This document shows positions 1-64,000 of a DNA stretch of 64,000 nucleotides, one piece after another; within the stretch, counting starts at the first letter, position 1; each line of letters starts with the position of its first letter. The notes beneath the pieces were generated by a model. It did no database searches, was not told the DNA's origin, and saw nothing but the letters and a program-made list of their open reading frames with translations. The position numbers and the translations under genes are program-made. This stretch comes from Fimbriiglobus ruber. GTDB taxonomy: Bacteria; Planctomycetota; Planctomycetia; Gemmatales; Gemmataceae. The DNA lies in contig NZ_NIDE01000005.1 of the NCBI RefSeq assembly GCF_002197845.1, forward strand, positions 682,001-746,000. The letters are read 5' to 3'.

Positions 1-14
1 ACTAGGGGGCACCT

Positions 15-167
15 ATGGCCGACCCAGAACTGAAGCGGGAGGCCGGGAACGCCGTCCTGAAGCGGCTCATTTTATGGGTCGAGAAGGAAGCCCACCTCGC
101 AGGTGCGGACATCGAGCCGGAGATCACCAGCATCATGGCAAAACTCCAAAGCGGGACGAAGAAATGA
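15..167 (+). CDS. small phage-associated protein
   Basis: A 50-residue open frame starts at an ATG that follows a G-rich stretch (GGGGG, 7 bases upstream) and ends in TGA. The TGA overlaps the ATG of the next gene in an ATGA junction, so the two are translationally coupled. The product is charged and mostly helical (many Lys, Glu, Ala), with no signal peptide or membrane segment. I do not recognise a family. Its position just before a tail-type gene run suggests a small virion or connector protein, but that is inference only. Confidence 0.55.
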   Translation: MADPELKREAGNAVLKRLILWVEKEAHLAGADIEPEITSIMAKLQSGTKK

Positions 168-592
168 CTGCCATCCTCAAGAACATCACCATCGACCAGG
201 GTGCCGACTACCAGCGCCCGTTCCTGATCCTCGACGAGAACGGCAACCCCGTCGACCTGACGGGCGCGTACGCCGCCATGCAGGTGAGCACGGCGTACGG
301 GTTCCCCGCCGTCCTGACATTAACGACGTCCAACGGCGGCCTGGTCATCGGCGGGGAGAACGGCACGATCACCCCGGTGGTGTCGGCGGCCATGACCTCC
401 CCGCTCGTGCCGGGCAACTACCTCTACGACGTGAAACTGGTCTTCGCGAACGGCAAGACCGTACGCCCCTTCCAAGGCACCGCGACGGTCAGCCCCGAAG
501 TCACCGTCATCGTCCCAACCCCACCTTCCTCCGGAGGGCAATTCAACTTTTCAATCGCCGGGAATTCCGGTTTAGCAGCAGGAGTATTCTAA
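164..592 (+). CDS. phage structural protein (BppU/tail-type N-terminal fold)
   Basis: The 142-residue protein begins MTAILKNITIDQGADYQRP and continues with ILDENGNPVDLTGAYAAMQV. This matches a short beta-rich protein common in tailed phages, where the phrase 'I.QGA....' is followed by 'DL(T)GY.A.MQ(V/I)R'. The start at 164 is chosen because it overlaps the upstream stop (ATGA) and because the family starts there; an earlier in-frame start at 74 would run through the upstream gene. It lies first in a run of tail-type genes, one base before the next ATG. The exact virion role (baseplate, neck or tail) cannot be told from sequence. Confidence 0.7.
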   Translation: MTAILKNITIDQGADYQRPFLILDENGNPVDLTGAYAAMQVSTAYGFPAVLTLTTSNGGLVIGGENGTITPVVSAAMTSPLVPGNYLYDVKLVFANGKTVRPFQGTATVSPEVTVIVPTPPSSGGQFNFSIAGNSGLAAGVF

Positions 593-593
593 T

Positions 594-2249
594 ATGACTT
601 GGACGCAGACCACCATCAACATCCTCGACGGAGCGGGCAACAGCAAACCGATCATCGCCTACACCGACGGCACGAATTTCTCGTTCGCGCACCCTCTGCT
701 CGATAATACCGGCGCCATCATCTCACCCGCCACCGCCGGCAACCAGGCGACGATGATTACGGCGTTGGGTTTGTTGTCCACGTCGGCCCTCCAGACGGCG
801 GGCAATACCCTGCTCTCCGAGATCCAAAGCACGGTCGCCCTCGACACGTCCGTGAACGGGCTCTTGGTCGCCCAGGGGTCGAGCACGTCCGGGCAGAAAG
901 GTCCGCTCGTCCAGGGGGCGGTTTCGACCTCCGCCCCGTCGCTGACCACCGGCCAGACCAGCCCGCTCAGCCTCGACCCTTCGGGCAACCTGCGGGTCGT
1001 TGTTTCGGGCGGCTCCTCGGGCGGCGGAACGTCGTCGAATTTCGCGTCGGCCTTCCCGTCCGCCGGCACGGCCATCGGGGCGAAAAACGGTTCCACCATG
1101 GTCAACCTCACGGCGGACGGCTCCGGCAACCTCAACGTCAACCTGGTAACCCCCATCCCGGCCGGTTCGAACACCATCGGGAACGTCGCGCTGGCAGCCG
1201 GGACCGCCATCGCCGGGAAGTTCGGCATCGACCAAACGACCCCCGGTACCACCAACGGGGTTCGGGTGAATGCCGCCCTGCCCGCCGGAACGAATAGTAT
1301 CGGCAACATCGGTACCGTTAGCACCGTGACTGCGCTCACGGCGATCACGAACGCGCTGCCCTCGGGCACGAACCTCATGGGCAAGGTGGGCATCGACCAG
1401 TCAACCCCAGGGACGACGAACGGGGTTCAAGTCAACGCCGCGTTACCCGCCGGGTCGAACGTGATCGGCGGCGTGACCATCGCCGACGGGTCGGCCGTCA
1501 CAATGGGAGCCAAAGCCGACTCTGCCGTAACAACCCCGGGTACCACCGCCTCGCTGATCGCCCTGACGAAGGGGCTCCTGACCGGCATCAACAGCCTCGT
1601 GACCGGGACGGTGCTCGCGGCGGGTACCAACCTGATCGGGAAATTCGGAATCGACCAGACCACGCCCGGCACCACCAACGCCGTCAGCGTGGGGTTCGTG
1701 GGTGGCTCGGCCGTGACGCTGAACCAGAAGACCAAGGGCAACTCCATTCCCGTCGTCCAGTCCGGCCCGCAGATCATCTCGGGCGGGTCGTTCACGCGCC
1801 CGGCGAATACGACCGCTTACGCCCAAGGCCAACTCGTCGCCAACAGCACGACGGCCGGTTCCGTCACCGTCCCGACGGCGTCGCTCGCATCCGCTAACGA
1901 TGTCCCCGTCTCGATCATCGGCGCGCGGCTGATCGTCGGTAACACCAGCCTGACCAACGGCGCCTTCCGCATCCACCTGTTCAGCGCGTTACCGACCATC
2001 GCGAGCGGCGACGGGGCGGCGATTTCCGTTTCGATGACGAACTGGTGCGGCTCGTTAGACGTCACACTCGTCTACGCCGGTTCGGACAGCGTCGCAGTCG
2101 GCAAGGCCGCCCCCAGCCCGGGCATGGGAACCGCGATCAACGCCGCCCCCTCGACGGGCACGCAGACGGTGTACTGGCTCATCGAAGCCCGCTCGGCCTA
2201 CACGCCGACTTCGGGCGAAACCTTCACCGTCAACTTCGAGGCGCTGTAA
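594..2249 (+). CDS. repeat-containing phage tail fibre-like protein
   Basis: This 551-residue protein is rich in Gly, Thr, Ser, Ala and Asn. It contains at least three copies of a module with the core GIDQTTPGTTN, near residues 207, 262 and 347, usually preceded by 'AGT..(I/M)GK' and followed by 'VRVNAALPAG'. Between them lie 'IGNV/IGGV' beta-strand repeats typical of elongated trimeric fibres. There is no signal peptide. The C-terminal 170 residues are non-repetitive and may be the distal or assembly domain. It starts 1 base after the previous stop and its TAA overlaps the next ATG, so the genes form one transcription unit. The fibre role is inferred from composition, repeats and context. 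Confidence 0.7.
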   Translation: MTWTQTTINILDGAGNSKPIIAYTDGTNFSFAHPLLDNTGAIISPATAGNQATMITALGLLSTSALQTAGNTLLSEIQSTVALDTSVNGLLVAQGSSTSGQKGPLVQGAVSTSAPSLTTGQTSPLSLDPSGNLRVVVSGGSSGGGTSSNFASAFPSAGTAIGAKNGSTMVNLTADGSGNLNVNLVTPIPAGSNTIGNVALAAGTAIAGKFGIDQTTPGTTNGVRVNAALPAGTNSIGNIGTVSTVTALTAITNALPSGTNLMGKVGIDQSTPGTTNGVQVNAALPAGSNVIGGVTIADGSAVTMGAKADSAVTTPGTTASLIALTKGLLTGINSLVTGTVLAAGTNLIGKFGIDQTTPGTTNAVSVGFVGGSAVTLNQKTKGNSIPVVQSGPQIISGGSFTRPANTTAYAQGQLVANSTTAGSVTVPTASLASANDVPVSIIGARLIVGNTSLTNGAFRIHLFSALPTIASGDGAAISVSMTNWCGSLDVTLVYAGSDSVAVGKAAPSPGMGTAINAAPSTGTQTVYWLIEARSAYTPTSGETFTVNFEAL

Positions 2250-3463
2250 TGTTGCGGCAGCTCTCCCCACCCGCGTGGGTGTTCCCCGGAGCGACGTTCG
2301 ACCTGAACTTCAGCGTCGGGCAGTATTGGGGCAATCCCGTGAACATGGCCGCGGCGATCGGGGCAAACGGGTCATACTGTTCCCTCGTGCAGGGGAGCAC
2401 GTCCGGCAACGGGGGGTACGCACCGGATTCGACGGGCATCGTCCGGACGTTCGCGGCCTACTACCCGCGCATCACCGCCGGCTGCGGCCTTTGGGCGGAA
2501 GGCAACTACACGAATTACGCGCTGTATTCCAACGACCACACGAACGGGGCGTGGACAAAAACGAGCATGACGGCCGCCAAGAACCAGACGGGCGCCGACC
2601 TGACGGCCAACGGCGCTTCGTTGCTGACCGCGACCGGCACGTCCGCAACGTCACTGCAATCGCTGACGTTAAGCTCGCACGCCTACTGTTTCTCGGCCTA
2701 CGTCAAGCGCGTGACGGGCACCGGGACGGTGAAGATCACCCTCGACGGTACGACCTATACGGACGTCACCGGCCAGATCAACAGCACCGGTTACACGCTC
2801 GTATCCGTCCCCGCCCAAACCCTCACGTCCGCAAACGTAGGATTTCAACTCGGCACGTCCGGCGACGCGATCGCGGTGCAGTTTTGTCAGTGCGAAAACA
2901 ACAACTACCCCACGACGCCGCTCCCCACCACCACTTCCACCAACGTCCGCGGCATCGACGAACCCGCCCACAGCGACCCGGGCGGCACCCGCCCCGGCAT
3001 GGGCCAGCGGGTCTTCCGCGACCTCATTTCCAGCGGCGGCCCGTGGTCGATGCTGCAATTCGGTTCCGGTAACGGATACGGGACGGGCAGTGGCGGAGTG
3101 TATACCGACGGCGGCGTGACCGTATCGGGCGTCGCGAGCGTCGCGGGAGCCGGTGGTAACGGCTCCTTCACGGCCCACGGCATCTCGTCCGGAACGACCT
3201 CGAACACGGGCAACATCGGACTCAACGCCATTAACAAGATCGCCGGCCGTGCGAACGGCGCGGGCGTGTCCTGCTGCCTGAACGGCGGCCCTATCGTGAC
3301 TGTGGCAAACACGGGAGCACTCACGCCGCAGGGGACGGCCTTTACCCACATGGGACTGGGCAACAACGGCGCGTCGGGCGTGCCGATCAACGGCTACACC
3401 TCGCGACTGGTATACTTCCCCTTCGAACTGACCGACAGCCAGATGATCGAGTACACCCGCTAG
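2249..3463 (+). CDS. phage tail/receptor-binding protein with jelly-roll modules
   Basis: The 404-residue protein starts at the ATG overlapping the preceding TAA (TAATG). Residues ~90-215 contain 'NYALYSNDHTNGAWTKT' and 'CFSAYVKRVTGTGTVKITLDG', the pattern of carbohydrate-binding jelly-roll domains frequent in phage head or tail decoration proteins. The C-terminus, 'GYTSRLVYFPFELTDSQMIEYTR', resembles the end of concanavalin-like domains in similar phage proteins. The family is recognised by motif only. It probably contacts host surface glycans. It ends with TAG, which shows that TAG is a normal stop in this gene set. Confidence 0.7.
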   Translation: MLRQLSPPAWVFPGATFDLNFSVGQYWGNPVNMAAAIGANGSYCSLVQGSTSGNGGYAPDSTGIVRTFAAYYPRITAGCGLWAEGNYTNYALYSNDHTNGAWTKTSMTAAKNQTGADLTANGASLLTATGTSATSLQSLTLSSHAYCFSAYVKRVTGTGTVKITLDGTTYTDVTGQINSTGYTLVSVPAQTLTSANVGFQLGTSGDAIAVQFCQCENNNYPTTPLPTTTSTNVRGIDEPAHSDPGGTRPGMGQRVFRDLISSGGPWSMLQFGSGNGYGTGSGGVYTDGGVTVSGVASVAGAGGNGSFTAHGISSGTTSNTGNIGLNAINKIAGRANGAGVSCCLNGGPIVTVANTGALTPQGTAFTHMGLGNNGASGVPINGYTSRLVYFPFELTDSQMIEYTR

Positions 3464-3634
3464 CCCCGCCCCAGCCGCGGCTCTGCCCGCCGTCCCGAAC
3501 ACTTCATCGTCGCAGCATGACGCCGATTGCTGGCCGCGACATTTTCTTCAATGACATTCACTAATAGCTATGCTACTGTCCGCAACACAAGGAGACTTTT
3601 CATGTTTAACTACTTTTCCCGAAGGAGAATATTT

Positions 3635-3853
3635 ATGGCCGACATTGCTGACAACGTACTCGCGACGCTTGCCGCCGTTCAAACCCTCACCGAACAGGTG
3701 ACCGCGTTAACCACCGCCGTTTCGGCGATCGCGACCCCGACCATCGACTTGAGCGGCGTGAACGCGAAGCTGGACGCGCTCCTGGCGAACGACCAGCCAA
3801 CCCCGACCCCCGCTCCGACCCCGGAACCCGCTCCGGCACCCGCCAACGCGTAA
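3635..3853 (+). CDS. small coiled-coil protein with Pro-rich tail
   Basis: The 72-residue product is a short hydrophobic heptad-like segment (LATLAAVQTLTEQVTALTTAVSAIA), then a helix, then a (T/A)PTPAP-rich C-terminus. The start at 3635 is preceded by AAGGAG with a 7-base spacer. An in-frame ATG at 3602, also preceded by AAGGAGA, would add 11 basic residues and remains possible. It follows the tail genes by about 170 bases. Such small proteins are common in phage late regions as virion accessories or chaperones; no specific function can be assigned. Confidence 0.6.
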   Translation: MADIADNVLATLAAVQTLTEQVTALTTAVSAIATPTIDLSGVNAKLDALLANDQPTPTPAPTPEPAPAPANA

Positions 3854-3888
3854 CGTGAACCGCGGCTAACGTGCCGCAAGGAGGAACT

Positions 3889-4104
3889 ATGACCGATACC
3901 CCAGAAAATCCGACCCCTGCACCGTTAGCCGCATCACCCGGCATCGAAATCGATGCCGCGAACGTCGTCCACGACGCCGAACGCACTTCCCGCCACGGCC
4001 TGGCCCACCTCGAAGACGAGTTCCTGGCCGAATGGCACAGGATGGCAACCTACAGCGAGACCGAGGCGAAGGCATTGCTAGCATGGCTGGCTTCCAAGCT
4101 CTAA
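3889..4104 (+). CDS. small acidic protein of the phage cluster
   Basis: The 71-residue product starts at an ATG directly behind a strong ribosome-binding site, AAGGAGGAA. The first third is Pro/Thr/Ala-rich and disordered; the rest is an amphipathic acidic-basic helix region (HLEDEFLAEWHRMATYSETEAKALLAWLASKL). It overlaps the start of the next gene by 22 bases. I do not recognise the family. It sits between the tail genes and the lysis cassette. Confidence 0.6.
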   Translation: MTDTPENPTPAPLAASPGIEIDAANVVHDAERTSRHGLAHLEDEFLAEWHRMATYSETEAKALLAWLASKL

Positions 4105-4319
4105 TCAAAGACTGCGTCACGGGCAAAGACGGCGAGAGCTATGACGTCGGCCGCGTCCTTTGGGTCGTCGGCGCGCTTTCATTTCTCGGTCTGTCCATTT
4201 ACGCGGCCTTCAAATCTCACACGTTCGACCCGTTGAGTTTTGGCACGGGGTATGGCGGAATCCTGGGTGGTGGCGGTGCGGGAATCGGTATGAAGGCCAA
4301 AACGGAGCCCGACGCATGA
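4083..4319 (+). CDS. small membrane protein, holin-like by position
   Basis: The 78-residue protein has one clear membrane helix (WVVGALSFLGLSIYAAF, residues ~30-46) and a second glycine-rich hydrophobic stretch (GYGGILGGGGAGIGM). Its C-terminus is short and charged. Small membrane proteins of this shape, directly ahead of spanin genes, occur in many phages of Gram-negative hosts and are often annotated as holin or lysis accessory. The start at 4083 overlaps the preceding gene, and the stop overlaps the next ATG (ATGA). A holin function is inferred from gene order only; the glycine-rich second segment is atypical for a classical holin. Confidence 0.6.
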   Translation: MAGFQALIKDCVTGKDGESYDVGRVLWVVGALSFLGLSIYAAFKSHTFDPLSFGTGYGGILGGGGAGIGMKAKTEPDA

Positions 4320-4645
4320 CCTTCTGGTGGAAGCTCGGAATCACCGCCGCGTTACTCGTCCTGTACGGGGTAGCCGTCTGGAAAATCCACAGTTGGTACG
4401 ACGCCTCGGGACAGGTCAAGGAAATGACCCGCGAAGAAACCGCGACCAAAGACGCGATGAAAGCCAGCAGCCAGATCGATACGTCGTTTTCCGAATCCAT
4501 TGCCAAGCTGCACGAACTCGAACTTTCCGCCAACCAGCAAATCGAGGCCGCCCATGAAACACCCGCTCCTGCTAATTGCAGCCTTAACCCTCGCGGGGTG
4601 TCAATTCTCCGCGCCGCAATCGCTGCCAATCATTCCGCCCGCTGA
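4316..4645 (+). CDS. i-spanin (Rz-like)
   Basis: The 109-residue protein has an N-terminal signal-anchor helix (LGITAALLVLYGVAVW) followed by a long charged periplasmic helix and a C-terminal 'ANCSLNPRGVSILRAAIAA' segment. This is the layout of phage inner-membrane spanins, where a late Cys and a '(V)..L..A' end are usual. The o-spanin gene begins inside its 3' end in another frame, the hallmark Rz/Rz1 arrangement. Together the two subunits bridge the inner and outer membranes and disrupt the outer membrane at the end of lysis. Family recognition is by architecture, not by search. Confidence 0.8.
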   Translation: MTFWWKLGITAALLVLYGVAVWKIHSWYDASGQVKEMTREETATKDAMKASSQIDTSFSESIAKLHELELSANQQIEAAHETPAPANCSLNPRGVSILRAAIAANHSAR

Positions 4646-4796
4646 CCTAATTTCTGCGTGTGAGCCGTTGCCCGATTTCACGGGGAAGGACACGCAAGCC
4701 CTCCTCACGTACACCGTGAGCGTTGCGTACCTGTATCACGAATGCGAGGCCAAGCAGACAGCGTTGGCTCAATGGAGCAAGGACATCAACCAGTGA
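4554..4796 (+). CDS. o-spanin (Rz1/LysC-like lipoprotein)
   Basis: The 80-residue product starts inside the i-spanin gene in the +1 frame and extends past its end. It begins MKHPLLLIAALTLAGCQF, a lipoprotein signal peptide with a good lipobox (LAGC), so the mature protein should be acylated and anchored in the outer membrane. The body has two Cys (ACEPLP and YHECEAK) and the '(C)..LP....' to 'L..Y..C......LA.W' pattern seen in P2-type LysC/Rz1 proteins. It partners the Rz-like protein in the same cassette. Its stop overlaps a GTG start of the next small gene. Confidence 0.8.
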   Translation: MKHPLLLIAALTLAGCQFSAPQSLPIIPPADLISACEPLPDFTGKDTQALLTYTVSVAYLYHECEAKQTALAQWSKDINQ

Positions 4797-4960
4797 ACTT
4801 CAACGACCCCGATCCCACCACCCGGGCCATCGAGCGACTGCTCGGGTTCCTCGCACTCCTGTGCCTCGTGGTCTTCCTGATCGCGTTGACTTCTTGCGCA
4901 TGTGACCCACAGGCCGAATACTGTGGCGAGCCATTTCCGAACGCAGCACCCGGGCGGTAA
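4793..4960 (+). CDS. small single-pass membrane protein in lysis cassette
   Basis: A 55-residue frame starts at GTG overlapping the o-spanin stop (GTGA). It has one strong hydrophobic helix (LLGFLALLCLVVFLIALTSC) followed by a Cys-rich tail (CACDPQAEYCGE). The helix, together with 'LTSC', could be either a membrane anchor or a lipobox. No family is recognised. Coupling to the spanin gene suggests a lysis or lysis-inhibition accessory. The tight overlap supports it as a real gene despite its small size. Confidence 0.5.
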   Translation: MNFNDPDPTTRAIERLLGFLALLCLVVFLIALTSCACDPQAEYCGEPFPNAAPGR

Positions 4961-5030
4961 AGACTCGGTCGAACCCCTCCCCACCAACTCAACTCGGGCT
5001 CAAGAATAGCCCTCCATCCCGCCTCTGCTA

Positions 5031-5107
5031 CGTCGTACGGGCTTGGGGCCGGGCGGAATGATACCGCTTCGCGGTTTTCCGCCCTTGAACCCCAAACCCG
5101 CACGACG
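5031..5107. other. 77-nt nested inverted repeat (large hairpin)
   Basis: Outer arms at 5031-5048 and 5090-5107 match at 16 of 18 positions as an inverted repeat. Inside them are GGGCGGA (5051-5057) against TCCGCCC (5078-5084) and CCGC/GCGG around a TTC loop. The whole folds into one long stepped stem in the only sizeable non-coding gap of the phage segment (4961-5228). There is no T-run after it, so it is not a standard terminator. It could be a replication, packaging or regulatory RNA structure. Confidence 0.5.
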
Positions 5108-5228
5108 AGACGACGGCGACGGAATAGAAGGCCGCAGGAAAAGCGGCCAATGGCCGACAATTCTTATCGGTTGATCCGGCTCCCAAATCCGGCTACCACT
5201 AGCGGGAGTCACATTTCCATTCCCGTTC

Positions 5229-8200
5229 ATGTCCCGCAACCGCCCGACCCATTATCAGCCGTTGATCGATTTCTTCGTCCCACCGGAGGAACCCCCGCCC
5301 GACCAATCCCCGCCCGCACGTCCAGCATCACCCCCGCCCCTTTTTTCCGACCGCTACCCTCGTAAATCCCCCGGCACTTCCCACGCCTCCCGTGTCGATG
5401 CGTCCCGCACCCAACGCCGTTCGCTTTTTGACGACCCTCCGGCCGACCCCGACGAGGCCTTCAGTGGCACGGTAATCCACCCGCAGGACGTTGCCAGCAG
5501 AGAATCGGCTCCCCCAAGCGGTCTCCCCCAATTCTCCGCGGGCACCGCCGCTCCGCTTCCCGCTGGGGCGGATTCCTCCTCGTGCCATCAGGCCCCGATG
5601 CCGGGGTCGGTCAACGAAGGAGGTCAACACGTGCAACCCGCATTACCCACCGGCCCGAAGGCCAAAGCCGCCGACATCATCGCCGCGATTCGAACCCTGA
5701 AGGAGGTCGAACACGCTCACCGGCTTCCCACGCCCGACGAGAAACGGATCCTTTCCCGTTTCGGCGGTTTCGGCGCCGTCGCCCTGTAGGTCTTCCCCGA
5801 TCCGGTCACCCGCACCTACAAGGACGGCTGGCACGACCTCGGTGAAGAACTCAAGTCGCTCCTCACCCCGGAGGAATACGACAGCGCCAAGCGCACCACC
5901 TTCACCGCCTTCTACACCTCCCCAATCGTTATGCAGTCCATGCACGCCGTCCTTCGACGTTTGGGCGTGCCGGACGAAGCGACCATTCTCGAACCCGGCT
6001 GTGGGATAGGAAACTTCCTCTCCCACGCCGCTCCCGGACACCGTTTCATTGGTGTAGAAATGGATTCCGTTTCCGGGCGGATCGCCCGCGCACTCCATCC
6101 CCAGGCCGACATCCGCATCGAGAACTTCCGCGACACCACGCTCCCGATGCTCGACGCCGTGATCGGAAACGTCCCCTTCGCCGACGTGAAACTCGACCTC
6201 GACGGCCAGCGCTTCTCGCTCCACGACTACTTCATTGCCAAGTCAGTCAACTCACTGAAGCCCGGCGGCATCCTCGCCGTCGTCACCAGCCACTTCACCC
6301 TCGACAAGCAAAATGCCGCGATCCGCGAGTACCTCGGCGACCGTGCCGATTTTCTCGGGGCGATCCGCCTTCCTTCCGATGCCTTTAAACGCGAGGGTAC
6401 ATCCGTCGTGACGGACATCGTGTTCTTCCGCAAGCGGGAGAGCGGCCTGGAGCCGAGCCACGTCGATCCCGCCTGGATGGAAACCGGGTCACTGCGGTTC
6501 GACGAGGCCACCGTCCCGTTCAGCCGCTATTTCCTGAACCACCCGGAAATGGTACTCGGAACCTGGAGCCGCAAGGACACGCTCTACGCCGACGGCTACA
6601 GCATCACCTCGAACGGCGACTTGGCGGAGCAGCTCCGCCAGGCCGTTGGCCGCTTGCCGCAATTCCAGCCGCTGCAGTCCTCATCCCAAAAACCAAATCC
6701 ACCGCCCGCCGAAACACACCACCTCGACACGCCAAACACACCACTCGTTTTCGTTCCCCCGCCGCCCGAGAAGCACGTCACCGAGGGCAGTTTCTTCGTC
6801 CACGAATCCCGTATCCACCAGATGGCTGACGGGCAGGCCGTTCCCGTCGTGTACGGCGGCGGGGAACTCTGGGCGCATGGCGGTTTGGTTGGCAGACGGC
6901 TCGGCGCTCTGATCGACCTGCGGGACAAAGCCCGGTACGTTCTCCGCTCGCAAAACGAGGGCTGGCCGGAATCAGCCCGCTCCGACGCCCGCCGCAAGCT
7001 CAACCACGCCTATGACGCTTTCAAATCCGCCTTCGGCCCGATCAACAAGACGACCTTCTCCGAGACCAAAGACGGCACCTCGATCCGCCGGATGCCGAAC
7101 CTCGTGAAATTCCGCGAGGACCCGGACGCCATGTTAGTCATGGCCCTTGAGGAGTACGACGAGGAGACCGGCGACGCGAAGAAAGCCCCGATCATGCTCA
7201 AGGACGTGGTTGGGAAATCGCCGCCGATCACCTCCGTTACCAGTGCCGAAGAGGGCTTGCTCGTCTCCCTCGACCAACGGGGGACGGTTGACTTGCCGTT
7301 CATCGCAAGGCTTTATGGCAAGCCCGAGGCTGCGGTCATCGCCGAGCTGGGTGAGTTGATCTTCCACGACCCCGAAACCAAGACATGGGAAACCGCCGAC
7401 GCTTACCTTTCGGGTAATGTCCGCGCGAAACTCGCGACAGCCGAGAAAGCCGGGATCGAACGGAACATCGAAGCACTTAAAGCCGTCCAACCGGAAGACG
7501 TGCTGCCGGGTGACATCGACGCCAACCTCGGCGCACCGTGGATTCCCGCGTCAGACATTCAGGCTTTCGCCGCCGATCTGTTTCATGCATCTCCGTCATC
7601 GGTGACTATCGGACACCTCGCCAAAGACGCAGTGTGGTCCGTGCAGGGCGATTACTCGACGGAGCGGTCGGTTTACGTGACTTCGGATTTCGGCACGTCA
7701 CGGGCGAACGGGTTGTGGCTGTTTGAGCTCGCCCTGAACATGAAAACGCCCGTCATCTACGATCCTGACCCGATGGACCCGGACAAGCGGGTGGTCAACC
7801 AGGAGGCGACGCTCGCCGCCAAGGAGAAGCAGAAGCAGATCAAGGAGCAGTTTAAAGGCTGGGTCTTCACAGATCCCGATCGCACGGAGCGGCTCGTGCG
7901 GATTTACAACGACGCCTTCAACAACCTCCGTCCGCGTCAGTTCGACGGGTCGCACCTTGACTTCCCGGGCATGTCCCAGGCGATTACCCTCCGCCAACAT
8001 CAGAAGGACGCCGTGTGGCGGGTCATGTCGGGCGGGAACACTCTGCTCGCCCACACGGTCGGGGCCGGCAAGTCCGGAGCAATGGCCGCGTCGTCGATGA
8101 AGCTGAAACAGGCGGGGCTGGCGAAGAAAAGCCTGATCGCGGTCCCAAATCATCTTCTTGAGCAGTTTTCCCGTGAGATCCAGCAGTTCTACCCGAATGC

Positions 8201-10649
8201 CAAGATCCTCGTGGCGGGTAAAGACGACTTCACCAAGGATCGCCGGAAGGTGCTGACCGCGAAGATCGCTTCGGGCGATTGGGACGCAATCATCGTCACA
8301 CATTCGAGTTTTGAACGAATTGGGATTTCGCGCGAGTACCAGGAGAAATTCCTTCGCGAACAAATCGCGGAGTATGACCAGATGCTCTGCGAACGCGCTG
8401 CCGAGAAAGGCCAGAACAGGAACATCATCAAAACCATCGAAAAGCAGAAAGCAGCACGCGAAGCCAAGCTGAAAGACCTGCTTGCCGAAGACAAAAAAGA
8501 TACCGGATTGGTGTTCGACGAGCTTGGTGTGGATCACGTTTTTATTGATGAATTCCAGCAGTTTAAGAACCTTGAGACTCCATCGAAGATGGACCGCGTT
8601 GCCGGGATTCAGACCGGCGGTTCCGAGCGGGCCTTCGACCTGTTCATGAAAGCCCGCTACCTCCACGAGCAGCACGCCGGGCATGGAATCACAGGGGCGT
8701 CAGGCACCCCCGTCAGCAACTCGATGGTCGAGCTCTACACACTCCAGCGGTACTTCGACCCCGAAGGCCTCCGCGATCGCGGCATCGAGCATTTCGACGC
8801 ATGGGCCGCGACCTTCGGCGAGGTCGTCGAGACGATGGAGATCAGTCCGGACGGCCAGACCCTAAAACCCCGCAGCCGGTTCGCCAAGTTTGTGAACCTG
8901 CCCGAGCTGCAGCAGATGTTCCGGGCCTTCTCCGACGTCCAAACTGCCGAGATGCTCAACCTGCCCCGTCCCGAACTGGAGGGAGGTAAGGCCCAGGTCG
9001 TGGCCTGCCCGATGTCGGACGAGCAGCAGCAGCTTCAGGACGAACTGGTCGCCCGCTACGAACGCATCCGCAGCCAGAAAGTGGACCCTCGCGAGGACAA
9101 CGCTCTCGCAATTACCACCGACGGCCGGAAACTCGCCCTCGATGCACGCATGCTTTCGCCCACGGCCGAGGACTTCCCCGGCTCGAAAGTAAACGCACTC
9201 GTCGAAAATGTCTTTGCCATCTGGCAGCGGACTGCACCCACCAGAGGCACACAGATGATCTTCTCGGACATGGGGGTCAATCCGACCCCGTGGGGATTCT
9301 CGGCATACGAGGAGGTTACGAAGAAGCTGATCGGCCGCGGCATCCCACGCGAGCAGATCGTCTCGATCGGTGAAGCGGATTCGGACGCAAAGAAAGCCGC
9401 CCTATTCGAGAAGGTCCGCCAAGGGTCTGTTCGTATCCTGCTAGGCAGTACGGCCAAACTCGGCACCGGGACCAACGTTCAGAAGCGGCTGGTCGCAATG
9501 CACCATCTCGACGCCCCGTGGAAACCCGCCGAGGTCGAGCAGCGAGACGGGCGAATCCTCCGCCAAGGGAACGAAAACAAAGAGGTTGCGATCTATCGTT
9601 ACGTCACGGAAGGAAGCTTCGACGCGTATATGTGGCAAGCGTTAGAAACAAAAGCTCGCTTCATAAATCAGGTCATGACCGGGGAATCCGGGGTTCGTCG
9701 GGCCGAAGATGTCGGCGGCCAGGAGCTCAGCTACGCCGAGGTGAAAGCCATCGCGTCGGGAAACCCTGCGGTGTTGACGCTCGCCGAGGCCGACGCCGAG
9801 TTGCAGCGGCTTGCCGTGCTGAAGCGAAACCATGCCGATGAGCAGTTCCTTGCCCGGCGCAACATGCGGGAACTCCCCCAGACCATCGACCGGTTACAGA
9901 AGCGACTCGCGGCGCTGACGGCGGATGCGGCTACGATCAGCCGGAACAACGAGTTAACCGTGGCGGGGAAGCCGGCCGATGAAAAGACGCTGGGTCATGC
10001 CCTCGATCGGCTGCCCGAACTGGTGGACCACCGGAGGCAATTCGCGGTCGGGAAGTACCGTGGCCTGACCTTCGGAATCGAGCGCCACCCCGGAGGCCAC
10101 GCTGACGTTTACCTAGAAGGGGCGGGTTTCCGCACCGCACAGCTTTCCCGTGACTCGCAGGGGCCGCGGGCGGTGATGAACGCACTCAAGCGGCTGGAGA
10201 CGACCTACGACGAACGGATCACCGAGACGGGCAAAGACCTGACGCTCGCTAGGACGCAACTCGGCGACTACGAGGCGCGGTTGGGACGGACCTTCCAGCA
10301 CGCAGCATATGCCGAGGAGTTGACCGCACTCCGCGACCAGTTGAAGACCGCTCTATCCGGCACACCAGCCGAAGGGGAACCGACATCCGGGGAACTGGCT
10401 GAGAAGATCAAGACGCTGAAGGCGGCTCATGCGGTTGAAGCGGCACCGGCGCGGGCCAGGATGGAGGAAAAGAAGGTCGAGCCGATCCGCCGACGGGTCG
10501 AACCCGAAAAGCCGGTCGAGGAAGTGCGGATTGCTCCGCCAGAAGTGGCGCTTGTTGCTGAGAGACCGGTCGCTGAGGAGCCCGAGGAACGCCCCATGCC
10601 ATCGTTCCGGCACAGGGTCGGCAAGGGTGGCCAGATGACGCTGTTTTAG
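5229..10649 (+). pseudogene. giant N6-adenine methylase-helicase (DarB-like), split by in-frame TAG
   Basis: Read through, this is one frame of 1806 codons. A Pro-rich N-terminus is followed by an N6-methyltransferase (motif I EPGCGIGNF near 5991; motif IV GNVPF near 6170). An SNF2-like helicase follows, with GAGKS near 8058, DEFQ in place of DEAH near 8543, and QRDGRILRQG near 9540. Proteins of this build are found in phages and plasmids and are linked to anti-restriction. A TAG at 5787-5789 breaks the frame after 'GGFGAVAL', and the frame stays open on both sides. The first ATG afterwards is 5931 (1572 residues), which keeps both catalytic regions but has no good ribosome-binding site. The family usually continues here, and TAG is one change from CAG (Gln). 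A nonsense mutation, readthrough, or sequence error are all possible. Confidence 0.85.
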
Positions 10650-10736
10650 GATCATCTCGGATGCCGCTCACTCCTTGCAGCCACCCCACGCCACCGGTAG
10701 TCTTAGAGAGATGTGACACTCGCCACGGAGGATCTA

Positions 10737-11243
10737 GTGGAATCAGTCAAAGAGGTCTTCGCTTTCGTCGGCGTGGTCGTTGGGGCAATTACCGGCATCA
10801 TGGCCTTCGCCAAAACCTACCTCGATTTGAAAAAGCGTCTCGCCGAGGAGCGGGCTGAGCAGGCCGCAGCCAAGACACCTCCGGCCGTGTCCGTGGGGAC
10901 ATCCGCTGGCGTACCAATCCCAACAGCATCCCCTGCGACATCGACCCCCGCGTTACCCACTGCAACACCGACCCCGACGACACCGACCTCTTCGACAACG
11001 GCGCCTCACAAGGATCACGACAAACTGGTCATGGCCATCGCGCTTCAGGCCATCGGGGTCGCCGTGATAATCGGTGCAGTCGTGTGGCTGCTGTATCCCA
11101 TCATTTATCCGCCACCGCTCGATCTCACGAAGCCCCGGCCAGATCCGTCTCAGATGCACTCGAGTCCGTTCCCATGGCCAGGAGCGCCCATTTTGCTGTG
11201 CTTCATCGGCAACGGCATATGGAGCTTGGGTCGGGGGAAGTGA
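10737..11243 (+). CDS. membrane protein with three hydrophobic segments
   Basis: The 168-residue start is placed at GTG 10737 because GGAGG lies 5 bases upstream; a GTG at 10713 in the same frame lacks such a site. One helix lies near the N-terminus (FAFVGVVVGAITGIMAFA), then a basic coiled stretch and a long Ala/Pro/Thr linker, then two further membrane segments (LVMAIALQAIGVAVIIGAVVWLLYPIIY and ILLCFIGNGIWSL). No family is recognised. It follows the methylase-helicase by about 90 bases and may mark the end of the mobile segment. Confidence 0.55.
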   Translation: MESVKEVFAFVGVVVGAITGIMAFAKTYLDLKKRLAEERAEQAAAKTPPAVSVGTSAGVPIPTASPATSTPALPTATPTPTTPTSSTTAPHKDHDKLVMAIALQAIGVAVIIGAVVWLLYPIIYPPPLDLTKPRPDPSQMHSSPFPWPGAPILLCFIGNGIWSLGRGK

Positions 11244-11390
11244 CACCGATGTGGCGAGAGATCGGGGAACGAGGTGGCGGATCGTGGTCGTGCCCAAGTA
11301 GACCCCGGATCGACCAGCATCCGACTCAGGGAAAGCTACTATGGGAACTTATAAGTAAGTTGGATGATTGAATTCAAACTAAATGAAGAA

Positions 11391-11410
11391 GCCGGGGAAT
11401 AACCCCCGGC
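11391..11410 (-). terminator. hairpin terminator of the 11429 gene
   Basis: GCCGGGG and CCCCGGC form a 7-bp perfect stem, extended by an outer ATGAA/TTCAT pairing. It lies 19 bases past the stop of the minus-strand gene. The T-tract is weak, so it may act in either direction or only as an mRNA end. Confidence 0.55.
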
Positions 11411-11428
11411 ATTCATCGCCCCGGATGG

Positions 11429-11983
11429 TCACTTCGCTTGCGGGATGTATGCGGAGAGGACGGCCGCTTTCCCGTCAGCAGTCTTCTTCTGGAGCCACCG
11501 CAGATCGAACGTCGCCTCGGACACCGGGCCGCCGGTCGGGGCGTTCTGCTGAATCACGGTGACCATCGTCCCGTGGGCCGACTTGATGATCGCCGTGTGG
11601 TGCGGCATCACCCACGTCTGGGTGCCGTCCGGCTTCTTGAACGTGCAGTCCTCGAATTGGAGGATCATCCCGGGCAGCACGTGTTTGGCCTCGGCCGTCA
11701 CGAGCGGGACCGGAACACCCCACCGATACATCTGGCTCGGAAAACCGGCCTTCACCAAACTCGGGGCGGTCGTCTCGATCCGGATCTGCCGGGCACCGGC
11801 CGACGCCAGTGCGGCGTTCACCAGGTCGGTGCATTGACCACCCCCAATTCGCTGCCCCTCGTGTTGAGTAGCGTATGCGACCACCTTCCCTCCAAGTGAG
11901 TTCGGGTCGAGCTGGTGGTCAGCGGCGGTGGCGAGCGACGAGAACAGGAAGGTAGCTGAGAGGGCGGTCATGAGCGATTTCAT
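11429..11983 (-). CDS. secreted cysteine-peptidase-fold protein (BBC1/AIM3-like or CHAP-like)
   Basis: The 184-residue start at ATG 11983 is chosen because GGAG lies 8 bases upstream and it opens a clear signal peptide (MKSLMTALSATFLFSSLATA). The mature part holds GGQCTDLVNAAL with a candidate catalytic Cys, a central 'PGMILQFEDC' strand, and 'MPHHTAIIKS' with the matching His. This is the permuted NlpC/P60-like arrangement seen in the BBC1/AIM3 cysteine-proteinase fold and CHAP domains. It is probably periplasmic or extracytoplasmic. Substrate is unknown. It is convergent with the membrane gene at 10737. It lies beyond the phage cluster and is not coupled to it, so I do not call it an endolysin. 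Confidence 0.6.
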   Translation of the reverse strand: MKSLMTALSATFLFSSLATAADHQLDPNSLGGKVVAYATQHEGQRIGGGQCTDLVNAALASAGARQIRIETTAPSLVKAGFPSQMYRWGVPVPLVTAEAKHVLPGMILQFEDCTFKKPDGTQTWVMPHHTAIIKSAHGTMVTVIQQNAPTGGPVSEATFDLRWLQKKTADGKAAVLSAYIPQAK

Positions 11984-12052
11984 GGGTGACACTCCAGGTT
12001 GCGGGTCGTCGCATCAGAAACGGGTCGGGCGACCCGACTTGCGCTCCCGCTA

Positions 12053-12190
12053 ATGGCTTCAGCGGATTACCGGGCCGAGTGTTACCAAGAAAATCGGATC
12101 TATCGGGTGTGTGCTTGGAAAGACGGTACCGCGGGGCCTCGGCATCTCGGTTGCTTCATGGTTCCCGCCTCTGAATTCCCAGACGAATAA
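12053..12190 (+). CDS. possible 45-residue protein beside IS630
   Basis: A short ATG frame gives a compact product with three Cys (AECYQENRIYRVCAWKDG...LGCF). There is no strong ribosome-binding site. It ends 17 bases before the IS630 boundary. It may be a real small gene or the intact end of something disturbed by the insertion. No family is recognised. Confidence 0.25.
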   Translation: MASADYRAECYQENRIYRVCAWKDGTAGPRHLGCFMVPASEFPDE

Positions 12191-12206
12191 GTTTCGTGGA
12201 GAAATA

Positions 12207-13378
12207 TACTTTACGCGTCCAGGAGTGACACATTGTCCCACGTCTGGAATTTGTGGGTCATCAGGGTCGCCAGTTTCTCTCGGTGTTTCGTCGGCAGATC
12301 CGCCAAGCAATGGTCGATGGCCTCCTGGAACTTCTTGAAGTCCTGATGGTGGCGGCTGTTCAACGCCTCCTTCTTCACGAACTTCCAGAGTCGCTCGATC
12401 AAGTTCAGGTTCGGCGAATACGACGGCAGGAACAACAACTCGATCCCGAGTGCCTTGGCCGTGTGCTCCACCAGCGCGCACCGCTGGTAGCGGGCGTTGT
12501 CGAGTACCAGCGTGATCGGCAATGACCCACCGAGGGCCGCGATCTTGCGGAGCAACGCACACACCGAGGTGGCCGTGATGTACGTCGTGTTGATTTCTGT
12601 CACCAGCTCGTGCGTGACCGCGTTCAGCGCACCCAGCACGTTGTACCTCTGCCGTCCCGACGCGGCCCGGACATGTAACCGGACGAAGCACCACACCCAC
12701 CCCAGGAACGACGCCAAGACGAAGTGCGACGCGTCCACGAAGTACACCGTCCGCTTACCGTCGCGGGCTTCCGCCAACTTCGGTTCCAGTTCCGTCTTTT
12801 AAAAAATCCGCCTGCGTGCGGGCGTGTTCGTCGACCGTTTTCTTGGGCGGCACCGGGATGGGTGCCACCTTCAGGCATTTCATCCCCAGATCCTCTTTCA
12901 AGAACTGGCGCACCCGCGACGCCTTGCGTCGGACGCCCGTCAGGTCCTCGATCCGCCGCGCCGCCTCGTGGGCCGTGTGCGGCGGGTGCCGGCGAAACGC
13001 GTCTTCGATCGTCCCGTGATGCGGTGTCAGCGCACTGGGTTGGCCCTTCCAGCCGAACGATCGGACCCCATCCAGACCCTTCGCCGCATAGATCCGCAGG
13101 GTCCGCTGCACCGTGGAGCGCGACACGTTGGCCAACTCCGCGATCCGACTGTGCGTCACGTTCCGGGTCTTGAGCCAGAGAATCTCCATCCGCTCTTGGA
13201 CACGCGGGTCCGGGTGCCGATAGCGCGCGTCCGCGATCGCTTGGACCACGGGTTCGGGAAACGAATATTGGGGACGCATCCTTGCCCTCCCGCAGACGGA
13301 TCGGTGAAGGATCTATCCTCCGCTATCCAGGCCTGGTTGCTCAAGGCCGACTTGTGTCACTTCAGGCGAGTCCGAGAA
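12207..13378 (-). mobile_element. IS630-family insertion sequence
   Basis: The 1172-bp element is flanked by TA on both sides (12205-12206 and 13379-13380), as expected for IS630/Tc1 targets. Imperfect inverted ends each carry AGTGACACA at the same distance, 17 bases, from the flanking TA (12224-12232 and complement at 13353-13361). It encodes a two-frame transposase on the minus strand. Its right end stops 2 bases before the ATG of the SRPBCC gene. Confidence 0.85.
12211..13279 (-). CDS. IS630 transposase, two frames (OrfA/OrfB)
   Basis: OrfA (13279 down to 12755) has a winged-helix N-terminus (SRIAELANVSRSTVQRTL) and linker. OrfB (to 12211) has the DDE core: YFVDASHF, LVLDNARYQR and LPSYSPNLNLIERLWKFVKK. 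OrfA stays open to 12755 but leaves the catalytic frame near a T6A4 run (minus strand, about 12798-12807). The continuation 'LEPKLAEARDGKRTVYFVD' needs a +1 (or -2) shift just after it. Programmed slippage at such runs is known in IS630-type elements, so this is probably functional; a simple frameshift mutation cannot be excluded. Confidence 0.8.
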
Positions 13379-13380
13379 TA

Positions 13381-14133
13381 ATGGCCGCGACCCTGCTTAC
13401 CGTTGCCGCAAAGTCACTCGCTGGACCGCAATCGGCTGTCGGCAGAAATGTGGATCGCCTCCCGCAGATGCTCACCAACGTCAGCAGCACCGAGCGTGGT
13501 GCTTCCCTCATTGTTGGCGCCGTCCTGGCTGGCTACGGAGTTGCCAGAGGCGGGATAGTCGAGACATTGATAGGCGGTTTCCTCGTATTCCGCGGAGTAA
13601 CAGGCCACTGCCCGGTGTCTCAGGCGTTGGGTATCAGCACCGCTGACGCGGCTGCCGAAAACTCGGTCATCGCCGCCGAACACGGGACCCGCGTGGAAGC
13701 GACGGTCACGGTGAAGCGAACCGCCGCGGAAGCCTTCCGCTTTTGGCGGGACTTCGAGAACCTGCCGAAGTTCATGAACCACCTCGTCGACGTCGATACC
13801 ACGACCGATGGCAAGTCTCGATGGACGGCCAAGGGACCTCTCGGCCTTCAGGTGCAATGGAACGCGAAGCTCACCTCCGACGAACCCGATCGCCTGATTG
13901 CGTGGAAGTCGCTGGAAGGCTCTGACGTCGACACCGCAGGTTCGGTTCATTTCACTTCGTTGCCTGGTGACGCGGGAACTTCGGTTCGAGTCGTGTTGAA
14001 GTACGACCCGCCTGCCGGCAAGTTGGGAACAGCGGTTGCCAAGCTGTTCGGGGAGAACCCCCAGCGGCAGATCGAGGAAGACTTGGAGCGGTTTCGCGAA
14101 GCGATCGAAGCGATTCCCCAAACCAAGTCGTGA
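13381..14133 (+). CDS. DUF2892-SRPBCC (polyketide cyclase/dehydrase-like) protein
   Basis: The 250-residue protein has an N-terminal region with two short membrane helices and a Cys (RGASLIVGAVLAGYGVARGG...GHCPVSQALG), the DUF2892 pattern. A C-terminal START/SRPBCC domain follows (VEATVTVKRTAAEAFRFWRDFENLPKFMNHL...WTAKGPLGLQVQWNAKLTSDEPDRLIAWKSLEGSDVDTAGSVHF). This combination is common in bacteria and often annotated as cyclase/dehydrase; the ligand is unknown. IS630 ends 2 bases before the ATG. The native promoter and ribosome-binding site have therefore been replaced by IS sequence, and the true start may have been lost. Confidence 0.8.
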   Translation: MAATLLTVAAKSLAGPQSAVGRNVDRLPQMLTNVSSTERGASLIVGAVLAGYGVARGGIVETLIGGFLVFRGVTGHCPVSQALGISTADAAAENSVIAAEHGTRVEATVTVKRTAAEAFRFWRDFENLPKFMNHLVDVDTTTDGKSRWTAKGPLGLQVQWNAKLTSDEPDRLIAWKSLEGSDVDTAGSVHFTSLPGDAGTSVRVVLKYDPPAGKLGTAVAKLFGENPQRQIEEDLERFREAIEAIPQTKS

Positions 14134-14211
14134 CGAGATCCACTCACCCGCAGCCCGATTGGCACCCGGCCTGCACAATCCCCGCACGCCCTAACCGTAA
14201 GAGGGAAGGTC

Positions 14212-14454
14212 ATGAGCAAGAACGGTCATAACCCCGGCCCGGTACCAACCGGAAACCGGCCGCTAACGGGGACATCGTTTGAAGAACCCGAACCGGACGA
14301 TGCCGGCAAGACGGCCGCGCCCCATAGCCCAACGGGTCGGGAAGAAGACTCCAAACGGCGGATGGGTGAATTCACCGGCACCGCCGACCACGCCCGGCAA
14401 CAGCCCGGTCCGAGGAATGACGGCGGGAAGAGGCATGGCGAAGGTGCGGGATGA
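14212..14454 (+). CDS. small disordered hydrophilic protein
   Basis: The 80-residue product follows a purine-rich ribosome-binding site (GAGGGAAGG). It is almost wholly Gly, Pro, Arg, Lys, Glu and Asp with no hydrophobic core, so it should be intrinsically disordered, like small stress or hydrophilin-type proteins. It lies 78 bases after the SRPBCC gene, and a good terminator follows it, so the two may form one operon. No family is recognised. Confidence 0.55.
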   Translation: MSKNGHNPGPVPTGNRPLTGTSFEEPEPDDAGKTAAPHSPTGREEDSKRRMGEFTGTADHARQQPGPRNDGGKRHGEGAG

Positions 14455-14483
14455 GGAAGTTGGGCATCGAAATCGAGGACGAG

Positions 14484-14511
14484 AGCCGCGGAATCACTTC
14501 GCGGCTTTTTT
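14484..14511 (+). terminator. Rho-independent terminator
   Basis: AGCCGCG (14484-14490) pairs with CGCGGCT (14500-14506) and runs into a T-tract ending near 14511. It lies 30 bases after the stop of the small disordered gene. Confidence 0.8.
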
Positions 14512-14691
14512 CGTTTACCGCGGCGATTAACAAGATGTCGTGAACTCGACTTCACCGACGTGGCTCTTCCCTTGCCATTACCTACTCGTAGAGTCCATGT
14601 CACCTCCACTCGGCGAGCAACCGCGCCCTACTCGTCCTAATGCCGCCGTTAACTGCTTGCGCTCGTCACCGGATCGGTGCAATATCGCCCC

Positions 14692-14907
14692 ATGACCGAG
14701 CCGTTCAGTTACATCAAAACCGCCCACCTCCACAGCCTCAAGTCCGTCGGGCACCACATGCTGCACTCCGCCCGCGAGAACGGACGGGACACCGCGAAGC
14801 CGCTCGCATTCATCGGCTTTATAACCGTTGCACTCGGTGCGAAGATGCTCTGGGAGGCATACAGACAGACTGAAGGCGGCGGACGGGAAAGCAGGCGGAG
14901 CCGGTAA
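14692..14907 (+). CDS. small single-pass membrane protein
   Basis: The 71-residue product begins MTEPFSYIKTAHLHSLKSVGHHML and has one membrane helix (PLAFIGFITVALGAKMLW) and a basic tail. The ATG at 14692 is preferred over the upstream GTG-like start at 14677. No family is recognised. It stands alone, convergent with the TIGR03067-type gene. Confidence 0.45.
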   Translation: MTEPFSYIKTAHLHSLKSVGHHMLHSARENGRDTAKPLAFIGFITVALGAKMLWEAYRQTEGGGRESRRSR

Positions 14908-14943
14908 AAGGATTTTCGTCTTCCGTCTCGCGGAAAACGAAAA

Positions 14944-14967
14944 CAGCCCAGGAAATCTCCCGGGCTG
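14944..14967 (-). terminator. Rho-independent terminator of the 14990 gene
   Basis: CAGCCC/GGGCTG stem. Read on the minus strand it is followed by TTTTCGTTTT. It lies just past the stop of the minus-strand secreted protein. Confidence 0.75.
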
Positions 14968-14989
14968 CGTCCGCGGTTAAGTCGGTCGA

Positions 14990-15460
14990 TTATTTTTCGT
15001 TGTTTTGCTGCGTGCCTTCACGTTTCAGGATCACGGAACAGTGCGACTTGGCGTTCGGGGCATTGGCCGCCGTCTGCTGGTCAGCGCCGGCCTGTGCGCC
15101 GTCGGCATGGACGCAGATAGCCAGGTAACCGTCCGTCAGGACGTACACCCCGGCTTTGGCCGCCGACGCCTCAGTCGAATCGCCTTTGGTTTCCGTGACC
15201 CGGATCGTCCCGTTCGGCCCGAACGCCAGTTTCATGGTGACGGCGGGTTTCCCATCCCGGCCGGAGCAGGTCAGCGTGTTGCCTTCGGCTTTGACCGTCA
15301 TCCCTTTGGCATCGGCCTGCGGTTGGCCGTTTCGTTCAAAGCACACCACCGTCCACGCGCCATCAAGGTTTTTGCCGTTCGGGGCTTTGGCATCCTCGGC
15401 CGATGCCGTGGCCATGAAAGCCGAGAAGACAACCGCAGTGCCAAGCAAGTAACGAATCAT
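14990..15460 (-). CDS. secreted TIGR03067-type planctomycete protein
   Basis: The 156-residue start at ATG 15460 is chosen because AGGAG lies 6 bases upstream and it begins a signal peptide (MIRYLLGTAVVFSAFMATASA). The mature domain opens 'LDGAWTVVCFERNGQPQADAKGMTVKAEGNTLTC', the 'L.G.W.V......G' opening of the Planctomycetes domain TIGR03067, a small beta-barrel-like secreted domain of unknown function. Four Cys may form disulphides. It is monocistronic with its own terminator. Confidence 0.7.
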   Translation of the reverse strand: MIRYLLGTAVVFSAFMATASAEDAKAPNGKNLDGAWTVVCFERNGQPQADAKGMTVKAEGNTLTCSGRDGKPAVTMKLAFGPNGTIRVTETKGDSTEASAAKAGVYVLTDGYLAICVHADGAQAGADQQTAANAPNAKSHCSVILKREGTQQNNEK

Positions 15461-15744
15461 CGAAGACTCCTGGAGAGAGATGCACACGAACCGCCAGTGT
15501 CGCCCGCAACTGGCGAGGGATCATTTCGAACCCGGTGGGACGCTGCCCGGCCTCGTGGTCGCGAAGCCAAAGGTCCACCAAAGGAAAGTCCGAACGATCG
15601 GTTAGCGAAGTAGCAACTCAGAAGCCGTTTAAAGAAAATGGGTATTTGCAACGGAATATGCTGATTTTGACGGTCCTGACGACCAGATTGGAACCCACAG
15701 TTCACACGGTTTGGGAGAACCGGAACACAAGTCATGAGGTGCGC

Positions 15745-15808
15745 AAAAAAAAGACCGGCCACAGGTTCCCTGACTGTCGCCCAATCAGTCAAGGAATCGC
15801 AGCCGGTC
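15745..15808 (-). terminator. strong minus-strand terminator in a gene-free stretch
   Basis: Stems GACCGGC/GCCGGTC (15753-15759, 15802-15808) and TTCCCTGACTG/CAGTCAAGGAA (15766-15776, 15786-15796) stack into one hairpin. On the minus strand an unbroken run of eight T follows (complement of 15745-15752). No convincing protein gene lies upstream on that strand. The 15461-16350 stretch otherwise holds AT-rich, promoter-like sequence (15840-16030) and no gene I can support. Confidence 0.55.
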
Positions 15809-16122
15809 TGATAGAACTGTATCGCACAACACCCACATAAGACAACAGATCCCCGCGGAAAACCTCGACAGATAAACTGGAAGTGCTGGTTTTTCCGACA
15901 CCCCGGGTTTCTTCTCAGACGATATTTCGATCTTAATAATTACAGAAGTAGCGATTATTCGGGAAGTTATGAAAAATACTTCAGGTTTCTTTTCACGTTT
16001 TTCTCGGACGCTATACTTCCATCGCAATCGGTTCTTTCAGGAATTATCTCGGAGATACGACCCGGCCCGAATCGGTCCGGACGTTCTTATTTCCGTCGTT
16101 TGAGTCCCATCGCCTGGGGACA

Positions 16123-16170
16123 CCGCCCGCGTTAGGTTTGAGGCTGCCCATGCCTCCCTGGCGCGGGCGG
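16123..16170 (+). terminator. hairpin upstream of the DUF2382 gene
   Basis: CCGCCCGCG (16123-16131) is complementary to CGCGGGCGG (16162-16170), a perfect 9-bp stem followed by CTTTATTTTA. It may terminate an upstream transcript or act as a 5'-leader structure for the stress gene 180 bases downstream. Confidence 0.45.
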
Positions 16171-16350
16171 CTTTATTTTATCGACTCCCTTCGACTCGTT
16201 TCAGCACCTTTCTCCTTCGACAACACACACCTCCTCCCCATTTCGAACGACGGAGGGCGAAGAGGAAACATTTCGTCCGCGGGCACGCTTAATGCTTTTC
16301 ATCCCCTCGACACGAGCGAGTTCTCGCTCCCATCTCCAGGGGTATTTGCT

Positions 16351-17307
16351 ATGTCGAACCGAAAGAAGAAGCACAACGCCGTTCTGGGCGTTTTCGAGAC
16401 CCGCGCCCGTGCGGATCAAGCCATTGCCGACTTGAAGGCGGCCGGATTCGACGACGCGGAAATCGGAATGGTTCACCGCGACGCCGAAGGGCACACGATC
16501 AAGACAGGCGCAGCCGACGACACCAAGGCCGGGGAAGGTGCCGCGATCGGGGCGGCCGCGGGTGCGGCGGGCGGAGCCCTGGTCGGGGCCGGCATTTTGG
16601 CCGGTGTGATCCCGGTGATCGGACCCATCCTGGCCATTGGGACGTTGGGCACTGTCCTGCTGAATGCCGCGGGCGGGGCAGCCATTGCGGGCATCGCCGG
16701 GGCATTAGTAGGCTGGGGCCTCTCCGAAGAAGACGCCGCGTACTACGAGAACGAAGTGAAGGCCGGGCACTTCCTCGTAACCGTTGAGACGAGCGACCGC
16801 GACGACGAAGCCCGTTCCATCCTCCATCAACACAGCGGATTTGATCGCTCGGCTTGGGCCGCCGTTCGCGCCGACCGCGCCAACATCTTGTCCGAGGGCT
16901 CATTTAAAGCGGACGACGGCCGGGTGATTCAATTGCACGAAGAGCACCTGAAGGCCGACAAGCAAACGGTGAATCGCGGGGACGTGAAGGTTCGCAAAGA
17001 AGTTCACACCGAACATAAGCAGATCACCGTCCCGGTCGAGCGTGAAGAGGTCGTGGTCGAGCGGCGGCCGGCCAACGGACGGCGGACCGCAACGGGGGAA
17101 ATTCAGGCGGAGGAAATTCGCATTCCGGTCAAGGAAGAGCGTGTCCATGTCCGTAAAGAGGCTGTGGTTACGGAAGACGTGAGCGTCGGGAAGCGAAAGA
17201 TTCACGACACCGAGACGGTGAGCGGTGATGTTCGAAAGGAAGACCTGGTTGTCGAATCCGAAGGCGGAGCCAATGTCCGCCAAACGACGAAGAAAGTGCA
17301 TAAGTAG
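16351..17307 (+). CDS. general stress protein with YsnF/AvaK (DUF2382) domain
   Basis: The 318-residue start at ATG 16351 gives the expected N-terminus 'NAVLGVFETRARADQAIADLKAAGFDDAEIGMVHRD', a 17M-type stress domain. A glycine-zipper membrane-like region follows (AAIGAAAGAAGGALVGAG... to IAGALVGWGL). From about residue 190 there is a DUF2382 domain of repeated charged strands (VNRGDVKVRKEVHTEHKQITVPVEREEVVVERR...IRIPVKEERVHVRKEAVVTEDVSVGKR). Such proteins are linked to stress and membrane or photosynthetic-reaction-centre-like PRC folds; the molecular role is unknown. An upstream AGGGG may serve as ribosome-binding site. A terminator follows directly. Confidence 0.8.
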   Translation: MSNRKKKHNAVLGVFETRARADQAIADLKAAGFDDAEIGMVHRDAEGHTIKTGAADDTKAGEGAAIGAAAGAAGGALVGAGILAGVIPVIGPILAIGTLGTVLLNAAGGAAIAGIAGALVGWGLSEEDAAYYENEVKAGHFLVTVETSDRDDEARSILHQHSGFDRSAWAAVRADRANILSEGSFKADDGRVIQLHEEHLKADKQTVNRGDVKVRKEVHTEHKQITVPVEREEVVVERRPANGRRTATGEIQAEEIRIPVKEERVHVRKEAVVTEDVSVGKRKIHDTETVSGDVRKEDLVVESEGGANVRQTTKKVHK

Positions 17308-17318
17308 GCCGGCATTTC

Positions 17319-17338
17319 AGGCGGACAGCCGCCTTTCT
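17319..17338 (+). terminator. terminator of the DUF2382 gene
   Basis: AGGCGG/CCGCCT stem with an ACAG loop followed by TTTCT, 12 bases after the stop codon. Confidence 0.55.
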
Positions 17339-17463
17339 GATCTCGCAAGCACAAATCGAATGACGGGTCAATTTGGCCCGTTATTCGTGCTTGGCATAGC
17401 GGTTGCTCGGTTTTTCACGTCGTATCCGACTCAAAGTTGGGCTGATAGCAAGAGATAGCTATC

Positions 17464-17817
17464 GTGAATAACGCTCCCGTCCCAGAAGCAGCAATCAACC
17501 TTCCCGGCCGCCCTTGGATCCTCGGTTACGGGGACGTGCCATGTCTCATCTGGCTGCAAGGACGGAAATTAATTCCGGTGTTTCGGACTTCCCTGGCGTG
17601 CCGGAAGTTTATGGACCGGTTCGGGCATGAGATCCCCCGTCACTTCTACCCTTTGTTCCCGGACGAAAAAGAATTCGTCGGGTTGTTGAGCGTCGCGATG
17701 CGTGACGCAGCAGAAGGGTACGTCCTGGTGGATGAAGGCCGGTGGTGTGTGATCGGGTTTAACGGCACCCTTTCGCCTCGCACGATCGAAGCACCCAGTT
17801 TGGCATGTAGTGCGTAA
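17464..17817 (+). CDS. uncharacterised 117-residue protein
   Basis: The frame starts at GTG 17464. The product is soluble, with regular alternation of hydrophobic residues (WILGYGDVPCLIWLQGRKLIPVFRTSLACRKFMDRFG) and a second half 'LLSVAMRDAAEGYVLVDEGRWCVIGF'. The look is of a small alpha/beta domain. I do not recognise the family. It may be co-transcribed with the next small membrane gene, 50 bases downstream. Confidence 0.5.
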   Translation: MNNAPVPEAAINLPGRPWILGYGDVPCLIWLQGRKLIPVFRTSLACRKFMDRFGHEIPRHFYPLFPDEKEFVGLLSVAMRDAAEGYVLVDEGRWCVIGFNGTLSPRTIEAPSLACSA

Positions 17818-17867
17818 ATCAAGCACCGAAAAGCTCGATCCTGTCGGGCGAACCTCAGGAGCGTCAC

Positions 17868-18149
17868 ATGGGACCGCGTGAACCCGATACGCTAACCGCC
17901 GAAACCCAGTTCCACCAAGACGTAGCGCGCCATCGCTGGGCGGACGATGGAGGTGCGATTCCCGAAGTCGAAGAGGACGTCACAAAAACGCCGCTCCATT
18001 TTGACCCATGGGTTCTGGTCGGTTTGGCGGCAGTCGTTGGGTTCGCCTTCGGGTGGCTTACCCGACGTCGTTATATATTACGGCCAGAAATAAGCCATAA
18101 AGCTCATACTGATTTTTATCTGTTGTTCGAAAGTACCTACGATCAGTGA
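17868..18149 (+). CDS. small membrane protein
   Basis: 93 residues, preceded by CAGGAG 6 bases before ATG. An acidic N-terminal half is followed by one membrane helix (WVLVGLAAVVGFAFGWL) and a short basic, then amphipathic, tail. No family recognised. Confidence 0.5.
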   Translation: MGPREPDTLTAETQFHQDVARHRWADDGGAIPEVEEDVTKTPLHFDPWVLVGLAAVVGFAFGWLTRRRYILRPEISHKAHTDFYLLFESTYDQ

Positions 18150-18327
18150 CGGATCGGCACCCGACGTAGCAACGGTTTTCCGCTTCGGGTCAAACGGCTT
18201 CTGCCAATTTATCCAATGGCGCTGCCCAGCAGCACCGTCTCCACTCCCAGTCTGACCAATCGTTATTGTGGCATGGAACGTGCACTGCGAGAGTCCCCAG
18301 TCGTGATTGATCCTGGGGAGGGGCTTC

Positions 18328-18579
18328 ATGCGCGGGACAGGGCCGGTGAAGATCGGTAAAGACGTTGTTTACGCTTATTTCACAACGACAGAACAGACGG
18401 CGCGGGTGCGAATGTCAGCCGACGAGGGGGATCGCTTGGATCTCTTTCCCGGACGCCAGGTGCGCGTCTCTTGGGACGGGCGGGAATCCGTCAGCGCACT
18501 TCTAACGGCTGTCATTCCCGCGCCACCGTTTGTTTGGGTCGAAATGCAGTTTGCTGATGTGGCCAGCCGGTCGGGGTAA
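18328..18579 (+). CDS. uncharacterised 83-residue beta-rich protein
   Basis: Start ATG 18328 is chosen because GGGGAGGGG lies 5 bases upstream. The product has an 'ARVRMSADEGDRLDLFPGRQVRVSW' core that looks like a small beta-barrel (OB- or SH3-like). No family is recognised. It is convergent with the membrane gene that ends at 18611. Confidence 0.5.
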   Translation: MRGTGPVKIGKDVVYAYFTTTEQTARVRMSADEGDRLDLFPGRQVRVSWDGRESVSALLTAVIPAPPFVWVEMQFADVASRSG

Positions 18580-18610
18580 TTACACCAGCTTACTTCGTCA
18601 ACTTCGAACG

Positions 18611-19093
18611 CTACTCCTGGGGTATGTTCACGTCGCCCTCGTTTACCTCGACACCTGGTCCAAAGGGAATTTGATATCGGGTGTCGATTCGGACTTTCAC
18701 ACGCCGCCCGCGAATTTCGGGAGGTGCGACGTTCCCGGCCGGGAAGACCTGTGTCCAGCCGACCGGGACCTGCCCATAAACGACCTTCGGCGGTTTATTC
18801 TGGCTGCCGCCGCTCAACTCCCACACCGGTGTTCCATCCGGGTCGGATATGATGAACCGAACGATACCGGTTGTCTCGCGGCCATATACCAGGTCGAACT
18901 CTATCTGTCCGTTGCGCAGCTTGGTCACGTACCCGGCCTGTGTACTCGGCACCGGATCAAGGGGTCGTGTCCCGCCAAGCAGGGACACGAGGAGCGCCCA
19001 TAACCCCAAAAACAAAGCGGTTCCTAGCAGCACAACGGCCAGAAGACATCCACCGAGCCAATACCAGACGCGCGATCGTTTTTGTTCGTTCAT
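18611..19093 (-). CDS. membrane-anchored protein with extracytoplasmic beta domain
   Basis: 160 residues from ATG 19093, which has AGGAG upstream; an in-frame start at 19144 lacks one. After a short basic N-terminus (MNEQKRSRVWYW) comes one long membrane helix (LGGCLLAVVLLGTALFLGLWALLVSLL), then a ~110-residue soluble domain with alternating strands. No family is recognised. It is separated by 151 bases from the DUF3883 gene on the same strand, so read-through from the defence operon is possible but not evident. Confidence 0.55.
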   Translation of the reverse strand: MNEQKRSRVWYWLGGCLLAVVLLGTALFLGLWALLVSLLGGTRPLDPVPSTQAGYVTKLRNGQIEFDLVYGRETTGIVRFIISDPDGTPVWELSGGSQNKPPKVVYGQVPVGWTQVFPAGNVAPPEIRGRRVKVRIDTRYQIPFGPGVEVNEGDVNIPQE

Positions 19094-19244
19094 GACCTCT
19101 CCTGGGAGAGGGGCGATATCAGAGATGATCCCGGTACAGCACACTTATTCCTGACTTTACACGCATGCGATGAGTCGTAATCGGCGGGTTTCAAGCGGCT
19201 ATCAGACCCAAAATTTGGCTCCGATACCGAAGCACGACAGCCAC

Positions 19245-20264
19245 CTAATCTGCTGAGCATCGGGCGGCAACGATTTCTCGAATATTCAGTATTCGCCTCA
19301 CTGGGATTTGGCTCTCCCACATGCTCGATTCTGAGGAGTATGCAAATATAATTAGGCAGGGATCTGTTAGTGCATTCGTGACGATACACACGCGATACGA
19401 ATCACGATACCGTTGCATCGCCGCATATTCATTCGGCGTCAGCTCTAGAACCACCTGCGAGCCGGACAATCCTTTCACTTCCAGTCGGAGATGCCGTTGG
19501 CCGAGTACGGCGTTTAAGTCCCAACCGATATTATCCGCCTCTACTGAGTCAACCCGGTACTGAAGACCGGAAAAGTAATGTTTTGTCGTAAGCACTGCCG
19601 CTTCTTCAACCCGTTGTCGAAGAAGGGGATCAGGTTGACGAGGTGCAGCTTGATCCGCTATCGAGGTCACTGGGATCTGTCGTGTGTTGATATAACTCAG
19701 TACAGCGGACCTGATCTGAGAGTTCTGCTCGGGATCGTCTGCATACCAGATGTTTGCCTGCCCGATACCTCCTTCGCCTCGCGGGACAGAAAACACCCTC
19801 TCATCGGGCGGCAAACATTCAGCATTTTCGCTTGCGGCCCTTGCGTAATACCCGCAGGTGATTTCACCGTGCTGTCGGTTAGAGCCTTCTGGAGCGATCT
19901 GGTGATCACGATAAACTGTGGCGTTCTTGTACCACCCGACAACAAACGTTCCGCCCGTCGATGCAGTTGCGACCCACACCACCAGAATACCTGAGACTAA
20001 GATATCGCTGCCTGACGCCCCCAATCGCGTCAGTTTGATTCTCGCCTCATCCCATCGGTCTTTCCTACCGGGCGGCTGCACGTAGCCATACACGTAGCCC
20101 TGAAACGGCAAAAAGTTGAACATTTCATGACCGAAGCCGTGTTCTGCGACGTAAGCACCCCCTCCGGTCATCGTGTCGCCGCCGATAACACCGCGGTAAC
20201 GGTCCATCCGGGCTACCCGGAAGAAAACCATTCGGGTCAAGAAAGGATCGGGCTGTTCGTTCAT
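19245..20264 (-). CDS. DUF3883 nuclease-like protein, second gene of the SIR2 operon
   Basis: The 339-residue product has an N-terminal beta-rich domain (MVFFRVARMDRYRGVIGGDTMTGGG...HGFGHEMFNFLPFQGYVYGYV and GGTFVVGWYKNATVY). This resembles the domain that precedes nucleases in some modification-dependent restriction proteins. The C-terminal third is DUF3883: 'VEADNIGWDLNAVLGQRHLRLEVKGLSG'. The D of GWDL plus the ExK of LEVKG form the expected PD-(D/E)xK-like centre, so the nuclease motif looks intact. It starts 57 bases after the SIR2-STAND gene on the same strand, with no terminator between them. A DNA- or RNA-cutting partner role is inference. Start ATG 20264 lacks a clear ribosome-binding site; TTG 20273 is an alternative. 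Confidence 0.7.
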   Translation of the reverse strand: MNEQPDPFLTRMVFFRVARMDRYRGVIGGDTMTGGGAYVAEHGFGHEMFNFLPFQGYVYGYVQPPGRKDRWDEARIKLTRLGASGSDILVSGILVVWVATASTGGTFVVGWYKNATVYRDHQIAPEGSNRQHGEITCGYYARAASENAECLPPDERVFSVPRGEGGIGQANIWYADDPEQNSQIRSAVLSYINTRQIPVTSIADQAAPRQPDPLLRQRVEEAAVLTTKHYFSGLQYRVDSVEADNIGWDLNAVLGQRHLRLEVKGLSGSQVVLELTPNEYAAMQRYRDSYRVCIVTNALTDPCLIIFAYSSESSMWESQIPVRRILNIREIVAARCSAD

Positions 20265-21717
20265 CCGAAGCAACCAATTGAAGGAGTGCTGAATGATACC
20301 AATTAGCTACTGACTTCGCGCCTACTGAATGAAGGCAACCGCGCCCTTGGTATTGAAGCCGACGGTGAACTTGACCTTATCGCCTTCGCGAAGTGCCATC
20401 AGCCGGTTGCTACTCCGCCAGAAGAACGCCTCGAAGTTCCGGGGGACGGCCATCACCGTGCCGCCCCCACCGCGAATCCGCCTGATAATCCCGTCGAACA
20501 CGATCTTATTGCTGCCTTCGCGCCAGTGGTCTCGTATCCGGCTTCGATCCTGCCCAGTTAGCGGAAGTGCGTTCGCCTGCTCGAACACCGTTGCCGCTCC
20601 GGTCCAGTCTCCCGACATGAACAGGTAGCTCGCTAGTTCGATGTAGAGGCTTACGTCGCCCTTATTCGCGCGAATCGCGGCCTCGTATGCCCCCTTCACG
20701 CCGCCGACGGGCTCATTCCCCATCCTGCGGAGCCGTGCGATGTGCCGCTGTAGACGCCACGAGGACGGGTCGATCTTCGCTCCATCGAACGCCACCTCCC
20801 GGGCGCTTGCCACGTCACCTTTCTGGAGCAGCAGTGTGATGTAGAGGTCGCGAAGCCGGGTTTCGTTTGGTGTCCGCTCGATGCCGGCCTTCAGGATGGC
20901 GATGGCCTGCGGTACGTCGCCCAGGTCGCGGCGTGCCAGAGCCAGCTCCTTACCGATGACGGGCGACTCGTTGGTCTGCTCGTGAGCCATCTCAAGGAAG
21001 GACAGCACACCTGCCCTCGCGATTCCATTCTCCTCGTTCGTCAGGGCTGCCGTTACCGAGTGCCGTAGCACGAAGTGTTTGCCCAAGTAGCCGAACGGCG
21101 ACCTCGGCTCCTTTCGGATGCCTTCCTCGAACAGTCGTAAGGCATCTTGCAGCAGTCGATCCCGCTCGAACCGATCCTTCGATATCCGAGCCTTGTACTC
21201 GTAGGCCAGCCCCAGCGTATTAATGATGGCCGCGTTGCTGGGCTCCAGCTTTTGGGCACTCTTCGCGTAGCGGATGGCTTCGTCGATATCCGCCAAATCC
21301 TTCTCCAGAATCGAGCGGTGCTGGAGGACAAAGGGATTGCCCGGTAGCAGCGTCTGGATGCGGTCGAAGATGGCCCGTTTCATGGTCGCGGAGGCGAGCG
21401 AGCCAATAAACTCCTTCCTCCGAAATACCTCGTTCAGGAGTTGGTAATCCTCGCGGAAGCCGGGGTCCAGGTTGGTCAGGATTGAGTTGATGATCTCGAA
21501 TTTAGCCTCGTCGTCCGGGACCGCACTCTCGAAGATCACAGAGGCAATAACGGGGTGGCGGGCGAGCAGTCGGAAGCCGATGTCGTGTCGCGACCGCCCC
21601 GTTGTCTCGCAGGATAGCAGGATACCCTCCGTACATTTAATCACCTCCGACACAAACTCGCCGGAAGTGATGTTCATGATATGGAGGATAGTTTCGTAAC
21701 GCATCGCCAGGTCGATG

Positions 21718-23352
21718 GTAGCTGTCTATTCTGTACGTACGGGAACGGCCTGAGAATTTCCCAGTTCAGACGCGTGCCCGCTTCTACGAGGTAGCCATTT
21801 CGACCTTGGGAAAGATGCGATCCAGGATCGAGTCTTCCGGGCGTGGAATCTTCAGTTTGATCAGGAGATCTTCGAAGCAACTTCGCCCTGCCTCCATCCA
21901 CCGCGTCACTTCCGCGATCACGCTCGCCAACGTCCACTCCGTCAAGTACAACCGCAGCGATTCCAGTACGCTCATCAGGATCGTCCGCCGCCGCGCGCCG
22001 GCCGGGGTCTTACTCGTCCGACCCGTCTTCCGCGCGTCCGCCGAACCCCGGAGGGTCCGCTCGGCTTCGTTGTTCGTCCCCGCGACCGGGGCCGTTGCAC
22101 CGTTCGGTTGCGTCACCGCCGGGGCCGTTACGAACGGGAACAATTCCTTGGCCAGCATCAACCGCATCAGTTCATTGACCAGCAGGCGGTAGTCATTCCG
22201 GCATCCGTCGCCCGGCGGTTCGTCGGCCAGCCACTGGGCCGAACACAGGTCGTACACCCGCTGTTCCAGACCCTCGACCCGGGCGGTCCGGCCGGCATCG
22301 CTCAACCGGCCGTCGTCCCGTGCCCGGCACGCCGCCCGGTAGATCTCCAGCAACCGGTCGGTGAACGTCCGGTAGCCCTCGTGGTCGGGTTCCTGCAGGG
22401 TCAGCTTAATCGCCTTGCGGAGGAGGTGCGCCCAGCACTTTTGCGCGATCGTGAAAGTCGCGTACACGGCCGCGTCGTCGCTCACCAGAACACCCTCGAA
22501 CGTCTCCGGATCGAGAATGGTCTTGAGCGTCCCGGCATCCTTGTGAACCCCGAACAGCAACACCCGGGCCTGTTCGGACAGGAATGCCCACACGCTGTTC
22601 AGACTCCACCGGGTCTCGTCCGCGTGGACGACGGCCGCGTGGGCCAACAGGGTACACAGGGTGTCGAACTCCTTCTCCCAGTGCCGCGACAACTGGCGGA
22701 GCAAGGCGTCGGCTTGGGACTTCGGCAGCCGGAGTTGTTGGAAGAACGTCAGCACCTGGCACACTTTGTCGAACGACAGGCCGACGCCATGGACCAGGAA
22801 TGCGATCGCGACGACGATCTCGACCGCGAATTCACTGCGGCCGAACACCCCGGGGATCTGACCGTACTGGTTCTTGGGTCCGCGATAGATCTCGTACGCG
22901 ACCAGGACCGCACGCCCGCTCTCGAACCGCCACACCGGGCGGACGTGAGACCGGCGGCAGTCGGCGGGCGGGATGCCGGCCGGGAACACCTTCTCGGTGC
23001 GTTCCGCGCGAGCGATCTTGTCCGCGGTCGTGACCCGCCCGTGTCGCTTCGGCTTCTTCCTTTTCTGGGGCTTGTTCGAACGGGCGTGTTGTCGTTGCTC
23101 TTCGGCCCGCATGGAGAACGGTTGATCGAGTTTGGCGGTCGGCGGGGTGGGGAGGTGTTGCTCAAGTTCGCGGATGCGTTGGCGAGCGGCCAGGAGTTCG
23201 GCTTGGAGGGACACGATCAGGTCGACCAGGTGTTCGGGTGACACCTTGCCCTGCCGAACGTCCTGTTTGAGCTGCTCATCCCCCATGACGGAAAATTAGC
23301 GGCCACGGGCACATCCGGAAAGGCCCCTCAGCTGTACAGAATAGACAGCTAC
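21718..23352 (-). mobile_element. IS66-family element in the SIR2-STAND gene
   Basis: 1635 bp with perfect 19-bp inverted ends GTAGCTGTCTATTCTGTAC (21718-21736 and complement 23334-23352). The flanking direct repeat GGTCGATG is at 21710-21717 and 23353-23360; 8 bp is the length IS66 makes. It carries only a TnpC-type gene. The intact ends and target duplication argue for a recent insertion. Confidence 0.95.
21784..23286 (-). CDS. IS66 transposase (TnpC type)
   Basis: 500 residues. The N-terminus has a leucine-zipper-like coiled coil (LQAELLAARQRIRELEQHL) and a basic linker. The core has the IS66 pattern: 'VEIVVAIAFLVHGVGLSFDKV', 'VVHADETRW' (catalytic Asp), 'VLVSDDAAVY', 'CWAHLLRKA' and 'GTNNEAERTLRG' (catalytic Glu region). 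No TnpA/TnpB genes are present, so this is a single-gene IS66 variant. The start follows the left-hand IS end by about 50 bases. Confidence 0.9.
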   Translation of the reverse strand: MGDEQLKQDVRQGKVSPEHLVDLIVSLQAELLAARQRIRELEQHLPTPPTAKLDQPFSMRAEEQRQHARSNKPQKRKKPKRHGRVTTADKIARAERTEKVFPAGIPPADCRRSHVRPVWRFESGRAVLVAYEIYRGPKNQYGQIPGVFGRSEFAVEIVVAIAFLVHGVGLSFDKVCQVLTFFQQLRLPKSQADALLRQLSRHWEKEFDTLCTLLAHAAVVHADETRWSLNSVWAFLSEQARVLLFGVHKDAGTLKTILDPETFEGVLVSDDAAVYATFTIAQKCWAHLLRKAIKLTLQEPDHEGYRTFTDRLLEIYRAACRARDDGRLSDAGRTARVEGLEQRVYDLCSAQWLADEPPGDGCRNDYRLLVNELMRLMLAKELFPFVTAPAVTQPNGATAPVAGTNNEAERTLRGSADARKTGRTSKTPAGARRRTILMSVLESLRLYLTEWTLASVIAEVTRWMEAGRSCFEDLLIKLKIPRPEDSILDRIFPKVEMATS

Positions 23353-25529
23353 GGTCGATGCGCCCCAGTGCGGCCACGAATACATACGCCCTCTGGGCAA
23401 TCGCGCTCGGAATGCGCGCGTATTCATCCCGGACGATCGCGTCAAAGTTCGTTCCAGAGGTCAACTCACGCAGCGCGACCAGCAGATCCTTTTCAGCCAG
23501 CCGCTCGAAATGCTCCCGTTGCTCCTCTAGCGGAAGCCCTTCCAGCTTGCCAAGGCATGTCGGGTATTTAGCCAGAGCCGCGAGTATCTCGTTGATCTCC
23601 CGGTCCGACAGCGCACCCAGCACATACTCTTCACTTACGAACTTCGTGTCGAGATACTGCTTGGCGATCTCCCACTGGCTTAGCCGCTCCTCTAACAGTA
23701 TGGTCGCCGGCACCTTGTGCTGCCGGAGCGCGTTGACGAAGTGCCCGATGTCCACAATCCGCTCGCTCGCGTGCGAGATGATGATGAAAATTCGCTTCGG
23801 CTGCTCTTTGTCCACGAGCGGACGGATGAACCGCATGTCGAACGGCGTACCCGAAATGTGCATCAGCGCAATCGCGCCGTAGGAGTTCGCCAGATCATAG
23901 GCCGCCGTTCGCAGCAGGGTCGTTTTGCCCGTACCGGCCGCACCGGTCACAAGGTAGGCACTGGCCTTGAGGGTGGGCTCGACCAGTTCTGGGAAGATGC
24001 CCTCCATCAAGTGATCAAAGGCATCGCGGATGGGGGGAATCTTGTCCCGAATGTCGCCCCAGGTCGGCTCAGCACCCTTGAAGAAGGCGGCGGGGTTCGC
24101 CAACCCCGTGCAGTCCGGCGCCCGCACCATGTAGAACGACTCGCCAATTTTCTGAAAGCGATTGTCAGCGTCCGGCAGGAGGAAGGCATAACCCTGCCGC
24201 TCGACAAGCGGCAGCGCGACCCGGTTCTGCAGTTGCCACGTGTCCTTGAGCGCGACCAGGAATTCGGCCGCGTCGAGAGGCAGAAGCTGGATGTTGTATT
24301 TCTCCCGCCAGAAAGTCTCTTGCAGCGGGGTCGAGCCCGGCCTGACCGCATAGCTCAGAGGCAGAGTTTCGATGTTCAGCTCTTCTCGACAGGCATCCAG
24401 TATTTCCCGCAGATTGTCATCGGCCATCGAGTACCCGACGAAGATGAGCGTTCGCCCGAGTAGGTCGCGCTTCAGCCGCTTGAATAGCTTGGTGCGGTGC
24501 TTCTGGTAGTGGCGGTAGTCCTCTCGTGTCAGAATCAACCGACCTTCCGGTGTGTTTGCGTGGTCGGCGCTGCCGTGCAACTTGTAATACGGGATGTCCT
24601 CCTCGGACAACTTGTTGATGTCATCGGTGGCTGAGAACACCTGAAAGACGTTACCCGCTGGCACAATTGTCTTGTCCCGCGCGGCCTTCTCGACGAGCAG
24701 GTCGTAATTCGTCGTGTATATGCAGTCCCACGGAAGCTGAACGAGGGCCAGTTGCGCCGTTCCGTAGGGGAACGAGTCGAGGAGCCTGTAGACGTACTCT
24801 GACACGGCAGCGCTGCCGAGCTTGTGCCGCGCCATCTCCGCCGCATCCGAGAGGGTCAGTTTCTCGTTGGGGCTATCGAGCAGATCGCGGCAGATGTGCT
24901 CCGCCAGGTCATTGCCGAGCGGGCACCTGACACCTTTTGCGTTCTCGATCCCGTAGTTCACGCCCGCGCCGAGAAACAGGCACGCGGATCGTTCTGTCAG
25001 GTGGTCGCATATCGATTCGAGGGCCACCTGCGTTTTGTCATCAATGACCATGAGGGCCTCTGGGCTGTTAGAACCTTCCGGCCTTAAAATCAACGTCGTT
25101 TGTGCGACATACTGTTTTCTTCTCTATCTCTGGAAACGCGTTAACGTTCCCGTCCCGTCTTTTTAGCCATATCGGTAGTGCCGCGTGACCAAAACGCTCG
25201 GTAATAGCTCGTCGGCAAAGCTGGTACATCCGATACGGCAAAAGCGTCCGCTTGAGACGGACTGCACCTGGATGCGCAAGCCAAGTCCTGAAAATCGATC
25301 GCGGCGAACCCCACGCGTGTACTCAAAACACGAAAGCGTCATTCTCCGGCGCTAGCGACTGTGTGCCAAGAGAAGAGGCAAGAATGGTTGGGACAGCGTG
25401 CGCTGCTATTGCCCAAATCCAAGTCTGGCACTGCCAGACTTGCCATAGAAAACCGTGCGAAACCGCTATAAAATGTGTGAAGTGTGGGAATCCGGATTGT
25501 CACGGCGAATCGACGCAACTCTTGACGTT

Positions 25530-25602
25530 GACAGTGGTTAAGCGAGAGAAGGCTTTTCGACTGAAAATCGCTAGGTCCCCGGTTCAAACCCGGGACTGCC
25601 CA
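25530..25602 (+). tRNA. tRNA 3'-half remnant (Phe-like, GAA), possible att scar
   Basis: The T-arm is perfect: CCCGG, loop TTCAAAC, CCGGG (25579-25595 region). It is followed by a 7-base 3' acceptor strand ACTGCCC and an A discriminator. CTGAAAA at 25561-25567 fits an anticodon loop with GAA. The 5' half does not fit: the acceptor pairs only partly, with mismatches at two positions, and the D-arm does not close. A 9-bp terminator hairpin follows. This looks like the 3' half of a tRNA gene kept after integration of an element, or a decayed tRNA. The length to the expected 5' end is normal for a tRNA. Confidence 0.4.
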
Positions 25603-25609
25603 CTCAAGC

Positions 25610-25633
25610 AACCCCTGGGAAAACCAGGGGTTG
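25610..25633 (+). terminator. terminator behind the tRNA remnant
   Basis: AACCCCTGG and CCAGGGGTT form a perfect 9-bp stem around GAAAA; a modest T-rich stretch follows. Typical of a tRNA transcription end. Confidence 0.65.
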
Positions 25634-25708
25634 TGTCATTTCCGAAGATAATCTTCCGCTCACCTTGGCACGAAATCCCCCACTATTTCTCTGAACAGGA
25701 AAAATAAT

Positions 25709-26890
25709 GGTGGTGTCGCCCGATCATTGAACGGCGCAGCAAGCTTACGTACAATTGGTTATGACAACTACCATCACCACCCGGTCCGTAGACCCCGTGG
25801 CGGATGACCTCTCCCGGTTCTGCTGTCTCAACCCCGACTGCCCCAAGTACGGCCAGCGTGACGCCGGCAACTTGACCGTCGGCGCCCGCTACGGGACGCA
25901 CCACCGGCGGCTCCTTTACTGCCGTGCGTGCAAGGACCGCTTCTCCGAACGCAAAGGCACTCCCCTCTTCGACTCCCGGCTGGCCGACGATGTCGCCCTC
26001 AACGTCCTCGCCCACTTGGCCGACGGGTGCGGGGTCCGCCAGACTGGCCGGCTGGTGGGGTCACCAAGGACACGGCCGCCCGGTACGCGGCCCGCGCTGG
26101 CGGACATGCCCGCCAACTCCATGACAAGTTGGTCGGGCTTTCCCCCTCACGACTACCGTCAGGTCGACGAGAAGTGGTCGTACATCGGCAAGAAGGAAAA
26201 GAACTGCGATCCCGACCGGCCGGCCGACCGGCTCAAGGGTGACTGCTGGGACCATGTCGCCCTCGACGCCGACAGCCGGTTGGTCGTGGAGGTGGTCGTC
26301 GGCCCGCGGACGGCGGACATGGCCACCAACTCTTGGACGGGGTGAAGGGGCGGTTGGGCGGCCGGGTTCCGGCGTTGCTCACGAGCGACGAGTACGCGGC
26401 GTATGCGGATGTCATCGTGTCGGTGTTCGGGCAGGACGTGACGCCCTCGCGGACGGGCAAACCCGGGCGGCCGGCGGGTCCGCGAAAGGTACCACCGGCC
26501 GGGATGTGCGGCGCGACGGTCCACAAGACGCGGGTCCAGAATCGGGTGGTGTCGGTCAACGAGCGGGTGATCTTCGGGGCTCTGCCCGCGGGTTCGCGGG
26601 CGAATACGTCGTACCTGGAACGGCCGAACGGGACGGACCGACATCGGAACGCCCGGAAGGGCCGGAAGACGTATCGGTTCTCGAAGGCGTGGGCGGCGCA
26701 CGCGTCGATGACCCACTTCACATTGCTGAGTGACAACTTCTGCTGGGCGGTGCGGACGCTGGCGACGAAGGACGCATCGGGCCGGAAGCACCCGCGGACG
26801 TCGGCGATGGCCGCGGGCCTGGCCGACCACGTCTGGAGTTTGAAGGAGTGGGTCACCCGACCCGGCGTTCAACGGTGAGGGGACATCACC
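25709..26890 (+). mobile_element. IS1-like insertion sequence, decayed
   Basis: Imperfect inverted ends of about 25 bases lie at 25709-25733 and 26866-26890; both begin GGTG and end TTGAACG when read inward. No matching direct repeat is visible outside, so one flank may have been lost. The transposase inside is frameshifted three times. It separates the tRNA remnant from the RDD/MoxR cluster. Confidence 0.65.
25761..26878 (+). pseudogene. IS1-like transposase with three frameshifts
   Basis: The N-terminal zinc-ribbon (CCLNPDCPKYG...YCRACKDRFSERKGTPLF) and HTH are followed by the DDE core: QVDEKWSYIG, LLTSDEYAAY and the NTSYLERPNGTDRHR...RKTYRFSK tail, as in IS1-type InsB. Reading frame changes are needed near 26046 (one G short in a G-run), near 26133 (one base extra) and near 26325 (one C short). 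Each lies in or next to a short homopolymer. The stretch is inactive as written; sequence error is the alternative. Confidence 0.75.
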
Positions 26891-26958
26891 CGGGTTCATG
26901 TGATCGCAATATGCACCTCCCGTCGTCGCCGTCGATCCGTCGCCCGGAACGATGTCGG

Positions 26959-27753
26959 TCAGGCGTGCCGCCGGAGTTCATCCAGGTCTCGGAGCAACGA
27001 AGCCAAGAACGCTCTCGCGGTGTGACTGTCATCGATATCGATCGTCGGGACGTAGCCGGTTTTTTGGACGAAGCCGTCGGCCATTCTGAATACGAGCCGG
27101 TTCCGACCGTCGGGGTCCATTCCCTCGTACCGCTGAAGGAACGACCGGATGATCGCCCGGTCGCCGGGGGCAAGGGCCTTCAAATGCGTCGGGCTGAATC
27201 GGAACGCGTCCGAGGCGTGTGCCATCAGGTGTTCGTCCTCGTCCGGGGCCGCTCCCGCCGACCGCTCCCGCACCACGATGGTCCCGGCGGCCAGGTCGCC
27301 GAGCCGCTGGCGGTTGCTCGTGAGCAGAATCAAAAGTGCCCCGAGTAGGTAGAAACCGGGGAGGAAGTCCGCCACGGCGAGGAAGTTTCGGACGCACGCC
27401 GACCGGGCGTCGATCGGGCCGCCCCCCTGGCGAATCACCCGGATGCCGGCGAACCGTTTACCGGGAGTCTGGCCGTTCCACATCGTCTCGCAATAAATTC
27501 CCGCGCCGAGCCAGAGTATGTAAATAAGGCTGACCGCGACGGAAATGAGCAGGACCGACGGATCGTCCGGCAGGTCCACTTTCCCGAGAAGCGAAGCCGC
27601 TACCCCGCACACGAGCGCCAGAAGTAGCGTGAAGAGTATTTTCCAGAACCAATCAATGATCTGCGCCACGAACCGAGACCCGAGGCCCGAAAGTTCGAGA
27701 TCGACCCCGATCTGCTCGGGCGTCTCGATTCGCATTTCGTCCGCCCAGCGCAT
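26959..27753 (-). CDS. RDD-family membrane protein
   Basis: 264 residues from ATG 27753, with AGAGG upstream. The RDD domain shows GLGSRFVAQIIDWFWKILFTLLLALVCGV (first helix with R..D), WNGQTPGKRFAGIRVI and NRQRLGDLAAGTIVV, the family's signature phrases. A soluble C-terminal ~80 residues follow. Function is unknown; RDD genes are commonly next to SpoIIM, MoxR and DUF58 genes, as here. It is divergent from the SpoIIM gene with only 27 bases between, so the two share a promoter region. Confidence 0.85.
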   Translation of the reverse strand: MRWADEMRIETPEQIGVDLELSGLGSRFVAQIIDWFWKILFTLLLALVCGVAASLLGKVDLPDDPSVLLISVAVSLIYILWLGAGIYCETMWNGQTPGKRFAGIRVIRQGGGPIDARSACVRNFLAVADFLPGFYLLGALLILLTSNRQRLGDLAAGTIVVRERSAGAAPDEDEHLMAHASDAFRFSPTHLKALAPGDRAIIRSFLQRYEGMDPDGRNRLVFRMADGFVQKTGYVPTIDIDDSHTARAFLASLLRDLDELRRHA

Positions 27754-27780
27754 GACTGCCTCTTATAACAGTGATAGTAT

Positions 27781-28830
27781 GTGGAAAAAAGGGTGGGTTC
27801 ACCCGACCCCGTGCTTCGACCCCACGCGAGATCCGTCATCCGTAACGACCGCCGCGCGCGATGGACCGAACTCGCCGCCCTGCTCGACGCGATCGGCCGG
27901 GGCGGGGCGGGTACGCTCGCGGTGGACCAGATCAAGCGCCTCTGCCGGCTCTATCGCCAGGTGACGATCGACCTCTCGCACGCCCGCGCGGCCGGCGACG
28001 ATCCCGCCCTGGTCCAGTACCTGAACACGTTGGCCGCCCGCGCCCACGGGCAGGTGTATACCGCCCGACGGCTCGCCGGCCGCCCGATCCTGGCCTTCGT
28101 CACGGTGGGGTTCGCCCGCGTCGTGCGGCGGAACTGGCGCGCGGTCGGGGCGGCCGTCGCCATTTTCCTGTTGACCACCTTCGCCTCCGGGCTCGCCGTC
28201 GTCCGCGATCCGGACCTGGCTTACTCGCTCTTCGACGAGCAGGTCGTCGAATACGAGAACGTCCGGATCGAGAAGCAAGAAGGAGAATATCGCGGCAACT
28301 TCACGTTCCCCGTCGCCATGAGTCCGCTCGTCGCCGCCCAGATCATCGGGAACAACGTAAAGGTGGCGATCATGGGGTTCGGCCTCGGCGCCCTCGGGTG
28401 CGTTCTCGGGGTATTCCTCCTGGTTTACAACGGCCGAATGCTCGGGACGCTGTCGGGACTCGTGTGGAACGGCGGTTACTTCGTCGGATTCTACTCGCTG
28501 ATTCTCGCCCACGGGGTACTCGAACTCTCGGCCATCTGCATTTCGACCGCGGGCGGCCTCCGGCTCGGGTGGGCCCTCATCGCCCCGGGGCGCATGGCCC
28601 GGGGTGACGCGTTCCGGGCCGCGGCCGGCGACGCCTTCGGGTTGCTGGCCGGGTCGATCCTGCTCCTCGTGATCGCCGGAGTGATCGAGGCGTTCGTCAC
28701 CCCCCATTTCGGGGCCACCGTCCGGTGGTCCGTGGCCGGCGGCACCGGCGTTCTCCTGGTTCTTTACCTGACCCTGGCCGGTCGGAGGGGCGCCGCTCAG
28801 AGCAGCCCTCCGAGCACGACTTCCAGGTAA
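27781..28830 (+). CDS. stage II sporulation protein M (SpoIIM)-like membrane protein
   Basis: 349 residues from GTG 27781 (GTG 27793 behind AAAAGG is possible). The N-terminal ~120 residues are soluble and helical (WTELAALLD...LYRQVTIDLSHARA, a phrase typical of this family). Then come membrane helices at ~125-150, 200-230, 235-270 and 285-345. The phrases FARVVRRNWR and NNVKVAIMGFGLGALGCVLGVFLLVYNG mark the SpoIIM/DUF95 family. It does not imply sporulation. Its 3' end overlaps the convergent DUF58 gene by 34 bases. Confidence 0.85.
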   Translation: MEKRVGSPDPVLRPHARSVIRNDRRARWTELAALLDAIGRGGAGTLAVDQIKRLCRLYRQVTIDLSHARAAGDDPALVQYLNTLAARAHGQVYTARRLAGRPILAFVTVGFARVVRRNWRAVGAAVAIFLLTTFASGLAVVRDPDLAYSLFDEQVVEYENVRIEKQEGEYRGNFTFPVAMSPLVAAQIIGNNVKVAIMGFGLGALGCVLGVFLLVYNGRMLGTLSGLVWNGGYFVGFYSLILAHGVLELSAICISTAGGLRLGWALIAPGRMARGDAFRAAAGDAFGLLAGSILLLVIAGVIEAFVTPHFGATVRWSVAGGTGVLLVLYLTLAGRRGAAQSSPPSTTSR

Positions 28831-30109
28831 CCGTTAATGACCGGCGGGGTAATCGCCCCCGGTTCGGCGTCGATCACGAACCCCCCGGCGTGACGAATTT
28901 GTTCGAGGACTTCCGCCCGCTCCCGGAGCAAGTCCACCGCCGCCGCTTTTCGGAATCCGTCCCGTTCGGTCGCCGGGGCCGCCCGGGCCGCCCGTTCCAG
29001 GAACGCGTCCTTGAGTGCGGCAAAGAGGACGACGTGCCGCCGGGCGGCCAGTTGCAGGTGGGCCACCATGTCGGCGGCGGTTGTGGCGTCAACGAAATCG
29101 GTCAACACGACCAGGAGCGACCGCTTCGGGTACTTGGCCGCCACCAGTTTCAGACAGCGGCCGTGGTCGCTTTCGGCAAAGTCGCCGGCGAGATCGTACA
29201 GCGTTTCGGCGATCAGCCGGTTCTGGGCCGGGTTCCCGCGGGGCGTCAGCCAGGCGTGGACCTTGCCCGAGAACGTACACAACCCGACCCGATCGCCACG
29301 GGACAACGCGACGTGGGCGAGAATGAGTGCGGCGGTAATGGCGTGGTCGAGTTTCGCGATGCCGTCCTCGGTGGCGTTCATCAGGCGGCCGCAGTCGAGG
29401 AGGAGGAGGACCGTCTGATTCTTCTCCGCCTCCCAGTGCCGGACGGTGAGCCGGCCCCGCCGGGCCGTCGCCTTCCAGTCCACCTGACGGCCGTCGTCCC
29501 CCGGGGAGTATTCTCGGAGCGATTCGAATTCGGTCGCCCCGCCCCTGAGCCGGACCCGCCGGATGCCCAGGGCCGCGAGCCGGTCCGCCCGGGCCAGGAG
29601 GTGATACCGCTCCAGCAAGGCGAGGTTCGGGTAAACGCGGCTTTCCCCCGCCGCCGGCTCTTCCCGGGTCCGCTCCCAGAGCCCCAGCACCGTCCGGTAA
29701 CGGAGAAAGATCGGCCCCCACGGGAACCTGCCACGACTCCGTGAGAGAACGGCATACTCCCAGCGGACCTCGCCCAGCGCCGGGGCCGGCCCGGTCAGTT
29801 CGGCGTCCGCCCCCTCGAACGCTTCCGGGGTACCGTCTCGCACGCGGACCCAGACCGGCACTCCCGATCGATTCTCGACCCGGATCGCCACCCGGTGTTG
29901 GCTCCCCACCGACATTCGGTCCGGGGCCAGACGCACTGCCCGCAAGGCGGAGGGCCGCGGCGATACGACCAGATCGATGACGGCAGCCAGTAGGACCAGC
30001 ACGTCGATCGTGACCAGTACCGGCCAGGCTCCCGGGAACACCAACAGGGCCAGCGAAGCCCCGCCGATCGAGGCCACGACGGTCAACAGGCGGACCGACG
30101 GGACGGGCG

Positions 30110-30113
<4 letters not shown>
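28797..30113 (-). CDS. DUF58 (vWA-type) protein
   Basis: 438 residues. Two N-terminal membrane segments come first, then a beta domain, then the DUF58 core 'EFESLREYSPGDDGRQVDWKATARRGRLTVRHWE' followed by a von Willebrand A-like fold (VLLLLDCGRLM). This is the classic partner of MoxR AAA+ ATPases. The ATG overlaps the MoxR stop (ATGA), so the two are coupled. Substrate is unknown; complexes of this type act as metal-dependent chaperones at the membrane. Confidence 0.9.
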
Positions 30114-31078
<965 letters not shown>

Positions 31079-32274
31079 CGGCGGTTGTTTCCAACTGGTG
31101 CAGGGCGGTCAGGAACGCGGCGGCCCCCCGGCCGGTCGGCGGCCCGGGGGCAGAAAGCAACTCGAGTAATAAGTCGGACCCGACGCCGCGGCGGCGGGCG
31201 GCTTCCCGGGCGATCACGTCGACCGGCGTGCCGTGCGGCAAGCCCAGGTCGAGTTCGAGCCGGCGCTGGAAATCGTCCCGGACCGTCCGGAAGGCGTCGG
31301 CCCGGTCGCCGTGCCGGGTGAGTAGTTCTGCCATCGCGTCAAGGAATTCTTCCTTGGACCTGCGCGGCGGCGGGGGGACGGTCCGCAGTGGCCCGAACCG
31401 GACGCCGAAATGCCAGAGGACGAGCCCGGTCAACAGGACGACCTGAAGAGTGACGCCGAGGACCGGCGGGCGAAAGAGCAGCTCGGTCGCGGTCGGCCGG
31501 TCGCGCAGCCCGTGGCAGTATTCGTCGAAAATTAACCGGCCGTTCGGGTGGTCGTCGAGCATGTCCCCGGCCAGTCGGCAAACGAGAACCGCGTTGTCTT
31601 CGCCGCGCAGGTTCACGTTCGTAAAAACGTCCGGATGGTGGAGCAGCCAGATCTCACCGCGGTCCCGCGTGTAGATCGTAATCAACGGCTTACCCGCGAC
31701 CTCACCCCACGTCCTGTTGCCGGGCGGGCCGTCGACCTCGGTGCTACCGGCGAGCAACGACGCGACGTCCGGTGCCTCGGCGGTCCGCGCCTGGCCTTTT
31801 TCTCCGGGTTTCGGTACGGTCATGCCGAAGCGCCCGACACCTATCTTCGGCGAGCAGGCGTTCGTGACCGTGACCGGTAAGCCGAGATGATTGGGAAGAT
31901 CGGCATCGTCGACCGCGAGCAATAAGACGCCTCCCCGGCGAACCCAATCGTTCAGGACGGCGGCTTCCTTCGCCCCGGTGGAAGTCGGGAAGAGAACCCA
32001 GCGAACGTCGCCCCCGGACGGCCGGCGCGAGCGCTCGACCGGGTACCCCAGCTCTTGCAGGATCAGGTAGGCCGCGCGGGAGCCGGTGGCAGAGGCGTCG
32101 TAGCTCGTCCCGAAGTCGACCTTCTCCGGCCCCCCGCCGAACAGCATGGAGATCACGGCCAGCACGACGATCCCGACCCCCGGTACCGCCCACCAGAGGC
32201 GGGCGGCCGGGTTCGGTGGGGGGTCACCGGGACGGGTGTCGGGGTCGGCGGGCATTGGCACCACGGGCGGCGGG

Positions 32275-32958
32275 TCAGGCGGTTGCGGCGAGGCGCTCGT
32301 AAGCTGTCAGGCAGGCCTCATACTGGGCCCGTCCGCACGGGCGTTGCCCGTACCAGTGTTCGTCCAACGCGTCCACGATCACCGCGAGGGCGTCGTGAAC
32401 TTTCACCCGATCGTCCAGAAGATCGAGGTACTCGCGGTTCGTGTAGGCGGTTTGAAAATTCACCTTCCCGCGCTCGTCGAAACGGTACACGAGGGAAAGG
32501 AACAGGAACCGAACAGCCTCAGTATAGTCGCCGGCCGCGGCCTTGCGGGCTGCTTCCTCGCGGTAAGAGTCCGATAACCGGGCTCGTTCGACGGCCCGGT
32601 TGTCCGACGCGGTCCGCCCCCAACCGCCCCGCGCGAATACGAAACGAATTTGCACCACGATCAGGCCGATCATCGCGGCCAGGGCAACGAGGCAGGCGAC
32701 GAGGACGAGCCAAAAGAGGAGTGGGGAAGTCTCGTAGAGCCCCCCGAGCCACGTGAAAAAAGCCAGGAATTGCCTGACCAGCCAACTGGGTTCGGACCTC
32801 TCGGGGCGGAACTCGGGGCGATTGAATACGCCGCCCGCCGTCTCCCGGATCGCGGACACCGGCGGGTCGGGAACTGTGCCCGCCGCGGGCCCGACAAAAA
32901 GTGCGATCGCGATTGCGACGAGCCACGGCGTCGGGCGTCCGGTCACAAGCCTCATCAC
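32275..32958 (-). CDS. DUF4129-containing membrane protein
   Basis: 227 residues with a signal-like N-terminus and one membrane helix (PLLFWLVLVACLVALAAMIGLIVVQIRFVF). The C-terminus carries the DUF4129 signature: 'AAAGDYTEAVRFLFLSLVYRFDERGKVNFQTAYTNREYL'. In other bacteria this domain is often fused to transglutaminases in the same MoxR clusters. The stop lies 10 bases before the DUF4350 start, and its ATG overlaps the upstream gene. Confidence 0.8.
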   Translation of the reverse strand: MMRLVTGRPTPWLVAIAIALFVGPAAGTVPDPPVSAIRETAGGVFNRPEFRPERSEPSWLVRQFLAFFTWLGGLYETSPLLFWLVLVACLVALAAMIGLIVVQIRFVFARGGWGRTASDNRAVERARLSDSYREEAARKAAAGDYTEAVRFLFLSLVYRFDERGKVNFQTAYTNREYLDLLDDRVKVHDALAVIVDALDEHWYGQRPCGRAQYEACLTAYERLAATA

Positions 32959-33887
32959 CGGTCACCGTGACGGGGAGCGTCCGGGTTTCGGTCGTCGTCG
33001 CGTCGGTCGTCGTAGTCGTGCTGGTCGTCGTCGCGTCGGTCGTCGTCGTAGCGGTCCCGGCGTTTCGGGGGAGAGGATTCCTCCCCCAGCTGGGCGGCAA
33101 GTGCCAGATCGAAGCCTTCCTTGCGAATTCGTAGGTCGAGGTAAAGCAGCGTGGTACACACCGCGGCGAAGGTGGCGAACAGGATAGCAAGAAGTTGGGT
33201 CGCGAATGTATCGATGACATGGTTCTGCGCGTTCAACTCGAGGCGAAAGCCGCCGTCCGTCGGAATCACTCGTTGCGACGGTAGGACGATCTGGAGTCCC
33301 TGAATGACAACATTTTGGAACATGCCGCCCGCGACCTGAACGAGACCAAGTACGCCGAACACGCGCCAGCGGTAGCCCGAAACGAGTTGTTTGCTCCGTT
33401 GCATTGCCTGGGTCACGCCCAGCCGTTCGAGAACCACGATTTGGATCACAAAGGCGTACGTGACCGCGAAATAGATTCCGGGAACAAAGCAGAGCACCAG
33501 GCCGGCAACGATGATGAGGCCGACGAGGAGTAGCGCGCCAACCAGGCTCCAGAATCTGGTCAGCGCAAACGACAGCGCCTGACCGACCGTCGGCCGCCGA
33601 CCGGCATATTCTTCCATTACGATGTGGAGTATGGCCGCGGTCGCCAGCGGCTGCAAAAAGAGCGTGATGAGGGTCCCGAGAAACGTTATTCCGAGCATCG
33701 AAAAAATCGCGTTCTGATCGAGAATACCGTCCTTAGCCAGCGCCAGCGGAGCACAGATCTGCACGATAACAACCGGCGTCAACGCGATCAAATTCAGCAG
33801 ATAGAAGCTCGGCAGGCGGGCGAGCAACAGTTTCAGCCCCCGGTCGAGGATGTCACCGACCGTCATTTCTCCGAGCGGGAATTTCAT
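32955..33887 (-). CDS. multi-pass membrane protein with Asp/Arg-rich tail
   Basis: 310 residues from ATG 33887 (AGGAAG upstream; an ATG 48 bases earlier lacks this). About six membrane helices form a domain like the glycerophosphodiester-phosphodiesterase membrane domain or DUF975 (MTVGDILDRGLKLL...ATAAILHIVMEEYAGRRPTVGQAL). The last ~45 residues are a run of Asp, Arg, Tyr and His (positions ~32960-33065) built from near-repeats of GAC/CGA codons. It is the first gene of the five-gene minus-strand operon that ends with DUF58. Function is unknown. Confidence 0.75.
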   Translation of the reverse strand: MKFPLGEMTVGDILDRGLKLLLARLPSFYLLNLIALTPVVIVQICAPLALAKDGILDQNAIFSMLGITFLGTLITLFLQPLATAAILHIVMEEYAGRRPTVGQALSFALTRFWSLVGALLLVGLIIVAGLVLCFVPGIYFAVTYAFVIQIVVLERLGVTQAMQRSKQLVSGYRWRVFGVLGLVQVAGGMFQNVVIQGLQIVLPSQRVIPTDGGFRLELNAQNHVIDTFATQLLAILFATFAAVCTTLLYLDLRIRKEGFDLALAAQLGEESSPPKRRDRYDDDRRDDDQHDYDDRRDDDRNPDAPRHGDR

Positions 33888-34059
33888 TTTCGCTTCCTGG
33901 GCGGACTCGATCGACACGATCTTGTCGGGACGCACCCGATCGTGAAGTGGAAATTATGGAATCATGCGTTGGTTATCGCAAGCAGAATCGTTATTTAAAA
34001 TGCTCCGCTTGTTCGAGACGCGGTTTGTCCGCGTACTCCATACCACCGGAGTACCGGGC

Positions 34060-34461
34060 TCACTCGACGGCGGTGGCGGACAAGTCGCGGGGGACCAGCA
34101 GGGTCACGTGGAGTTCGTCGAAGCCGACGCGATCGACGGGCGTGTCGGGCATGGCAAATTCCGGAACGCCGCCGTAGCGAATGTGGATCACGCGGCGACA
34201 CAGTGAAAGGCATCGGGTTGGGCGGGGCGGCGGTCGGCGTCCGGCGCGAGTCTGACACGGCCGGGCCGACGACCGGGGTTCGCAGATCGGGGTTGCTCAG
34301 GATCTCGACGACGGCATCGCGGACGACCTGCCGGGCGCCGTCCGGCAGGCGCCGGCGACCGCCTGGGGCAGGGCGTCAATGATCGTGTCCAGGCGGTCGA
34401 ACTGGTCGGCCAGTTGCTTCCGCTGGGGCCGGCCGTTCGTCGAGGGCGCGGTTACGCTCAT
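34060..34461 (-). pseudogene. decayed Gemmataceae-type hypothetical protein
   Basis: A good ribosome-binding site (AAGGAGAAGGG) precedes ATG 34461. The frame reads MSVTAPSTNGRPQRKQLADQ...FDRLDTIIDALPQAVAGACR. It then needs a frameshift near 34341 to continue 'GARQVVRDAVVEILSNPDLRTPVV', and another near 34205 into 'RVIHIRYGGVPEFAMPDTPVDRVGFDELHVTLLVPRDL' before a stop at 34060. Proteins with this opening look familiar from planctomycetes. The stretch is non-functional as written. The 33888-34060 part holds nothing I can identify. Confidence 0.5.
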
Positions 34462-34591
34462 GATCCTTCCCTTCTCCTTGGGTACAGATGACGGAACGGG
34501 TGGTGTGTCGGCGTGGCACGGGTGATCGATCGGCCCGACTTCGGACGCGGGCAGACCCCGGCTATGACCCGCGGGCGAAGCCCCGGGCTGG

Positions 34592-34828
34592 GTGCGGGCG
34601 GCGGCCCGTCTGGCGTGGGAATCAGACGCGAGCGGACAGCCGACGCGATCTGAGCTGGCCGAGCGATTCGGCGTGAGCCTGGAGGTGGTCGCGCATGCGT
34701 TGCGGGAAGTGAAAGCCCGGTACGAACGGCTCCTTCGGCAGGAGGTTCGTGACCAGGTCGGCTCGGAAGAAGAGATCGAAGCCGACCTGCGGGCGCTACT
34801 CGAGCCCCGAGTGATGGTCGCCAGGTGA
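34592..34828 (+). CDS. small HTH protein or fragment
   Basis: 78 residues from GTG. The centre, 'QPTRSELAERFGVSLEVVAHALREVKARYERLLRQEV', is a helix-turn-helix (GntR/MarR-like recognition phrase) followed by an acidic helix. The start is uncertain. It is divergent from the decayed gene at 34461. The frame stays open after its TGA, directly into the next coding remnant. Confidence 0.5.
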   Translation: MRAAARLAWESDASGQPTRSELAERFGVSLEVVAHALREVKARYERLLRQEVRDQVGSEEEIEADLRALLEPRVMVAR

Positions 34829-35286
34829 TTTGAATTCGCCAACCGCCAACCGCGTGTCCGGGCCGTCGGCACGTTCCGGTACGGCCCGACCAACAACGGC
34901 TCCACCGCCCGCCGCGACGGTGGGACGACGGAGTGGTGGCTGATTATCGACTGCGATCCCGAGCTGGGCCGGTTTCTGCGGCACCTGTTTACGGTCGGCG
35001 TCTACCGGACTGCGAAAGCGCAGCCGCCGCTTTGGGGGACGCACATCTCGGTCGTCCGCGGTGAGAAGCCGGCGGTCGCTACCCAGTGGAAGAAGTACGA
35101 CGGGCAGCCGGTCGAATTCGAGTACGACCCGGTAACGCAATGGACCGGCGAATACCTGTGGGTGCCGGTCACGTGTGGCGCCGCCCTGGACCACCGAGCG
35201 GAACTGGGTTTGCCCCGGGAGCCGTCTCCCGCACTACACCTCACGTTCGGGAACTTGAAGGGCGAGCGATCCAGCCTGTCCGAGAG
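34813..35286 (+). pseudogene. N- and C-terminally disturbed protein cut by ISKra4 copy 1
   Basis: From 34829 the frame encodes a well-behaved, codon-biased protein (FEFANRQPRVRAVGTFRYGP...EWWLIIDCDPELGRFLRHLF...WGTHISVVRGE...WTGEYLWVPVTCG). It has no start codon of its own; a TGA at 34826-34828 sits just after the only near ATG (34813). At 35286 the IS begins. Joining the sequence that adjoined it before the 20.9-kb inversion (complement of 59718-59733) gives '...SESHDCR' and a stop, so the IS hit the last few codons. No family name is recognised. Confidence 0.55.
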
Positions 35287-35421
35287 GGGTGCAGTACAAG
35301 GTTTGCTATCAGATTCTGCCCCGCTAAATCGCGTGATCCAAGTTCGCTTTCTCACCAAGGACTTCGGAAACGGGTCCCCCATTTTAACAGGCCTATTTTT
35401 CTCGAAGTCGTTGCGTTACCC

Positions 35422-37125
35422 TAGGCTGATCGGAAGTCAGGCTGGCCGTGGTTTCGGGTTCATCCCGGATCTGGTACGGTTTTTCCCGGGGCCGAGTCGG
35501 TCCCGAGGAACTTCCGCCGTAGCCACTGGACCGTCGACCCGAACATCTGTTTCGCCCACGTCTGAACGACCTTCTCGGGAACCCGCTCGAGGTCGCCCTG
35601 GATCTGCTCCGGGGTAGTCGTCCCGATCATGGCCCCCAACCCCACGCTCAACCCCGTCAACCCACTGGCCGATTGGTCCCCGGACAAGCGCTTGAGAACC
35701 CCGAACGCGGATTCCACGATCTCCGTACTCCCGACCAGCCGTTCGCCCGGGTGGGCCGCCCGGGTCTCCCGACCGACGTACGCCCGCAACCGGTTCCGCA
35801 AGCGTTCCGTGGTCGGATGGTCGCGGGTCGCCAACGGTTCCCACGCCTCGGCGACCAGGGCCGGGGTCCGGGCGCCGAACCCCTCGACCCGGACCACCCG
35901 GACGGTCGCCTGGGCCAGCGCGTGTTGGTCGGCCCAGACCGGCAGCGCCGCCGCGTACCCGGCCACCCACCCGTAGTGCGCCACCACGTCCGCATCCGGT
36001 TCCGCGGCCTGCAACTTCCGCAGAACGAACGGGCCGAACCGGACGAACGCGGCCACACTCAGGTACCGTCCCCGAGCCCGCAACGTTGGGGCCATCAGGT
36101 GCGCCGACCGGGTCTGGCGAATCGCCGCCGCGGTGGCCGCCATCTGGCGGGTGAACGCCGCCCACTGGGGATCGCCCTCCCAGTAGTGCTTGAGCAGGTT
36201 AGCCGCGACGTGGGTCACGTCCGCCACCCCGACGGTGTCCGGATACCGGACCCGGAAGTCCTGAATGCCGGCCCGCCATTCGGTCGCCCCGTCGGACACG
36301 ATCTGCCGCGGCGGCCCGGTCCGGGCGACCGCGTCGGCCAGCGCGGTGGCGACCTGCGCGCGGTTCGTGGTGGCCATCGGAACCAGGGCCAGGAGATGCA
36401 CATCAGCCAACGGGAGGGGGCGGACCCCGAACGGCACCTGATCGAGTGGGATGCCAAAGATGGCGAACAATTTCTGGTGACCGATCTGGAGGGTGTGGTC
36501 GATCAGCCACGCCCACGAGTGGTCGTGGGCCAGGGGGCGCGTGAGGTGGGCGTACCCGAGTCGGACGACCCACGACCGGACGGTGGTCGGGCACGGCGTC
36601 CGGTCGGTGTCCAGGGCGGTCGGCCCGGCGGCGGCCACGACGGCCAGCGCGGCGGCCGTTCCGCGGAACGACAACCCGGCCTGCCGGACGAGGGCGACGG
36701 CGAGACCGATGACGGCGACGGGGTATTGGCCGCCGCGGGGGGACAAATCTTTTTGGGGGGCGCGACATCGCCCGCGTCGGCCCCATCCGGGCGATACCGG
36801 GCGACTTCCTGTTCGAGGTGGTCGACCCGTTGTTGCAGGTGGTCGACCCGCTGTTGCAGGTCCTCGGCCCGCTGACGATGACGTTGGCGGGACGCGACGA
36901 GATCCCGGACGCGGATGGTCAAGGCTTTCTGTTCGGCTTTGCGGGCGGCCGCTTTCGCTTTCCAGGCGTCCCGCGAGCGGACCAGTTTGGGGATCAGAAT
37001 CCGGGGCGGGGTGTGGAATGCCGTTGCGGTTGCCATGCGAGCCTCGTGCCCGACAAGCGGGAAACAGTTCCCGGAAGTAGAATCGCGCGAATAATCCGCG
37101 ACAAGCCCAACTTCCGATCAGCCTA
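35422..37125 (-). mobile_element. IS nested in ISKra4 copy 1
   Basis: 1704 bp with 16-bp perfect inverted ends TAGGCTGATCGGAAGT (35422-35437; complement 37110-37125) and a 9-bp target repeat GCGTTACCC (35413-35421 and 37126-37134). Copy 2 of the host element has the uninterrupted target. I cannot assign the family with confidence; it is a DDE element with a two-frame transposase. Confidence 0.9.
35460..37036 (-). CDS. transposase of the nested IS, two frames
   Basis: The N-terminal part (from ATG 37036) is a basic coiled coil (LQQRVDHLQQRVDHLEQEVARY). It shifts by -1 at a C6A5 run (minus strand, near 36754-36764) into a frame that runs to 35460: 'YPVAVIGLAVALVRQAGLSFRGTAAAL', 'QIVSDGATEW' (candidate catalytic Asp), 'VGVADVTHVAANLLKHYW' and 'GSTEIVESAFGVLKRLSGDQ' (candidate Glu). 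The slippery site and single clean shift suggest programmed frameshifting. The family is left open. Confidence 0.75.
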
Positions 37126-37178
37126 GCGTTACCCTGTCCGCGGGACGGATTCCTCACGCCCACTCACGGAATGCCACG

Positions 37179-38859
37179 ATGGCACGCGCGACCTCGCCGG
37201 CGGCGACACTCGAACCGCACCGCCGCTACCTCGAAGGGGTCGCCAAGCACTTGGCCGACGAACTCTGGGGCGACAACGGTCCGCCGTGGGGCACGACCCT
37301 GACGGACTTGGAAGACATGGCCCTCGCGGCCCGCGCGATCCTGACCCAGAAACTCCTCGAACGCGGAGTGACCCGACAGGCCGCCGCGCTCCGGGCGCAA
37401 CGGCCCCCGGACGCCCAGAACTGCCCCGACTGCGAGTGCCCGTTCCCGCATCCGGCCGAACCATCGCCCCGGGAGATGACGACCCGCGGGGGTGGCCTCA
37501 TGTGGGACGAACCGAAGGACTATTGCCCCCGCTGTCGGCGGGCTTTTTTCCCCTCAGGGCAAGAGCTTGGGGGTCGACCGCACGCGGTATCGTCCGGCCC
37601 TTCAGGCCAAGATCGTATTCGCCGGCGCCAACAACACGTCGTACGCGCAGGCCGAGCGGGATCTCCGCGCCCTGGCCGACATCGACCTCTCGGACAAGCA
37701 AGTCCGGCGGACCTGCAAGGCGATCGGGCACGAGCGGGTGGCCGAGCGGGACGCGGCCGTGGCACACGATCTCCAACAACCGCTGACCGACCGCAAGAGT
37801 GTGCCCGAGGGGGTGACGGCCCCCTCCCTAGGAGTCGTCGGGGTCGACGGCGGACGGTTGCAAATCTTCGAACGCGGCCGGACCGGCGAGGCCGAACCGC
37901 CGGAAGACATCCACGACGACACACTGTTCCCGGACCCGGACCCGTCGCCCACGACCCATTGGTGTGAGGACAAGATCGGCGCCCTGTTGACGATGACGAG
38001 CGAGGAGAAGGGCCGCGACCCGTGCCCGGAAATCCCGGCCCACTTCGTCGACCGGAGTTGGATCCCGCAACTGGCGAAGGAATTGAAGGCCCGGCGGTCG
38101 GCCGGGAGTACCGCGACGGAACCGCGGCCGGACCCGACGCCCGACGCACCCGCACCGTCCGCCGCACCCGCGCCGACGGTCACGTGGGTGCCGGAGGTGG
38201 TGACACGGACATTGGTGGCGACCCGCCAGCGGTGGGCCGCGTTCGGCCCGATGATGGCCGCGGCGGCGTGGCGGGCCGGGTTCTTCGGGGCCCCGCGACG
38301 GGTGTTCCTGGGGGACGGGGCGGAGACCAATTGGACGGTCTGGCGGAATGACTTCTCGTCGTTCACCCCGGTGTTGGATTTCATTCACGTGGTGAGCTAC
38401 GTGTTCGCGGCGGCGATGGCCGGGCGGGCGTCCGGCGACGGGTGGGTCATCTATGAGCGGTGGATTCGGTGGGTGTGGGCCGGGGATGTCGCCCAGGTGA
38501 TCACCGCGTTGACCGCGCGGCAGGCCGAGTTGGGGGTTCCGGGCGCTGAGGACGCGGCCACGAGTCCGCGGAAGGTGGTGGCGGCCGCGTTGGGGTCCTT
38601 CCGAAATAACAAGGATCGCATGCGGTACGCCGACTATCGGCGGCTCGGTTTACCGATCGTGTCGAGTTATGTGGAGAGTGCGGTGAAGCAATTTAACTAC
38701 CGGGTCAAAGGGACGGAAAAGTTCTGGCGGGAGGTGGGTGCCGAGGAGATGCTCCAATTGCGAGCCGATTACCTGAGTGACGACGAACCGATGGAAGAGT
38801 TCTGGGTACGACGACAAGCGAGCGAGTCTGGGCAGGCCCGCCATGCGCTTGCAGTATAG
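37179..38859 (+). CDS. ISKra4-family transposase (copy 1), two frames
   Basis: Frame A from ATG 37179 carries a zinc-finger-like CPDCECPF...YCPRCRRAFFP. It changes frame at T6C4 (37544-37553) into the DDE frame ending at 38859: 'LGVVGVDGGRLQIFERG', 'VFLGDGAETNWTVW', 'VLDFIHVVSYVFAAAM' and 'GLPIVSSYVESAVKQFNYRVKGTEKFW'. These are the ISKra4 landmarks, including the D..D..E spacing. The same split occurs in copy 2, which argues for programmed frameshifting rather than damage. Confidence 0.85.
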
Positions 38860-39152
38860 AAACGAACGATGTACTACACCCCGCACCCGCGCAGCCGCCT
38901 GCACCGCCACCAGGACACCCCGACAGACGAGCCGCGCGGGCGACCAGTAGCCTCGGCCGAGCGTGTCACGTGCGCCCGTCAAACCTTCTGTCATCCAAGA
39001 CAACTACCCACTCGAACTGGTTTGCAACCCGTCTTCGTCTCTCATCAAAATCTCGGATTTTTACTCTTGAACACCGATCCAAATTGGTTAATGTCTGGTG
39101 ACCTCTCCAAAATCTGTCGACATTTTCGTCAACTCATTCGTCTCGGTGAACC

Positions 39153-40180
39153 ATGTCCAATTATGATGGCCGCCCCGCGGCGTGGCCGCGGGGGCGCCGC
39201 GCGTTTACTCTCATCGAGCTGTTGGTCGTGATCGCGATCATCGCCATCCTGATCGGCCTGCTGCTGCCGGCCGTCCAGAAGGTGCGCGAGGCCGCCGCGC
39301 GATCGACCTGCACGAACAACCTCAAGCAGATGGGGCTGGCGCTGCACAACTTCGCGAGCGTCAACGGCGGCCAGTTCCCCGCCGCCCTGATTCACTCCGG
39401 CCGGGCCGGCGCACAGACCCCGTACTCCGGCCCGGAAGTGAGTTACACCGGCCAAGCGTATTCCGTGTACAACCACAGCGGGTTCGTCGCCCTGCTCCCG
39501 TACATCGAACAGACCGCTCTGTTCCAGCAGTACACCTACCAGGATCTCGCCAGTAGTTCGGACCCGGTCGGCCTGCCGCTCGGGCCCGACCCGGCCGGGA
39601 ACCCGAACCGGGTGATCGCCCAGACGTCCATCAAGATCTACACGTGTCCGTCCGACCAGAACCCCGCGGGGCAATTCAACAATACGCCCGGCGCGACCGG
39701 CTATTACGAGGCGACGAACCTCCGCCGGAGCAACTACCTGTTCAATTGCGGGCAAACCGACGACTACAGTGGGAGCTACAGCACGGCGTCGCCGGCCGCC
39801 CGCGGCGCGTTCGGCCACAACGGGGCCGCGAGCCTCAACAACATAACGGACGGGACGAGCAACACGCTGGCGATCGGCGAATCCAAGCAGTTGCACACGT
39901 CGATGGATTACGGCCCCTTCTGGGGGGCCGGGACGCACACCGCCGTCATGGGGTACTACGGGGGGCGACGTTCACGCCGAACTACCCGTACGGCCTGTGT
40001 GACGGGAGTACCAACCTGAAGTGCCAGTACGCGTGGGGGTTCGGCAGTTACCACACCGGGGTTACGAACTACGTCTTCTGCGACGGGTCGGTGAAGGGGT
40101 TGGCGGACAGCATCGACGCCCCGACGTACGCCGCGCTGCTGACCCCGGCCAACGGGGACATCCCCCCGAACAGCTATTGA
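39153..40180 (+). pseudogene. DUF1559 pseudopilin-like protein, one frameshift
   Basis: Begins with a type IV pilin-like prepilin leader: basic residues, then '[39 protein letters not shown]', followed by '[13 protein letters not shown]', the N-terminal signature of the very large planctomycete DUF1559 family. The C-terminus carries the usual 'YHTGVTNYVFCDGSVKGLAD' motif, but in another frame. The shift falls at a G6 run (39960-39965); seven G would restore a protein of about 342 residues. Probably an exported pseudopilin-like protein. The upstream 270 bases to the IS end hold no gene. Confidence 0.8.
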
Positions 40181-40220
40181 CCCGCCCCGATCCCATCAGG
40201 AAAGCAGGAAAGCGAATCCC

Positions 40221-40661
40221 ATGCGCAACCGCCTCTCTTTCGCAATAGCAGGATGGTTCGCCGTGGCCGTCGCGGGTTGTTCGGCCCCCGGCGGCGCCAT
40301 CGGCGGGAGTAAGGTGACCGGACAACTCACCCAGAAAGGCGGCGGCCCGATCGCCGGCGCGCGGGTGACCTTCTGCGACGGGGCGTCGGCCGGGAGCAAA
40401 GGCGGTCCGACCGCGATTACGGACGAAAACGGCCAGTACGCCATCGTCGGCGTCAAACCCGGCGAGTACAAGATCGTCGTGTATAAAATGTCCCTGAAGA
40501 AGGGGGCGATGGTCGCGGACGAAAACGACCTCGAACAGATCGAGGCGGCCGGCGCTGGCGTTCACGTCCTGCCCAAGAAGTACGCGGCCGTCGCGAGTAC
40601 GACCCTCACCGCGTCCGTGAAGAGCGGATCGAACGAGGTGAAACTGGAGATCGACAAGTAG
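40221..40661 (+). CDS. lipoprotein with carboxypeptidase-regulatory-like domain
   Basis: 146 residues. The N-terminus MRNRLSFAIAGWFAVAVAGCSA is a lipoprotein signal with lipobox VAGC. The body is a transthyretin-like beta sandwich: 'VTGQLTQKGGGPIAGARVTF...TDENGQYAIVGVKPGEYKIVVYK'. This pairing of a DUF1559 gene and a small lipoprotein of this type is a familiar planctomycete arrangement. It has an AGGAAAG ribosome-binding site and lies 40 bases after the DUF1559 gene; a strong terminator follows. Confidence 0.8.
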   Translation: MRNRLSFAIAGWFAVAVAGCSAPGGAIGGSKVTGQLTQKGGGPIAGARVTFCDGASAGSKGGPTAITDENGQYAIVGVKPGEYKIVVYKMSLKKGAMVADENDLEQIEAAGAGVHVLPKKYAAVASTTLTASVKSGSNEVKLEIDK

Positions 40662-40720
40662 CGACCGGGGCCCGCGGTCGCACGACGAACATGTTCGGTT
40701 GACCGCGCAAAAACTCTAAA

Positions 40721-40763
40721 ACGTCGGGGGCGAGGTGATCTATTCACCTCGCCCCCGACGTTT
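40721..40763 (+). terminator. perfect 18-bp hairpin terminator
   Basis: ACGTCGGGGGCGAGGTGA (40721-40738) and its exact complement (40744-40761) flank a TCTAT loop, followed by TT. It lies 60 bases after the lipoprotein gene and about 75 bases before the end of the convergent sigma-factor gene, so it may serve both. Confidence 0.8.
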
Positions 40764-40838
40764 CGTACTGAAGGGAAGCCGTTCCGCGAGGTCGCACGGT
40801 TTCACTGGTTGATTACACCTTTGAACTCGACGACGCCG

Positions 40839-42461
40839 TCACTTTTTCTGCGCTTCCAGGGCGGCCAATCGCTTTTCCAAATCCTTGACCTGCTGACGCA
40901 ACTCCTGGATCTCCTGGCTGACCGCCTTGTCCGGGAGCATTTTCGGTGGTGGTGGCGGTTCCCGATGTTGCTCAGGTTCTTCCCACCCTATCGAACCATC
41001 TTTGCGGCTGACGCGATGTTTCAGGACTCCCTCGCTGCCCTGCTTTGCTCTTTTTGCGTAGTCGCCCTCCGGGTAGCGGTATTGGACTAATTCGTAATAG
41101 AAATACGCCGAACCATACTTACCCGCGCGCCGGTAGAAATCGGCCGTCGCGAGCGTCTTCTCGGCGTCCGCTGCCGCTTGCCGACTACCGGGCGGCAGTC
41201 TTTCGATCTTTGTAAACACCACGTCATCGACTCCGAACGCTTTGGGGCGAGTCTGATCGTCGCCGTCTGCGATACGAAGTTTGCCGTTGTCGGTAAACTC
41301 CATGATCGTCTGCCAGACGGGTTCGTTCCCCCATTTCACGTCAATATGGTAAGGGGTCTTGCTCCAATCAACCAAATACATCCCCACGTCCTTCGGCTCG
41401 GACGGGCGGGATTCCCAAATGCGCCGCAGGGAGTTGTTTGGCCCGAAGACGAGCCTGGCATTTTCGCCACCATTTTCGGTACTCCACTCGCCCTGAAGCT
41501 TCGCTTCGTCGGGCGATTTCGCCGGCTTGTCGGCTTCCCGGGTCGCCGGCGGTTTGCCGCCCGCGTCGCCCGAGCCCTGTGGGGCTGCCACCGTGTGGCG
41601 AACCAACAAACCACTTCCGACGGCGGCCGTGCCCAGCACCAGTAGCACCGCCGCCGCCTTGAGTTTCGTCAGCATCATGCTCGTGATCACTCCGTCCGTG
41701 ACGGCGGCGACCGCGGCCGGGACCACCCCGGCGGCCGTCGCCTGCCCCGCCGCGATCAGGGTCGCGGCCTTGACCGTATTCAGCATCAACGGGGTCGGCA
41801 CGCCGGCCGATGTCGCCGTTTGCGTAACGATCGCTGCTAGCGTGCCGGCCGACAGAGCGACGCCACGGTTTGCCAGCCGCGCGGCCAGCAACTTCCGGCC
41901 CCGGGTGAGTCGCCCGGCGAGCGTCCCTTGGGGCCAGCCGAGTTGCCGGGTCGCCTCCAGGATCGTCTTGCCTTCCAGATCGCACAGAAGAATAGGCAGC
42001 CGGTAGTTTTCGGGCAGTCCGCGCAGTTCCTGGTCGAGCAGGGGTTGCAGGTCGGGCCACTGGCTCGGCCGCGCGGCTTCGGGTTCCGGCATCTCCGCCA
42101 CTTGCGTCTCCCGCACGTGGCGCTTCGCCGCCGCGGCCCGGACTTTGAGTGCGGTCCGGTAGGCCACGCCGTGCAGCCAGCCGGCGACCATTTGCCGGGG
42201 CCGGACGGACGCCGCCTTGCGGGCGAGGACCAGAAAGGTCGCTTGAAAAGCGTCTTCGGCGTCGTGGTGGTTGCGGACGACACGATGGCAAACGCCCAGG
42301 ACCATGGGCCCGTGCCGCCGGACGAGGTCCGCGAAAGCCGCCTCGTCATGCTGGTTGATGAAGGACTCCAGCAATTCCGCGTCCGCCCGGTCTGCCCCAT
42401 CCCGCGACAGGGCGGTCAGACAAAGGTGCCGAATGACCGCGTTCGTTTTGGTCGTCGCCAC
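40839..42461 (-). CDS. ECF sigma factor fused to membrane and TIGR03067-like sensor region
   Basis: 540 residues from GTG 42461, which has AAGGAGG upstream. Residues ~28-185 form sigma regions 2 and 4: 'EAAFADLVRRHGPMVLGVCHRVVRNHHDAEDAFQATFLVLARKA' and 'LPENYRLPILLCDLEGKTILEATRQLGWPQGTLAGRLTRGRKLL'. A hydrophobic Ala-rich stretch and a membrane helix (KAAAVLLVLGTAAVGSGLLV, ~270-290) follow. Then comes a domain like TIGR03067 (LQGEWSTENGGENARLVFG...), a TPR/BamD-like patch (YRRAGKYGSAYFYYELVQYRYP) and a C-terminal coiled coil. Such sigma factors with built-in extracytoplasmic parts are characteristic of planctomycetes. Self-anchored regulation is inferred. Confidence 0.8.
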   Translation of the reverse strand: MATTKTNAVIRHLCLTALSRDGADRADAELLESFINQHDEAAFADLVRRHGPMVLGVCHRVVRNHHDAEDAFQATFLVLARKAASVRPRQMVAGWLHGVAYRTALKVRAAAAKRHVRETQVAEMPEPEAARPSQWPDLQPLLDQELRGLPENYRLPILLCDLEGKTILEATRQLGWPQGTLAGRLTRGRKLLAARLANRGVALSAGTLAAIVTQTATSAGVPTPLMLNTVKAATLIAAGQATAAGVVPAAVAAVTDGVITSMMLTKLKAAAVLLVLGTAAVGSGLLVRHTVAAPQGSGDAGGKPPATREADKPAKSPDEAKLQGEWSTENGGENARLVFGPNNSLRRIWESRPSEPKDVGMYLVDWSKTPYHIDVKWGNEPVWQTIMEFTDNGKLRIADGDDQTRPKAFGVDDVVFTKIERLPPGSRQAAADAEKTLATADFYRRAGKYGSAYFYYELVQYRYPEGDYAKRAKQGSEGVLKHRVSRKDGSIGWEEPEQHREPPPPPKMLPDKAVSQEIQELRQQVKDLEKRLAALEAQKK

Positions 42462-42708
42462 TGGCGCCCTCCTTGGGCCGGTCGTCGTTCCTCTACCCTT
42501 TCATTGCCCCGCAGAAGCCAACTTTATGCGCTTTTTCCGAGACTTCTCGCGACGCTCAGCGGCGGCGGGGCTGTAGAGCCGTTGAACTGGGAAAGCCATC
42601 GTGCCACGCCGGTCCGGTGCGGCGTCTCATATGTTAGGCGTTCGACAGCTGATAGTGGGACCAACTCCGACCAACCTGTGGAACTCCAGGTGGCCGTCGA
42701 GCCGTGGT

Positions 42709-42857
42709 GCCTGGGGGCATTTTTGCATTTATTGCGCTGAAAACCCCGTTTTGGGACAGGTGCGTCTCCACGACTGCCGGGCTATGGCGCCTGGGGAGTA
42801 TTTTTTGCATTTATTGCGCTGAAAACCCCGTTTTGGGACGGGCGGGTCTCCACGGCT
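42709..42857. repeat. 82-bp-period direct repeat, two copies
   Basis: Copy 1 (42709-42775) and copy 2 (42789-42857) share GCATTTATTGCGCTGAAAA followed by CCCCGTTTTGGGAC almost without change, offset by 82 bases. Each begins GCCTGGGG and ends GTCTCCACG. The repeat lies in the gap between the sigma-factor gene and the next minus-strand gene (42462-42945), where I see no protein-coding signal. Confidence 0.7.
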
Positions 42858-42945
42858 TATCGAGGCGCGACCGCACTGATAACCGATCGCAACTTCGTAT
42901 GACAGGCCCAACATCCGCGAGGCGGCGTCCGGGGATGGAAACGCC

Positions 42946-43633
42946 TCAGCCACGCGCTTTGCCTCGCCGGCCCTGACGTCGAATGTAGATGAACACGCCA
43001 ATGGCCGCCGCGATGAACAGGCACACGTACAAGTCGCCGGCTATCGCCTTCTTCGCCTTCTCTGCTTCCTCGGTGGTCGTCCCGCCCGGTGCGCTCACCC
43101 AATTTGACTCGCCGTCCAGCGAGGCGAGAACACCCAATATAGAGAGACAAGAGTTCCTCTTCGTTGCTCTCGGCCCCGGCGACAGTGATCGCGATCGCCT
43201 CAGGCTTCAGGGGGACTTGGACGTTCAGCGCGACGACCCGCGCACCACCCACGTCCATCACCACCCTCGCCCGCCGGAGAGTGTGAGACTTCCACGTCAC
43301 CGGTTGCACCTCGAACCGCGCCCCGTCCTTCGTGAAGCTCTCCATCGAGACGTCGGACGGAAGGGTTCCCCGGAGGCGTGTAATTCGGATTGCCATACAT
43401 GCCTGGGACGGATCACCGGGCGTCCGTAAGAACAGGCAAAAATCGTCTTTACTAGCCTTCTGGCCGTCGCCCGGCTCGAACCCGTCCGGGATCGTAACCC
43501 GGAAATTCAAGGCCCGGTCGTGGACCGTTTCGGCACCGGTGCAGAAGGCGGCAGTCAGCGCAAGAACCCACCGACGGGCACGGGCCCGGGATGGCTCGGC
43601 GGTGCGCCTTCGCAACTGGATTCGCTCGGTCAT
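42946..43633 (-). pseudogene. exported membrane-anchored protein, one frameshift
   Basis: From ATG 43633 the frame has a signal-like segment (WVLALTAAFCTGAE) and a domain resembling DcrB-type or DUF1795 lipocalin-like proteins (LNFRVTIPDGFEP...RITRLRG...WKSHTLRRARVVMDVGGARVVALNVQVPL). Around 43140 the sensible frame changes: 'GVLASLDGESNWVSAPGG' then a membrane helix (LYVCLFIAAAIGVFIYI) and a basic end at 42946. One single-base change separates the two halves. Either a recent frameshift or a sequence error. Confidence 0.55.
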
Positions 43634-43748
43634 GCGCTGCCCTCGGCCGCCGAACGGCTCAGCCAGCAGAGGCGGGCGCCGGTGGTCTATGAAATCCCAG
43701 AAATGAAAACTACCCCGCCGTTTACCGCAGCGCCGGGGACGGCTCGAC

Positions 43749-44252
43749 CTACCCCGGGCAAACCGCCAGCGCCGCCACGAACGACGCGAAATCCGGGGCC
43801 AAATCGACCACCTCCGGCCGGCCGCCCTCGGCCACGACCCGGACCACCCGCGGCTCTCCGGCCGGCCCGCACCCGCTGTAGTCCAACACGACTGCTTCGT
43901 GCCCGCCCGCCGGCGTCGGGGCGATGACCACTCCAGTGTCCGGATAGCCCCACTCCCGGATCGCGTATCGGCTGCCTCGGTCCGGGTTGTCGATCCCGTA
44001 CCACCCGCCGACCCCGAACAGGCCGGTGATCTCGACCCACCCGCGGCCGACCGGCGCGTACCGCCGCCGGGGGAGGCCGCCGTTCTGGATACGGAGGATG
44101 TCGAGGTAAGCGGCCGGGAGCCGATACCCCAGCACCTCCTCCGCGGCCCGCACCAACTCGTCGGTCAGCGGCGGCCCGGCGTACTCGTGCCACGGGGGCA
44201 GTTCGCCGTCCCAGTCGTCCGGGGCGTCCGCCCAGAAGTCAGTAGGGTTCAC
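43749..44252 (-). CDS. SMI1/KNR4-family protein
   Basis: 167 residues from GTG 44252. The N-terminus 'WHEYAGPPLTDELVRAAEEVLGYRLPAAYLDILRIQNGG' is the SMI1/KNR4 (SUKH) opening, where 'E...G..LP..Y......NGG' is diagnostic. The later 'VVLDYSGCGPAGEPRVVRV' and 'DFASFVAAL' also fit. In bacteria SUKH proteins are often immunity proteins against nuclease-type toxins. No toxin gene is visible next to it, so here it is an orphan. Confidence 0.8.
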   Translation of the reverse strand: MNPTDFWADAPDDWDGELPPWHEYAGPPLTDELVRAAEEVLGYRLPAAYLDILRIQNGGLPRRRYAPVGRGWVEITGLFGVGGWYGIDNPDRGSRYAIREWGYPDTGVVIAPTPAGGHEAVVLDYSGCGPAGEPRVVRVVAEGGRPEVVDLAPDFASFVAALAVCPG

Positions 44253-44378
44253 GGTCTACGCCCTCCAGGGCCGAACGCCCGAGTTCAGCAACGGCGGGGG
44301 CCGAGTGAGCTTGAAATCCGAGAAACCTATCCATGCCTCGTTGTCTACTGCAGCGCCCGAGGCGGCCTCCGGCGCGAC

Positions 44379-44867
44379 TCAGCGACCGGCCGTCCCATGC
44401 TCCACGTCTGACGGTGGCCCGCCGCGACGGTCTTCGGGCTGAATAGGTACCGCAGTGGGAATCGCACCGGCCGGCCCACGGATGGCCTCACGGCTTACCC
44501 GTTGACCGACAGTCTGCCGGACGATTTTCCCGACCAGTGCCTCGACATCATCCATTCGGTTGGGGCGAACGTGGACTTCTTTTGCGACAGCACGGAGAGT
44601 AGCCTTGTCCAGCCCCCTCAGTAGTCGCTCGCCATCCTCCAACGACGTTGCCTCACGGAGCCTGCTAACGAGGTCTTCTGGAAGTAACGTTTGGCGCGAC
44701 CTCCGTGGTTCTTTGCGGCTCTTGGATTCGGGCCGCACTTCGACTCCGGCGACCTCCAGCCGGAAGTTGCCGGCAAGAAAAGCGTCGAGTTTTTCGTCGT
44801 CGAACGATTCGACGACTCGGGCGAGTGATGCTAGTAATCGGGCTAAGGCCTCCGCTCGCTGGCTCAC
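44379..44867 (-). CDS. ParA-coupled uncharacterised protein
   Basis: 162 residues from GTG 44867, with AAGGAGG 6 bases upstream; the GTG overlaps the ParA stop, so the two are coupled. It is helical and charged: 'RLLASLARVVESFDDEKLDAFLAG' then a basic linker (ESKSRKEPRRSRQTL) and a second helical part (LVSRLREATSLEDGERLL...LVGKIVRQTVGQRV). No ParB, CopG or HTH motif is visible. By place it should be the ParA partner. Confidence 0.65.
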   Translation of the reverse strand: MSQRAEALARLLASLARVVESFDDEKLDAFLAGNFRLEVAGVEVRPESKSRKEPRRSRQTLLPEDLVSRLREATSLEDGERLLRGLDKATLRAVAKEVHVRPNRMDDVEALVGKIVRQTVGQRVSREAIRGPAGAIPTAVPIQPEDRRGGPPSDVEHGTAGR

Positions 44868-45796
44868 GATGAACCTCCTTGTTTCGCCACCGCGGCCAAG
44901 AACTCGTCCGCAAGTTGATTGAGTTCCGCGATGATCGTCCTTCCCAGTGGCTCGCTGTCTGTACTCAAGACGAGTGGTAACCCGTCCTGACCGGACTCAC
45001 CGAACTTCGTGTTGTTCAGCCGGACGTAAGTCTTGAAGCACGACATCTTCGGGATTTGCCGCACTTGGTCCATGAACTGGAGTTGGGCCGAGATCGGCCC
45101 GCCGCCATGGTACTGGACCATCGTGAACACCACCCCCAGCATCCGAGGGGCGATCGGTTGATGATCGCTACTCCCGTTCGCCATCTCGTTGTATTCCTTG
45201 ACCAAGTCGTTGACGCTCCGCTGCAGGTAGTCGATCCCGAGTGTCGAAAGGTAGTCCGGCCGAGCGGGAATCAGGATCGAATCGCTGGCGATGATGGCGT
45301 TCTTGGTCACGATGTTGAAGTTTGGCGGGCAATCGATGAGTACGAAATCATAGTCCGTCTCCAATTCCTTAAGTGAGCCGCGAAGCCGGCTGTGAATCTT
45401 CAGGTAACTGGCCCGCATTGCCGCGATCGTACCGCCGGTCAATTGACCAGCCAATTCCAGATCGACGTTGATAAGTCCGAGGTGTGAGGCGATAAGGTTG
45501 AGCCGCCCGCCCTTCTTGATCTTCTCCTCTACCGCCGGGAGCCGGAGGCAAAGCGGTTCAAGCGATGTGACTTCACCTTTGGCGAGCTTGTCGAACCACT
45601 GCTTGATCGTGAACTTGTGGGCGAGGTCTTTCTGCCAAGATGCCGGGTCGCAGAATGAGAACGTGAGGCTAGCTTGTGGATCGACATCAAGAAGCAGAAC
45701 CCGTTTGCCCTTCAAGGCGAGGGCAGCCCCGATGTTGGCTGTCGTTGTCGTCTTGCCGACGCCGCCCTTGTAGTTCATCACAGCAACAATGTTCAT
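44864..45796 (-). CDS. parA: ParA/Soj-family ATPase
   Basis: 310 residues. Deviant Walker A KGGVGKTTTTANIGAALA at the N-terminus (residues 10-27), switch I 'LLLDVDPQASLTF', Walker B 'DYDFVLIDCPPNFN'. All core residues, including the signature Lys, are present. There is no N-terminal DNA-binding extension, so it resembles small chromosomal or type Ib ParAs. It is the first gene of a two-gene operon. Whether it moves DNA or a protein cargo cannot be told. Confidence 0.9.
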   Translation of the reverse strand: MNIVAVMNYKGGVGKTTTTANIGAALALKGKRVLLLDVDPQASLTFSFCDPASWQKDLAHKFTIKQWFDKLAKGEVTSLEPLCLRLPAVEEKIKKGGRLNLIASHLGLINVDLELAGQLTGGTIAAMRASYLKIHSRLRGSLKELETDYDFVLIDCPPNFNIVTKNAIIASDSILIPARPDYLSTLGIDYLQRSVNDLVKEYNEMANGSSDHQPIAPRMLGVVFTMVQYHGGGPISAQLQFMDQVRQIPKMSCFKTYVRLNNTKFGESGQDGLPLVLSTDSEPLGRTIIAELNQLADEFLAAVAKQGGSS

Positions 45797-45923
45797 GGGC
45801 GATATGCTCCGCGTGGGACACCGGTCAACGGCAAGAGTATTCTGTGGCTCGGTCTTTCAAGGTCGAACGAGCAATTAAACAAAATGAATTTCCGTTTAAC
45901 ACCCAACCGTCAACGACTTTTAG

Positions 45924-45940
45924 CCTTGGCTTTGCCAAGG
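45924..45940. promoter_or_regulatory. inverted repeat upstream of parA
   Basis: CCTTGGC TTT GCCAAGG, a perfect 7-bp dyad 130 bases before parA in the 45797-46073 gap. It could be an operator, a centromere-like site or a terminator-like hairpin. It is not the standard parS sequence. Nothing else is visible in this gap. Confidence 0.3.
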
Positions 45941-46073
45941 TTAACCGACCGATTGAGCCGGTACAACCAAGAAATGAAACGCAGAAACCGGTTCCCACGC
46001 CGCAGATGTGCAACGACGACCGCCGTCACCCGCCCGCGTGCGGGCGTCGTCGACGCCCGCACGCCTCGCCAAC

Positions 46074-47195
46074 TCACCCCGCCACATTCACGAACACCTT
46101 GAGCGCCTCTTTCTCCTCCAGCAGCTTCATCATCTCCTGGTACTTGTCCAGGCCGGCGACCGGGTGAGTGAGGATGCGGCTCGTCACGCCTGGGTAGGTC
46201 AGCTCGCCGTGCGAGAGTGCCTGGATGCCCAGCTCGAAGTGGCGGCGGTTGCCGTTCACGCTGGAGACGAGCAGCTTGTTGCCAAGCACCCATTCGAGGT
46301 TGATCTTCGCGCCGTCGACCGAGACGTCGTGCTTGCCGCCGGTGATGCTCGTCCAGATCAGAGCGCCGTTGATGCCGAGGACTTCCATCGCCCGGAAACA
46401 GATTTCCGCGTTCCCCGTCGCCTCGAAAATCAGGTCCGGCTTGCCGACCTGCTTGGCCAGGTCGGCCATCGAGGTTTGCTTGCTGCTCACGTAGGTCGCG
46501 CCGTACGCTTCGGTGATCTCGGACTTGCGGTGCGGCCCCGGCCGCGTGGCCAGGGTGTACACCTCCAGCCCGCGGAGGCGGAGCATCATCGTCGCGAGCA
46601 GGCCGATCTGGCCGGCGCCAAGGACGAACGCCCGCCGCGGCATCCAGACCTGAAGTCGCGTCTGGGCCAGGTACGCCTGCTCGATCGCCTTCGCACACAC
46701 GCTGGCCGGCTCGGCCAACACGCCCAGGTGCCGCAATTCCTTCGGCACCTTCACGATGTACTCGACGTCGTCCACGAACGACTCGGTGAGGTAGCCGTGG
46801 CACAGGTTGATCCCGCGCTCGTAGTAGACCTCCTCGCCCGTGATGTCGTTCCGCCCGATCACGTCGTACAGCGACCCGCCCGGCCGGCGGACGGTACACG
46901 AGACGTAGTCACCGGGCTTGACCTCCGTCACCTTGGAGCCGACTTCGAGAACCTGGCCAAAGCTCTCGTGGCCGATGACGAGGTGTTCGCCGCCCGGAGG
47001 AGCGTTCCCATAGAGGGCTTCGTTGATCTCGCGGTCGGTCGCGTCCACGCCGATCTGGAGCGTCTTGACGAGCACCGCCCGGCCCTCGGGGATCTTGCAC
47101 ACGTGCGGGTGTGGCTGGTCGCCCAGCTTGGGGGCCGGGATGTCGCGGAGGTGGACGCTGTTCGCTTTGCCGGGGAGGACGGCGATCGCTTTCAT
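46074..47195 (-). CDS. glucose 1-dehydrogenase-like zinc alcohol dehydrogenase
   Basis: 373 residues. It has the medium-chain dehydrogenase layout: 'ILV' type N-terminus, '[41 protein letters not shown]', the GHE zinc region, and the Rossmann motif '[20 protein letters not shown]'. The phrase 'D..RE...G..PPG...LV.GHE..G' is that of archaeal and bacterial glucose dehydrogenases. The catalytic Zn position normally Cys is 'GVDATDRE', where Asp replaces it, as in those enzymes. It probably oxidises glucose or related aldoses with NAD(P)+. Divergent from the GlcE-like gene across 238 bases. Confidence 0.8.
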
Positions 47196-47433
47196 CGGAA
47201 TCAGACTCCTCGACAGGGGAACCCCGGCTGAAGACGAAAACAGAGTCGTCCGGTTTGTCCGGGTACGTAACGATAGGTCAATTTCGTATGGCGCCGCGCC
47301 GCCGGGGACAAGTGCCGCGCCCGACCCGGGCGGCCCTCCCCCGCCGCCCGCTTCCCCGCACCCGGCCCCGGTTCATAAAACGAACCGGGCGAGACTCGCC
47401 GACCGCTCCCCGCCCGCCGTCCCAGGAACCGCC

Positions 47434-48690
47434 GTGACCGACGCGCTGACGATCGACGACTTCGGCCCCCTCCCCGTCCGCCGGCCCGCGACCGTGTCCG
47501 ACCTCGGCGGCCTCGTCCGCGAGACGGCCGCCGCCGGGCAGGGTGTCTACCCGGTCGGTGGCGGCACCCACCTCGGCCTCGGCCTGCCCCCGAGCAAGCC
47601 GGGTATCGCGGTCGACACGCGGGGGCTCGATCAGGTGATCGACTACCCGGCGCGGGACATGACCATCACCGTCCGCGCTGGCGTCACGATCGAAAGCCTG
47701 CAAAAGACGCTCGCGGCCGAGGGTCAGTGGCTGCCGGTCGACGTGCCCGATCCCGCCAGGGCCACGCTCGGCGGCGCGCTGGCCGCGAACCTGTCCGGCC
47801 CCCGCCGACTCTCCCGCGGCACCCTCCGCGACTACGTCATCGGCATCAGCTTCGTGGCCGACGACGGGGTGGAAGTCAAGGGCGGCGGCCGGGTCGTGAA
47901 GAACGTGGCCGGGTACGACCTGATGAAGCTCCAGGTCGGCGCGCTGGGCACGCTCGGCATCGTCACCCAGGTGACGCTCAAGGTGACGCCCAAAGTCGAG
48001 GACCAGGCGATCATCGCATTCGGCGTCAACGCGGCCGCCGTCGGGCCGACCCTCGACCGGCTGCACGCATCCGCCGCTCGCCCTGCCGCCCTCGAACTGC
48101 TGAACGCGGCCGCCGCAAAGGTCGCGGCGGCGGCCGCGGGAATCCGGCTGCCCGAGTTCGACCCGTGGGTGATCGTCGCCGGCTTCGAGGAGAAGGCGGC
48201 CACGGTGACGTGGCAGCTCGCCTCTCTTCGCGACGAGTTGAAAACTGCCCCGGTCCGCGACGTGACCGAGTTCCGCGGCCCCGCGTGCAGCCCGATTTGG
48301 GCGGCCCTCACCGGGTTACAGACGACGCCCGACTCGCGGTTCACCTTTAAAGCGACGGTGCTGCCCAGCAAAATGGGAGTGTTCGCGACCGCCGCCGCGG
48401 CCGCCCACCCGGACCTGAGCGTCCACGCCCACGCGCTCAACGGGATCGCCTTCGGCCACCTCGCGGGCGATGCGACGGCCGACCGCGCCTCGGCCCTGCT
48501 GGCCGCCCTCGCCCCGACGACGGCCGACGCGAACGGCAGCCTGACCGTCCGCCTGTGCCCGCCCGAGTGGAAGAAGGTACTCCCGATCTGGGGCGCGCCC
48601 CGCGGCGACCGGGCGGTGATGCGGGCGGTCAAGGCCGCCCTCGACCCGAAAAACGTCTTCAACCCGGGGCGGTTGTTCGTGGATGCGTAA
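47434..48690 (+). CDS. glcE: GlcE-like FAD-binding oxidase subunit
   Basis: 418 residues from GTG 47434 (AGGA 6 bases upstream); the same frame runs far upstream but through the promoter region. The FAD-binding PCMH fold is clear: 'VYPVGGGTHLGLGLPPSKPGIAVDTRGLDQVIDYPARDMTITVRAGVTI' and 'LGGALAANLSGPRRLSRGTLRDYVIGISFV..DG..VKGGGRVVKNVAGYDLMKL'. The C-terminus, 'ALDPKNVFNPGRL', is the standard end of glycolate oxidase subunits. Glycolate or a similar 2-hydroxyacid is the likely substrate. GlcD and GlcF are not in the window. Confidence 0.85.
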   Translation: MTDALTIDDFGPLPVRRPATVSDLGGLVRETAAAGQGVYPVGGGTHLGLGLPPSKPGIAVDTRGLDQVIDYPARDMTITVRAGVTIESLQKTLAAEGQWLPVDVPDPARATLGGALAANLSGPRRLSRGTLRDYVIGISFVADDGVEVKGGGRVVKNVAGYDLMKLQVGALGTLGIVTQVTLKVTPKVEDQAIIAFGVNAAAVGPTLDRLHASAARPAALELLNAAAAKVAAAAAGIRLPEFDPWVIVAGFEEKAATVTWQLASLRDELKTAPVRDVTEFRGPACSPIWAALTGLQTTPDSRFTFKATVLPSKMGVFATAAAAAHPDLSVHAHALNGIAFGHLAGDATADRASALLAALAPTTADANGSLTVRLCPPEWKKVLPIWGAPRGDRAVMRAVKAALDPKNVFNPGRLFVDA

Positions 48691-48796
48691 CAGCCGCCCG
48701 AGGTTTTCTTTCGGCACGTTCCGAAGCAGGACAGCAAGTAGCGGGAGCCCATCAGGTTCCGGTAATGCGAGCGATCACGGGCCGGCCGGGCTGCCG

Positions 48797-49684
48797 TTAA
48801 GACTTGGCGCGTGTCTGCCAAGAGCGTTCGTCGGGATACGTGAGATGCACGAACTGCATGCCGAAACACGATGACAGCGGTTCCCATTCTCTCCGATTCG
48901 TTGAGACGGCGTGGGTAGCAGCCTCTGCCCCTTCTATGGCAATCAAACAGTCCCCGATATTGCGGCAATCGCCGTGAGACAATTCCGCCCGCGGGTCGGT
49001 GCATACCCGCCGCACTAAATCTAACGACTTGCGAAACTGATTCGGATTCGCGCCACCCACGGGGGTGGCACCGGCTTCCAGGGTGGGTTCCAGCCGGGAA
49101 GCGTGGTCGCGGATCGCCCGTTCGACCGTGCAGTGTTTGTTTTTTCCGCGGACGCACACGGGCAAGTTTGTTGCGAACCGCGCCGTCAACTTCTCGGGTC
49201 TCTCGCTCGCCCTGGTACACCGGATCTTATCTGTGAGTATCGCGTCGGCGTTGTCCGGGGAGTGAACCGAGTCGTACAGGTGGGGGATGACCGTTTCCAG
49301 TTGCTCGGCCGCCATCTCGGCCATCTGGACTTCGCGATTCGGCATCGTGGGCGGTACGCCGTGGACAATTTGCAGCATGTTATGAATGATGTGTAATCTT
49401 AAAGCTTGTTGTCTGTGGGCGGATTCGGTCACCGCATCCACCACACTGCTAAAGTGCGCTGCCCTCCGAAATGCTTGGTGCAGGAAGATGCACGCTTCGA
49501 TAATGGTCGCTTTGAATTCGAGTACCGTGATGCCGGTTGCGAATTTCCAACCGAACTGCGCGAGTTCCGCCGCGATCACCTCCCGCCGGTGAGGCGTTTT
49601 GCACCGATCCAAAAGTACGGTCGAGTCCAGCAGTGCCCGTTTCGCTTGGGCGTGTTGTTCAGGGACGATCCGCGTCATTCCCAT
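48797..49684 (-). CDS. PIN-like domain protein, possible toxin of a two-gene module
   Basis: 295 residues (ATG 49684; ATG 49678 also fits AAGGTG). The N-terminus has 'RALLDSTVLLDRCK', with the first PIN Asp. Near the C-terminus are 'SHGDCRNIGDCLIAIEGAEAATHAVSTNRREWEPL', matching the later PIN motifs (acidic plus 'T(N/D)R..(F/W)'). A long helical insert lies between, so it is larger than VapC. It overlaps the gene upstream by 26 bases. A ribonuclease role is inferred from the fold only. Confidence 0.5.
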   Translation of the reverse strand: MGMTRIVPEQHAQAKRALLDSTVLLDRCKTPHRREVIAAELAQFGWKFATGITVLEFKATIIEACIFLHQAFRRAAHFSSVVDAVTESAHRQQALRLHIIHNMLQIVHGVPPTMPNREVQMAEMAAEQLETVIPHLYDSVHSPDNADAILTDKIRCTRASERPEKLTARFATNLPVCVRGKNKHCTVERAIRDHASRLEPTLEAGATPVGGANPNQFRKSLDLVRRVCTDPRAELSHGDCRNIGDCLIAIEGAEAATHAVSTNRREWEPLSSCFGMQFVHLTYPDERSWQTRAKS

Positions 49685-50345
49685 TCACCTTGGTGATCTG
49701 GTATTCGCAAGTGACGACCGGCTTCGCCGCGGTGCCACGGAAAGGATCCAGACCGTGCGTTTTCATGATGGCGACGCATTCGTCTACCGCCGAATCATCG
49801 ACCAGATATCGGATCCGCAACGCCCGAGTGGCTTCCCGGAGGAATTCGACGACCCGGCGATCCCAAACGGCGTTGGAGGTTTGGAACAAGACAGCGGTCG
49901 CCCATCGCTTCAGGGCATCGCCTCTTCCCCATTTCACCGAGCGGAGCCCGTACAGCAAGGACGTGATTTCCACCGCCGCCCCTTCCCACTCCTCGGAGAG
50001 TTCACTGCTGGCGGGGTTTGACGAATCCGAAACGAAACACACTTCGCCTACTTGCTCGATGATTTGATCACAGGCCCGCCGGAAAGCGGCGTACTCAGAT
50101 GCCCGCTCAGCGCCTTGGCGACTCGAAGCGCCTTTCCCTTTCCCCCCGGCCCTAAGCTTCCGACGTCCCGGCCCGTGAACTCCGTCATTCTCTCCTGGTG
50201 CCACTGGGCGCACCGCTCCTGCACTCCCCGTCGCGGTCATGGCGGTCTGTCTGGTTTCCCCAGTGTCGGTTACCGTCGAAAGGCCCGTCCCGTTGGTCGG
50301 CAAGGCTACGATCGCAGAGAGCATCTGGTCGACACGGTCGGTCAT
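49659..50345 (-). CDS. partner gene of the PIN-like protein
   Basis: 228 residues from ATG 50345, behind AGGGTGAG. The first ~90 residues are disordered and basic (GPGRRKLRAGGKGKGASSR). The second half is folded: 'EWEGAAVEITSLLYGLRSVKWGRGDALKRWATAVLFQTSNAVWDRRVVEFLREATRALRIRYLVDD'. No known antitoxin motif is visible. The 26-base overlap with the PIN gene suggests tight coupling. The N-terminal Lys/Arg-rich region could bind nucleic acid. Confidence 0.5.
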   Translation of the reverse strand: MTDRVDQMLSAIVALPTNGTGLSTVTDTGETRQTAMTATGSAGAVRPVAPGENDGVHGPGRRKLRAGGKGKGASSRQGAERASEYAAFRRACDQIIEQVGEVCFVSDSSNPASSELSEEWEGAAVEITSLLYGLRSVKWGRGDALKRWATAVLFQTSNAVWDRRVVEFLREATRALRIRYLVDDSAVDECVAIMKTHGLDPFRGTAAKPVVTCEYQITKVNGNDADRP

Positions 50346-51223
50346 AACTCACCCTATTCATTTCGACGTAAGAATCTTTTGCGACTCGGATGGCCACTGT
50401 CTGGATTCTGTCAAAAAATCGTACAATGAAAATTCCTTGGCCGGCAACTCCCCTTCCAGTATCGTTTCCAAGCTCAGATCAATGGCTACGGATTCCAGGT
50501 AGGTCCCTTTCTGACTGTACTTTCCGCGAAATCGTGTGACGGCGTGTGGTAGCGAGTTCGGGTGGACAGAATGCCGGCCCGTCCGGGCCGATGGGGGTTA
50601 CCACACCAACCCACGCCCGAACGGACTCGGCCATGACATCGTCGCAGATCGCCCCTCCCACCGTCCACTGGTTTTCCCGCGTGGGAACCGCTCTCGACCG
50701 CCGTTCCGGCGCCCGACGGGCCCGGTTGCTCGTCGGGGCGGTTCTGGCTCGGAGTCGGCGGACGGTCACCGGGGGATTCGGGCGGCCGGGTTGGGTGACC
50801 AGTTCCGGTCGTGTGACACGACCGTGGCGGCCGTCGGCCGGACGCGTGCGCGACCCGGTTGGTGAGCGCGGTCGTCCAACCCCTGGTGGCCGCCGACGAG
50901 CACCGGACGCTGGCTCGCGATGACACCCCGACCGCGCGGTACGGGCCGCACGTCCAGGGCGCGGGGGGCATCACAACCCGACCCCCGGACCGGCCGGGTC
51001 GGCGTACGTGTACGGGCACGTGTGGGTCGCCCTCGGGTTGCTCGTGACGCACCCGACGTGGGGGACCACGGCCCTCCCGGTCCTCGCCCGGTTGTACGTC
51101 CGGGCGAAGGACGTGGCGGGCCTTCCGGCGGCCGACCGGCCGGCCTTCCGGACCACGCACGCGAGGGCCGTCGAACTCGTCCGGTGGGCGGTGTCGTGCC
51201 TCGCGTCGTGGGGCAAAGGGCGA

Positions 51224-52588
51224 CCGGAACAATTACTTCACCCTTTGGCCGCACCCGAAACTCCTTGGCGTGGCCGGATGGTATAGTTCCAACTCGGACA
51301 GGTCTTATGCCGTCGCAAGCGCAACTTCCTCATCTCGTGATCCGTGACCTTCAGGCCCCTCTCATAGTTTCCCCGCAACAACACGGCTTTCACCTGCAAG
51401 CCTGTTTCGGTTCTCGTGTCCTGAATATAGCCCAACAAGATCAACCACGAACGCAAGGGCTTGCCGGCCCAGTTGATGCTGATAAAGCTGAACAGCCGAT
51501 GCTCAATCGGGTTCCACTTGGAGCCACCGCGGGGGTAGTGGCACACCGTCACCTCCAGGTTGAAGGCGTCAGCCAGCCGTTCCTGCAACTGACGCTTCCA
51601 CATCCGAGGCCGACAGCCATTACTGCCACCCGAGTCCGCCAGGATCAGGAGTTTGGTAGCGTCCGGGAAACGACGGCGACCGTGGCTCTTCCACCACGAG
51701 ACAATCGCATCGACCGCAAACTCCGGCGTGTCGGCCGATTCGCCCACGTACACGTAACCGCGGTCGTGTTGTACCAGGTAGATGCCATACGGGGTGGCCC
51801 GGCCCTCGGCGTCACTGAGGAAGTCATAAGCGTTGACCTCGTCCGCCTCGTGGCACCAGGTCTGCCCATCCTGCTGGAAGTTGCCGATCAACTCTTTTTT
51901 CTTGGTATCCACGCTGATGACCGGCCTGCCCGCTTTCAGGAACCGCCGCTTCTGGTGGGCGATGTAGCGGAACTGACGATCCCGATCGGGGTGCGGTGGG
52001 CCGGTAAACCGTTTCCGATTCGCCTTCAACGAGTACTTGAGTTTGTGGAGCAAACGCCGGACGGTCTTGGGGTCGATGGCATGGCCTCGTTGGGCCAGCA
52101 GTTGGCCCAGTCGCTTCAGGCTCAGACGCACCCACCGCTGTTTCGTCATCGGGTCGCCGCCGGTGTCATCGACCAGCAGGGCTACCAGGTCTCGCTCCAG
52201 GACCGGATCTTTTTTTCCAAGGGCGGGCGGCCCGCTCCAGGGCGGCGGACCCGTCCCGGCGGGAGGTTGGCAAAAGCCGACCCTAACTCTTGGCGTCCCC
52301 GGCGAATGGTCTGGACGTGGAGGCCTGTGATGGAGGATACCAGGCGGTCACCGCCGTGGCCGATGCGCTGGGCTTCCCAGGCCGCCAGCCAGCGTCGCTG
52401 TTGCTCGTTGAGCCGACTGAGGAGCAAGTTGAGTTGTCGGTGGACCTCCTTGTTGGGATGGTCTGTCGCCTGGAGGCAATCAGGACATCGACATTGGTGA
52501 AGCGGGGTAGGGTGCATGATGTGGTCTCCAGCTGACGCAACAAGCCATGCAAGTGATTGTAGGGACAAGGGTGAAGTAATTGTTCCGG
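51224..52588 (-). mobile_element. ISAzo13-family element nested in the IS701-like element
   Basis: Inverted ends share GGAACAATTACTTCACCC plus a few bases on each side (from 51224; complement ending 52588). Target-repeat length is uncertain because the ends and target are partly palindromic. The transposase inside is intact apart from a slippery site. Confidence 0.7.
51238..52568 (-). CDS. ISAzo13 transposase, two frames
   Basis: The N-terminal frame (52568 to 52182) has an HTH-like 'LHVQTIRRGRQEL'. At an A7 run (A AAA AAG, minus strand near 52208-52216) a -1 shift gives '(K)KDPVLERDLVALLVDDTGGDPMTKQRWVRLSLKRL' and the catalytic part: 'VISVDTKKKELIGNF', 'LILADSGGSNG' and 'RGGSKWNPIEHRLFSFIS'. 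These are ISAzo13 landmarks. A classical slippery heptamer supports programmed frameshifting. The stop is near 51238. Confidence 0.8.
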
Positions 52589-53366
52589 CCGCCCAAAGCC
52601 CTGTGGGTGGTGGCCGACGGGGCGTACGCCACGGCCCCGTTCCTGACGCCGGTCAACGCCCTCGGGGTGCGGGTCGTCAGCCGCCTGCGGAAGGACGCGG
52701 CCCTGTGGACGGAACCCGGTCCGCGGCGGCCGGGCCCGCGGGGGCGGCGACGGATCTCCGGCGACCGGCGGATGTCCCTGGCCGAGCGGGCCGGTCAGAA
52801 GGGCGGGTGGTCGACCGGGACGTTCGACCTGTACGGGAAGGCCACGGTCAAGCGGTACAAGACGTTCGTCGCCACGTGGCGGCCGGCCGGCGGGGCCATC
52901 CGGGTCGTCCGGGTCGACGAGCCGACCGGGTGGCGGGCGTACTTCTGCACCGACCCGGCGGCCACCGTGGCCGACATCCTGACGCGGGTAGCTGGCCGGT
53001 TCACCCTGGAGGCCACGTTCCGCGACCTCAAGCACGTGGTCGGAGCGGGCCAGCAACAAGTCCGGCGATTGCCCGCCAACGTCGGGGCGTTCCATGTCTG
53101 CCTGTGGACGTTCGTGATGACCGAAGCATGGGCGTGGAACGCGACCCCGGACGCACTCGTCGGGCACCGGGCGACGGCCCCGTGGGACGACGCCGCCCGG
53201 CGACCGAGCCACGCCGACAAGCGGCGGGGATGGCGGCGGGAATTACAGGGGAAAGAGATTCGAGCGGCTCTGCGGCCGGGCATGACCGAGGCGGAAATCC
53301 AGGCCGCCGCCGAGCGGCTATTGGACCTGGCGGCTTAACAGCGACGAATTCGCGGAAAGAGCAGAC

Positions 53367-54204
53367 ATTGTGCGAGCGGGGTCGAACAGAAGAAGGGGTT
53401 GTCCACTTGCGCTCGGCCGTCGTTCGGCGGCCCGGCCGCGCCGACGTCCGACAAACTCTGGGATGTGCAGCGCTCACCCTCCGACAATTCGGGGAAGCCG
53501 CAGCCGAATTCCAGTCCGCCGTCGACCTTCGACCCGAAGACCCCGACTTGCACTCCGGATTGGCCGAGGCCCTCATCGGGCAAAAAAAATTGTCCGAAGC
53601 GGCCAAGGCCTTCCGTCGCTCGTTGCATTTGCGGCCCGATCAACCCGGTCTCGAGAACAACCTCGGCTTGGCCCTGCACGAACTGGGCGACTACGAGGTC
53701 GCCGCGTCCCACTATCGGCGCGCCCTTTCGCTTGAGCCGAACTTCCCCGAAGCTTACTGCAATCTCGGCAACACGCTCGCCAAACTCGGCGACATGACCG
53801 GCGCTCTCAGTGCTTTGCGGCAAGCGGTACACCGGCAACCGGAGAATCCGCTCCATCACGCGAACCTCGGGGAATGTTACCTCGACTACGGCGACCCCGC
53901 GGAGGCCCGATCCTGCTTCTCCGAAGCCTTGCGTTTAGACCCCGAAAATTCGCTGCACCACAGGCGTATGGCGGCCGCGTGTTTGACTCTGGGCGATTGG
54001 GAACGTGGTTGGGCGGAATACGAGTGGCGGTGGCGAGACAACGACCAACTCCGCCCGCCGCCCGTCACCCAGCCCCGCTGGTCAGGCGAGCTGTTGCAGG
54101 GTCGAACGATTTTAATTCACGCAGAACAAGGGCACGGCGACACGTTGCAATTCGTCCGCTTCGCCAAATCGCTTAAAGATCGCGGCGCGCGAGTCGTGGT
54201 GTGG
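53367..54204 (+). pseudogene. TPR protein fragment (TPR-glycosyltransferase type)
   Basis: The open frame encodes six or so clear TPR units, e.g. 'ALRLDPENSLHHRRMAAACLTLGDWERGWAEYEWRW', 'NLGLALHELGDYEVAASHYRRALSLEPNFPEAYCNLGNTLAKLGDM'. Then comes the start of a glycosyltransferase-9-like domain: 'RWSGELLQGRTILIHAEQGHGDTLQFVRFAKSLKDRGARVVV'. The 5' side is cut by the IS701-like element and the 3' side by IS3, so both ends are missing. Upstream of the IS701-like element the same frame is open for about 35 codons but has a stop before any start. Confidence 0.65.
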
Positions 54205-55600
54205 TGAACTGGACCCCAAAAACTGGACCAAGGCATAAGGTGAAAAATCGGGAGTCAATCGCGAGGCCAGGAGAGGAGGTTGGTCATGGCGAGGAAGCGT
54301 CGGGTTTTGAGTTCGCAATTCAAGGCGAAGGTGGCAATGGCCGCGGCCAAGGAAGACCAGACGCTGTCGGCGTTGGCGAGCAAATTCGCGGTCCACAGCA
54401 ACCAGGTTCCGGCGTGGAAGAAGACGCTGGTCGAGCGGGTCGCGGAACTGTTTGAAGACGGTCGGATGAAGACGGAGTCGGGGCCGAGTACCGACGACTG
54501 GTTCGCGCAAATCGGCCGTCTCCAGGTCGAACTCGAGTGGCTCAAAAAAAGGCGAGTCTGCCGGTTGAGGCTCGGCGTGGGTGGGTTGAATTCGACGATG
54601 CGCCGCTCAGCGTGCGTCGACAGTGCGAACTTCTGGGGTTGGGGCGATCGAGTTGCTACTACGAGGCGGTGCCGGAATCGGAGGAGAACCTTCGGCTGAT
54701 GCGTTTGATCGACGGGCAATACTTGAAGACGCCATTTTATGGATCGCGTCGCATGGCGTGGTGGCTGGGGACACAGGGGACCGACGCGAACCGCAAGCGG
54801 GTACGACGGCTGATGCGGGCGATGGGGTTGGAGGCCATTCGTCCGAAGCCGCGGCTCTCGCTGCCAGATGGTTGCCACCGCATGTATCCCTATCTTTTGC
54901 GGGATTTTGCCGCGACGCGGGCCGACGACGTCTGGAGCACGGATATCACCTACGTGCCGATGCGTCGCGGCTTTTTGTCCCTCGCGGCGGTGATCGATTG
55001 GTTCAGCCGTTGCGTCTTGGCGTGGCGGTTGTCGAACAGTTTGGAGGGGCGTTTTTGCACGGACGTGTTGGACGAGGCGCTGGCGAACGGACGGCCGCTC
55101 ATCTTCAACGCGGATCAGGGGTGCCAGTTCACGGCGACCGCGTTCACGAGCCGGTTGGAGGCGGCGGGCGTGAAGGTGAGCATGGATGGTCGCGGTCGCT
55201 GCCTGGGCAATGTGTTCGTGGAGCGGCTTTGGCGGACGGTGAAATATGAGGAGATTTACCTGAAAGACTATGCTGATGTTCGTGAGGTCGAACATTCGTT
55301 GGCAAAGTATTTCCGATTTTACTGCGACGAAAGGCCGCACAGTTCGCTCGGGATGCGGACACCGGCGGAGGTGTACGCGGAAGGGCGATCCCGGAACCCG
55401 GCGTGAAAGGGGCCGACCGCGAATGCGTGGAGCGGGAAGAGTAAAAACAGAAGAGCCGGCGAGACGATGATCGGTTCGGAGTCCCTGAAGGATGGGAAGC
55501 GCGTATCGGCCGAACCGTTCCCGGGGTGGCCGAGACATCCGACGACTCCACCTTATACCATACCAAGCAATTTTTGGTCCAACAAATGGGGTCCACTTCA
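54205..55600 (+). mobile_element. IS3-family element
   Basis: 1396 bp. Inverted ends begin TGAA.TGGACCCCA and share TGGACC further in; the 3-bp target repeat TGG lies at 54202-54204 and 55601-55603, the IS3 length. It truncates the TPR fragment. Confidence 0.85.
54286..55406 (+). CDS. IS3 transposase OrfA-OrfB
   Basis: OrfA starts at ATG 54286 behind AGGAGAGGAGG: 'SSQFKAKVAMAAAKEDQTLSALASKFAVHSNQVPAWKK', the IS3 HTH and zipper. At A7 (near 54544-54550) a -1 shift leads to OrfB: 'YGSRRMAWWL', 'VWSTDITYVP', 'VIDWFSRCVLAW', 'FNADQGCQFT' and 'GRCLGNVFVERLWRTVKYEEIY', with the rve DDE residues all present. The slippery run is typical of IS3. Probably active. Confidence 0.9.
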
Positions 55601-55703
55601 TGGTGCTGGGGTAGGCAGCTCAAAAGGGGGCGGATTTTTTGATACTCTAATGGTGGCATTTTGGTGAGGTTAAAAATCCCCGTCCGAACCCCCGAGCCCC
55701 GTC

Positions 55704-55946
55704 ATGGACACACTCACTCTGACCCCGGAACAAGAGCAACGGGCCGACGAACTCTACCAGCGGTTCCAGGATCTGTTCTGCGAGGAAGCCAAGCGGGTCG
55801 CCCGCCTGTTGGCCAGTAAGTCCGACGATCAACTCCTCGGGAAGACCGAGTTCGAACTCCGGGATCGGGTCCACGAACTGGCCGCCCGGAGTCTTCAGAC
55901 CGCTCTCGACGAGCGGAAAAAAGGGGGTACCAGGGGTCGACCATGA
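55704..55946 (+). CDS. ISKra4 accessory OrfA
   Basis: 80 residues, acidic and helical (TPEQEQRADELYQRFQDLFCEEAKRVARLLASK). It overlaps the transposase by an ATGA junction. Corresponds to the small ORF or transposase N-terminus of ISKra4 elements. Confidence 0.65.
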   Translation: MDTLTLTPEQEQRADELYQRFQDLFCEEAKRVARLLASKSDDQLLGKTEFELRDRVHELAARSLQTALDERKKGGTRGRP

Positions 55947-57100
55947 CGTGCCCGCACTGCCGGGAATCGGCCCGGTGCAAGGGATTCAAGTCCCGTCAAT
56001 TGGTCAGCCTGTTCGGTCCGCTCGAGTACTCCCGGCACTACTACTTGTGCCGGCACTGTCACCACGGCACGTCGCCCCTGGACGGGATACTGGGATTACG
56101 GGCTCACGATCTGACCCCGGCCGCCGACGACGTGGTTTGCCTGTCCGGTCTGGAGGACAGTTTCGCCACCGGGGCCGAAACGCTACTTCGGCGGTTGGCC
56201 GGTCTGCGGGTGAGTGAGTCGACGGTTCAGCGGGCGACCGAGGCCGCCGGCGAGCGGTTGGCCGAAGCCCAACATGCGGGCCAGACGTTCGGCCCGTCGA
56301 CCCCGTGGGCGTGGCACAAGGATGCCGACGGGAAGACGGTGGGTTACGTGTCGGTCGACGCCACGGGCGTCGGGCAACAAGGTCCCCGCGGGGCCAAAGC
56401 CGAAGGGCGAATGGCGTACATCGGGATGATTGACAACCCGGTCCCCGAGGAACGCCCGCGGTGGGCGAATCCGACGGCGGCCAAGCGGCCGGACTGGAAG
56501 GCCCGGTACGTGTCCCAGGTGCGATCGCTCGCGGAGTTAGCCGAGCCGTTGCGGCGGCACGCGTCCCACGTGGATCTGGACGGGGCCGACCGGTGGGTTG
56601 CGTTGTCGGACGGGGGGACCGGGTTGGAGGACTTCCTGCGGGGGAATTTCCCCCGCGTCGAAGCCGTCATCCTGGACTTCTACCACGTGGCCGAATACGT
56701 CGCCAAACTGTCCCGGGTCCTGCATCCGGGGGACGCGGATGCGGACACGCATTGGCGGGAGGCGACGTGCGAGGAACTCAAGACGTCGAGCGGCCGGGTC
56801 GTACTCGACACGCTCCGGTCGTTGGACGTCACCGGTCGCGGGGGAGCGGAGAGTGTTCGCGCGGAGGTCATGACGTACTTCACGAATCAGGCGCATCGGA
56901 TGGATTACCCGCACGACTTGGCCAAGGGCTGGCAGATTGGCAGTGGTCCTGTCGAGAGCGCGTGCAAGACGGTGATCGGGGAGCGGATGAAGGGCGGGGG
57001 AATGCGCTGGGGCGAAGATGGGGCCGATGCCATGAGTCACTTGCGGGCGCTGTTTTGTAGCTCGGATAACCAGTGGGCGGCGTTTTGGTCCAAGAATTAG
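55943..57100 (+). CDS. ISKra4-family transposase
   Basis: 385 residues. A zinc-finger N-terminus (MTCPHCRESARCKGFKSRQ...YLCRHCHHG) is followed by 'VGYVSVDATGV' (catalytic Asp), 'WVALSDGGTGLEDFLRGNF', 'VILDFYHVAEYVAKL' and 'GWQIGSGPVESACKTVIGERMKGGGMRWGEDG' (Glu). Complete and in one frame. Starts in an ATGA overlap with the small upstream gene. Confidence 0.85.
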   Translation: MTCPHCRESARCKGFKSRQLVSLFGPLEYSRHYYLCRHCHHGTSPLDGILGLRAHDLTPAADDVVCLSGLEDSFATGAETLLRRLAGLRVSESTVQRATEAAGERLAEAQHAGQTFGPSTPWAWHKDADGKTVGYVSVDATGVGQQGPRGAKAEGRMAYIGMIDNPVPEERPRWANPTAAKRPDWKARYVSQVRSLAELAEPLRRHASHVDLDGADRWVALSDGGTGLEDFLRGNFPRVEAVILDFYHVAEYVAKLSRVLHPGDADADTHWREATCEELKTSSGRVVLDTLRSLDVTGRGGAESVRAEVMTYFTNQAHRMDYPHDLAKGWQIGSGPVESACKTVIGERMKGGGMRWGEDGADAMSHLRALFCSSDNQWAAFWSKN

Positions 57101-57150
57101 ACCAACTTCTGCCCCCTTACGTGACGCTCACCCTTCCCCTGACCCTCGTC

Positions 57151-58643
57151 ATGGCCACGTGTGCGGCCCCGTCCGAATCCGACGCGCCCGACCACCCGGA
57201 CCGAACCCTCGACGATCGGTGGGCCGCGTCCGGGGCACAACTCCGGGCTCTCGTCGACGCCTTCCGGTCCGAACCCGTCACCCCGGCCCGGACCCTTCAG
57301 TTCGAGCACGATGTCCAGATCGTGATCCGCGAGTTGGGCCGGCAGGTCGTCCCATTCCGCTACAACCAGGTCGAACCCGCCGCCATCGCCGATCAACCCC
57401 GGCACGCCCGGTTCGAGCACGAGACGTACACCCGGGTTCACGCGAAAACCCGGCAGAACGTGTGGACCGTGTTCGGCCAACTGGTCGTCCGGCGGTTCGG
57501 CGACCGGCCGTCCCAGGCGGGCGAGCCGATGCTCTTCCCGCGGGCCCACCGACTCGGGTTGGTCCACGGGGCGAGTCCGGCCCTGGCCGCCCGGGCGTGC
57601 CAGTTGTTGGCCGCGGCCGGGGCCAACCAACAGCAGATCCTGGCCCGGTTGCGGGCGGACCACGGGGTCGGTTGGGGGGTCAAGAAATGGCGGCCGGTGA
57701 GTCGGGCCGTGTCGGACGAGATGGGCGTGTACCGGCACGACGCCCAGGTCGACCAACTCCGGACCTGGCTGGCCGCGGCGGGCGCATCGACCGGCCGCCA
57801 CAAGCCGGTCGTGTGCGTCGGTCGGGACGGGATCACACTCCGCCTGCGGATGAAACGTGGGAGTCTGTACGAGGTGGCCGGCACGAGCACGGTCCGCGTG
57901 TACGACCGCCGGGGGACGCGGTTGGGGACCGTGTACTTGGCGTACGCGCCCGAACCCGGCCAGCCGGCGATGCGTGGGGCCTTGACGGCCGTGATCCGCG
58001 ACGTGCTTACCCGGTGGGAGGGTCCGTTACCTCGGTGGTGCGACGTGACGGACACCGGGGACAACGAGACGGGGTACGACGACCGCGTCCTCCGGAGGAT
58101 GACACACCCGCGGACCGGGGCCCCACTCGCATGGGTCCGGGTGGTCGATTACTACCACGCGAGCGAGCGGGTGTGGGCACTGGTGAACGTGCTATTCGGC
58201 GACGCGTCGCGGGCCGTGGGTTGGGCGAAGACGATGCTGACGTGGTTGCTCCTGCCGGGCGGGGTGAACCGGGTCTTGCACTCGGCCGCGGCGTTCCGGG
58301 CGGCCCGAACGCTGACCCGGGTCCAGAAGAAGGAGTACGACCGCGCGTACGCGTACCTGCGGAATCGGATGGGCCACATGGACTATGCGAGATACCGACG
58401 GGTGGGGGTACCGTTGGGCAGTGGGGGCACCGAGGCGGCGTGCAAGACGGTCTTCACCCAGCGGTTGAAGCTCCGCGGGATGCGATGGGCAAAGGACGGG
58501 GCGCAGACGATCTTGAACCTGCGGGTGGTCTTCCTGAGCGGATCTGGGATGTCGTGTACGGGCGGGTGTTGGCCGCGCGGCCACAGCCCACGATGGAGGG
58601 TCACGTCGCTGCGGAGCCAAACGAGCTGGAAATCGCCGCATAA
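57151..58643 (+). pseudogene. second transposase (ISKra4/ISLre2-like), C-terminal frameshift
   Basis: From ATG 57151: 'VVCVGRDGITLRLR', 'WCDVTDTGDNETGYDD', 'VVDYYHASERVWALVNVLF' and 'GVPLGSGGTEAACKTVFTQRLKLRGMRWAKDGAQTILNLRVVFLS' give a DDE transposase. Near 58540 the frame must change to end sensibly as 'IWDVVYGRVLAARPQPTMEG...' with a stop at 58643; otherwise it runs on to 58965 through unrelated sequence. The element's ends are not clear. Inactive or needing a shift. Confidence 0.6.
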
Positions 58644-58818
58644 TCAACGCGTGAAAGAGACTCCACCGCTTCAAAATTACGAGATCGTTTTCCAATGTGA
58701 TCACGTTATACAACATGTGGCTCGTGAGGTCGGCAGCCGTATCGTCGCGTACGACAACTGCCGGCCGCTCAACCACAACTGGCAGCCTGAGGCGAATAAG
58801 CGGGAGCCGGCGCACTAC

Positions 58819-59499
58819 TTATCGCCCCCGACTGATCCGCCGGGTGACGATCGCCGGCGCCCCATCGACGCACCCAGTCAATTCGCCTTCGCCGACGTTA
58901 CCGTCCGTGTAGTAACAATCCCCTTCGCCGTTCTTCCCATCGAACGGGCCGTCTCGCGGGGCTAGCCGGGCCGCGGACAGTCGGCCGGCTCGACCCAGGT
59001 CGGCCAGGACGGTGTCTCGCTCGGTGTCCACGTCCGGAGCGATCCGGTGCGTGATCTTCCCGGTGGCCGGGCTGCGGCCGACCCTGGCGTCGAACGTCCC
59101 CGCGCCCACCCAGATCGAACGGCCGTCGGCGGTACACCCGGCCTCCCAAAACCGGGCGTGGTGGCGGGACCGGGCCGACCCGCCCACTTCCCGCTCGACC
59201 GCCACGTCCTGAACCCGGCCGAACAGGTACAGGTCGCTGACCGGCGCCTGGGGGTACGGCCGGTTCAGAACCACACTCGCCCCGATCCGGACGGCCGACC
59301 GGACATTGGTCCGGTCGGCCGGCGACCACCCGGCAGCACAGAACGCCGCGACCAACTCGTTTTTGGTTCCGACGAGACGGAGGTTAATCGGGTCGCCCGC
59401 CCGGCCGTCTTTGGTCGTGGTGAGGGTGGGGAAGGGGGCCGGCGTCGTTGGCCCGCTCGGGCTGACAATGAGGAGGCAGACGATGGCCGACGGGATCAT
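58819..59499 (-). CDS. secreted LssY C-terminal-domain protein
   Basis: 226 residues from ATG 59499 (GGAG 8 bases upstream); an in-frame GTG at 59544 adds 15 residues. A signal-like N-terminus (MIPSAIVCLLIVSPSG) is followed by the LssY_C domain: 'GDPINLRLVGTKNELVAAFCAAGWSPAD', 'ASVVLNRPYPQAPVSDLYLFGR', 'SRHHARFWEA' and 'GKITHRIAPDVDTERDTVLADL'. Function of the domain is unknown; in Legionella it is the C-terminal part of LssY. The gene would be on the opposite strand before the 20.9-kb inversion. Confidence 0.75.
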   Translation of the reverse strand: MIPSAIVCLLIVSPSGPTTPAPFPTLTTTKDGRAGDPINLRLVGTKNELVAAFCAAGWSPADRTNVRSAVRIGASVVLNRPYPQAPVSDLYLFGRVQDVAVEREVGGSARSRHHARFWEAGCTADGRSIWVGAGTFDARVGRSPATGKITHRIAPDVDTERDTVLADLGRAGRLSAARLAPRDGPFDGKNGEGDCYYTDGNVGEGELTGCVDGAPAIVTRRISRGR

Positions 59500-59742
59500 A
59501 GACACGGCTCCGGGAGTTTGCTTCAGTTTCGCCGGCCAATCCACACACAGGAAGTAGCCGGTCGGTGCGAGGTGGGAGTCTGCTTTAGCCGATCATTGCG
59601 CAACCGCTAACCTCGGCACGTTCGCTCTCAGACCCGGTCGAAGCGGATCGGGCGCCTGCAAACGCCACATCGCACCGACCGGACGAGAAGCGTGTTTATC
59701 CTGGTACGAAGTGGGTTTCAACGGCAATCATGGCTCTCGGAC

Positions 59743-61624
59743 GGGTGTAGTACATGGTTCGTTTCTATACTGCAAGCGCATGGCGGGCCTGCCCAGACTC
59801 GCTCGCTTGTCGTCGTACCCAGAACTCTTCCATCGGTTCGTCGTCACTCAGGTAATCGGCTCGCAATTGGAGCATCTCCTCGGCACCCACCTCCCGCCAG
59901 AACTTTTCCGTCCCTTTGACCCGGTAGTTAAATTGCTTCACCGCACTCTCCACATAACTCGACACGATCGGTAAACCGAGCCGCCGATAGTCGGCGTACC
60001 GCATGCGATCCTTGTTATTTCGGAAGGACCCCAACGCGGCCGCCACCACCTTCCGCGGACTCGTGGCCGCGTCCTCAGCGCCCGGAACCCCCAACTCGGC
60101 CTGCCGCGCGGTCAACGCGGTGATCACCTGGGCGACATCCCCGGCCCACACCCACCGAATCCACCGCTCATAGATGACCCACCCGTCGCCGGACGCCCGC
60201 CCGGCCATCGCCGCCGCGAACACGTAGCTCACCACGTGAATGAAATCCAACACCGGGGTGAACGACGAGAAGTCATTCCGCCAGACCGTCCAATTGGTCT
60301 CCGCCCCGTCCCCCAGGAACACCCGTCGCGGGGCCCCGAAGAACCCGGCCCGCCACGCCGCCGCGGCCATCATCGGGCCGAACGCGGCCCACCGCTGGCG
60401 GGTCGCCACCAATGTCCGTGTCACCACCTCCGGCACCCACGTGACCGTCGGCGCGGGTGCGGCGGACGGTGCGGGTGCGTCGGGCGTCGGGTCCGGCCGC
60501 GGTTCCGTCGCGGTACTCCCGGCCGACCGCCGGGCCTTCAATTCCTTCGCCAGTTGCGGGATCCAACTCCGGTCGACGAAGTGGGCCGGGATTTCCGGGC
60601 ACGGGTCGCGGCCCTTCTCCTCGCTCGTCATCGTCAACAGGGCGCCGATCTTGTCCTCACACCAATGGGTCGTGGGCGACGGGTCCGGGTCCGGGAACAG
60701 TGTGTCGTCGTGGATGTCTTCCGGCGGTTCGGCCTCGCCGGTCCGGCCGCGTTCGAAGATTTGCAACCGTCCGCCGTCGACCCCGACGACTCCTAGGGAG
60801 GGGGCCGTCACCCCCTCGGGCACACTCTTGCGGTCGGTCAGCGGTTGTTGGAGATCGTGTGCCACGGCCGCGTCCCGCTCGGCCACCCGCTCGTGCCCGA
60901 TCGCCTTGCAGGTCCGCCGGACTTGCTTGTCCGAGAGGTCGATGTCGGCCAGGGCGCGGAGATCCCGCTCGGCCTGCGCGTACGACGTGTTGTTGGCGCC
61001 GGCGAATACGATCTTGGCCTGAAGGGCCGGACGATACCGCGTGCGGTCGACCCCCAAGCTCTTGCCCTGAGGGGAAAAAAGCCCGCCGACAGCGGGGGCA
61101 ATAGTCCTTCGGTTCGTCCCACATGAGGCCACCCCCGCGGGTCGTCATCTCCCGGGGCGATGGTTCGGCCGGATGCGGGAACGGGCACTCGCAGTCGGGG
61201 CAGTTCTGGGCGTCCGGGGGCCGTTGCGCCCGGAGCGCGGCGGCCTGTCGGGTCACTCCGCGTTCGAGGAGTTTCTGGGTCAGGATCGCGCGGGCCGCGA
61301 GGGCCATGTCTTCCAAGTCCGTCAGGGTCGTGCCCCACGGCGGACCGTTGTCGCCCCAGAGTTCGTCGGCCAAGTGCTTGGCGACCCCTTCGAGGTAGCG
61401 GCGGTGCGGTTCGAGTGTCGCCGCCGGCGAGGTCGCGCGTGCCATCGTGGCATTCCGTGAGTGGGCGTGAGGAATCCGTCCCGCGGACAGGGTAACGCAA
61501 CGACTTCGAGAAAAATAGGCCTGTTAAAATGGGGGACCCGTTTCCGAAGTCCTTGGTGAGAAAGCGAACTTGGATCACGCGATTTAGCGGGGCAGAATCT
61601 GATAGCAAACCTTGTACTGCACCC
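59743..61624 (-). mobile_element. ISKra4-type element, copy 2
   Basis: 1882 bp, almost identical to copy 1 and inverted relative to it. Left flank CTCTCGGAC (59734-59742) is the complement of the left flank of copy 1; right flank GCGGGTGCG (61625-61633) is the complement of the right flank of copy 1. Lacks the nested IS. Confidence 0.92.
59765..61445 (-). CDS. ISKra4-family transposase (copy 2), two frames
   Basis: Same protein as copy 1: frame A from ATG 61445, a shift at T6C4 (minus strand, near 61075), and the DDE frame ending at 59765. The translated DDE frame has the same 455 residues in both copies, so the copies are recent or kept alike by recombination. Confidence 0.85.
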
Positions 61625-61730
61625 GCGGGTGCGCGGGCCGGTGCGCTTCGCTTGACGGGGTCTGCCGGTCCGGCTACCGTGCCAGTTAGCGTTTCGATGG
61701 CACGCCCCCGGATTCGCGGGATCGTAGGAC

Positions 61731-62348
61731 ATGGCTCAGCGTTCATACCGGTGGCTCGTGGTGGCCCTCGCGGTCGTCGGTTTGGCCGCCGACCAGGGCA
61801 GCAAATACGGCGTCTTCCGGTGGCTGTACGACGGCTCGTTCCGCGGTGAGCGGGAGGTCGTCGAGGGGTGGTTCAAGCTGACGGCCGAGTTCGACGACCG
61901 GGTCCAGCCGTGCGACTGCTCGTTCCACGTCCTGCAGACCTGGAGCGCGCCGAAGATGCCGCGGGTGAACCACGGCGCCCTGTTCGGCCTCGGCGGCGAA
62001 CACAAGGGGGGCGCGAACCAGGTCTTCGCGGGGGTGAGCATCCTGGCTGCGGCCGGGATTATCATCTGGACGGCTCGCCGGGCGACCGCCGCGGACGGGT
62101 GGTTGTGCGCCGCCCTCGGCTTGATTCTCGGCGGCACCATCGGGAACCTGTACGACCGCATCGTGTTCAACGGCGTCCGCGACTTCCTCTACTTCTACAA
62201 GATCGATTGGCCGGTGTTCAACGTCGCCGACTGTTGTCTCGTCTGCGGCGCCGGGATGCTCCTGCTGCACGCGTTCGTCGCCCCCGCCGCTTCAACGCCC
62301 GTGCCGGAAGGGCAAGCCGCCGCCGCAGTGCCCGCCCCGGCGAAATAA
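61731..62348 (+). CDS. lspA: lipoprotein signal peptidase (signal peptidase II)
   Basis: 205 residues. Helices and motifs are as in LspA: 'VVGLAADQGSKYGVF' (first Asp region), 'VNHGALFGL' (N.GAAF-like), 'GGTIGNLYDRIVFNGVRDFL' and 'FNVADCCLVCGAGMLL' with both catalytic Asp (D of GNLYDR and of NVAD). A ~40-residue insert after helix 1 and a Pro/Ala-rich tail are longer than usual. It cleaves prolipoproteins in the inner membrane, matching the lipoproteins seen nearby. Confidence 0.92.
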   Translation: MAQRSYRWLVVALAVVGLAADQGSKYGVFRWLYDGSFRGEREVVEGWFKLTAEFDDRVQPCDCSFHVLQTWSAPKMPRVNHGALFGLGGEHKGGANQVFAGVSILAAAGIIIWTARRATAADGWLCAALGLILGGTIGNLYDRIVFNGVRDFLYFYKIDWPVFNVADCCLVCGAGMLLLHAFVAPAASTPVPEGQAAAAVPAPAK

Positions 62349-62425
62349 GGCGTGTGGTAGGAAATACCCGACCCGTCCGTTGTGGCTCCTGGTCGCGTCG
62401 CGGGGTTTGCCCGCGCTTTTCTGTT

Positions 62426-62593
62426 CAGTCTGAAGGACTGATGGTTCTCAGCCCGGGGCAACGCCCTGGGAGCAGGCGGCACACATCCCGACTTCCCCGA
62501 TCACCCGTGTCGCAGCCTTTCAGGCTGAAAATTCTGGTTGTCGTCTAACCCAGGGCGTTGCCCCGAGCTGAGAACCGTCAGCCCTTCAGGCTG
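62426..62593. repeat. long inverted repeat with GGGGCAACGCCCTGGG core
   Basis: Arms 62426-62470 and 62549-62593 match as inverted repeats at about 41 of 45 bases and contain GGTTCTCAGC..GGGGCAACGCCC. A third short relative (CAGCCTTTCAGGCTGAAAA) lies at 62514-62532. The gap 62349-62762 holds no other feature. The look is of an interspersed, hairpin-forming repeat family. Confidence 0.75.
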
Positions 62594-62762
62594 AAAACGA
62601 CTACTACGTCCGCTCCTCCGCCTTCCTGCCGCACGACTCACTTCTTACTCATTTTCGCCGCTTGGCGGCCCTCACCGCTACCCCTTGACCGGGGCGGTTG
62701 ATAAAACCCGTCCACAGACCTTCTTCCGCCGCCGCACCCTGACTCAGACCGGGGGGCCGATC

Positions 62763-64000
62763 GTGCCCGTCTTGTTCGCCGTCACTCTCTTCGTTAGCGC
62801 GACCCTCCTGTTCATGGTCCAGCCGATGGTCGGGAAGATGATTCTCCCGCTCCTCGGCGGGAGCCCGGCGGCGTGGAACACGTGCATGGTCTTCTTCCAG
62901 GGGCTCCTGCTCCTGGGTTACCTGTACGCCCACAACCTGTCGACCAAGTACACCCCGGCCCGGCAGACGGTCCTCCACCTGTGCGTCCTCGGGGCGACGG
63001 TCGCCTGGCTCGCCGCGGCCGCCGTCCTGTCGCCGAACCACTCCCCGGTCGCGGTGTTCAAGTCGCTCGCCCCGCAGGGGTACTCGTACCCGATGTTCGG
63101 CGTCCTGGCGTTGCTCGGGGTGGCGATCGGCATCCCGTTCCTCGTCATCTCCACCAGCGCCCCGCTGCTCCAGCGGTGGTTCGCGTACTCCGGCCACCCG
63201 TCGGCCAAGGACCCGTACTTCCTCTACGCCGCGAGCAACGCGGGCAGCTTGATCTCGCTGCTCGGGTACCCGCTGGTGATCGAACCGAGCCTGTCGCTGG
63301 CAAACCAGGCGTGGCTCTGGGCCGGCGGGTTCGTGCTGCTCATCGGGCTGGTCTACTTGTGCGGCCAGGCGGCCAAACACCCGCTGCTGCCGCCCGGCAA
63401 GACCGCGGCCGCGGGGGTCAGTCATTCGGTCCCCGACCCGACCGACCCCGGCCCGCCCCCCCTCTTGCGGAAGCTCCGGTGGATGGGCCTGGCGTTCGTC
63501 CCGTCCAGCCTGATGCTCGGCGTCACGTTCCACATGACCACGGATATCGCGTCCGTCCCGCTCTTGTGGGTGATCCCGCTCGCCTTGTACCTGATTACGT
63601 TCATCATCGCGTACGCGCACACGCCGTGGTGGTTCCGCCCGGTGCTGGGGAACGTCAGCCCGGTACTCACACTTTTGCTCGTGTTCGTCCTGGTGTCGAA
63701 CGTGGGCGCGAAGATGAGCCAGTTCTTCCTGCTCCTGCTCCACATCGGCGTCTACTTCTTTACGGCCCTCTTGATGCACACCGAACTCGCCCGCGAGCGG
63801 CCGCACCCGAACCACCTGACCGGGTACTTCCTCTGGATCTCGATCGGCGGCGTCCTCGGCGGGATCTTCAACGCCCTCATCGCCCCGGTGGCGTTCACCC
63901 AGAGCTACGAGTACCCGATCGCGATCGCCATCGGGTGCCTGCTCGTCCCGGTGCTGGACGGGGTGGGGGCGGGTCCGCAGTCCGAGGGCCGGAAGCAGTG
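62763..64000 (+). CDS. multi-pass membrane protein, 3'-truncated by window end
   Basis: The frame is open from GTG 62763 (behind a G-rich stretch) to the window end, at least 412 residues. About ten hydrophobic helices are present: 'VLFAVTLFVSATLLFMVQPMVGKMILPLLGGSPAAWNTCMVFFQGLLLLGYLYAH' at the start, then 'STSAPLLQRWFAYSGHPSAKDPYFLYAASNAGSLISLLGYPLVIEP', 'VPSSLMLGVTFHMTTDIASVPLLWVIPLALYLITFI' and 'HLTGYFLWISIGGVLGGIFNALIAP'. These phrases are those of large membrane proteins with a C-terminal spermidine-synthase-like domain; that domain would lie beyond the window. Transported or modified substrate is unknown. Confidence 0.8.
   Translation, partial: MPVLFAVTLFVSATLLFMVQPMVGKMILPLLGGSPAAWNTCMVFFQGLLLLGYLYAHNLSTKYTPARQTVLHLCVLGATVAWLAAAAVLSPNHSPVAVFKSLAPQGYSYPMFGVLALLGVAIGIPFLVISTSAPLLQRWFAYSGHPSAKDPYFLYAASNAGSLISLLGYPLVIEPSLSLANQAWLWAGGFVLLIGLVYLCGQAAKHPLLPPGKTAAAGVSHSVPDPTDPGPPPLLRKLRWMGLAFVPSSLMLGVTFHMTTDIASVPLLWVIPLALYLITFIIAYAHTPWWFRPVLGNVSPVLTLLLVFVLVSNVGAKMSQFFLLLLHIGVYFFTALLMHTELARERPHPNHLTGYFLWISIGGVLGGIFNALIAPVAFTQSYEYPIAIAIGCLLVPVLDGVGAGPQSEGRKQ

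What the first reader, a model, noticed from the sequence alone, without database searches (positions are those of the whole stretch)
5787..5789. In-frame amber codon inside the giant methylase-helicase
The frame from 5229 is open to 10649 except for one TAG. Flanking residues (GGFGAVAL|VFPDPVTR) fit the family's continuous N-terminal segment, and TAG is one base from CAG. Restart at 5931 would keep both catalytic modules. TAG is used as an ordinary stop at 3461 and at 10647, so code change is unlikely. Readthrough by a suppressor tRNA, a phage-resistance mutation or an error are the options.
Basis: partly seen in the sequence, partly recalled or inferred. Interest (0 to 1): 0.6.

Follow-up and report, generated by a model that had tools for sequence, protein, structure and literature searches.

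The report
Amber-broken antirestriction gene in dying prophage
A single stop codon interrupts a giant phage anti-restriction gene inside a prophage whose DNA-packaging gene is also broken, so it is most likely ordinary gene decay; an unusual stop-reading tRNA gene elsewhere in the same genome keeps a small chance of readthrough alive.

Summary
In detail: frame 5229-10649 holds one TAG, at 5787-5789. The gene is a DarB-type LPD36-methylase-SNF2 helicase (PHROG 'DarB-like antirestriction', 1481 bits) after the tail genes of a contractile-tailed prophage in a 12.4-Mb genome. In 74 relatives with at least 50% identity the position is serine in 63 (TCG in 43) and never a stop. CAG is not seen, so the likely source is TCG. 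Codons on both sides are as conserved as in intact genes, so the stop is recent or read through. The prophage's terminase gene has two frameshifts compared with a homologous prophage on the same contig. Two of the five other copies of the gene in this genome are broken by other lesions. Best reading: a recent nonsense mutation in a decaying prophage (0.68). Restart at 5931 would not keep the methylase whole: it removes LPD36 and the T-P motif of the cofactor pocket. No CTA-anticodon tRNA was found, but the genome has a Leu-type tRNA with anticodon UUA (C5:584738-584821), which by wobble could read UAG. Nothing shows that it acts: TAG ends 6 of 19 genes of this prophage, and no other in-frame stop was found in the genes compared. 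Low interest; read mapping would settle the base.

The parts
5229..10649 (+). DarB-like gene (LPD36-adenine methylase-SNF2 helicase), 1806 codons, interrupted by one amber codon
   Evidence: (phrog_10089 DarB-like antirestriction, 1481 bits, residues 140-1738)
5787..5789 (+). in-frame amber codon TAG; serine, mostly TCG, in relatives
5229..5786 (+). N-terminal 186 codons before the amber: variable Pro-rich stretch, then the start of the conserved LPD36-like helices
   Evidence: (no Pfam match)
5652..5930 (+). LPD36-like helical domain and T-P cap, conserved; the amber lies inside it
   Evidence: helices 2-22, 28-35, 41-47, 61-70, 73-82; LPD36: four helices, GXGU motif; purifying selection
5766..5777 (+). 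GXGU motif (G-F-G-A), ending three codons before the amber
5916..5924 (+). T-S-P, the motif X / TP cap of gamma-class adenine methylases, lost if translation restarts at 5931
5931..5933 (+). first in-frame ATG after the amber; no Shine-Dalgarno-like sequence seen upstream
5931..6660 (+). methylase core: EPGCGIGNF (motif I) and NVPF (motif IV, 6168-6179)
7992..9851 (+). SNF2-type helicase/translocase part (GAGKS 8061-8075; motif II DEFQ from 8547)
74..592 (+). tail-fibre assembly-like protein of the same prophage
   Evidence: phrog_1084, phrog_3304
2045..3463 (+). phage head spike fibre domain protein of the same prophage; ends in TAG
   Evidence: (NF048003)
4160..4645 (+). possible Rz-like spanin (weak match, E 6e-4)

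Best explanation
The TAG is a recent nonsense mutation, most simply a serine TCG codon turned into TAG, in the darB-like antirestriction gene of a contractile-tailed prophage that is already defective. Shown: the single TAG, its absence from the relatives examined, the family, the prophage setting, the terminase frameshifts, and decay of two of the five other copies of the gene. Inferred: that the base is real, that translation ends at 5787 and leaves a 186-residue peptide without any catalytic part, and that the gene's original job was to methylate or shield injected phage DNA against host restriction, as P1 DarB does.
For: Relatives with at least 50% identity: 63 of 74 Ser, 43 TCG, none a stop. 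The gene follows head, tail sheath, tape measure, baseplate and tail-fibre genes. That prophage's terminase gene (C5:657.5-659.05 kb) is split by two 1-base deletions, while the homologous prophage at C5:552-574 kb has it whole in 512 codons. Of six darB-like copies in this genome three are broken: this amber, one frameshift on C17, several lesions at C5:869 kb; elsewhere about 3 of 68 (Fisher p about 0.006; loci not fully independent). Near-identical repeats, likely IS copies, lie in the same stretch. Codons between the stop and Met5931 show pN 0.11-0.24 and pS 0.48-0.60, like an intact pair (0.12 and 0.52), so the stop came late.
Against: Apart from the stop the frame is fully open over 1806 codons, so there is no second lesion in this gene. 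Purifying selection fits readthrough equally well. The terminase deletions and the amber rest on one assembly, without reads.
Confidence: 0.68

Rival explanations
1. Base-calling or consensus error: the real base gives a sense codon and the gene is intact.
For: One substitution in one assembly; no read data; the rest of the gene looks fully selected.
Against: The assembly looks clean: 75 matches to the PSD1 family, nearly all in frames of 500-1500 codons, hold no internal stop, and the homologous prophage shows no internal stop in the coding frames compared. The terminase frameshifts in the same prophage make a real lesion less surprising.
Confidence: 0.15
2. The amber is partly read through, either by ordinary leakiness or by the genome's UUA-anticodon Leu-type tRNA (C5:584738-584821, minus strand), so that full-length protein is made at low level, with Leu in place of Ser if that tRNA acts.
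For: ARAGORN and Rfam find a complete class II tRNA with anticodon UUA, 58.3 bits, 103 kb away on the same contig. Its nearest phage relative is a tRNA-Leu(UAA). Leu occurs naturally at this position in two relatives. UUA can pair with UAG by U34 wobble (general knowledge). In-frame stops under purifying selection are reported to be widespread in bacteria (PMC7918605).
Against: TAG is the ordinary stop of 6 of 19 genes of this prophage. No other in-frame stop was found in the homologous genes compared. The tRNA sits in a 47% GC island beside a transposase and a poorly paired second tRNA, so it may be a relic. Expression unknown.
Confidence: 0.12
3. Translation restarts at Met5931 and makes a shorter working protein.
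For: In-frame ATG at 5931; motif I, NVPF and the helicase follow it.
Against: It would lose LPD36 and the T-S-P cap of the cofactor pocket. The region before 5931 is as conserved as in intact genes, so 5931 was not a long-standing start. No Shine-Dalgarno-like sequence is seen upstream, though none is seen before 5229 either.
Confidence: 0.05

Closest known systems
Phage P1 DarB and the LPD36-adenine methylase-SWI2/SNF2 dyad of polyvalent proteins (PMC5512222)
   Same: Same domain order, GXGU motif, TP cap, adenine methylase fold, SNF2-like helicase, next to late phage genes
   Different: NVPF instead of NPP(Y/F) at motif IV; interrupted by an amber codon; from a planctomycete-type prophage; packaging and antirestriction untested
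Genes with in-frame stop codons under purifying selection (PMC7918605)
   Same: One stop inside an otherwise selected frame
   Different: Here no conservation of the stop across genomes; relatives have mostly serine, and the host prophage has other lesions
Phages that recode stop codons with suppressor tRNAs (for example PMC10607447, 41 ORFs with TAG)
   Same: A stop-reading tRNA gene exists in the same genome
   Different: Only one in-frame TAG; TAG is used as a normal stop; the anticodon is UUA, not CUA

Membership tests
DarB-like antirestriction (methylase-helicase dyad) | Sequence match to the family profile over most of its length | tested here: met
   phrog_10089, 1481 bits, residues 140-1738
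DarB-like antirestriction (methylase-helicase dyad) | N-terminal LPD36: helical domain with GXGU motif | tested here: met
   Helices plus G-F-G-A in the model and alignment; definition in PMC5512222; no LPD36 profile was run
DarB-like antirestriction (methylase-helicase dyad) | EcoKI/TaqI-type adenine methylase fold with TP cap | tested here: met
   Model aligns with M.EcoKI (Z 20.0, rmsd 2.7, 212 residues) and M.TaqI (Z 18.4-19.5); read with the stop as serine
DarB-like antirestriction (methylase-helicase dyad) | NPP(Y/F) catalytic motif | tested here: not met
   NVPF, invariant in the ten aligned sequences; so filed as DarB-like, not as proven active DarB
DarB-like antirestriction (methylase-helicase dyad) | C-terminal SNF2/SF2 helicase | tested here: met
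   SNF2-rel_dom 1.2e-6 and Helicase_C
DarB-like antirestriction (methylase-helicase dyad) | Late-gene setting; packaged in the virion; protects DNA in cis | tested here: inconclusive
   Late-gene setting seen; packaging and protection not testable here
Stop-codon recoding | Many genes with in-frame TAG, and TAG rare as a terminator | tested here: not met
   One TAG only; TAG ends 6 of 19 genes of this prophage; 75 PSD1 matches without a stop
Stop-codon recoding | Cognate suppressor tRNA in the genome | tested here: inconclusive
   No CTA tRNA found (the tRNA list is not exhaustive); one UUA tRNA that could read UAG by wobble

The most novel reading that the evidence does not exclude
The full-length antirestriction protein is made only when the UUA-anticodon Leu tRNA is expressed. 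That tRNA lies between the lysis genes of the neighbouring homologous prophage and an integrase gene, so one prophage's tRNA would switch on another's antirestriction gene.
Probability: 0.04. Interest if true: 0.75.

Novelty: new member of a known kind. Interest (0 to 1): 0.2.

Why it matters
As read here it is one more decaying phage gene, useful mainly as a recent lesion in a genome rich in prophages and in copies of this gene. It would matter more if the UUA tRNA is active, because that would show a bacterial chromosome carrying a working ochre/amber suppressor beside a gene that needs it.

Tried and rejected
Code change: rejected (one TAG, TAG as normal stop). CAG as the source codon: rejected, absent in the close relatives. 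Phage-resistance mutation: rejected, as the gene belongs to a prophage. A CTA-anticodon tRNA: a pattern search gave six places; two are in ordinary tRNA genes or arrays and the other four hold no tRNA. The genome tRNA search scored only 150 of 299 candidates and did not list a 44.9-bit tRNA that a local scan found, so a further suppressor cannot be excluded. A scan of viral contigs for the UUA tRNA found nothing, which says little as the pattern was narrow. DNA searches of phages and plasmids with the tRNA island gave only tRNA-Leu matches in phages and mainly IS1595 transposase matches in plasmids. The PDB sequence search with the whole profile gave only a weak SNF2 match.

Full report
Observation. 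Frame 5229-10649 is open apart from TAG at 5787-5789; the next start codon in frame is ATG 5931. The window lies at C5:682001-746000 of a 12.36-Mb genome in 20 contigs. No tRNA lies in the window.

What the gene is. Read with the stop as serine it matches PHROG 10089 'DarB-like antirestriction' with 1481 bits over residues 140-1738, with weaker helicase and methylase matches in Pfam, NCBIfam and PADLOC. A model of residues 142-514 of the gene (mean pLDDT 82.5) aligns with M.EcoKI and M.TaqI. Published work describes this architecture as LPD36-adenine methylase-SNF2 helicase with P1 DarB as archetype, a GXGU motif in LPD36 and a TP cap on the methylase (PMC5512222). Here G-F-G-A ends three codons before the stop, and Y-T-S-P ends two codons before Met5931.

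Setting. Upstream on the same strand lie, in order, head maturation protease, virion proteins, tail sheath, tape measure, baseplate and tail-fibre genes, then tail-fibre assembly and spike-fibre proteins in the window. This is a contractile-tailed prophage. A homologous prophage lies at C5:552-574 kb and beyond (64-79% DNA identity by segment). The outer limits of the two prophages were not worked out.

The codon. Across 74 relatives of at least 50% identity the site is Ser in 63 (TCG 43, TCC 15, TCA 3, AGC 2), otherwise Thr, Leu, His, Val, Glu, Arg or Ala, never a stop and never CAG. Some records appear in two collections, so the number of independent sequences is lower. In the methylase part the window copy is closer to L016 and L018 (both TCG) than to the paralogue L009 (CAC, His), although its helicase part is closer to L009 and L011, so the gene looks mosaic.

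Selection. pN and pS before the stop, between the stop and Met5931, and after it are like those between intact copies. The stop is therefore recent, or it is read through; a long-standing start at 5931 is unlikely.

Decay. Five other copies exist in the genome: three open, one with a frameshift, one with several lesions. In this prophage the terminase large subunit is broken by two single-base deletions while the homologous prophage has it intact. Without terminase it cannot package DNA (established knowledge), so selection on its antirestriction gene should have lapsed. Broken relatives elsewhere are few: an internal TAA (L160), a transposase-like insertion (L193), a frameshift (L226).

Suppression. 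Of the tRNA genes found, one has anticodon UUA: C5:584738-584821, with complete acceptor, D, anticodon and T arms, Leu-like. It lies in a short island of about 47% GC with an IS1595-type transposase, between lysis genes and an integrase. In E. coli ochre suppressors read UAA and UAG (general knowledge). Leu occurs at the site in two relatives. But TAG is a common terminator of this prophage's genes, no other in-frame stop was found in the coding frames of the homologous gene pairs compared, and 75 matches of a chromosomal family have none. I keep suppression as a minority reading.

Verdict. A real feature, most likely a recent nonsense mutation in a defective prophage; a known kind; low interest.

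Noticed in passing
G000 C5:584738-584821, minus strand (L092; L101:9738-9821): Leu-type tRNA with anticodon UUA (stop-reading) in a 47% GC island with an IS1595-type transposase, between prophage lysis genes and an integrase.
   Followed up: partly
L101:9206-9281, minus strand: Second tRNA in the same island, anticodon ACU, poorly paired anticodon stem; possible relic.
   Followed up: no
G000 C5:657500-659051: Terminase large subunit of the window's prophage split by two single-base deletions; intact homologue at C5:552730-554268.
   Followed up: yes
L199:8881-9945, L202:8422-9507, L205:8869-9915: In-frame insertions of about 350 codons inside DarB-like relatives; intein splicing or LAGLIDADG matches, so probably inteins.
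   Followed up: partly
window 5652-10646 against L009, L011, L016, L018: Mosaic gene: methylase part nearer L016/L018, helicase part nearer the genome's own paralogues L009/L011.
   Followed up: partly
window 10632-10646: C-terminal QMTLF (QMSLF, QQTLF, QRTLF in paralogues) resembles a beta-clamp binding motif; from memory, untested.
   Followed up: no
window 8547-8558: Helicase motif II reads DEFQ here and in three relatives, DEAH in most others, DESG in L013.
   Followed up: no
G000 C4:281282-283411 and C17:218190-218937: Two tRNA arrays (20 and 9 tRNA genes) outside the window.
   Followed up: partly
window 21718-23353, 35418-37126, 37126-38881 and 59743-61498: Repeats 99.9-100% identical to copies at C5:588-592 kb or to each other; likely recent IS copies.
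   Followed up: no
L193 (Blastopirellula marina DSM 3645), L160: Other broken DarB-like genes: a transposase-like insertion in L193, an internal TAA in L160.
   Followed up: partly
window 16138-17307: YsnF/AvaK domain protein (TIGR02271).
   Followed up: no
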